Origin: Candidatus Aminicenantota bacterium
GTDB taxonomy: Bacteria; Acidobacteriota; Aminicenantia; S016-38
Direction of reading: 5' to 3'
DNA length: 38,950 nt
Assembly: GCA_027025175.1 (NCBI GenBank)
Contig: JALVRF010000082.1
Coordinates: forward strand, 1 to 38,950
The translations under genes and the position numbers were made by a program. This document shows positions 1 to 38,950 of this stretch, in pieces (the first letter of the stretch is position 1; each line of letters starts with the position of its first letter). The notes under the pieces are model-generated. The model made no database searches, had not been told where the DNA came from, and saw only the letters and a program-made list of their open reading frames with translations.

Positions 1-244
1 CTCCGGAGGCTATGGGCCGTTTTCTCTTTACCGGATGACGGCGGTCCCTTTCCCTGTCAAAAAAATCGTTTATCACATAAACAGAGGATGCCAGAAAGGA
101 AAAGAGGAAGAAGGTTATAAGGGAATTGAGAAAAACCCTGGGGAGGAATATTTCCCTGGAAAAAACCGCCGGGGCAAAGACAAAGATGTTCTTCGCCCAC
201 TGGCGAATCCTCATGGCTTTTATAAACAGGGCTATTTTCTTCAT
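1..244 (-). CDS. UbiA-family prenyltransferase, DPPR-synthase-like (partial, 3' end cut by window)
   Basis: This ORF is not in the supplied track because it runs off the window edge. I read it on the minus strand: the start ATG overlaps the pyrF stop as ATGA, and the frame stays open to base 2. The translation begins MKKIALFIKAMRIRQWAKN and continues through a hydrophobic helix to INDFFDRERDRRHPVKRKRP. RxxQWxKN followed by NDxxDxxxDxxHPxKxxRP is the signature of the UbiA superfamily branch that includes 5-phosphoribosyl-1-diphosphate:decaprenyl-phosphate phosphoribosyltransferase; the Asp-rich motif binds Mg-diphosphate. It should be an integral membrane enzyme that attaches a prenyl group or moves a sugar phosphate onto a polyprenyl phosphate. 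The DPPR-like assignment is inference from motif spacing; a quinone- or lipid-type UbiA is the alternative. It is the last visible gene of the pil-pyr operon. Confidence 0.85.
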   Translation of the reverse strand, partial: MKKIALFIKAMRIRQWAKNIFVFAPAVFSREIFLPRVFLNSLITFFLFSFLASSVYVINDFFDRERDRRHPVKRKRPIASG

Positions 245-924
245 TGGGCCAGGTCCAGGAAACCAGCATCCATTAAAATTTCCACAAACCTCCTTCTGGG
301 ATCCGGGGCATGGAGAATCTCCCTGCCCACCACTATAAAATCCGCTCCGGACTGGAAGGCCTCATAGGGGGTTGCCACCCTTTTCTGGTCCCCCTTTCCC
401 TCTGCCAGCCTTATTCCCGGAACCACCTTGAGCAATTTGAAGTCCTGGAGAACGGAAAGTTCTGCAGCGGAACACACCACACCGTCCCCTCCCCCTTCCT
501 CCACCAGTTTAGCCATGGTCTTCACCCCCTCCTCCACCGACGCTATTCCCATGGCCTGCACATCATCCTGGGAAAGGCTGGTAAGAAGGGTAACCCCAAG
601 GATTATGGTATCCTTCTCCATTTCCCCACGGAGTTCCCTTGCCCTTTTGAATGTTTCCCTTCCACTTAGGGCATGAATGGTGGTCATGTATGGGTTGTAT
701 TTAAATATTTCCCTGAGGGCAGAAGTTACAGTGGATGGAATATCACCCAATTTCAGGTCAAGGAAGACCCTTTTTCCTTTCCCTTCCAGAAATTTAAGGG
801 CCTTGAAGCCCTCTCTGGCGAAAAGTCTCCATCCTACCTTGTAAACATAGGCTTCGGGGAATATGAACCTTTCTACCTCCCCCAAACTGTCCACATCAAG
901 GGCGATTATCACTCTCCTATACAC
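241..924 (-). CDS. pyrF: orotidine 5'-phosphate decarboxylase
   Basis: Final step of de novo UMP synthesis, decarboxylating OMP in the cytoplasm. The catalytic array DxKxxD is visible as DLKLGDIP, the N-terminal strand is IIALDVDS, and the C-terminal phosphate-binding strand region is GADFIVVGREI, so the TIM barrel is complete at about 227 aa, the usual length for group 1 PyrF. The ORF track begins 17 codons upstream, inside pyrD. I place the start at a GTG preceded by GGAGGT, which gives an 8 bp overlap with the pyrD stop and puts the first beta strand at the N-terminus. It lies directly after pyrK-pyrD, and its stop codon overlaps the start of the UbiA gene, so the three pyr genes and ubiA are translationally coupled. 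Confidence 0.95.
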   Translation of the reverse strand: MYRRVIIALDVDSLGEVERFIFPEAYVYKVGWRLFAREGFKALKFLEGKGKRVFLDLKLGDIPSTVTSALREIFKYNPYMTTIHALSGRETFKRARELRGEMEKDTIILGVTLLTSLSQDDVQAMGIASVEEGVKTMAKLVEEGGGDGVVCSAAELSVLQDFKLLKVVPGIRLAEGKGDQKRVATPYEAFQSGADFIVVGREILHAPDPRRRFVEILMDAGFLDLAQ

Positions 925-1828
925 CCTGAAACCTCCCGATAATTTCGTTGAAATTATTATACCCTTCCTCTTCAAGGAGAGAAACCGCCTCTTTCAGGAT
1001 TCTCTCTGCGGCAGCGGGTTCCCTCAGTGTTATGGAACCTATCTGAACCGCCTTTGCTCCCACAAGGAGAAACTCCAGAAGGTCCTCTCCAGAACTTATT
1101 CCTCCGATTCCAACTACATCCACGTCCACCGAGGAAGCCACCAGGTAAACGGCCCTGAGGGCAAGGGGCTTAATGGCAGGGCCGGAAAGCCCGCCGAAAA
1201 GGGTGGAAAGGCGGCTTTTTCTGGTTCTGAAGTCCACGGCCATAGCCAGATAGGTGTTAACCAGGGAAACTGCATCGGCCCCGGCTTCCTGGCATGCGGA
1301 GGCCACCTCCACCAAGGAGGAGGTATTAGGGGTAAGTTTGGCCCAGAGGGGTTTTTCCGTAACTTCCCTGGTCGCTTTCACTATTTCGTAGGACCAGCGG
1401 GGCCACATGGCCGGGCATTTCCCTCCCTCTCTGACATTGGGGCAGGAAAGGTTAAGTTCAAAACCGGAAACCGAGGGGAGTTTAGAAAAATATTTCACAA
1501 CCTGGACATATTCTTCGTCCTCCTCACCGCAGGCGTTTATGATTATGTGGGTGTCATACTGGCTGAGATGGGGTAGGTATTCCTCAGCAAACCTCCTCAT
1601 ACCCACGCCCTGGAGTCCTATGGAATTTAGAAGTCCGCAGGGAGTTTCCCACAACCTGGGTGGAGGATTGCCCTGTCTCTCATAAGGATAAAGCCCCTTG
1701 ACCACTATGGCCCCAACCCTGTTAAGGTCAAGGATCGGAGCAAGTTCAATTCCGTAACCAGCGGTGCCTGAGGCCAGAATAACCGGGTTTTTAAGGACGA
1801 GCCCCCCGGCCTTTATCCTTGTGTCCAT
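917..1828 (-). CDS. pyrD: dihydroorotate dehydrogenase, class 1B catalytic subunit
   Basis: Oxidises dihydroorotate to orotate using FMN. The active-site loop is ELNLSCPNV, with the Cys base typical of class 1 enzymes rather than the Ser of the membrane class 2. The N-terminus has the family pattern KNPVILASGTAGYG, and the FMN-phosphate loop is VGIGGISSGED. Length (303 aa) is normal. The gene overlaps pyrK by 16 bp, which fits the PyrD2-PyrK2 heterotetramer of class 1B enzymes; electrons leave through PyrK to NAD. The second pyrimidine step therefore does not need a quinone or oxygen, in line with an anaerobic lifestyle. Confidence 0.96.
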   Translation of the reverse strand: MDTRIKAGGLVLKNPVILASGTAGYGIELAPILDLNRVGAIVVKGLYPYERQGNPPPRLWETPCGLLNSIGLQGVGMRRFAEEYLPHLSQYDTHIIINACGEEDEEYVQVVKYFSKLPSVSGFELNLSCPNVREGGKCPAMWPRWSYEIVKATREVTEKPLWAKLTPNTSSLVEVASACQEAGADAVSLVNTYLAMAVDFRTRKSRLSTLFGGLSGPAIKPLALRAVYLVASSVDVDVVGIGGISSGEDLLEFLLVGAKAVQIGSITLREPAAAERILKEAVSLLEEEGYNNFNEIIGRFQGV

Positions 1829-2562
1829 ATCACTTCCTCTTTTTTAAAAACAGGACCTTCCAGACAGGCCCTTACTATTTTCTCCTGCCCCCCTCTCCTC
1901 ACCCTCACTGCACAACCGTAGCATACCCCGAAACCGCATCCCATTATGGTCTCTAAGGAAAATTCCGCTTCTCCTCTGTAAAGGCGGGCAAATTCCATCA
2001 TCATGGGCCAGGGGCCTGAAACATAGGCACAGGAGAAATCTTCCTGGGGTATGTGCCGGGTGAGGAGCCCCTTCCTTCCTGCGGAGCCATCCTCGGTGGT
2101 AATTATGACCTCCCGGGCCCTTTTCCTTAACCAGGGAAATTCATTGAGAAAGATTTCATCCCTGGTTTTCGCACCGTAAAGCAGGGTAAAATCCTCCAGC
2201 CTGCTCGCCAGATAAACCAGGGGGACTATTCCTGTCCCCCCTCCTGCAAGAAGAACCTTGCCTTCCTTCAAAGTAAACCCGTTTCCTAAGGGGATTATCA
2301 GGGACAGTTTGTCCCCGGGCTTTTTTTCCGAAAGAAGGCGGGTCCCCCTGCCCACTACCTTTATAAGAAAGAACAGGGAGTTCCCCTCCTGGTGCAAAAT
2401 ACCGAAGGGCCTCCTTAAGAAGGGGTCAAAGGAAGGAGAGGGGGAAATCATGGCGAATTGTCCGGGTTCTGAAGGGGGAAAATCCCCTTCTATCCTGAGG
2501 AGGACGAAATTTCCCCCGGGAAAACTCTTCTTCTCCTTTACCTCCCCCTCAACCTGTTTCAT
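1813..2562 (-). CDS. pyrK: dihydroorotate dehydrogenase electron transfer subunit (FAD, 2Fe-2S)
   Basis: Ferredoxin-reductase-like subunit that passes electrons from PyrD FMN via a 2Fe-2S cluster and FAD to NAD. The N-terminal barrel has the flavin-binding pattern DPFLRRPFGI (RxxS/T-like), the NAD domain has the glycine-rich LLAGGGTGIVPL, and the C-terminal cluster ligands are visible as CGFGVCYGCAVRV plus a later Cys in VRACLEGPVF. Length 249 aa is typical. Its start overlaps the secretin stop (ATGA), so it follows the pilus genes without a break. NfnA further along the window is a paralogue of the same fold, but this copy is paired with pyrD by position. Confidence 0.95.
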   Translation of the reverse strand: MKQVEGEVKEKKSFPGGNFVLLRIEGDFPPSEPGQFAMISPSPSFDPFLRRPFGILHQEGNSLFFLIKVVGRGTRLLSEKKPGDKLSLIIPLGNGFTLKEGKVLLAGGGTGIVPLVYLASRLEDFTLLYGAKTRDEIFLNEFPWLRKRAREVIITTEDGSAGRKGLLTRHIPQEDFSCAYVSGPWPMMMEFARLYRGEAEFSLETIMGCGFGVCYGCAVRVRRGGQEKIVRACLEGPVFKKEEVIWTQG

Positions 2563-4649
2563 TTCCTGGTAAGAACCACAACCGGTTCAGGAAGGTCCAG
2601 GGCCACCTGTTTCTGGGAAGGGTCCCTTAAAATGGCGGAAACCACGCTGACCTCCCCCCTTTCACCTTTGAGTTTCATCTTTAAAACCCCAAGTTGGCCT
2701 ATTTTAACCGTTCCGTTTTTTACTGTAAACCCAATAAGAACCCTGTGATTCTCCTTGTTTTTCATGAAGGATTGATTGTCCAGGAAAGCACCAGGAAGAA
2801 CATCCACCAGTTCAATCTCAGGGGAAAATTCCACCACTATCTCTCCGGTTTTTATGGGCTCACCCCTGTAAGTAAGGGAAAGGGTGAAATTGGAGCCTCT
2901 GGAAATCATCACCCTTTTAGGGAAAAGGTTGAGGGCAGAGTTTTTCCTCTTCTTTATTCCCACGGGGGCCCTTTTTCCTGGGGAAGGCGGGGTTTCCTTT
3001 TTACCCTCAAGTTTCAGTCCCCTTCCCTCGGAAGTTATTATAGCCTTCTCCTCTTCCCTGCTGGGTTCCACATAATTCACAATGTATGGGGTGAGGGCAA
3101 CAACCACATCGGTCTGCTCCCTTTTGGTTTCGGCGTTGGAGAAAAGCCAGCCTATTATGGGAATCCTGGTGAAGAAGGGAGGAGATTTGGTGGTCTGGGT
3201 CTCCTGATTTCTGAAAAGCCCGGCTATTATTACGGTTTCTCCTCCCTTTACCCTGGCGGTCATCTCCACTTCCCTGTTTCCCAGAACCGGCAAATTGTTG
3301 TATCCAGTTCCGGCTATGGAAGAGACCTGAATTTTTATCTTCAGAGTAACTTCCTCCTTGGAATTTATCCTGGGTTCCATCTCCATATTTATCCCCACAT
3401 CCTGATACTGGAAGGAAGTTACCGGTTGGATGCTCAACCCCCCTGCGGCGATGGGAGAAAAGGTAGTCTGGGGGATGGGGACCTTATTTCCTATCTTGAG
3501 GGTGACTTTATCACCATCTATTCCCCTCAAAAGCGGTTTAGCCATAACCCTCGTTTCGGTATTGGTTTCAAGAAACCTGAGGTAGGCGGTGGGCATTACC
3601 ACGGCTATGTCGTCGCCGGTGAGGTTTCCCAGGGTTTTAAGGGTGATGGATGGGGAAGAGGAAGAGCTCCCTCCAGCGTCATTCTGGTCCTGGGAGGAAT
3701 TTTCCCCGGGGTTTATCTGGGCACCAATGGCGAACTGGGAAAGGTCAAAGCCAGCCTGCATTAATTTTGAACGGTTGACCTCCAGGATTTCCGCCTGAAT
3801 TATAACTTCACCCTTGGGCCTATCAAGGCGATCTATCAACTGGGCAATGTATTCTATCTGTTCGTCGGTCCCTTTAACTATTACTGCGTTAAGATTCTGG
3901 TCGTAGGATACGGTAATAGCCCTCCTCATCCTGGAAATCACCATGGTGGCAAGGGCCATTCTTATGCTCTTAACATTGGCATAGCGCAGGTAAAAAATCT
4001 TTACCTTCTTCGCCAGGTACTGCTCCCTTTTCTGAGGGGTGTCGGGGATTATGAGGTAATTTTTATCATCTATTTTGTAGTAGAAATTCTGGGTAGAAGC
4101 ACAGAGCAGCCTGAGAGCATCCTCAAAGTCCACATTCTCCAAGGAAATCGAATAATTTATGTTGCGGAAACCCTCGTCAAAAATCAGATTCACCCCGGCG
4201 TATTTCCCCAGGGCCTGGAATATGGTCTTCAGTTTTGCCCTGGCAAAATGGAGGGAAACCTTGGGTCTTGGAGCCTTGTAACGGGTAACCCTCCTCTTTT
4301 CCACCTTCCTTCCTGTGAGGGCCTCTATTCTTTTAAGCACTGCCTCGTTGCTGGGCTGATACTTCAGGGCCTTTTTGTAATAGGCCAGGGCCTGAGATTT
4401 GTTGCCTTTGCTCAGGGCATCCTCCCCCTTCATCCAGTAATGAATGGCAGCGGAAAGTTTCGCTTTATAAAGCCCTGCTTTGTACTGAGGGTTCATGGGG
4501 TCCTGTTCAAGGGCTTTCTGATAGGCCGCCACCGCCTCGTCGTACTTACCCTTGAGAAGGTAAAGTTCCCCCTGTTTTGCATAGGGGGAAACGGTGGCGC
4601 AGGAATAGAAGAACAGGGCTCCTGCGATAAATATGAGTACCTTTTTCAT
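2559..4649 (-). CDS. pilQ: PilQ/GspD-type secretin lipoprotein with N-terminal TPRs and C-terminal cohesin-like domain
   Basis: Outer-membrane channel for a type IV pilus or type II secretion system. Residues 1-17 form a lipoprotein signal (FFYSC, lipobox Cys17). Residues about 18-110 hold TPR-like helices (YDEAVAAYQKALEQDP, ALAYYKKALKYQP). About 130-205 is an STN/N0-like domain, 215-280 an N1/KH repeat (NAVIVKGTDEQIEYIAQLIDRLD), and 280-540 the secretin barrel with the conserved core GGETVIIAGLF and PIIGWLF. A basic linker leads to about 110 residues resembling a cohesin fold (RVMISRGSNFTLSL...GEIVVEFSPEIELVDV...LGVLKMKLKG). PilQ normally ends at the secretin domain, so the C-terminal fusion is unusual though known in some phyla. 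The stop of the pilP-like gene directly abuts its ATG. A Ser/Asn/Gln-rich insert lies near residue 320. Confidence 0.92.
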   Translation of the reverse strand: MKKVLIFIAGALFFYSCATVSPYAKQGELYLLKGKYDEAVAAYQKALEQDPMNPQYKAGLYKAKLSAAIHYWMKGEDALSKGNKSQALAYYKKALKYQPSNEAVLKRIEALTGRKVEKRRVTRYKAPRPKVSLHFARAKLKTIFQALGKYAGVNLIFDEGFRNINYSISLENVDFEDALRLLCASTQNFYYKIDDKNYLIIPDTPQKREQYLAKKVKIFYLRYANVKSIRMALATMVISRMRRAITVSYDQNLNAVIVKGTDEQIEYIAQLIDRLDRPKGEVIIQAEILEVNRSKLMQAGFDLSQFAIGAQINPGENSSQDQNDAGGSSSSSPSITLKTLGNLTGDDIAVVMPTAYLRFLETNTETRVMAKPLLRGIDGDKVTLKIGNKVPIPQTTFSPIAAGGLSIQPVTSFQYQDVGINMEMEPRINSKEEVTLKIKIQVSSIAGTGYNNLPVLGNREVEMTARVKGGETVIIAGLFRNQETQTTKSPPFFTRIPIIGWLFSNAETKREQTDVVVALTPYIVNYVEPSREEEKAIITSEGRGLKLEGKKETPPSPGKRAPVGIKKRKNSALNLFPKRVMISRGSNFTLSLTYRGEPIKTGEIVVEFSPEIELVDVLPGAFLDNQSFMKNKENHRVLIGFTVKNGTVKIGQLGVLKMKLKGERGEVSVVSAILRDPSQKQVALDLPEPVVVLTRK

Positions 4650-5018
4650 TCAGCCCTCCTTTAATTTAACTGTTATTTTCTGTTTCTTTTTTTCATCCAG
4701 CAGAATCACCCGATCCGAAAAAATTTTCAAAACCCTGTACCTTCTGCCCAGGGTATCCCCTTCCCTTACCGTGTAAACTTCCCCATTAAGGCTCAGAACC
4801 GCCACTATGCCCTGAGCCCCTTTAGTGTTCCCGTAATATTCTATTTTGTCTGTTGTCTCTTGAACTGTAGGCTGGGTCTTCGTAGCCCTGGGAACATTTT
4901 CGTAGGCCATGTAAAACAGATTTCTTACCGGTTTGTAATATTTCTTCTGCTTGAGAAAATCAACCCTCAGGACCAGCACATTCAAGAGCAGTGGCAAAAT
5001 CAAAACTCTAACCCTCAT
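4650..5018 (-). CDS. pilP: PilP/GspC-like pilus assembly periplasmic protein
   Basis: Small 122 aa protein with one N-terminal hydrophobic segment (about residues 4-17) and a C-terminal small beta domain: GIVAVLSLNGEVYTVREGDTLG...YRVLKIFSDRVILLDE. That last part matches the homology-region fold of PilP/GspC, which links the inner-membrane PilN-PilO complex to the secretin N0 domain. It lacks the lipobox Cys of proteobacterial PilP, so it is probably anchored by its transmembrane helix as GspC is. It overlaps the pilO-like gene by 11 bp and abuts the secretin gene. Assignment rests on the C-terminal pattern and the gene order M-N-O-P-Q. Confidence 0.8.
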   Translation of the reverse strand: MRVRVLILPLLLNVLVLRVDFLKQKKYYKPVRNLFYMAYENVPRATKTQPTVQETTDKIEYYGNTKGAQGIVAVLSLNGEVYTVREGDTLGRRYRVLKIFSDRVILLDEKKKQKITVKLKEG

Positions 5019-5523
5019 GGAAATAAGCCTCCAGGTTTATAAGAGCCCTTATTTTCCCCCCACCTATTCTTTTCATGGTTATGCTCTTTATAACTATCAT
5101 TTTGGGAGAGGTCTCCAGTTCATATATGAGCCTCCTCAATCTGCTATATGTGGCAAAAACCGGGGGTATGCTTATCCCTATTTTGTAATAACCTGAGATG
5201 GATTCCGAGGGATTGGAAAAGGTAAGACCCTGGAAACTTACCCCGGCCCGGGAAAAAGCCTTTCTTATGATTTCCCTGGCCACCACAACCCCCGAATCCC
5301 CTATAAAGAGGTTTTTCTTCCTGAAATCCTCCAGGGTGGACATCTGCTGGATAAGGGCCTTTTCCTTTTTCCTCAGTTCCTCAAGTTTTTTCTCCAGGGA
5401 AACCTTTTCTTCCTCCATTTTTTTCTGACCCAGCACAACCCTCTTGTAATCCCTGTGAAGGGGAAGGAAAATCACCAGGAAAACGAAAACATCCAGCAAT
5501 AGAACCACCAGGAGTTTTCTCAC
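5008..5523 (-). CDS. pilO: PilO-like pilus alignment protein
   Basis: 171 aa bitopic protein. An N-terminal membrane helix (LLVVLLLDVFVFLVIFL) is followed by a charged coiled coil (about residues 35-70, rich in Glu/Lys with EEEKVSLEKKLEELRKKEKAL) and a C-terminal ferredoxin-like domain (about 85-170). This is the PilO/GspM architecture; the protein pairs with PilN in the inner membrane and passes load to PilP and the secretin. The start overlaps the pilN stop by 4 bp. Sequence conservation in this family is low, so the call depends mainly on architecture and gene order. Confidence 0.82.
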   Translation of the reverse strand: MRKLLVVLLLDVFVFLVIFLPLHRDYKRVVLGQKKMEEEKVSLEKKLEELRKKEKALIQQMSTLEDFRKKNLFIGDSGVVVAREIIRKAFSRAGVSFQGLTFSNPSESISGYYKIGISIPPVFATYSRLRRLIYELETSPKMIVIKSITMKRIGGGKIRALINLEAYFHEG

Positions 5524-6059
5524 TTTCCGCCTCCCTTAAGGTCCCAGGCAATGGTGGCCACACTCCCCCCTGCCTTTCTCTCCTCCCTCATGAGATAAAC
5601 CTGATATTTTCCCCCTGCCGAAAGGGATTCAACGAAGTTCTTAATGGAGGAGGAACTGGCGAAATATCCGGTAAAGACAACCTTGCCGTTGGAAGAAACC
5701 GTAAGTTCTGTAAGATAGGCCCTGGAAGGAAGAGCCTTTTCAAGAATGTGAAAAACCCGGGTATAGGAAAAACCCCTTCTTTCAAGTCCTGCATTCAAAA
5801 AGCTCAGTTTAGGAAGAAGCTGGGCCTCCAGGCTTTTTATCCTTTCCCCCTCCGAAGCCACCCTGGTTCTGAGGTCCCTGAGGGCTGTCCTGACCCTGTC
5901 ATAGGAAGGGCCTGCAGTCTTTACTTTTATTTTGAAGTAAAGAGAAAAGATGAGAAGAACTCCCAGGATGAAAATGCCCGCATAAAAACCCAGTTTAACC
6001 CCTTCGTTTTCAAGCCTGAATTTCCTTTTCTCTAAAAAATCAAGTTCTATCCTCTTCAT
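5520..6059 (-). CDS. pilN: PilN-like pilus assembly protein
   Basis: 179 aa. A short cytoplasmic N-terminus with basic residues (RIELDFLEKRKFRLE) is followed by a single membrane helix (about 22-43), a coiled coil, and a ferredoxin-like periplasmic domain with the PilN-type pattern YTRVFHILEKALPSRAYLTEL (compare the family pattern W..iL..l....P....l..l). In standard systems the PilN N-terminal peptide docks into PilM. Here the usual INLLP motif is degenerate (IELDFLE), in step with the altered PilM next door. ATGA overlaps link it to both neighbours. Confidence 0.85.
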   Translation of the reverse strand: MKRIELDFLEKRKFRLENEGVKLGFYAGIFILGVLLIFSLYFKIKVKTAGPSYDRVRTALRDLRTRVASEGERIKSLEAQLLPKLSFLNAGLERRGFSYTRVFHILEKALPSRAYLTELTVSSNGKVVFTGYFASSSSIKNFVESLSAGGKYQVYLMREERKAGGSVATIAWDLKGGGK

Positions 6060-6817
6060 GTCAATTCCCCCAGTACAGGGAGTCTCCAGCAGGGCTCAGA
6101 GAGATTTTCTCCACCGGAAATCTGTAATTCCCCTTCACAATATATTTTCTCGGCCTCAAAGCCAAGGAAAGAATCAATGCTGGCAAGTTCTGAGGTTAAA
6201 TCCTCCTCTGAAAAGGGGGGACGGAGTCGCCGGTATACCCGAAGGCAGCCATCTTTAACCCCCATTAAAACTGCAAACCCGTCCAGAAAAAATACGAAGG
6301 TGAAATTTCCCCCTCCCTTCTTTGCAAGAACATAGTTCAGGGCTGAAATTGAAGAGGGTTTTATGGATTTAAGTTTTAATTTTCTCTCTGAAAAGGCTTG
6401 CTTAAAATCATCAAGGGCTTTCTTCCCTGTGGTGGCCACCAGAAATTTCCCATTTCCCTGATAAAAGGAGGCTACGGAAACCTCTCCCCTGCCCTGATAC
6501 CTTTTTTTCATGTAAAAATGGACCATCTTCTCTCTCTCGGCCGTGGATTCTGGAATTTGCTGAAGGGAAAGGAAGGTTATCATAAAGGAATTTTCCGGAA
6601 GAAGTAGGATTATGCGGCCCGCCGGTGATATTTCCCTCTCCACCTGTTCCCAGGCCCTGGAAAAGGCCTCCATGTTCAGGGTGGTTGAAAAGGGAGAAAC
6701 TTCCCTAACAAGCGGAGCCTCCACCCTCTTAATCTGCACCTCCTTACCCCGCTTTTTCCCGGCCACCAGGAATTCCCTGCCTATCATTATCACTGTTTTT
6801 CTTCCAGGTATTTTCAT
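6056..6817 (-). CDS. pilM: degenerate PilM/GspL-like cytoplasmic platform protein
   Basis: 253 aa, well short of the roughly 350 aa of PilM. It sits in the PilM slot between pilB and pilN, and its fold pattern is PilM-like: an N-terminal strand pair (TVIMIGREFLVAGKKR), an SHS2-like segment near 75-160 with strands IILLLPENSFMITFLSL and FLVATTGKKALDDF, then TFVFFLDGFAVLMGVKDG, which occupies the position of the second ASKHA phosphate loop, and LTSELASIDSFLGF resembling the helix before the final GG motif. The first phosphate motif (DxGSxSVK in PilM) is absent and the C-terminal lobe is shortened. Nucleotide binding is therefore probably lost. GspL-type proteins have also lost the nucleotide site, so a GspL-like role is possible. 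Confidence 0.7.
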   Translation of the reverse strand: MKIPGRKTVIMIGREFLVAGKKRGKEVQIKRVEAPLVREVSPFSTTLNMEAFSRAWEQVEREISPAGRIILLLPENSFMITFLSLQQIPESTAEREKMVHFYMKKRYQGRGEVSVASFYQGNGKFLVATTGKKALDDFKQAFSERKLKLKSIKPSSISALNYVLAKKGGGNFTFVFFLDGFAVLMGVKDGCLRVYRRLRPPFSEEDLTSELASIDSFLGFEAEKIYCEGELQISGGENLSEPCWRLPVLGELT

Positions 6818-8325
6818 TTCTCCAGGCTCACGAAGGTAACTTTATTGAGTTCATCCAGGGAGGTTTCCCCGGCGAGCACCTTATCCACACCGCTTTCCCT
6901 TATAAACCTCATCCCCTGTCTTCTGGCTTCCTGTTTTATGAGGCGGGCGGGTTTCCTTTCCACAATCATTTCCTTAATTGTATCAGAAAGTTCCAGGAAC
7001 TCACCTATGGCCATCCTGCCCCGATAGCCAGTATTTGAACAGAAATCGCAGCCTGATGGACGATAGAAAACATGGTCCGAGTACTTAGCCGGATCAAGGC
7101 CGTTGGCCTCAAGTTCCTCTTTAGCGAGATGTGTCTCCACCTTGCAATAGGGACACAGTCTTCTTACTAATCTCTGGGCAAGGACCGCATTCAGGGCGGA
7201 AACCAGACTGTGCAGGTCAACCCCCATGTGAACGAACCTGCTTATTACATCAAAAACATTGTTGGCGTGAACAGTGGTCATTACCAGATGCCCGGTAAGG
7301 GCAGCCTGAACCGCTATCTCTGCGGTTTCCGGGTCCCTTATCTCCCCCACCATTATCCTGTCAGGATCGTGTCTTAAAATGGAACGGAGTCCCCGGGCAA
7401 AGGTAAGGCCCTTTTTCTCGTTAACCGGTATCTGCAAAATTCCGGGGATGTTGTATTCCACGGGGTCCTCAATGGTTATTATCTTCTCCTCTTCGGTGAC
7501 GATCTCGTTAAGGGCAGCGTAAAGGGTGGTGGTTTTACCAGAGCCCGTGGGTCCAGTAACCAGAAACATTCCGTAGGGAAGCCTTATATGCTTTCTTATC
7601 TTGCTTATTATCTCCTGGTCAAAGCCCAGTTTATCCAGGGTAAGTTCCTTGAAGGAGGAGGCCAGGTACTCCTTATCCAGAATCCTTATGACGCATTCTT
7701 CCCCGTGAATTCCCGGAAGGATTGAAACCCTGAAATCTATTTTCTTTCCTTTTATTTTCAACTGGAACCTACCATCCTGGGGAATCCTCCTCTCCGCTAT
7801 GTCCAGGTCAGCCATAACCTTTATCCTGGAGATTATCCCTGCGTGGAATTTCTTGTGGATGGGCTCCATGGCCGGATAAAGAACCCCATCAATCCTGTAT
7901 TTAACCTTCACAACCCGGTCCGTGGCCTCTATATGTATGTCGGAGGCTCCCCGGTGAACGGCGGTAAAAACTATGGAGTTTACCAGTTTAACTATGGAAG
8001 CTTCCTGGAGGGTAAGGGTCTCCACCGAGACCTCCTCCTCGGCCACCTCCATGACCTCTTCTCCGGCAAACTCCGCAGAGGCCTCCTCCAGAACCCCTTT
8101 CACAAGGTCTGCCCTCCGGAGTTCCTCCTCAAATTCATCAGGGCTTATTTTCACCGGGAGAACCCTGGAGTTTATGAAATCCTCAATCTCCTCCAGGTAG
8201 ATGGGGTTTTCCGGTTCCACCATGGCCACTTGAAGCCTGCCATCCTTCCAGCCCAGTGGCAGAAATTTCAGGCGGTATATCATCTCCGGAGGAAAAAGTT
8301 TTGCAGTTTCAAGGTCTATCCTCAT
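6814..8325 (-). CDS. pilB: type IV pilus/type II secretion assembly ATPase
   Basis: Hexameric ATPase that powers pilin or pseudopilin polymerisation at the inner membrane. An N-terminal GspE-N-type domain (about 1-70) leads by an acidic linker into the N2 domain (RGASDIHIE) and the RecA-like core. Walker A is GPTGSGKTTTLY (about 258-269), the Asp box region is TIEDPVEY, Walker B is DRIMVGEIRDPETAEIA, the His box is HLVMTTVHANN, and a four-Cys zinc module follows (CPYC...CDFC). At 503 aa it is slightly shorter than classical PilB and carries one N-terminal domain rather than two. No retraction ATPase PilT is in the window, so T4P versus T2SS cannot be settled here. Confidence 0.95.
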   Translation of the reverse strand: MRIDLETAKLFPPEMIYRLKFLPLGWKDGRLQVAMVEPENPIYLEEIEDFINSRVLPVKISPDEFEEELRRADLVKGVLEEASAEFAGEEVMEVAEEEVSVETLTLQEASIVKLVNSIVFTAVHRGASDIHIEATDRVVKVKYRIDGVLYPAMEPIHKKFHAGIISRIKVMADLDIAERRIPQDGRFQLKIKGKKIDFRVSILPGIHGEECVIRILDKEYLASSFKELTLDKLGFDQEIISKIRKHIRLPYGMFLVTGPTGSGKTTTLYAALNEIVTEEEKIITIEDPVEYNIPGILQIPVNEKKGLTFARGLRSILRHDPDRIMVGEIRDPETAEIAVQAALTGHLVMTTVHANNVFDVISRFVHMGVDLHSLVSALNAVLAQRLVRRLCPYCKVETHLAKEELEANGLDPAKYSDHVFYRPSGCDFCSNTGYRGRMAIGEFLELSDTIKEMIVERKPARLIKQEARRQGMRFIRESGVDKVLAGETSLDELNKVTFVSLEK

Positions 8326-9506
8326 CTAATCCCCCTGGCAAGTTCAAATATAGGAAGGTAGACTGAAAGTAGCATTATACCCACTATCAGCCCAAGGAAC
8401 AAGATGGTCAGTGGCTCAAGAATCCCCAGATACCTGCGAACCTTGAACTCAAACTCCTTTTCCAGGTAATCCGCCCCCTGGAATAGAAGTTCAGTGATCT
8501 CCCCGGAATTTTCCCCCACCTTTACCATCTCAATTCCCAGTTCCTCCACAGCCCCGGTCTCCTCCAGGGCCTGGGAAAGACTTAATCCCTCGCTGACCCT
8601 CTGGGGAACCAACGAAAGTTTTTCCCTTAAATACCCATTGGGAGAAGCCTCTGCAGCGGTCCGGGATGCCTGAACCACAGGAATTCCCCCATCAAGTAAA
8701 AAGGACATGGTTCTCAGGTAAAGGGACGATGAGATGAGAAAAATACCCTCCCCCAGGAAGGGAACGGAAAGTTTCAACCTTTCTATCCAGAGGTAAAGGG
8801 GTTTTATTTTCACCGAATATTTATAAAGAAGGGCCAGTAGAAAAAGGAAAAGGATTATCCAGAGCCAGTTTTTCTTCATGAAGGAGGAAACCGACAGTAT
8901 GAAAACAGTCAGGGTAGGCAGTTGAATATTGGTGTGTTTGTAAAAGGAGGCGAATCTGGGTATGACGAAGGTGGTCAGGAGAAAAACCAGAAACAGAGAT
9001 ACGGTTATAACTATGGTGGGGTATGTGAGGGATGCCTTTATCTTTGAATAAGTGCTTTCCATGAAGTTGGCGTAGTCCAGATACTTTTCCAGGGTAAATG
9101 CCAGCCTTCCGCTTCTTTCACCGGCGGCTAAGGCCGTTATAAAGAGAATTCCCAGGTCCCTGGAATAGGGTTTAAAGGCTTCCGAAAGATCTGCTCCGTC
9201 CACCACCCTTTCCCTGGCGCCGCTGAGAATCTCAAGGAGCCTGGGATTTCTTGTTCTGGAGATTATAAGGTCAAAGGCCCTCACGAAGGGAACTCCGGCC
9301 TTAACCAGGGCCAGGAGTTGCTGGGCGAAAATTATCCGGTCCCTCCAGCGAAGTTTTCCCCGGGAAAAGGTTATTTTCTTCTTCACCTTTAAAACGGCAA
9401 AACCCTTTTTCTCGTATATCTTACGGGCTTCCTCGGGACTTTCCGCCCAGCATTCCTCAGTCCATACTTTTTCCTCTGAGGCCAGTTTAACGGTGAATTT
9501 TGGCAT
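8322..9506 (-). CDS. pilC: PilC/GspF inner-membrane platform protein
   Basis: Polytopic platform on which the assembly ATPase acts. Two homologous cytoplasmic T2SSF domains are visible: the first about residues 55-175 (IIFAQQLLALVKAGVPFVRA...GERSGRLAFTLEKYLDY) and the second about 255-375 (SSLYLRTMSFLLDGGIPVVQA...GENSGEITELLFQGADYLEKEF). Hydrophobic helices follow each one, with a last helix near the C-terminus. Length 394 aa is normal. Its ATG shares one base with the ridA stop (TAATG), and its own stop overlaps pilB as ATGA, so expression should be coupled to both. Confidence 0.94.
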   Translation of the reverse strand: MPKFTVKLASEEKVWTEECWAESPEEARKIYEKKGFAVLKVKKKITFSRGKLRWRDRIIFAQQLLALVKAGVPFVRAFDLIISRTRNPRLLEILSGARERVVDGADLSEAFKPYSRDLGILFITALAAGERSGRLAFTLEKYLDYANFMESTYSKIKASLTYPTIVITVSLFLVFLLTTFVIPRFASFYKHTNIQLPTLTVFILSVSSFMKKNWLWIILFLFLLALLYKYSVKIKPLYLWIERLKLSVPFLGEGIFLISSSLYLRTMSFLLDGGIPVVQASRTAAEASPNGYLREKLSLVPQRVSEGLSLSQALEETGAVEELGIEMVKVGENSGEITELLFQGADYLEKEFEFKVRRYLGILEPLTILFLGLIVGIMLLSVYLPIFELARGIR

Positions 9507-9901
9507 TAACCTAAGGGGGCCTCCTGAGGTATTTCCGCAATAACCGAAACCTCTATCTTCACATCTCTGGGAAGACGTGAGGCTTCAAAGATGAACCTGG
9601 CCGGGGGATTTTCCGGGAAAAACCTCTGGTAAACATCGTTCATTCCCTTATACTCGCTGAGATTAGAAAGGGCCACAATGACCATAACTACATGGGAAAG
9701 GCCAGAACCTGCCTCTTCCAGGATGGACTTTATGTTCTCAAAAACCCTCTCGGTTTGCTTCTGTATGGGGGGACCGCAGACGGTTTTGGTTTGAGGATCA
9801 ATGGGGAGTTGCCCCGACAGAAAAATAAACCCATTTGAAATTACGGCCTGGGAATAAGGGCCTATAGGCTCAGGACCCTTATCCGTAAAAAAAGTCCTCA
9901 T
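9506..9901 (-). CDS. ridA: RidA-family enamine/imine deaminase
   Basis: 131 aa RidA (YjgF/YER057c) trimeric enzyme that hydrolyses reactive 2-aminoacrylate and related enamines made by PLP enzymes. Family landmarks: PIGPYSQAV near the start, FLSGQLPIDP, and the C-terminal PARFIFEASRLPRDVKIEV, which contains the catalytic Arg of the PAR motif. The start ATG lies two bases after the fbp stop; the SD-like GGAGGATAAAG is formed by the end of fbp. Its position between fbp and the pilus genes has no obvious functional logic and may only reflect operon packing. Confidence 0.93.
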   Translation of the reverse strand: MRTFFTDKGPEPIGPYSQAVISNGFIFLSGQLPIDPQTKTVCGPPIQKQTERVFENIKSILEEAGSGLSHVVMVIVALSNLSEYKGMNDVYQRFFPENPPARFIFEASRLPRDVKIEVSVIAEIPQEAPLG

Positions 9902-9903
9902 CT

Positions 9904-10908
9904 TTATCCTCCATATTTTTCCATAAACTCTGCGAAAAGCTCCACATCCCTCTTGCTTCCTATCACCAGAGGGGTTCTCTGGTGGAGGTTTTCGGGCACT
10001 ATATCAAGGATTCTCCTCTTCCCGTCAGTGGCCGCTCCCCCTGCCTGTTCCACTATGAAGGCCAGGGGAGATGCTTCGTAAAGAAGCCTGAGTTTTCCCT
10101 GGGGGTGCTTTGAATCGGCGGGATAGAAGAAGATTCCACCCTTAAGCAGATTTCTGTGGAAATCCGCCACCAGGGAACCTATGTATCTGGCAGAATAGGG
10201 CCTGGACGTTACCCTGTCCTCCTCCCTTAAATACTCCACGAATTTCCTGATGGCCTCGCTCCATCGGTTGTAGTACCCCTCATTGGCGCTGTAAATTTTT
10301 CCCTTCTCCGGAATTTTTATGTCGTGGTGCGAGAGTATGAATTCGCCTACAGAGGGGTCAAGGGTGAACCCGTGGACCCCCTGTCCCGTGGTATAAACCA
10401 GCATGGCTGAGGAGCCGTAAATAACATAACCTGCCGCCACCAGGGCTGAACCGGGCTGGAAGAAGTCCTCCTCCACCGCATCCCCCTCTCCATTTTGCTT
10501 CTTCCATATCCCAAAAATCGTTCCCACGCTTACATTCACATCAATGTTGGAGGAGCCGTCCAGGGGATCAAAGGCAAAAAGGTATTTTCCTCTGGGAACA
10601 TCCTCGGGAATGGGGATAACCGATGCGGTCTCCTCCGAGGCCATGCCTGCCAGATACCCCCCACGGCTTAGAACCCCCACGAAGGTTTTAAGGGCGAATT
10701 CGTCAAGTTTCTGAACTTCTTCCCCGAAAACATTTATGGTGCCGGTGGCGCCTAAAATTTCCGCTATCCCTGCCCGGTTAACCTCCCTGTAAACTATCTT
10801 GGACGCTGTGGCTATGTCACTGAATAGACTTGAGAATTCCCCGGTGGCCTGGGGATATTTCCTCTGTTCCTCAATTATGAACCTTGAAAGGGTTATGTAT
10901 TCCTTCAT
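9904..10908 (-). CDS. fbp: fructose-1,6-bisphosphatase, class I
   Basis: Hydrolyses fructose 1,6-bisphosphate to fructose 6-phosphate in gluconeogenesis. Metal and substrate motifs of class I FBPase are clear: MASEE, FDPLDGSSNIDVNVSVGTIF, and near the C-terminus RLLYEASPLAFIVEQAGG with GKRRILDIVPENLHQRTP. Length 334 aa is typical. It is the first gene of the long minus-strand operon, with a promoter 11-46 bases upstream and an SD of GGAGGGG. Many anaerobic thermophiles use the bifunctional archaeal-type class V FBP aldolase/phosphatase; this organism has the classical enzyme. Confidence 0.96.
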   Translation of the reverse strand: MKEYITLSRFIIEEQRKYPQATGEFSSLFSDIATASKIVYREVNRAGIAEILGATGTINVFGEEVQKLDEFALKTFVGVLSRGGYLAGMASEETASVIPIPEDVPRGKYLFAFDPLDGSSNIDVNVSVGTIFGIWKKQNGEGDAVEEDFFQPGSALVAAGYVIYGSSAMLVYTTGQGVHGFTLDPSVGEFILSHHDIKIPEKGKIYSANEGYYNRWSEAIRKFVEYLREEDRVTSRPYSARYIGSLVADFHRNLLKGGIFFYPADSKHPQGKLRLLYEASPLAFIVEQAGGAATDGKRRILDIVPENLHQRTPLVIGSKRDVELFAEFMEKYGG

Positions 10909-10925
10909 CTTCCCCTCCGGAAGAA

Positions 10926-10955
10926 ATTATAGTTTATTTGTTAATTTTAAAGCAA
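10926..10955 (-). promoter_or_regulatory. sigma70-type promoter of the fbp-ridA-pil-pyr operon
   Basis: On the minus strand TTGCTT (10955-10950) is followed by an 18-base AT-rich spacer and a perfect TATAAT (10931-10926). The predicted start is near 10919, giving a leader of about 11 bases that holds the SD GGAGGGG. The -35 overlaps the last codons of the DHH gene. The spacing and position fit well, but this is read by eye. Confidence 0.75.
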
Positions 10956-11924
10956 ATTTCCTATAAAGGGCCTCAGGTCCACTTCTTTACCTGCGGAACG
11001 GAAAAAATCCTCCAGCAAGTTCACATAATCTTCAACTTTTCCCCTCTCCACCACTGCCCCTATAACATCCCTTTTCCCCCCTGCGTAAAAACCCATGTCC
11101 TTGGCCCTTTTAACCAGGGAGGAAAGGTCTGTGCATCGGGTCCTCAGGTAAAAATTGAGATAATCGCCCTGAAGGCCCACCACCAGGTTTATTTTCTCAG
11201 GGGAACGGGCAAAAATCCTCCGGGTAAGGTCAGAGACTATCCTGAATCTGGTGGGAGTAAAAAGAAAGTTAACCACATCCCCTTCCATGAGCTTCGCCTC
11301 TTCCCTTCTTATTTCCTCCTCCACCATCTTCTCCACTCCGGTAAATTCCTCCCTTTCCAGAACCGACAAAAGAGGTTGGGAAAGGAGGTATTTGACCACG
11401 GAATAAACCCTTTCCCTATCTCCGGTTTTATATTGAAGGTCCACTATCTTGACAGCCTTCTTGAAGCGTTCAAAATCCTTTCCGTAAAATTCCTTCATCT
11501 CCTCCAGGATGGGGTCCCCATCCTTCAATTTAAACCCGTTGTCCCCGTAAATTCCCAGATACTCCATGTGGTTGTGGGGAAGGCGGAAAAGTTCCGTAAT
11601 AACCCTGGTGTTGGAGGGAGCCTCCCTTCCCTCCAGGGTAGGATTTATCATATCAATTCCCTCCACCCTTTTCCCGTGGTGATGGTCCACCACCTGAAAA
11701 CTGCCCAAGGAATTAAGAAAGAGGAGGTCCTCCTCTGGAAGGCTCATGTCAAGGAGAACCAGGCTCTCCGCTCCTGGTTCTCCTATTTTCTTCCTGTCTT
11801 CCGGAGAGAGAAAATAATTACCAATTTCCGGGGTAAAATATTTGAATTCCTCTCCCTTCACTCTTGTCCACAAAACCGCAGAGCCTATACCGTCCGCATC
11901 CCAGTGGTGAATAATCAGCCTCAT
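10947..11924 (-). CDS. DHH-family phosphoesterase
   Basis: 325 aa. The first motif is IHHWDADGIGSA (DxD metal ligands), the second VLLDMSLPE, the third the family signature VVDHHHGK, and near the C-terminus FYAGGKRDVIGAVV resembles the GG(H)-type motif of the DHHA1 substrate domain. This superfamily includes RecJ, NrnA/Orn-like nanoRNases and c-di-AMP phosphodiesterases. HHWDxDG at the extreme N-terminus is a form I associate mainly with archaeal and deep-branching bacterial DHH proteins rather than RecJ. The substrate cannot be set from sequence; an exonuclease or nanoRNase is most likely. It is monocistronic and divergent from the GT cluster, with a TAAAAT box 6 bases before its ATG and no SD. 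Confidence 0.85.
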   Translation of the reverse strand: MRLIIHHWDADGIGSAVLWTRVKGEEFKYFTPEIGNYFLSPEDRKKIGEPGAESLVLLDMSLPEEDLLFLNSLGSFQVVDHHHGKRVEGIDMINPTLEGREAPSNTRVITELFRLPHNHMEYLGIYGDNGFKLKDGDPILEEMKEFYGKDFERFKKAVKIVDLQYKTGDRERVYSVVKYLLSQPLLSVLEREEFTGVEKMVEEEIRREEAKLMEGDVVNFLFTPTRFRIVSDLTRRIFARSPEKINLVVGLQGDYLNFYLRTRCTDLSSLVKRAKDMGFYAGGKRDVIGAVVERGKVEDYVNLLEDFFRSAGKEVDLRPFIGNLL

Positions 11925-11930
11925 AGGGGA

Positions 11931-11954
11931 ATTTTACTGAAATTAATGTAAAAT
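11931..11954. promoter_or_regulatory. divergent promoter pair with -10 boxes placed for leaderless transcripts
   Basis: The 37-base gap between the DHH gene and the GT2 gene contains two TAAAAT hexamers, one on each strand. The minus-strand one (11936-11931) lies 6 bases before the DHH ATG, and the plus-strand one (11949-11954) lies 7 bases before the GT2 GTG. Standard -10 to +1 spacing would start each RNA within about one base of its start codon. Neither gene has an SD. No convincing -35 is seen for either, so confidence is moderate. Confidence 0.5.
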
Positions 11955-11961
11955 TAAAACC

Positions 11962-12702
11962 GTGGGAATTTCAGCGGTCATAATCACCCTCAACGAGGAG
12001 AAAAACCTCCCCAGGGCTTTAAAAAGCCTTGACTTTGTAGATGAGGTGCTGGTGGTGGATGCCTTCTCCAAAGACAGGACCGCCGAGATAGCGGAAAGTT
12101 TCGGAGCCAGGGTGTTCCGAAGGGAGTGGGAAGGCTATGCCAGCCAGAGAAATTTCGCCATGGAAAAGGCCACCCATCCCTGGGTTCTTTTCTTGGATGC
12201 CGATGAGGAGGTAAGTCAGGAACTCAGGGAGGAAATAATGTCCCTGGATTTTTCCGCCGACGGTTATCTCATAAGAAGGGAAAGTTTCTTCGCCGGAAAA
12301 CCCATGCACTGCTGCGGGTGGTGGCCGGACTGGGGGATAAGGCTTTTCAGGAAAGAAAGGGCAAGGTGGGAGGGAGAGTTGGTTCACGAAAGCCTGGTTT
12401 TTTCGGGAAAAACCCGAAGGCTTCGGGGAAAAATCCTCCATTATCCCTACCAGAGGCCCCGGGAACTATTCGAGAGAATGAACAAATACGCTAAACTATG
12501 GGCCCTCAGGGAAAGGGAAAGGAAAAACCCCTCCTGGCTCAGGGTATGCCTTCAGCCCGTGGGAACCTTCCTCAGTTCCTACATCCTCAAAGGGGGAATT
12601 TTTTGCGGATGGAGGGGTTTTACTGTGAGTTTTGCCCAGGCCTATTATTCTTTCTTAAAATATCTCCTGTTAAAGGAGGGAAAATGGACATTGAAAAAAT
12701 AA
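11962..12702 (+). CDS. family 2 glycosyltransferase (WaaE/KdtX-like)
   Basis: 246 aa GT-A fold enzyme. The N-terminus ISAVIITLNEEKNLPRAL and DEVLVVDAFSKDRT give the nucleotide-sugar site; FLDADEEV is the DxD-type metal motif; RNFAMEKA and the CGWWPDWGIRLFRK...VHESL region match the WaaE/KdtX-like subgroup, which adds sugars to lipopolysaccharide core or related lipids. The GTG start is chosen because the first beta strand begins immediately after it and no upstream in-frame start exists. It is the first gene of a five-gene plus-strand cluster. Confidence 0.93.
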   Translation: MGISAVIITLNEEKNLPRALKSLDFVDEVLVVDAFSKDRTAEIAESFGARVFRREWEGYASQRNFAMEKATHPWVLFLDADEEVSQELREEIMSLDFSADGYLIRRESFFAGKPMHCCGWWPDWGIRLFRKERARWEGELVHESLVFSGKTRRLRGKILHYPYQRPRELFERMNKYAKLWALRERERKNPSWLRVCLQPVGTFLSSYILKGGIFCGWRGFTVSFAQAYYSFLKYLLLKEGKWTLKK

Positions 12703-13130
12703 TGGAAGAGGCCCGAAGGAGGATAGAGGAAAAAAAGGAAAAGGGATACTTTACCGATGAGGAAATAAGGGACATTGAGGAGATGGAACTGAAAATCCTT
12801 CCCGACGAGGCGGAAATACGCTCCTTTTACGAATCCCACCTTTACGGGGAGGTCTACCACCCACCCACAGGGATAAAAAAATGGATAAAGGATAAATTTC
12901 AGGACAAATTCTTCCGGTTCTTTTTCTTCTTCATGAGGCCCCTGCTAACCCCTGAGAAGATTGTAAAAAGCGTGGAATACATAAAAATACTCCACAACAT
13001 TTCCCACAGTCTCGTAACAGAACTTTCCAAACAGAGGCTCAAAACCCTGGAACTGGAGGCCCGGGTAAAATCCTTGGAGGAGAAGGTGGAAATTCTTGAA
13101 AGGAGGATAAGGGCCTACGAGGAAAAATGA
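12684..13130 (+). CDS. small coiled-coil protein of the glycosyltransferase cluster, function unknown
   Basis: I set the start at an ATG preceded by AAAGGAGGGAAA rather than the longer ORF in the track, whose first 62 codons only shadow the GT2 gene. The product is 148 aa. Residues about 1-45 are charged helices (IEKIMEEARRRIEEKKEKGY, DIEEMELKILP). Residues about 60-90 hold a Phe-rich amphipathic or membrane-associated stretch (DKFFRFFFFFMRPLLTP). The last 45 residues are a heptad coiled coil (LEARVKSLEEKVEILERRIRAYEEK). I do not recognise a family. Similar helical modules precede methyltransferases and glycosyltransferases in surface-polysaccharide loci, so a scaffold or chain-length ruler for the adjacent GTs is a guess. 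It overlaps both neighbours. Confidence 0.8.
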   Translation: MDIEKIMEEARRRIEEKKEKGYFTDEEIRDIEEMELKILPDEAEIRSFYESHLYGEVYHPPTGIKKWIKDKFQDKFFRFFFFFMRPLLTPEKIVKSVEYIKILHNISHSLVTELSKQRLKTLELEARVKSLEEKVEILERRIRAYEEK

Positions 13131-14272
13131 AAGTCGCCATAGTGGTACAGAGATACGGACTTAAGATAGCCGGTGGTGCCGAATACCACGCCCGGCTCAT
13201 TGCGGAGCACATGGCAAAACACTGGAATGTGGAGGTCCTCACCACCGATGCCGAGGATTATGTCCGCTGGAAGAGGGGGAATTTCCCAAGGGAGGAGGAA
13301 ATAAATGGGATTCTCGTAAAAAGGTTTCCTGTGGAAAGGGAAAGGGATGTGGTAAAGTTCGGTGCCCTCCAGAGGAGGCTAGAGAGGGAGGAACATACCC
13401 CTGAGGAAGAGGAAATGTGGATTGACGAGGAGGGGCCATACGCTCCTTCCCTCATAAAACACATAAAGAAAAACCGGGAAAAATATGACCTCTTCATTTT
13501 CTTCTCCTACAGGTACTATCAGAGCCTGAGGGGAGTGCCTGTGGCGGGCGAAAAGGCCCTTCTGGTCCCCACTGCAGAACACGACCCTGTACTTTATTTT
13601 CCCTTGGCCAGGAGGGTTTTCAGGAAAACCAGGGGATTTCTCTATAACTCCCACGAGGAAAAAGAACTCATAGAGAAAATCCACGGGATTTCCGCCCCCA
13701 ATGTAGTGGTGGGGGTTGGTATAAAGGAACACAGGGTAAAAGGGGGAAGGTTTAAGGAATATTCCCCCTACATGATTTACATAGGAAGGATTGACAGGAA
13801 CAAGGGGGCAGAGAGGCTTTTTTCCTATTTTCGCAGGTACAGGAGGAAACACCCCGGCCTCAAACTCCTCTTAGTGGGAAAACCCATTATTCCCATACCC
13901 GAGGATGAGGACATTGTTCATTTAGGTTTCCTTCCAGAGGAGGAAAAATGGGAAGCCTTAGCGGATTCCCTTTTCCTGGTTAATCCCTCCCATTTTGAAA
14001 GCCTTTCCATGATTCTCCTTGAGGCATGGTCCATCGCAAAACCGGTTCTTGTTTACGGAGGGTGCGAGGTCCTTCAGGGTCAGGTAAGGAGAAGCGGGGG
14101 AGGTCTTTACTTCAACGATTATTACGAATTTGAGGAAGCGGTGGAGATAATGAGGTCCCAGCCCGGGCTGCTTAAGGCCATGGGGGAGGCAGGAAGGGAA
14201 TATTACCTTGAAAACTACCGATGGGAGGTAATAGAGGGGAAATACCTCCAGATGGCGGAGGCTGTCCTATGA
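13127..14272 (+). CDS. family 4 glycosyltransferase
   Basis: 381 aa GT-B retaining glycosyltransferase. The N-terminal acceptor domain starts KVAIVVQRYGLKIAGGAEYHARLIAEHM, and the C-terminal donor domain has YIGRIDRNKGAERLFSYF, LLLVGKP and the EX7E motif as HFESLSMILLEAW. An acidic insert (about residues 85-110, EEHTPEEEEMWIDEEG) is prominent. It probably uses a nucleotide sugar to extend a cell-surface glycan. The start overlaps the coiled-coil gene by ATGA, and the next GT begins in its last codon. Confidence 0.93.
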   Translation: MKVAIVVQRYGLKIAGGAEYHARLIAEHMAKHWNVEVLTTDAEDYVRWKRGNFPREEEINGILVKRFPVERERDVVKFGALQRRLEREEHTPEEEEMWIDEEGPYAPSLIKHIKKNREKYDLFIFFSYRYYQSLRGVPVAGEKALLVPTAEHDPVLYFPLARRVFRKTRGFLYNSHEEKELIEKIHGISAPNVVVGVGIKEHRVKGGRFKEYSPYMIYIGRIDRNKGAERLFSYFRRYRRKHPGLKLLLVGKPIIPIPEDEDIVHLGFLPEEEKWEALADSLFLVNPSHFESLSMILLEAWSIAKPVLVYGGCEVLQGQVRRSGGGLYFNDYYEFEEAVEIMRSQPGLLKAMGEAGREYYLENYRWEVIEGKYLQMAEAVL

Positions 14273-15327
14273 AGGTTCACCAGATGCTCCCCACTTTCAG
14301 TTATGGGGATGCCATAGGAAACCACACCTTGGCCATAAGGGATACCCTGAGGAAGACCGGATATACTTCTGAAATCTTTGCCTACAACCACGACCCCCGC
14401 CTGGCAGGCGAGGTTCGCTACTTCGCTGAACTGGAGGAGGAAATGGGGCCCGATGACATATTGATTTATCACTATTCCCTCTCCTCCCCGCTTTCCCTGC
14501 TCTACATGGAGCTAAACTGCAGGAAAATTCTGATTTACCACAATATAACCCCCCATCGTTTCTTTTACGACACCAATCCCACTTTAGCCAAGGAATGCTA
14601 CATGGGAAGAAGGTTCCTTCCGGACCTGGCCCCCTATACGGACCTGGCCTTAGGCGACTCCACCTACAACGAAGCGGAACTCAGGGAAGCCGGTTACAAA
14701 AGGACCGGGGTTCTTCCCATAATGATAGATTTTGAAAGGCTAAAAACCCCTCCCAGCCCTTCCTTTTCCCACGCCTTTGCCGACGGAAAGAAAAACATCC
14801 TCTTCGTGGGAAGAATTATAAACAACAAAAAATACGAGGACATAATAAAGGTTTTTCATTACTATCAAAAATACTTCAATCCCGAATCCCGGCTCATCCT
14901 GGCAGGAAATTACCGGGGATTTGAGAGGTATTACATGTCCCTATGGGAACTTGCCAGAAGGCTGGGGATTAGAAACCTCGTCTTTACCGGTCATGTAAGT
15001 TTCAGAGAACTTCTCTCCCTCTACAGGACTGCTGATCTTTTCCTCTGCATGAGCGAGCACGAGGGGTTCTGCGTTCCCCTTGTGGAGGCATTTTTCTTTG
15101 ATGTTCCTGTGGTAGCGTATAAGTGCTGCGCGGTAGAGGAAACCGCCAACGGTGGGGGAATTCTTTTTGACAGGAAGGATTTTCCCATTATCGCATCCAC
15201 CATACACCAGATCCTTTCCCGGGAGGAGTTCAGGCAAGAGGTCATTCAAAGGCAGAGAAAGGCCCTTTTAAGATACGAGAGGGGAAAACTTGAGAAAATC
15301 CTCCTGGCTTTTGTGAGGGGCCTATGA
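14269..15327 (+). CDS. family 4 glycosyltransferase (GDAIGN-type), tandem paralogue 1
   Basis: The track ORF starts 16 codons too early. I place the start at the ATG that overlaps the upstream stop (ATGA), giving 352 aa beginning KVHQMLPTFSYGDAIGNHTL. Donor-domain motifs: ILFVGRIINNKKYEDIIKVF, LILAGNYRGFERY and EX7E in EHEGFCVPLVEAFFF. It aligns along its whole length with the following gene (SxGDAIG, INHNITP/YHNITP, VGR..NNKK/NKKIED, AGNYR, EHEGF..P..EAF), so the pair arose by duplication. Retaining sugar transfer to a surface glycan is likely; donor and acceptor are unknown. Confidence 0.93.
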   Translation: MKVHQMLPTFSYGDAIGNHTLAIRDTLRKTGYTSEIFAYNHDPRLAGEVRYFAELEEEMGPDDILIYHYSLSSPLSLLYMELNCRKILIYHNITPHRFFYDTNPTLAKECYMGRRFLPDLAPYTDLALGDSTYNEAELREAGYKRTGVLPIMIDFERLKTPPSPSFSHAFADGKKNILFVGRIINNKKYEDIIKVFHYYQKYFNPESRLILAGNYRGFERYYMSLWELARRLGIRNLVFTGHVSFRELLSLYRTADLFLCMSEHEGFCVPLVEAFFFDVPVVAYKCCAVEETANGGGILFDRKDFPIIASTIHQILSREEFRQEVIQRQRKALLRYERGKLEKILLAFVRGL

Positions 15328-16394
15328 GGATAGTTCAGTTAGTGCCGGCCTTTTCCAGGGGGGATGCCATAGGGGAAGACGCCTTAGCCTTGGATAATTA
15401 CTTTAGAGTTCAGGGCTTAGAGTCCTGGATTGAGACCCCGGACATAAAAACCCCTCATCCCTCGGTGAGGGAATTGAACTTAAAGGGGCTGGCCTCCCTG
15501 GAAAGGGAAGATGTGGTCATCTACCATACCGCGGTGGCAACCCCCTATGCGGAGGACTTCCTTCAGTTCAGGGCGCGAAAGGTGGTCATAAATCACAACA
15601 TAACCCCCCCTGAATATTACAGGCCCTTTGCACCAGAAATTGCCGAACTTCTTGAGGCCAGCCTCAGGGAACTAAGAGCCTTCGTGGAAAACAAAGAGAA
15701 AATAGACCTTTTTATTGGGGATTCGGATTTCAATTCCCGAATGATAAGGGAAATGGGAGCCCAGGCTGTAACCGTGCCTCTGGCCATAAACTGGGAAAGG
15801 TTCAGGGGCAGGGAGAACCCCTATTTCCGCAGGATTTTCGCTGACCACAAAATAAATTTTCTTTTCGTGGGAAGGGTTGTTCCCAACAAAAAAATTGAGG
15901 ACCTGATAAGGTTCGTTTTCTATTTCAAGGAGATGATAAATCCTGCGGTGAGGCTCATCGTAGCCGGGAATTACCGCGCTCTCCCCAAATACGCCCATTG
16001 CCTTCAGGACCTGGCTTACCGTTTTCACCTTTCCTCGGACGAGGTGGTCTTTACAGGGTGGGTGGAAGAGGAGGAACTTCGGGCTCTTTACAGGGCTGCC
16101 CATGTTTTCGTCTCTGCCAGCGAGCACGAGGGATTTGGGGCGCCCTTCCTGGAAGCCTTTGAGTTTTCCCTTCCTGTCCTCGCCTTTAAAGCAGGCGCAG
16201 TTCCTGAGACCGTGGGTGAAGGGGGAATTTTAATGGAGGATAAAAACCCGGCCCTGTGGGGAGAAGTGGCCAACCTAATCCTGGAAGACGAAGAACTTCG
16301 CTCAGAGTTGATAAAAGGGGGAAAGAAAAGGCTCTCCTATTACAAAAGCCTGAACCCTCCCCACATGCTCCTTAATCTTATAAGAAATCTCTAA
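15324..16394 (+). CDS. family 4 glycosyltransferase (GDAIG-type), tandem paralogue 2
   Basis: 356 aa, begins RIVQLVPAFSRGDAIGEDALAL. Motifs: VVINHNITPPEYY, FLFVGRVVPNKKIEDLI, RLIVAGNYRAL, and EX7E in EHEGFGAPFLEAFEF. It is clearly paralogous to the preceding gene but diverged in the first acceptor-domain third (ETPDIKTPHPSVRELN replaces the FAYNHDPRLA region), which suggests a different acceptor. ATGA overlap with the upstream gene. Its TAA stop overlaps by 2 bases the TAG stop of the convergent comF gene, so the cluster ends with no spacer for a terminator. Confidence 0.93.
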   Translation: MRIVQLVPAFSRGDAIGEDALALDNYFRVQGLESWIETPDIKTPHPSVRELNLKGLASLEREDVVIYHTAVATPYAEDFLQFRARKVVINHNITPPEYYRPFAPEIAELLEASLRELRAFVENKEKIDLFIGDSDFNSRMIREMGAQAVTVPLAINWERFRGRENPYFRRIFADHKINFLFVGRVVPNKKIEDLIRFVFYFKEMINPAVRLIVAGNYRALPKYAHCLQDLAYRFHLSSDEVVFTGWVEEEELRALYRAAHVFVSASEHEGFGAPFLEAFEFSLPVLAFKAGAVPETVGEGGILMEDKNPALWGEVANLILEDEELRSELIKGGKKRLSYYKSLNPPHMLLNLIRNL

Positions 16395-17095
16395 ACGGAA
16401 CGGGCAAGGGTAAGGGCATGGACCTTATGGCCCGCCTTCTTCAAAACCCTGGAGGCTTCGGTGATGGTGGCCCCGGTGGTCCAGACATCATCTATGAGGA
16501 GAACCCTGCTGCAAGGACTGGTTTTCCTTAAAGCGAAACTCCCCCTGGGATTGAGTTTCCTTTTGTGGCGGGGAAGTTCCACCTGAGGGACGGTATATCT
16601 GGACCTGTAAAGCAGTTTTTCCACCGGCAGGCCCCTGAGCTTTGAAAGGCGCCGGGCGAGGAGAAGGATGTGGTCAAATCCCCTTTCCCTTATCCTCTTT
16701 TTATGGGAAGGAAGGGGAACTATGCAGTCCACATCCCATACATCGTCAACCCGGGCGGAAGCGAACTGGGCTAAGGGCTTAGCCAGGTTCTCGTATCCTC
16801 CGTATTTGTAAAGGAGAATGCTCTGGCGAAGGTTTCCCTCATAAAGACCTGCCGAGCGGTGGATTAAAAAGGGTCTTCCTTTCAGACAATCCCCGCAGGT
16901 TATGGAAAGGGCCGAAGGGGAAAAATAGGGTTTTCCGCATACGGGACACATGGATCCTGAATGAAAGGGAAAACCATCAAGGCATTCCCTGCAAATTACC
17001 CTCTCCCCTGGCTTTAAAGGAGAGCCACAGATTTTGCAGGAAGAGGGGAAAATAATCAGTTCCAGTTTTCCTAAGGCCTCAGTAATACTCCTCAC
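16391..17095 (-). CDS. comF: ComF-family phosphoribosyltransferase-like protein
   Basis: ComF/GntX-type protein, used in natural transformation in several bacteria. N-terminal zinc-ribbon cysteines (CKICG, CREC, CPVCG, CGDC) are followed by a type I phosphoribosyltransferase domain with the PRPP loop VLLIDDVWTTGAT and the region DCIVPLPSHKKRIRERGFDH. I prefer a GTG start that overlaps the DksA-like gene by 17 bp; the track uses a TTG 15 codons earlier, which would give a 62 bp overlap. With the GTG the protein is 234 aa, usual for the family. ComF together with a type IV pilus system in the same window is compatible with DNA uptake, though the genes are in different operons. Confidence 0.9.
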   Translation of the reverse strand: MRSITEALGKLELIIFPSSCKICGSPLKPGERVICRECLDGFPFHSGSMCPVCGKPYFSPSALSITCGDCLKGRPFLIHRSAGLYEGNLRQSILLYKYGGYENLAKPLAQFASARVDDVWDVDCIVPLPSHKKRIRERGFDHILLLARRLSKLRGLPVEKLLYRSRYTVPQVELPRHKRKLNPRGSFALRKTSPCSRVLLIDDVWTTGATITEASRVLKKAGHKVHALTLARSV

Positions 17096-17453
17096 TGGCC
17101 TCGGCTTCTCTTTCTTCCTCCAGCCTCTCGGCACACTCAACGCAATAACGGGCCCAGGGCACTGCGGTGAGTCTTTTTACGGATATGGACTTTCCGCATT
17201 CCTCGCAAATACCGTAAGTGCCCTCGTCCATTTTTCTGAGGGCATCCTCTATGTCCTTTAAAATCTCAGCCTCCTTCTCTCCTAAGGCTATCTTGTACTC
17301 CCTGTTAAACTGAAAGGCGGCTTTATCGTAATACTCAATAAGGGTTTCCCCTTCTTCGGAGGTCTCCCTCCCGAGTTCCTCCAGTTTGGATAGGATTTCT
17401 TCCCTCTTCTTGAGGAGTTTCCTTTTAAGTCTTTCCAGATCCCTTTTTTTCAT
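17079..17453 (-). CDS. DksA/TraR-family zinc-finger protein
   Basis: 124 aa. The N-terminal two thirds is a helical coiled coil (KKRDLERLKRKLLKKREEILSKLEEL, then KDIEDALRKMDEGTYG), and the C-terminus has the C4 zinc finger CEECGKSISVKRL...ARYCVEC. This is the DksA/YteA/TraR form. DksA proteins insert the coiled-coil tip into the RNA polymerase secondary channel; the tip acidic DxxDxA motif of E. coli DksA is replaced here by EYYDKAAF-type residues, so activity like DksA is not certain. A good SD (AGGAGGGAAGC) precedes the ATG, just after rlmH. Confidence 0.92.
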   Translation of the reverse strand: MKKRDLERLKRKLLKKREEILSKLEELGRETSEEGETLIEYYDKAAFQFNREYKIALGEKEAEILKDIEDALRKMDEGTYGICEECGKSISVKRLTAVPWARYCVECAERLEEEREAEASEEYY

Positions 17454-17463
17454 GCTTCCCTCC

Positions 17464-17880
17464 TTATTTCGGATATGGGTGGGAAAATATTATGCACAAT
17501 GCTCTGAAAATCTGTTCTGCCAACATAATCCTCGCCACTTCATGCGAAAAGGTCATTTTTGAAAGTGAGATAATTTTAGCACAGCGGTCAACGGAGAAAC
17601 CCCCGGCTCCCCCCACCACGAATACTATGTTTTTCCCCTGACCCATGAGCCCTTTAAGAAACCGGGCAAAGCCCCGGGAATCCATCTCTTCCCCTTCAGG
17701 GGAAAGGCCCACCAGGATGGAATTGGGATATCGCCTCTGCAGTTGCTGGCAGGAGGTAACATCCTTTATGTAATCAATTCTGCAGGGCAGGAATTTTCCA
17801 GCCATTTTACAGAACCTTTCGCATATTTCCCTGCCCTGGGCCAGTTTTGTCCTTCCCCCGAAAACCAGGATTATCTTCAC
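17464..17880 (-). CDS. rlmH: 23S rRNA (pseudouridine-1915-N3) methyltransferase
   Basis: SPOUT-fold enzyme that methylates pseudouridine 1915 in helix 69 of 23S rRNA on the 70S ribosome. Family features: LVGLSPEGEEMDSRGFARFL, the SAM-binding knot loop VFVVGGAGGF, and the C-terminal LSKMTFSHEVARIMLAEQIFRAL. The C-terminus reads HPYPK where most RlmH end in PYHK/R, so the final His, part of the substrate site, is changed to Pro. Length 138 aa is slightly shorter than the usual 155-160. It overlaps the upstream NtrC-like gene by ATGA. Confidence 0.9.
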   Translation of the reverse strand: MKIILVFGGRTKLAQGREICERFCKMAGKFLPCRIDYIKDVTSCQQLQRRYPNSILVGLSPEGEEMDSRGFARFLKGLMGQGKNIVFVVGGAGGFSVDRCAKIISLSKMTFSHEVARIMLAEQIFRALCIIFSHPYPK

Positions 17881-18728
17881 CCCTTAAGAATCCTCCTCAG
17901 GGTTTTCCTTGTTATCCCCAGGGCTTTAGCAGCCCTGGTCTTATTGCCGCCGAACCTTTCAAGAACCTTCCTTACATAAATCCTTTCCATCTCCCTCAGG
18001 GGAATAACATCCGGGGAGGATTCCCAGGAAAAATCCATAGCGGGCTCCCCGGTTTCCTTTTTCCCCAAGGAAATTTCCCTCTCAATGAAATTCCGCAGTT
18101 GCCGAACATTTCCAGGCCAGGGATAGGAAACAAGGGCTTTCCTTCTGCTTATCTTTATCCTTCCCATGGCAAAGTATTCCGCCAGGGGAATTATATCCCC
18201 CTTCCTTTCCCTGAGAGGGGGGATTCTTACGCAAACCGGGAAAAGGTGGACGAATTTCGGGTGAATTTTACCCCGGGACGCTGCCTCTTCCAGGGGTAAT
18301 TGACCGGAGGCTACCAGAAGGAAGGAAGAATTCCTTTCCTCTGTCCCCCCTAAGGGAATGAACCTTCCTGTTTCCAGGGCGTCAAAAATTTTAATCTGAA
18401 CATCCATGGGAAGGCTATCCAGGAGGTCAAGATAAAGGGTTCCTTCATTGGCCCTTTCCAGAAAACCCTCCCTGGCCTTCTCGGCGCCTGAGAAAGCCCC
18501 TTCCAGGTGACCGAAAAACTGGGACTCGGCCAGAGCAGGGGATATGCTGTAGGCTCCCACCTTCAGAAACGCTCCCTTCCTCCCTGAGGCCTCGTGTATG
18601 TAAAGGGCGAAGGTGTCCTTTCCCGCTCCGCTCTCCCCCCAGAGGTAAACCTTTACCCCCAAGGAGGCATATTTTCTGATCTCGTGGAGGAGTTTCTTAG
18701 TAAGGATGTCCTCAGCGATTATTTTCAT
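17877..18728 (-). CDS. NtrC-like AAA+ protein with Fis-type HTH, catalytically degenerate
   Basis: 283 aa, no receiver or PAS domain. The AAA+ domain of sigma54 activators is plain: Walker A GESGAGKD (31-38), FFGHLEGAFSGA (72-82, where GAFTGA is normal), GTLYLD (96-101), PPLRERKGDI, and the sensor II region WPGNVRQLRNF (about 204-214), followed by a Fis-type HTH NKTRAAKALGITRKTLRRI. Three key features are altered. The Walker B Glu after Asp101 is Leu (LYLDLLD instead of LFLDEIGD). The FREDLYYRLNV block with the arginine fingers is replaced by HPKFVHLFPV. Sensor I Asn/Thr is SG. ATP hydrolysis is probably lost or weak, so it may act as a DNA-binding regulator without sigma54 remodelling. It lies between rsfS and rlmH, overlapping both. 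Confidence 0.88.
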   Translation of the reverse strand: MKIIAEDILTKKLLHEIRKYASLGVKVYLWGESGAGKDTFALYIHEASGRKGAFLKVGAYSISPALAESQFFGHLEGAFSGAEKAREGFLERANEGTLYLDLLDSLPMDVQIKIFDALETGRFIPLGGTEERNSSFLLVASGQLPLEEAASRGKIHPKFVHLFPVCVRIPPLRERKGDIIPLAEYFAMGRIKISRRKALVSYPWPGNVRQLRNFIEREISLGKKETGEPAMDFSWESSPDVIPLREMERIYVRKVLERFGGNKTRAAKALGITRKTLRRILKG

Positions 18729-19052
18729 CTATCCTGTAAAGTTTTCCGTCCATCCAAAGGGATTCCAGGTCATAATATCTTCTCTTTTCTTCGGTGAAGA
18801 TGTGGACCACGAAATCCCCGTAATCCAGGAGTATCCACTCACCTCTCTCTTCACCCTCAACCCCTAAGGGCCTTGCTTCCACCCTTTGTTGAAGAAAATC
18901 ACTCAGGGTCTGGGAGTGGCGGGTGGAAGAGGCAGTGGCTATTAAAAAATAATCGGTAAAGGAGCATATCCCTTTAAGGTCAAGGACCACCAGGTCCAGG
19001 GCTTTCTTCTCCCGCAGGGCCTGGAGGGAAGTTTCAATTTCCCTGGGAAACT

Positions 19053-19056
<4 letters not shown>
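18712..19056 (-). CDS. rsfS: ribosomal silencing factor RsfS
   Basis: 114 aa DUF143/Iojap protein that binds uL14 on the 50S subunit and blocks subunit joining under low nutrients. Conserved blocks: LVVLDLKGICSFTDYFLIATASSTRHSQTLSDF, EERGEWILLDYGDFVVHIFTEEKRRYYDLE and LW at the end of the domain. The order nadD-rsfS is very common in bacteria. It overlaps nadD by ATGA and the NtrC-like gene by 17 bp. Confidence 0.95.
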
Positions 19057-20910
<1,854 letters not shown>

Positions 20911-20921
<11 letters not shown>

Positions 20922-21237
20922 TTTCTCCCCCTATAATCTCTTCTATCCTTATAACCGTAAGGTACTGTCTGTGGCCCTGTTTTTTCTTGTATCCTGTTTT
21001 GGCCTTCTTCTTAAAGACTATGACTTTGGGGCCCCTTTTCTGGGCAAGGATGGTGGCCTTCACCCTGGCTCCCTCCACAAAGGGCTTTCCAATCCTGGCC
21101 TTGCCCTCTCCTCCTACAAAAAGCACCCTATCAATCTCCACGGTTGCCCCTTCCTTCCCCTCTATCTTTTCCACCTCAATGACCTGCCCTTTTTCCACCA
21201 TGTACTGTTTTCCACCGGTTTCTATTATGGCAAACAT
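20911..21237 (-). CDS. rplU: 50S ribosomal protein L21
   Basis: bL21, 108 aa from the ATG at 21237, beginning [17 protein letters not shown]. The track ORF starts 12 codons upstream, but the conserved N-terminus and the SD-like GGAGTGAGG support this start. [25 protein letters not shown] is the family 23S rRNA-binding segment. A promoter reaching into the preceding gene (21264-21292) should drive rplU-rpmA-obg independently of gyrA. Confidence 0.96.
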
Positions 21238-21241
21238 TTCC

Positions 21242-22876
21242 TCACTCCTTGTTTTTTCGCCTAATCCTAACAAATTTTACACTTCCGGTCAAGTCACTCC
21301 TGTAGAGAGAAACCAGAGCCTTCCCCAGTTCCCCGGCAGCACCGGTATAAAACATGGCCCCCCTCCCCCTTCCATCCCTGTCCCTCCATTCGTATATGCA
21401 CATGTCCCTTAGAGACCTCTTAGCCAGATACTCAAGGCGAAGCCTCGCTTCTTTCTTTAAACCTGATCTTATCATGGCCCTTATCACCCTTCCTCCTATC
21501 CAGTCCCAGTCCCCACCGTTCTGGTAATGCCAGGGTTTCATAAGATGGAATTTAAAGAACCCCGGAGGATAGGGAGGGAGGAGGGTAAAGCCTGGGGAAC
21601 GGAGGGAAAATTCCTTCAATTTTTTATCAAGAACCCTGAAAAACCTGATGCTCTGCTGAGGGGTTAAGAAACCTGCGAGAATGGCCTCAGCGTTTCCTCC
21701 GGTGGCCAGGATATTTCTTTCCAAGGAAAGATATTCCGGATGGCCTAGGACCCTGTGAATGAGGAAATAACCCTTATCCTTAAGATAAAGGTATTTGAGG
21801 GAATTTTCCTTTACCCTCCTGGATATGGCCTCAGCCGGGAAGGAAACCTGCGGAGGGCATTGTTTTTTCATTTCCAGGAAGGCCTTTAGGGCCTGATAGA
21901 ACTTGGCCTGGGTGTATATGCCCACCACCCTCAGGTCCCCCTCCCTGTAATGCACCGGATCGGCAGGATGCTCTAAGGAAACATCCCCCCAGTCCGCCTT
22001 GAATCCTGACCAGATAAGGCCGAAACTTCGGCTCCTTCTGTTATCCCATAACCACTTAAGAGCCAGGGCCAGACGGTCTATTATTCTCCTTCCCCTCAGG
22101 GTCTTACAGAGCCACCGGGGATTTTCCCTGGCAACGGAATAGGCAGCAAGGACTAAGGAGGATTCCTGGTCCGACGAGACCGTGTTTTTTCCCCATCGGT
22201 AATCAGGACTTATCCAGTCGCTTATCTCCCCATCCTGGTGTTGAAACCGCAGGAAGAGTTCAACCATGGTCTCAAGGGAGGAGAGGGGATAGTGGAATTT
22301 CGCATAATCCATGGCCGTGGCCAGGTCCCTTATCCACAACTGGGGATAATTGCTCCCCGGGGAAAATCCGAAAAGAGCCTGCCCCTTTCTTATTTCGCCG
22401 TTGGCAAAGGTAAGGCGAAGAAGATGCTGAAACCTGTTCCAGAGGGGCTCCTTCAAAGGGAGATATTTTCCACTAAAATCCCTCTGAAAATCAGGGGAGA
22501 GAAGGTCCTTTACCCTTACGAAAACCCTGCAGGGCTTCCAGCCCCTTTCCCTTCCCCAGAACTTTCCCTCCTTTAAAAGTTCAAATTCCGCCTGGTATTC
22601 CCCTGGGGGGACCGGGAAGAAAACAGTGACAGAGAGGAACTTATTCTCCACCACAAAGATGAACCTGGGGTTTTCGTAGCGGAAAATTTTCCCCTTCCTG
22701 TCATAAAGGTGATAGGAAAAAGAGAGACCCTTCACTTCCTCCGGGTTTATTCCCTGCGGGTAAAATTTCAGCCTTACCGCCTGGCCCTGATACAGGACTA
22801 TCTTCCTGGAGGGACACTTCAGGGATGCGGATAAAAGGGAAAGGGAAAAAAGGAGAAAAACTGAAAATTTTCTCAA
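21242..22876 (-). CDS. exported (alpha/alpha)6-barrel glycoside hydrolase-like protein
   Basis: 544 aa from a TTG that overlaps the nudix stop (TTGA) and has AGGGA just before it; the track start lies 18 codons inside the nudix gene. An N-terminal signal peptide ([20 protein letters not shown]) ends in a possible lipobox Cys. Residues about 25-130 form a beta-rich domain. The rest is helical with six-hairpin glycosidase features: [20 protein letters not shown] (a WxRD pattern as in GH15), [43 protein letters not shown], and [17 protein letters not shown]. The pattern is closest to GH15/GH63/GH100-type enzymes acting on glucosides or related sugars, but I cannot assign the family or the catalytic acids. 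It is an odd insert between gyrA-nudix and rplU. Confidence 0.75.
21264..21292 (-). promoter_or_regulatory. sigma70-type promoter of rplU-rpmA-obg
   Basis: On the minus strand TTGACC (21292-21287), a 17-base spacer and TAGGAT (21269-21264) lie inside the 3' end of the glycosidase-like gene. The predicted start is near 21257, leaving a leader of about 20 bases with AAGGAG. Spacing is ideal and it precedes a highly expressed ribosomal gene. There is no room for an L21 RNA leader structure. Confidence 0.7.
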
Positions 22877-23322
22877 TCCCTGAAAATTTCCGAAATTTCC
22901 TGGCAGGTTATTCCCCTGTTTTTCATCCACTCCCTGAATTTCAGATAGTGGGAAATTATTCTTCCGTGGTCAAAGGCCAGGGGAGGTAAATCCCGGGGGT
23001 CAAATAGCCTGGCCTGCAGGGCATCATCCCCTCCCCGGGGCTGGCCTTCAGCCTTAGCGATGAAAACCAGGGTGGCAGTGTGGAACCTGGGGTCCCTTTC
23101 CGGCGAGGAATAAAGGTGCATCTGACAGAGAAGTTCCACATCCAGGCCTGTTTCCTCCCTGGCTTCCCTCAGGGCAGCCTCCTCGTAGCTCTCCCCGTAT
23201 TCCACGAATCCTCCTGGAAGAGCCCAACCAAAGGGAGGATTTTTTCTTTTCACCAGGACTATTTTCCCCCCCACCTCAATTATTATGTCAACTGTAGGGT
23301 AAGGATTCCTGGGCTGACTCAT
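22873..23322 (-). CDS. Nudix hydrolase (ADP-ribose pyrophosphatase-like)
   Basis: 149 aa. The Nudix box is complete: [25 protein letters not shown]. The N-terminus [30 protein letters not shown] is typical of small housekeeping Nudix enzymes that cleave ADP-ribose or oxidised nucleotides. The ATG has an AAGGAGAAAA SD and overlaps the end of gyrA by 35 bp. The exact substrate cannot be set by sequence alone; ADP-ribose is the usual one for this pattern. Confidence 0.93.
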
Positions 23323-25726
23323 TTTTCTCCTTCTTTACCCTCTCGGCATCCCCCACAAGGTCGTCCCGGGAAAGGTCTACCACTTTAACCCCCTGGGTGG
23401 CCCTGCCCATTTCCCTCAGTTCCTCGCTCTTTATTTTAATTATCTTGCCTCCCCTGGTTATTATAACTATCAGGTCCGAATCAATGGGGAATGAAGCCAC
23501 CACATCCCCTGTTTTCGGAGTAATCCTGAGGTTTTTCACCCCAGCCCCTCCCCTGGATTGGATCCTGTACTGGAAAATTGGGGTCTTCTTTCCGTAGCCC
23601 TTTTCGGTTATAACCAAGATGTTCCTGTGGGAGGGCTTTATTATTCCTGCGCTGACCACCTCATCCCCCTGGCCCAGTTTTATTACCCTTACCCCGGAAG
23701 CGCTCCTTCCCATTATCCTCAACTGATCCACAGGGAAGATTATGGCCTTTCCCTTTCTTGTAGCCACGAAAACCTTATCACCGCAATCGGGAAAAACCGC
23801 CACCACCTGGTCCCCATCCCTGAGTCCTATGGCCCTTTTTCCGTTTCTCTTTATATTCTCAAATTCGGAAAGGGAAACCCTCTTTCCAAGCCCACTTCTG
23901 GTTATAAGTACCAGATTTTCCCCTTTTACTTCCTGCAGGGAGATTATTTCCCTTACCTCTTCCCCGCTTTCCAGGGAAAGCATCCCGGTTATGTGTCTAC
24001 CTGTTCCCCTCTCACCGGTTTCCGGAATTTCGTAGGTTTTCATCCCGTAAACTTTACCCTTATTAGTGAAGAAAAGGAGCTGAGAATGGGAATTGGCAAG
24101 AACCACTTTTTCCAGGAGGTCCTCCTTCCTGGTGGCCTCGCTTCTTCCCTTTCCTCCCCTTCTCTGAACCCTGAGGAAGGTGGCGGGTTTCTTCTTCAGG
24201 AATCCCCGGCGGGTAAAAATCACCAGATAATCCCTCCGGGGAATCAGTTCCTCGTCGGCCACCTCCTCCACAAAGGGCAGGATTTCCGTTCTCCTTTCGT
24301 CTCCGTATTTTTTCTTGATTTCCCGCAGTTCCCTTTTTACCACTGAATCCAGGGTCTTTCTTGAGGAAAGTATCTCCTTCAGTTCCCTCACCTTTTCCCT
24401 TAAACTTCTCTGTTCCACCTCCAATTTTTCCCTTTCAAGCCCGGTAAGCCTCTGAAGTTGCATTTCCAGTATAGCCTGGGCCTGAGTTCTGGTGAGGGAA
24501 AACCTCTTCATGAGGGCAGCCCGGGCGATGGCCACATCCTTGCTCCTTTTGATGATGGCCACCACCTCGTCTATGTTGGCCAGGGCGATTAAAAGACCCT
24601 CCAGTATATGAAGCCTTTCCTCGGCCTTGCGGAGTTCGTATCGGCTCCTTCTTATTATCACCGAGCGGCGATGGGCCAGAAAATGGGAGAGGAGTTCCTT
24701 CAGGTTCATCACCCTGGGCTGAAGGTTTACTATTGCCAGGAGGGTGATTCCGTAGCCCACCTGGAGCTGGGTGTGTTTATAGAGAAGATTTATTATTCTG
24801 TGGGGATTCTCGTCCCTTTTAAGTTCAATCACCACCCTTATTCCCTTCCTGTCCGACTCATCCCTTATGTCCGTTATCCCCTCTATCTTTTTCTCCTGAA
24901 CCAGACGGGCTATTTTCTCAAGTAATCTCGCCTTGTTGACCTCGTAGGGGAGTTCGGTAATAACTATTCTGGCCCTTCCCCTTTCCTCCTCCACATGCAC
25001 CCTCCCCCTTATTATTATTGACCCTTTGCCCGTCCTGTAGGCCTTCTTTATCCCCTCGGTGCCCGCTATGATTCCATAGGTGGGAAAATCCGGGCCCTTT
25101 ACGAACTGCATGAGTTGGTCCACGGTGGCATTGGGCTCGTCCACCAGAAAAATCAGAGCATCTATCACCTCGGAAAGGTTATGGGGAGGGATTCGAGTTG
25201 CCATCCCAACGGCTATGCCTGAACTTCCGTTTATAAGAAGATTGGGAATTTTCGTGGGAAGAACCACGGGTTCCATTACCGTGGTGTCGTAGTTGGGGAT
25301 GAAGTCCACGGTTTCCTTGTCTATGTCCGCCAGCATCTCCTCGGCTATCTTGCTCATCCGAACTTCCGTATACCTCATGGCCGCCGGAGCATCACCGTCC
25401 ACAGAGCCGAAGTTCCCCTGCCCATCCACCAGGGGATACCTCATGGCAAAGTCCTGGGCCATTCTCACCAGGGCGTCGTAAACCGCTGCATCACCGTGGG
25501 GATGGAATTTTCCTATAACCTCTCCCACTATCCTGGCGGATTTCTTGTAGGGGGAGGAGGCTCGGTTTCCTGCCTCCCACATGGCGTATAGTATTCTGCG
25601 GTGAACGGGCTTGAGGCCGTCCCTCACATCGGGGATGGCCCTTCCTATGATTACGCTCATGGCGTAGTCCAGGTAACTACGCCGCATCTCGTCTTCAATT
25701 TCCACAGGGATTATTTCTTCGCCCAT
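23288..25726 (-). CDS. gyrA: DNA gyrase subunit A
   Basis: 812 aa breakage-reunion subunit. The catalytic Tyr is Tyr119 in AAMRYTEVR. The quinolone region reads [17 protein letters not shown], with Ala80 at the position of E. coli Ser83 and Asp84 at Asp87. The C-terminal beta-pinwheel carries the exact GyrA box QRRGGKG, needed to wrap DNA and introduce negative supercoils, so this is gyrase and not topoisomerase IV. The C-terminal repeats ([52 protein letters not shown]) are all visible. It is the first gene of a long minus-strand operon with a strong promoter. Confidence 0.97.
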
Positions 25727-25756
25727 GACCTTCCTTCTTCTTTGAACTGAAAGAAA

Positions 25757-25785
25757 ATTCTACCCTTCCCCCGGATGAGTGTCAA
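25757..25785 (-). promoter_or_regulatory. sigma70-type promoter of the gyrA operon
   Basis: On the minus strand a perfect TTGACA (25785-25780), 17-base spacer and TAGAAT (25762-25757) precede gyrA. The predicted start is near 25750, giving a leader of about 24 bases with the SD AAGGAAGGT. It is one of the best promoter matches in the window. Confidence 0.8.
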
Positions 25786-25799
25786 ATTCCCGTTTGTGT

Positions 25800-25811
25800 T
25801 AAGATTTAAGC
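25800..25811 (+). promoter_or_regulatory. -10-like TAAGAT box 6 bases before trmI (possible leaderless start)
   Basis: TAAGAT at 25800-25805 followed by six bases and the trmI ATG would place transcription start on the A of the ATG. No SD and no good -35 are present. Confidence 0.45.
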
Positions 25812-26558
25812 ATGAAATCCGGGGAGAAAATTCTTCTTTACGGGAAAAAGGAGTTCATCGTGGAATACAGACCCGGGGAGGAGGTTCATACCCACTTAGG
25901 AAAGATCGTCCTTCCGGAAAAATTGGACTTCGGGGATGTGGTAACCTCCTCGGCTGGACACCAGTTCGTGGTTCTTAGACCCTCCATTTCGGACCTCATG
26001 AAGTCGGTAAAAAGGAAGACCACCATAATTTATCCCAAGGATGCAGGGATAATGCTGCTGGAAGCCGGGGTGGGCTGTGGAAGCGTGGTGGGGGAGGTGG
26101 GAACAGGCTCCGGAGCCCTCACCCTTCTCCTTTCCAGAATAGTGGGGCCTGAGGGGAAAGTCTATTCCTTTGAGGCAAGGGAAGACTTCATAGAGATTGC
26201 CATGGAGAATCTCAAGCAGAGCCCCTTCAGAAACTACACCGTCGTGAAAAGGGATGTAATAGAGGAGGGTTTCGGCCCTTACAGGTTTGAGGCCCTTTTC
26301 GTGGACCTTCCGGAACCCTGGGAGGTGGTTTCCCATGCCAAGGAAGCCATCCTTCCCGGTGGCGCCTGGGTTTCCCTTTCTCCCAACATGGAACAGATGA
26401 AGAAAACGATCCTTAGACTTAGGGAGGAGGGATTTTTGAGGATGAGGAGTTTTGAGGTTCTTCGCCGGGAAATGGTGGTAAGGAGTTTCGGGGTAAGGCC
26501 CAGGGAATTAATGCATTCCCACACAGGTTATATAACCGTTGCCAGGAGGGGAAAATGA
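25812..26558 (+). CDS. trmI: tRNA (adenine-58-N1)-methyltransferase
   Basis: Class I SAM-dependent enzyme that forms m1A58 (and m1A57 in archaeal-type enzymes) in the tRNA T-loop, a modification tied to heat stability. The N-terminal beta domain (LLYGKKEFIVEYRPGEEVHTHLGKI) leads to TTIIYPKDAGIMLLEAGVGCGSVVGEVGTGSGALTLLL, which contains the SAM-binding motif I, then VDLPEPW, the TrmI motif corresponding to the catalytic region. Length 248 aa is standard. It pairs with purB through an ATGA overlap and is divergent from gyrA. Confidence 0.94.
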   Translation: MKSGEKILLYGKKEFIVEYRPGEEVHTHLGKIVLPEKLDFGDVVTSSAGHQFVVLRPSISDLMKSVKRKTTIIYPKDAGIMLLEAGVGCGSVVGEVGTGSGALTLLLSRIVGPEGKVYSFEAREDFIEIAMENLKQSPFRNYTVVKRDVIEEGFGPYRFEALFVDLPEPWEVVSHAKEAILPGGAWVSLSPNMEQMKKTILRLREEGFLRMRSFEVLRREMVVRSFGVRPRELMHSHTGYITVARRGK

Positions 26559-27856
26559 TAGAAAGATACAGCCTTGAACCCATGAAGAGCCTTTGGTCCG
26601 AGGAGGAAAAATTGCGTCGCTGGCTAAAGGTGGAAATTGCAGCGGCAGAGGCCATGGCCGAGGAGGGCATAATCCCTGCCTGGGCTGCCCAGGAGATCCG
26701 GAAAAAGGCAGATTTTTCCCTGAAGGAGGTTAAAGAAAGGGAAAGGGTAACCAAACACGATGTGGCAGCCTTCGTGGATGTGGTGGCTGAAAGGGTAGGG
26801 GATGCGGGTAAATACCTGCACTTCGGTCTTACTTCCTACGATGTGGTGGACACTGCTCTATCCTTGGCCATGAAGGAGGCCCTGGGAATAATCATAGAAG
26901 AAGCCCGGGAAGTGGCCCAGAGGCTCAGGGAAAAGGCCCTTCAGCACAAATACACACCCCAGATGGGAAGAACCCATGGGGTTCACGCGGAGCCCATCAC
27001 CTTTGGCCTGAAACTCCTGGTTTATCTCAAAGAAATGGAGAGAAACCTGGAAAGGCTTCGCAGGGCAAGGGAGGTTATATCCGTGGGTAAACTATCCGGG
27101 GCCGTGGGCACCTTCTCCCAGCTTCCTCCCTCAGTGGAGGAAAAGACCATGGAAAAACTGGGCCTCAAACCTGCCCCTGCTGCGACCCAGGTTCTTCAGA
27201 GGGACCGTCACGGCGAAGTTCTTTTTGCCTTAGCCATAACCGCCTCCACTTTAGAAAAAATAGCCCTGGAGATTCGTCATCTTCAAAGAACCGAAGTCAG
27301 GGAGGTCCAGGAACCCTTCAGCGGAGGACAGAAGGGTTCCTCAGCCATGCCCCACAAGAAGAATCCAGTAAGGTCTGAAAGGATTTGTGGTCTTGCAAGG
27401 CTCATAAGGTCCTATTTATCCCCTGCCTTAGAGAACAACCCCCTCTGGCACGAGAGGGACATTTCCCATTCCTCGGTGGAGAGGGTGATAATTCCGGACA
27501 GTTTCTTAGCCCTTTACTTCATACTCATGGAAACCAAGGATATATTAACCAATCTCAAGGTGGATACTGAGAGAATGCTCCGAAACCTCTGGTCCAGCGG
27601 AGGGGTATTCCTCTCTCAGAGAGTGCTTCTTGCCCTGGTAGAAAAGGGCTGGAGCAGGGATTCCGCCTACCGCAGGGTTCAGGCCTTAGCCATAAAGGCC
27701 TTTGACCAGGGCAGGGACTTCAGGGATTTAGTGAGGGAGGAGTTAGGGGAGGAACTGGCCAATTTGGACGAGATTTTCTCCTTGGAGCATTACTTCCGTC
27801 ACATAGACAAAATTTTCTCAAGGGCCCTTCTGGAGGAGAATCTCCCTGAAAACTAA
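26555..27856 (+). CDS. purB: adenylosuccinate lyase
   Basis: Catalyses two purine steps: SAICAR to AICAR and adenylosuccinate to AMP. The signature loop of the fumarase/aspartase superfamily is GSSAMPHKKNPVRSE; upstream are MGRTHGVHAEPITFG with the catalytic His region, TSYDVVDTALSLAM, and later WHERDISHSSVERVIIPDS. Length 433 aa is normal. Its 3' end overlaps the convergent membrane glycosyltransferase gene by 39 bp, leaving no spacer for a terminator. Confidence 0.97.
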   Translation: MIERYSLEPMKSLWSEEEKLRRWLKVEIAAAEAMAEEGIIPAWAAQEIRKKADFSLKEVKERERVTKHDVAAFVDVVAERVGDAGKYLHFGLTSYDVVDTALSLAMKEALGIIIEEAREVAQRLREKALQHKYTPQMGRTHGVHAEPITFGLKLLVYLKEMERNLERLRRAREVISVGKLSGAVGTFSQLPPSVEEKTMEKLGLKPAPAATQVLQRDRHGEVLFALAITASTLEKIALEIRHLQRTEVREVQEPFSGGQKGSSAMPHKKNPVRSERICGLARLIRSYLSPALENNPLWHERDISHSSVERVIIPDSFLALYFILMETKDILTNLKVDTERMLRNLWSSGGVFLSQRVLLALVEKGWSRDSAYRRVQALAIKAFDQGRDFRDLVREELGEELANLDEIFSLEHYFRHIDKIFSRALLEENLPEN

Positions 27857-29692
27857 GGGAAAACCTGAAGGGTTCCTGAGAACCAGAGTCTTTCCGGAGA
27901 ACTCGCCGCTAAGTTCGTAGGGGTAGAAGGGGAATTTATCCAATTTGACCTCTCCCAGGGATTCCACCTGAAGGATGGAACCCAACCCCCTGGCTCTTAC
28001 CAGCACCCTGTAATATCCTCCGGTAAGGTTAAGGGGGATGGTCAAGGAGGAATTTGGGCCGAGGAACACGCTCTTTTTTGGAGCCCACAGCACCAGGTTC
28101 CCGTAGCGTACGAGGCCCCTGGTTCTGGTATAGATACCGCCCTCCACCACATCAGGGAGGAAGACGGAGTTCATTCTCAATTTTAGGGGAAGTTCCGGGT
28201 CCTTAACTTCATAGAAAACCACCTCCACATCGGGAAGGACGAGGTTCCTGAGAAGCCTCCACCTTCCAATTTCCTTCCAGTTATCGGGAAGCAGGGGTTT
28301 TATCCAGTCCTCAAAGGCGATGGCCAGGTCCGCATCGCTGGAAGTCAGGTATTCCTTTAGCAATTTGGCCTTGGTTCCAATGCTGGCGGTTGATGTCCTT
28401 ATCCTCCAGGGCTTTTTGGTGGCAAGACCCACATAATCTTCTATCCTGAGATTTTCGTTGTAAAAGGATACAACCCCTATGTCGTTGAGGACCACCTTTC
28501 CCCGGGGATAAAACCGTTTCAGGAACATTGCCATCTGGTACTGCTGGGAAAATATTCCTTCTGCCCCGATGGGGGTTTTATAGTTTATTAAAAATCTTGG
28601 AACCAGAAGCCCAAGGAAAAGACCGGCGAGGATTAAATCTCCGATGAGATTTCTGAATTTCCTTTTTTCTACGGCGCACAGCGTAAAGGGAACCAGAACG
28701 GCAAGGAGGTAATTTTCATATCTGGGCGGATAGGAATAAAGGGCGAAAACAAATTGCATGAGAACCATGTAGGGGGGGAAAAGATAAAAGGCCCATTTTT
28801 CCTTATCCTGCCCGGAAAAATAGACCAAAAATAGAAAGGCCCACAGGAAAAAAAGGAAAATTTCAAAGGAAAGAACCGCACTTGAAAAGGCCTGAAGTTT
28901 GAAGGCCATGTCGGCCAGGAAGGATTTAAAGGCCCCGGGAAAATCCAGGCTAAAAAGGTATTTTAAAATCTGGGAATTGCCCTTAACTGCAACGGAAGCA
29001 GGGAGAAATCCCCATCCATGAGTCAGGTTTAAAATCCCGTAAATTACGGGAAAGGGCAGTATGGATATAAGAACCAGTGCGGCATGTCCCCAGTGCCTTC
29101 TGGCGGAAAAGTATATAAAAAGGAAAAAGGCGATAAATACGGTTTCGTATCTTGCTCCCATGGACAGGGCCAGGAGGATGTAGAACTCCCATCCTGGAGT
29201 TTTACCCGTAAAATAATCCAGAATTTTAAGGGAGAGCAAAAAAACGAGAAGCAGTTGCAGGGTGTGCTCCATCCCCATGTAAACTACGAAGTAGCCTGGA
29301 AGGGCCAGAATGAACAACAGGGTAAGGAGGAAGTTCCAGGTAAGGGAAAAGCGGGAGAACATTTTCCAGGCAAACCAGACGAGGAGGAAGAAGAAAATCA
29401 GGTTAAGGGCCAGGGGGACCCAGGTGTTTATTCCGAAAATCAGGTAAAAGAATGCCAGAATAAAGGTCCAGAGCGGAGAGGAAGAAGCCGGAGTATAGGA
29501 ATACCTGGTTATCCCGAGCACTCCGTGACGAACCAGGTTCTTGGCCATGGACATGTGAATGTATGCGTCGTCGTAGGAATAGAATAGCCCCCCTGCACAA
29601 CGGAAAAGGGAAGCCCGGTGGATCAAAACAAGGAAAAATATAAGTATCAGGTAAAGGAGTATTAGAGCCTCTGTTCTCTTTCTTCTGTCCAT
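27818..29692 (-). CDS. GT-C membrane glycosyltransferase (AftB/PMT-like)
   Basis: 624 aa with about 11 predicted membrane helices in the first 400 residues and a soluble C-terminal domain from about residue 400. After the first helix comes the loop YSYDDAYIHMSMAKNLVRHGVLG followed by PASSSPLWTFIL. A DD(A)YI...ARN/AKNL..G...SPLWT pattern is that of GT-C enzymes using polyprenyl-phosphate sugars, notably arabinofuranosyl- and mannosyl-type transferases. GARYETVFIAFF fits the fourth-helix region of the same group. It would add a sugar to a glycan or lipid on the outer face of the membrane. Donor identity is unknown. An extended -10 promoter ends right at its ATG, and its 3' end overlaps purB. 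Confidence 0.82.
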   Translation of the reverse strand: MDRRKRTEALILLYLILIFFLVLIHRASLFRCAGGLFYSYDDAYIHMSMAKNLVRHGVLGITRYSYTPASSSPLWTFILAFFYLIFGINTWVPLALNLIFFFLLVWFAWKMFSRFSLTWNFLLTLLFILALPGYFVVYMGMEHTLQLLLVFLLSLKILDYFTGKTPGWEFYILLALSMGARYETVFIAFFLFIYFSARRHWGHAALVLISILPFPVIYGILNLTHGWGFLPASVAVKGNSQILKYLFSLDFPGAFKSFLADMAFKLQAFSSAVLSFEIFLFFLWAFLFLVYFSGQDKEKWAFYLFPPYMVLMQFVFALYSYPPRYENYLLAVLVPFTLCAVEKRKFRNLIGDLILAGLFLGLLVPRFLINYKTPIGAEGIFSQQYQMAMFLKRFYPRGKVVLNDIGVVSFYNENLRIEDYVGLATKKPWRIRTSTASIGTKAKLLKEYLTSSDADLAIAFEDWIKPLLPDNWKEIGRWRLLRNLVLPDVEVVFYEVKDPELPLKLRMNSVFLPDVVEGGIYTRTRGLVRYGNLVLWAPKKSVFLGPNSSLTIPLNLTGGYYRVLVRARGLGSILQVESLGEVKLDKFPFYPYELSGEFSGKTLVLRNPSGFPLVFREILLQKGP

Positions 29693-29700
29693 GGGGAGGA

Positions 29701-32701
<3,001 letters not shown>

Positions 32702-32747
32702 GTCCGCCTCCTTATTATTAAACATTTTATAAATTACTTAGGAATTG

Positions 32748-32776
32748 ATTATATCCGGGTTTTACAAAAATTTCAA
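32748..32776 (-). promoter_or_regulatory. sigma70-type promoter of nfnA-nfnB-rnhC
   Basis: On the minus strand TTGAAA (32776-32771), a 17-base spacer and a perfect TATAAT (32753-32748) lie between mtaB and nfnA, overlapping the mtaB stop. The predicted start near 32741 gives a leader of about 40 bases ending in AAGGAGG before the TTG start. Confidence 0.75.
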
Positions 32777-34032
32777 GTTCCTTCTCCGAAAATTGGGGTG
32801 CCGTATAAGGTATCTTCCCTGCAGGAGTTTATTCCGAATTTAATTCTTCTTCCAGCGGCAATGCCTTCTTCAAAATCCACCTTAAGATAATTTTCGCTGA
32901 GGGCCTGACCCGGTCTTATCACCGTGGCCTCAAGAACCTTTCCCTGCATGGACAGACAAAACTCCCTTTTCTTCAGGGAGGAAAGTTCCCGCATGAGGGA
33001 AGTCCTTTCCCTGGCTATCCTTTCCGGAACCTTAGGTCTCATCTCCGCAGCCCTGGTTCCCTTTCTGGGGGAAAAACTGAAAACATGGAAATAGGTAAGG
33101 GGAACCTCCTGGGCAAATCGGTAAAGGATGTTGAAGTCCTCCTGGGTCTCCCCTGGAAATCCCACTATAAAATCCGCACCCACCCCGGCCTCCGGCCTTT
33201 CATTTTTTATTCTGAAGATGAGTTCCTCAAAGCCCTCTCCGCTTCCCCTTCCCATAAGGCGGAGGATCCTGGGGCTGCGATGCTGGAGGGAAAGGTGGAA
33301 GGAAGGCATTATGTGAGGAGAGGAAAGGAGGTAGGAGAGGAGTTCAGTGGTGAGGAATCTTGGATCTAAGGAGGATATCCTGAACCTGACTTCCGGGTAA
33401 TAATTTTCTAATGCCTTGAGGAACTTTAAAAATCCCTGCCTTTCCCCTAAATCCCTTCCATAGGATTCCAGGTGAATCCCCGTTAAAACTACCTCCTCAT
33501 ATCCCTCCTCCAAAAACTCCTCCAGTTCCTCCCTTATTTTTCCTAAGGGAACGCTCCTGGACTTTCCCCTTACCCTGGGAATTATGCAGTAGGTGCAGTG
33601 AAGGTCGCATCCCTCCTGCACCTTCAGAAAACCCCGGCTCTTCCATCTTTTCTTCTCCCCCTTAAATTCCCCCTCCTCCAAAAATTCTAAAACCCGCATC
33701 TTCTGGGAATTGGAAAGGAAAAGATGAGCCCCTTCTGGCCTTCCGTAATGGTCCACATAACAACCCAGGGCTATTATTTTAGCCTGGGGGTTCTGCCTGC
33801 GGAGTTTCCTTATGATCTTCCTCAGGTCAGCATCCGCCCTGTGGGTTACTGTGCAGGTGTTTATAAGGATAACCCCTGCCTCCTCGGGGGAAGCGAACTC
33901 CCATCCCTTTCCCTGTAGGGAGAAAATTATTCTCTGGCTTTCAGCGGCATTTAGCCTGCAGCCCTGATTTATCAGGGAAAACTTAAATCTTTTTTCTGAG
34001 TTCTTCCCTGTACCTCTCAAGTTTTTCCGCAA
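32773..34032 (-). CDS. mtaB: tRNA ms2t6A methylthiotransferase (MtaB)
   Basis: Radical-SAM enzyme adding a methylthio group to t6A37 of tRNA. UPF0004 domain: INQGCRLNAAESQRI, GVILINTCTVTHRAD, IIALGCYVD, each giving a Cys of the auxiliary 4Fe-4S cluster. Radical-SAM motif: CDLHCTYC. VVLTGIHLESYGRDLG is the MtaB pattern that separates it from MiaB and RimO. A C-terminal TRAM-like beta domain is short. The start is uncertain: TTG at 34032 or TTG at 34020, both inside the end of purE; the first conserved strand starts only after them. It is the last gene of the por-gly-pur operon. Confidence 0.92.
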   Translation of the reverse strand: MRKNLRGTGKNSEKRFKFSLINQGCRLNAAESQRIIFSLQGKGWEFASPEEAGVILINTCTVTHRADADLRKIIRKLRRQNPQAKIIALGCYVDHYGRPEGAHLFLSNSQKMRVLEFLEEGEFKGEKKRWKSRGFLKVQEGCDLHCTYCIIPRVRGKSRSVPLGKIREELEEFLEEGYEEVVLTGIHLESYGRDLGERQGFLKFLKALENYYPEVRFRISSLDPRFLTTELLSYLLSSPHIMPSFHLSLQHRSPRILRLMGRGSGEGFEELIFRIKNERPEAGVGADFIVGFPGETQEDFNILYRFAQEVPLTYFHVFSFSPRKGTRAAEMRPKVPERIARERTSLMRELSSLKKREFCLSMQGKVLEATVIRPGQALSENYLKVDFEEGIAAGRRIKFGINSCREDTLYGTPIFGEGT

Positions 34033-34438
34033 GTTCAGGATATTTTAAGGCCAGGATTTGTGCGGCCAGGATGGCGGAGTTCAGCCCACCCCATTTTCCC
34101 ACAGAAACCACCGCCACAGGAATTCCCCTGGGCATCTGAACCATGGAAAGCAGTGAATCCAGCCCATTGAAGGGAGCAACGGCTACCGGAAGGCCTATAA
34201 CAGGCTTTACGGTGTGGGCAGCCACCACCCCGGCTAAGTGAGCTGCTCCTCCGGCCACTGCCACGAAAACATCGGCCTCTTTTTCCTTTTCCTTCACTAT
34301 TTTGACCGTCCTTTCCGGGGTTCTGTGGGCCGAAGTGACCAGGACTTCTACCTCCACCCCCATTTTTTCCAGGAATTCCAGGCCCGGCTCAATTACAGGC
34401 CTATCTGAATTACTTCCTATCAGGTAAATTACCTTCAT
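33983..34438 (-). CDS. purE: N5-carboxyaminoimidazole ribonucleotide mutase (PurE)
   Basis: Converts N5-CAIR to CAIR in purine synthesis. Class I PurE features: LIGSNSDRPVIEPGLEFLEKMGVEVEVLVTSAHRTPERT and VAVAGGAAHLAGVVAAHTVKPVIGLPV, then MPRGIPVAVVSVGKWGGLNSAILAAQILAL. The GNAxNAA block of many enzymes is here GGLNSAILAA, a mild change. Length 151 aa is normal. Its ATG shares a base with the purD stop (TGATG). A purK partner is not in the window. Confidence 0.95.
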   Translation of the reverse strand: MKVIYLIGSNSDRPVIEPGLEFLEKMGVEVEVLVTSAHRTPERTVKIVKEKEKEADVFVAVAGGAAHLAGVVAAHTVKPVIGLPVAVAPFNGLDSLLSMVQMPRGIPVAVVSVGKWGGLNSAILAAQILALKYPELAEKLERYREELRKKI

Positions 34439-35694
34439 CAGAAAACCCCTATGTCCTTTCTGTAATGCATTCCTTCGAAATGGATTCTCTCTATAGCCGA
34501 ATAAACCTTCCCCCGGGCCTCGGACAGGTCCCTTCCTTTGCTGGCCACATTGAGAACCCTTCCCCCGGCAGTGTAAAATTTACCGTCATTCTTTTCCGTT
34601 CCTGCATGGAAAATCACCACATCCTCAGGGATGGCATCAAGGCCCTTTATCTCCTTTCCCTTTTCGTATTTTCCAGGATAACCCCCTGAGGCCAGGACAA
34701 CATCCAGGGAAACTTCCCTGTCCCATTCCAGTTTTCTTTCAGGGATAAAACCTTCGGCCACGGAGGTAAACACCTCCACCAGGTCGCTTCTGAGCCTCAT
34801 CATAATAGCCTGAGTTTCCGGGTCCCCGAACCTCACATTGAATTCCAGGACCCTGGGGCCCTCTTCGGTAAGCATCAGGCCAGCGTAAAGAACCCCCCGG
34901 AACTCCCTTCCCTCCTCTAACATACCCTCAATGGTGGGTTTTACTATTTCGGACATAATTCTACGATATAGATCACCGTCCACATAGGGACAGGGGGAAA
35001 CTGCTCCCATTCCCCCGGTATTGGGACCCTGATCTCCGTCATAGGCCCTCTTATAGTCCTTGGATGTAACAATGGGAACGATATTCCTCCCATCGGTAAT
35101 CACTGTAAAGGAAATCTCCCTTCCCGGGAGGAATTTTTCTATCACCACCCGGTCTCCGGCGTTCCCGAAAATTCTTTTGTTTATCAGCAGGTCCAGGGCT
35201 CTGAGGGCCTCACCCTCATCCGAGCAGACCAGAGAACCCTTTCCTCCGGCGAGACCATCCGCCTTGACAACCACCGGAAAGCCGTATTTCCCGCTTTTTA
35301 TTATCTCCGCCCCGGAGGTGAAGTCGGTTACCACATCAAATTCCGCCGTGGGGATTCCATGGCGAATCATAAATTCCTTGGCAAAGACCTTGCTCGCTTC
35401 CAGTTCTGCAGCCAATTTATCCGGCCCGAAGGCAAGAAGACCCCTTCCGCGAAATTCATCTACTATACCCAAAGCAAGGGGAAGTTCCGGTCCCACAACG
35501 GTCAGGTCAATTCCTTTTTCCCGGGCAAAATCCGCCAGTTGCACTATTTCATGGACCGGAATGGGCACCCTCTCAGCCTGGGCCATCCCCCCGTTTCCCG
35601 GGGCAGCGAAGATCTTATCCACCAGGGGGGACTGGGAAATTTTCCAGACCAGGGCATGTTCCCTTCCCCCTGAGCCCACCACCATTACCTTCAT
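34438..35694 (-). CDS. purD: phosphoribosylamine-glycine ligase
   Basis: ATP-grasp enzyme forming glycinamide ribonucleotide from phosphoribosylamine, glycine and ATP. N-terminal VMVVGSGGREHALVWKISQSP, ATP-grasp strands FPVVVKADGLAGGKGSLV, YKRAYDGDQGPNTGGMGAVSPCP, and the metal site RVLEFNVRFGDPETQAIM are all canonical. Length 418 aa is normal. Overlaps with orf308 upstream (ATGA) and purE downstream. The glyA gene two genes upstream supplies the glycine it uses. Confidence 0.97.
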   Translation of the reverse strand: MKVMVVGSGGREHALVWKISQSPLVDKIFAAPGNGGMAQAERVPIPVHEIVQLADFAREKGIDLTVVGPELPLALGIVDEFRGRGLLAFGPDKLAAELEASKVFAKEFMIRHGIPTAEFDVVTDFTSGAEIIKSGKYGFPVVVKADGLAGGKGSLVCSDEGEALRALDLLINKRIFGNAGDRVVIEKFLPGREISFTVITDGRNIVPIVTSKDYKRAYDGDQGPNTGGMGAVSPCPYVDGDLYRRIMSEIVKPTIEGMLEEGREFRGVLYAGLMLTEEGPRVLEFNVRFGDPETQAIMMRLRSDLVEVFTSVAEGFIPERKLEWDREVSLDVVLASGGYPGKYEKGKEIKGLDAIPEDVVIFHAGTEKNDGKFYTAGGRVLNVASKGRDLSEARGKVYSAIERIHFEGMHYRKDIGVF

Positions 35695-36617
35695 TCTTTC
35701 CTCCTTATAAGGCCATATTTAAGGAGTTTCTTAAAAGACTGGACAAATTCCTCTCTTCCCATGGGGGCAACCTTCTCTATATCCCTTACCGGAGTTTCCC
35801 CATCAATCAGGGAAAGAAGAAAGGCCTCCTTGGGGGTGAGGTCAATTTTAGGTGAGTCTTCAACCCGCACGAACGCATCCTCCTCAGAAAATGTCTCTCC
35901 TTCTATCTCTTCCAGAACCTCCTCCACATCCTCCAGTTCCATTTCCTCTTTTATGTTCTCTATAACCGCCATAGCCCTGACAAACTCTGGATGGTCCTTG
36001 GGTATTTTTCTTAGAAATTTCAGCGCCTCATTAAGTTTTCCCTCGGAATAAAGCCTGGTTCCCTCCCTGAAGGGGTCAAGCCTTTCTTCAAGGACTCTAT
36101 CCAGGGCAGAAATATCCAGACCCGCACCCTCAAATTCTTTCCTGGCTATTTTTAAGTACTCGTAAACCTTGGTTCCCCTTGCCCTCTCATCCCGGGCGAG
36201 CCTCATCCAGTATTCGTAAGCCAGAGGATAATTCCGCTCGGCATAGGCTTCAAGTCCCCTGGAAAGCAAATAATCAGGAACCTTCAGGGCATCCAGAAGG
36301 TTTTTAACCGCCTCCTCAGGGGAGGAAGTATCATCTATTACCACAACATTTTCCTTGAGATCCCTTTTCCTTATCCTTTCCTGCGGCGGTTTTATTATAA
36401 GGGTCAGGGGAGACGCCTGGTCCCAGAGTTTTTCAAGGTTAACGAATATGTCCCCTCTGGAAAATTCCCCCAGAGGAAACTGCACCACCAATATGTCCGG
36501 TTTAATTTCCGGGATCTGATCCGGGGACTTAATTTCTTCTACTTCTATTCCCTCACTCTGCAGGGCTTTCTCCATAGTGTGGGCAAAAACCTGATTGCAG
36601 AAAAGGACCGCTTTCAT
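35691..36617 (-). CDS. receiver-like/TPR-like protein with C-terminal winged-helix-like domain, function unknown
   Basis: 308 aa, no recognised named family. Residues about 1-95 look like a degenerate response-regulator fold ([28 protein letters not shown], then [10 protein letters not shown]) but no clear phospho-Asp pocket is seen. Residues about 110-205 are helical repeats in TPR style ([50 protein letters not shown]). An acidic linker ([21 protein letters not shown]) leads to a C-terminal domain [44 protein letters not shown], a winged-helix-like tail I recall from gliding and pilus regulatory proteins of deltaproteobacteria and Acidobacteria. Coupled by ATGA to glyA and purD. A role in pilus or motility control is a guess. 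Confidence 0.78.
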
Positions 36618-37879
36618 CTGGATTCAAATTCCTTCCTTATATCAGGATACAGGGGAAATTTCTCGGTTAATTTCCTGACCTCCTGGCGAACTTCCTCAAT
36701 CACCTTTTCGTTGTCCATGTTATGGAGGACCCTGGAAATGAGCCTTCCCACCTTTTCCATTTCCTCTTCCTTCATCCCCCTGGTGGTAAGGGCCGGAGTC
36801 CCTATCCTTATACCGCTGGTAACCAAGGGAGGCTGAGGATCAAAGGGGATGGTATTTTTGTTTACGGTTATACCTGCTCTTTCCAGGGTCTTTTCAGCCT
36901 CCTTTCCGGTAATACCTAAGGAGCGAAGGTCCACCAGCATAAGGTGGTTATCGGTACCCCCGGAAACTATCCTCAGGCCCTCGTCCTTGAGGGTCTCTGC
37001 TAAGGTCTTGGCGTTTTTCACGATCTGGGCCGCGTATTCCTTGAATTCCTGGGTCATGGCCAGTTTAAAGGCCACGGCCTTGGCGGCGATTATGTGAACC
37101 AGGGGTCCTCCCTGGGCTCCTGGGAACACAGCCCGGTTAAGTTCTTTCTTGTACTTGCTTTTTGAGAGTATGAAACCACCCCTGGGTCCCCGGAGGGTCT
37201 TGTGGGTGGTGGAGGTTATGAAATCCGCATAGGGAACCGGAGAAGGATGAACTCCTCCTGCTACCAGGCCCGCTATGTGGGCCATGTCCACCATGAATAT
37301 GGCCCCAACCTCGTCGGCTATTTCCCTGAACCTCTTGAAATCTATGAACCTGGGATATGCCGAGGCCCCTGCCACAATTAATTTGGGCCTGTGCTCCTTG
37401 GCAAGCCTTAGAACCTCGTCGTAATCTATGGTTTCCGTTTCCTTATTGACCCCGTAGAAAACCACATTGTACCAGCGACCTGTGAAGTTGAGGGGATGAC
37501 CGTGGGAAAGGTGACCGCCGTGGGAAAGGTTCATTCCCATCATGGTATCGCCGGGCTCCAGCACTGCGAAATATACCCCCATGTTGGCCTGGGTTCCCGA
37601 ATGGGGCTGAACATTGGCAAATTCAGCCCCGAAAAGTTCCTTGGCCCGGTTTCTCGCTAAGGTCTCCACAACATCCACGAATTCACATCCCCCGTAGTAC
37701 CTCTTTTTGGGATAACCCTCGGCGTACTTGTTGGTAAAAACAGAGGCGGCTGCCTCAAGCACCGCCCTTGGTGCGAAGTTCTCCGAGGCGATGAGTTCCA
37801 GGGTGGAATGTTGCCTTACCGTCTCGTTATAAACCGCCTGGGCAATTTCAGGATCCGCCTTTCTCAAATCCTCAAACAT
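36614..37879 (-). CDS. glyA: serine hydroxymethyltransferase
   Basis: PLP enzyme that interconverts serine and glycine with tetrahydrofolate. The PLP Lys lies in [15 protein letters not shown]; other blocks are [38 protein letters not shown], and [13 protein letters not shown]. Length 421 aa is normal. The ATG follows GGGGGAAAC after porB. In this operon it provides glycine and one-carbon units for purD and later purine steps. Confidence 0.97.
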
Positions 37880-37888
37880 GTTTCCCCC

Positions 37889-38791
37889 TTAAAGGTTTTC
37901 TATTTGTCTGGAAAATTCCTCCTTGGCCAGGAGGATTTTCCAGTTTCTATCCACCATGGCCTGGATTTCCTCCACATCCGCCTGGGTCAGGTGGCGAAAT
38001 CTACCCTGAAGTTTAAGGTATTCGATGACAGGCTTAAGTTTCTTGGGTTTTATGTTTATCTTATATTTTTCCCCGTTTTCCACCTCATATAGAGGGAAAA
38101 CCCCTGTCTGGACCGCAAGACGGGCCAGTTTAATGGTTATTTCCGGAGGGGTTTTCCATCCAGGAGGACACGGGGAAAGGATCTGGATGAACCTGAATCC
38201 CTTTATCTGGGCTGCCTTTTTTACCTTCTTGACGAAATCCTCGGCATAGGCCACGGTGGCAGTGGCCACATAGGGGACCTTGTGGGCAGCCAGTATCCCT
38301 ACGATATCCTTTTTGGGCCTTGACTTGGGAAATTTGTACGGAGTTGTGGTAGTCCATGCCTTATAGGGAGTAGCAGAACTTCTCTGGATTCCGGTGTTCA
38401 TATAGGCCTCGTTGTCATAGACGATGTAGAGAATATTGTCCCCCCTCTCTGCGGCTCCGGAGATGGCCTGCATTCCTATGTCAAAGGTTCCTCCGTCCCC
38501 TGCCCATGCCACCACATGGACATCCTCCTTCCCCAGGATTTTCATGGCAGCGGAAACCCCTGCGGAGGTGGAAGCTGCGGTTTCAAAGGGTGCGTGGAAA
38601 AGGGGAACCCCTGCTGCCGAATACGGAAAGGGACCGTCTATAACGGACCAGCAGCAGGCCGGAATGGTTAAGATTGTCTTCTTTCCCAGGGCCTTCAGGG
38701 CTAAGCGCATGGCCAGGGCTCCACCGCAACCCTGACAGGCCAGGTGGCCCGGGGTCATGTATTCTTCTCTGGGTATGGTTAGTTTTCTCAT
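37889..38791 (-). CDS. porB: pyruvate:ferredoxin oxidoreductase, beta subunit
   Basis: TPP-binding subunit of the multi-subunit PFOR that makes acetyl-CoA, CO2 and reduced ferredoxin. GHLACQGCGGALAMRLALKALG carries two of the 4Fe-4S cysteines and ILSPCPPGW another. The TPP motif is WAGDGGTFDIGMQAISGAAERGDNILYIVYDNEAYMNTG. Length 300 aa fits PorB of anaerobic archaea and bacteria with the gamma-delta-alpha-beta layout, not the single-chain bacterial PFOR. Its ATG overlaps the porA stop (ATGA). Confidence 0.95.
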   Translation of the reverse strand: MRKLTIPREEYMTPGHLACQGCGGALAMRLALKALGKKTILTIPACCWSVIDGPFPYSAAGVPLFHAPFETAASTSAGVSAAMKILGKEDVHVVAWAGDGGTFDIGMQAISGAAERGDNILYIVYDNEAYMNTGIQRSSATPYKAWTTTTPYKFPKSRPKKDIVGILAAHKVPYVATATVAYAEDFVKKVKKAAQIKGFRFIQILSPCPPGWKTPPEITIKLARLAVQTGVFPLYEVENGEKYKINIKPKKLKPVIEYLKLQGRFRHLTQADVEEIQAMVDRNWKILLAKEEFSRQIENL

Positions 38792-38950
38792 AACTTCACC
38801 CCCTTCCAGATTATATCCTTGCCTTCCTCCATCTTCTCCACTTCCTCAAAGAGTTCCATTATGTGTTTCGTGGTTATGTCCCTTCCTCCCAGTCCCATGA
38901 TGTAACTGAAAACCGGAGGATGATTTCTCACATTGGCCAGGGCTCCCCTT
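38788..38950 (-). CDS. porA: pyruvate:ferredoxin oxidoreductase, alpha subunit (C-terminal end only)
   Basis: This is an edge fragment missing from the ORF track. Reading the minus strand upstream of porB gives an open frame ending VFSYIMGLGGRDITTKHIMEL...GKDIIWKGVKL with TGA overlapping the porB ATG. GLGGRDIT is the C-terminal motif of PorA. It confirms the order porA-porB and that further por genes lie upstream, outside the window. Confidence 0.9.
   Translation of the reverse strand, partial: RGALANVRNHPPVFSYIMGLGGRDITTKHIMELFEEVEKMEEGKDIIWKGVKL

Follow-up and report, generated by a model that had tools for sequence, protein, structure and literature searches.

The window analysed here is a 38,950-nucleotide stretch of DNA from a Candidatus Aminicenantota bacterium (contig JALVRF010000082.1), in which a gene for an AAA+ protein resembling sigma54 enhancer-binding proteins (EBPs) lies between rsfS and rlmH. 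The genes of the operon in which it sits and the putative promoter ahead of them are as follows.

21264-21292, minus strand: putative sigma70-type promoter (TTGACC-17-TAGGAT, extended -10), its elements alignable across six family genomes
20911-21240, minus strand: rplU (L21; Pfam L21), first gene downstream of the conserved promoter
20670-20921, minus strand: rpmA (L27; Pfam L27)
19670-20665, minus strand: obgE (Pfam Obg)
19053-19673, minus strand: nadD (Pfam NadD)
18712-19056, minus strand: rsfS, ribosome silencing factor (Pfam RsfS)
17877-18728, minus strand: rsfS-linked EBP-like AAA+ gene, 283 aa, ATG start (AAA+ domain, lid, Fis HTH)
17464-17880, minus strand: rlmH, SPOUT rRNA methyltransferase (Pfam SPOUT methyltransferase)
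17079-17453, minus strand: traR, DksA/TraR zinc-finger protein (Pfam zf-dskA_traR)
16391-17140, minus strand: comF-like gene (Pfam double-zinc-ribbon/phosphoribosyltransferase)

The order is rplU-rpmA-obgE-nadD-rsfS-EBP-rlmH-traR-comF. An earlier reading made from the sequence alone (the sequence-only reading) had described the EBP-like gene as overlapping both neighbors, with a DksA/TraR-like gene and comF downstream; the overlaps are indeed present, spanning 17 nt with rsfS (18712-18728) and 4 nt with rlmH (GTGA, 17877-17880), and Pfam matches bear out both downstream genes. The slot from rplU to rlmH is conserved among relatives, many of which also possess traR and comF, and because the genes overlap and the slot is conserved, the EBP-like gene is probably co-expressed with this ribosome-assembly operon. 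RsfS is a ribosome silencing factor and RlmH an rRNA methyltransferase; the linkage is to the ribosome-assembly operon in general, and a regulatory tie to ribosome silencing may be read from position only. Adjoining the operon on the opposite strand are three consecutive ORFs (13127-16394) that, judged by eye, resemble glycosyltransferases. A 562-aa ORF with no Pfam match lies just before rplU (21242-22930), and two relatives (L043, L045) have similar ORFs at that position. In genomes G006 and G004, a full-length EBP of approximately 440 aa (L046 and L048) is encoded divergently beside the operon start, upstream of rplU.

Sigma54 activators are ATP-hydrolysis machines whose GAFTGA loop contacts sigma54. 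The window protein matches Sigma54_activat (PF00158) at residues 4-156 with 125.3 bits against a cut-off of 20.2, AAA_lid_14 with 42 bits and HTH_8 with 48.6 bits, and its closest solved relatives are NtrC-family activators. It possesses no sensory domain, as had been claimed. The residues that bear on its activity, located by alignment except for the last, which comes from Pfam, map to the following positions.

18618-18638, minus strand: Walker A, GESGAGK, residues 31-37
18483-18500, minus strand: L1 loop of GAFTGA type, GAFSGA, residues 77-82
18423-18428, minus strand: Walker B, D101-L102, Asp present and catalytic Glu replaced by Leu
18300-18311, minus strand: sensor I position, ASGQ (140-143), Thr-Asn gone
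18246-18263, minus strand: arginine-finger block replaced, H156...H161 for R162/R168 of PspF
18102-18113, minus strand: sensor II, GNVR, residues 206-209
17892-17999, minus strand: Fis-type helix-turn-helix (HTH_8), residues ~244-279

Both halves of the sequence-only description of this protein held up under Pfam and alignment: Walker A, GAFSGA, sensor II and the Fis HTH are all present, and the Walker B Glu, sensor I and the arginine fingers are all lost. To these losses we add one that it had not recorded, namely the switch Asn N64 of the glutamate switch (PspF numbering, here and below), which is Gly in the window protein. PspF E108 corresponds to L102, sensor I ATN reads ASG/Q such that N149 is absent, and FRxDLYYRL reads IHPKFVHLF, placing H156 and H161 at R162 and R168; the equivalents of K42, D107 (D101) and R227 are present. 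The HTH is intact and the protein ends shortly after the recognition helix. Overall, the protein has the Sigma54_activat domain, Walker A Lys, sensor II Arg, GAFTGA-type loop and Fis-type HTH of an EBP and lacks three defining catalytic features, these being the Walker B Glu, the sensor I Asn and the two arginine fingers. Loss of GAFTGA, the hallmark of sigma70-acting EBPs, is not seen, as GAFSGA is present. An AlphaFold2 model built from a three-row alignment had a pLDDT of 53.6, too poor to use.

Strong matches to the protein were found in 42 of the 142 genomes of the class that were searched, and all 42 adjoin rsfS or rlmH. All six same-family genomes carry an orthologue (52-87% identity; one at 87% is from Candidatus Aminicenantes). 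In families f2, f3 and f5 the orthologue always adjoins rsfS and then, where the stretch reaches, rlmH; at the rsfS locus of families f4, f7, f8, f9 and f10 the EBP gene is absent. E108 and N149 are missing from every one of the 42 orthologues, comprising 32 found first and 10 fetched later as a held-out test, of which 10/10 lack both residues and 10/10 lie beside rsfS or rlmH. As controls we used 50 EBPs, PspF and 49 from the same class whose genes do not lie by rsfS: E or D occupies position 108 in 50/50, N149 is present in 49/50 and the full catalytic set in 48/50. The losses common to the class orthologues appear in only 0-2 of 50 controls and exceed what chance would give. In a tree built with the catalytic columns removed, the first 32 class sequences form one clade (99/97) apart from the 50 ordinary EBPs. 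The L1 Thr is replaced by Ser in half of the class, and GAFSGA also occurs in one of the 50 controls. Most members of f5 have Gln at 108 together with D107N and N149D. Among these f5 orthologues (L084-L128, L239-L248) the Walker B Asp to Asn change is paired with the sensor I Asn to Asp change in nearly all, and two sequences (L097, L244) combine D107, Q108 and D149, as an intermediate would.

We therefore reject a single decayed copy, the outcome that would have undone the sequence-only reading, within the class. Of the two losses whose conservation it proposed to test, that of E108 is conserved throughout the class, as is that of N149, and that of the arginine fingers is restricted to the window's family and two others (together f1, f2 and f3). 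Pairwise dN/dS of the gene is 0.11-0.23, like that of rlmH, nadD and obgE, which identifies its product as a maintained protein under purifying selection.

The rsfS loci of other Acidobacteriota classes often have an EBP in the same slot. Among 199 genomes of the phylum, rsfS-linked EBPs occur in 23 further families, yielding 33 usable sequences that, with 32 from the Aminicenantes class, make a set of 65 linked EBPs; several families, both in the class and elsewhere in the phylum, lack the linked gene. By this comparison the rsfS-adjacent slot is older than the Aminicenantes class. A tree that places all linked EBPs in one clade is not rejected (p-AU 0.456), and the free tree does not show such a clade outright. 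Outside the class, 8/33 have the full catalytic set, 20/33 have E or D at 108 and 9/33 have N149. Given the intact members and those with an acidic residue at 108, the ancestor of the linked EBPs was probably an ordinary intact EBP, and the likely history is one of repeated loss of hydrolysis residues that became complete in Aminicenantes. E108 underwent six or more state changes in the linked genes and none in the unlinked ones, and the complete catalytic set is found in only 8/65 linked EBPs versus 48/50 controls.

By contrast, the Walker A Lys (K42), in the motif whose retention the sequence-only reading proposed to test, and the sensor II Arg (R227) are each present in 65/65, and the L1 loop, GA[FY][TS][GDN]A, is present in 40 of the 45 linked EBPs that lost E108. 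Arginine fingers remain in 54/65; both f5 and the families beyond the class retain them. A few linked members, from families f12, f38 and f47, have a decayed L1 loop. Three of the f12 and f38 sequences (L180, L200, L201) read GTATDV or GVATGV at L1 and MGG or ISG at Walker B, and may be the linked EBPs furthest from sigma54. A Gemmatimonadota match (L042) considered as a distant orthologue was rejected: it is an ordinary response regulator, and its surroundings contain no rsfS. The repeated loss of hydrolysis residues with binding residues kept points to a conserved regulator whose action would depend on ATP binding and not on hydrolysis. The sequence-only interpretation is partly supported: by its residues the protein is a hydrolysis-incompetent EBP, and it is kept under purifying selection and locked to rsfS and rlmH, but the 8/33 intact orthologues outside the class restrict how far this extends.

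Our preferred explanation, which we consider reasonably probable, is that the window protein is a DNA-bound regulator that binds ATP and does not hydrolyze it. From the residues, we infer for it an absence of hydrolysis together with ATP binding, DNA binding and polymerase contact. The stand-alone EBP family to which it belongs, encoded between rsfS and rlmH across Acidobacteriota, has repeatedly given up its hydrolysis residues while retaining, at the residue level, those for ATP binding, the RNA polymerase-contacting L1 loop and the DNA-binding HTH. The switch would be read by ATP binding, in that nucleotide-bound protein would adopt or assemble into a DNA-bound form, and this form might touch RNA polymerase via the L1 loop but would be unable to power open-complex formation. 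Such a protein would serve as a clamp, a competitor or a non-catalytic partner of hydrolyzing EBPs, or it would regulate its own or other promoters without hydrolysis; in either case it would not be a sigma54 activator of the normal kind. Since the arginine fingers are gone in the window's family, ring-type subunit coupling is probably weakened there.

Which sigma factor such a protein would serve is a question on which the genomic context points two ways. The search for rpoN proposed in the sequence-only reading located the gene in the same genome and in 59/60 relatives, and its presence is non-discriminating because it is nearly universal; the genome also encodes ten ordinary EBPs. Sigma54 promoter motifs are not in excess in the window (7 found versus 11.4 expected), and the conserved TTGAC-N17-extended -10 element stands directly before rplU in six genomes, so the protein has no known sigma54 target. 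Should the protein act on its own operon, these observations favor sigma70, whereas the retained L1 loop speaks for sigma54 contact elsewhere. The sigma70 branch of the general ATP-binding, non-hydrolyzing reading, in which the protein, bound to ATP and DNA, would be a repressor or activator at sigma70 promoters, beginning with that of its own ribosome-assembly operon, with L1 kept for other reasons, is a real possibility though not the one we would bet on. It is in keeping with that promoter, with the intact HTH and with the precedents of R. capsulatus NtrC and VpsR (PMC10274813), but known sigma70-type EBPs lack the GAFTGA loop that 40 of 45 members without E108 retain, and no convincing operator palindrome was found among inverted repeats around the operon and its promoter.

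Rather unlikely is a role as a non-catalytic subunit or antagonist, forming mixed rings with, or competing for sites against, a hydrolyzing paralogue. One candidate is the response regulator L010 on contig 69. Of the intact EBPs in this genome it matches the window protein best (41%), and its HTH is also the most similar there to that of the window protein (59%). Interacting EBP paralogues have reportedly been described in an Azotobacter study and for HrpR/HrpS, and linked dimers of wild-type and E108Q PspF stay active on pre-opened DNA (PMC4132715). However, with the arginine fingers lost in the window's family, the interface shared with an active EBP would be damaged, and close relatives of L010 are seen only in f1 whereas the linked EBP is phylum-wide. 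L010 (positions 1132-2370) has a histidine kinase gene just upstream and, like the window protein, ends soon after its recognition helix.

We think it improbable that the ATPase is alive through alternative residues (D149 in f5, His at R168 in f1) that replace the usual catalytic set. The D107N/N149D swap in f5 might restore a carboxylate near the nucleotide, and His occupies the R168 position in 7/7 of f1, but outside f5 there is no consistent carboxylate at 108 or 149, and the residues found in their place vary (L, M, S, G, Q, H, R, A), a pattern in keeping with loss and not with substitution. Pseudogene drift, in which the ATPase decays because the protein no longer matters, would account for the repeated catalytic losses and the patchy absence of the gene, but is very improbable and was rejected on the dN/dS values, in line with a frame open and in place in 42/42 class genomes (one gene split between two contigs) and the invariant Walker A Lys and sensor II Arg.

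The ATP-binding, non-hydrolyzing reading can be carried further, to a phylum-wide former sigma54 activator that would have permanently become an ATP-binding, non-hydrolyzing RNA polymerase clamp and, by reading ATP, would tie to transcription the state of the operon for ribosome assembly and silencing; this extension is speculative and we incline against it. By sequence, what is new here is a protein of EBP descent, encoded at a conserved position in an operon, from which three catalytic features that define EBPs are missing. If our reading is true, a natural lineage with the RNA polymerase loop and ATP pocket but without hydrolysis residues would reveal what portions of the cycle can function alone, and Acidobacteriota would possess a regulator tied by position to rsfS. 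Intact and dead members mixed at one genomic address provide a ready series for testing. We found no description of an rsfS-linked EBP family in the open literature searched, a scope outside which most subscription papers fall.

Among known systems, the window protein resembles PspF and other sigma54 EBPs (PF00158) in its AAA+ domain by sequence, Walker A, L1 loop, sensor II, lid and Fis HTH and, like PspF, has no N-terminal sensory domain. It differs from them in lacking the Walker B Glu, switch Asn and sensor I Asn, in the loss of both arginine fingers in its family, and in being encoded in a ribosome-assembly operon. The closest parallel to its catalytic state is a laboratory mutant: PspF E108Q retains <1% ATPase activity and, as a constitutive hexamer with 30-fold tighter ATP binding, engages RNAP-sigma54, indicating that ATP binding without normal hydrolysis suffices for ring formation and polymerase engagement, although DNA opening is poor (PMC4132715). 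The sequence-only reading had listed the missing residues among those needed to open sigma54 promoters; engagement of sigma54-RNAP does not strictly depend on the Walker B Glu, and it therefore does not follow from loss of this residue that the protein cannot work with sigma54 (PMC4132715). Like E108Q, most linked EBPs that lost the Walker B Glu retain L1, and most f5 members carry the identical Gln; unlike in E108Q, the loss is natural, conserved and combined with further losses. A second parallel is offered by the sigma70-acting EBPs R. capsulatus NtrC, Caulobacter NtrC and VpsR, which lack GAFTGA; R. capsulatus NtrC is stated to require ATP binding and not hydrolysis, whereas Caulobacter NtrC still requires its Walker B (PMC10274813). 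The linked family would share with them an EBP fold without normal sigma54 activation, but by the opposite route, retaining the GAFTGA-type loop and losing the catalytic residues.
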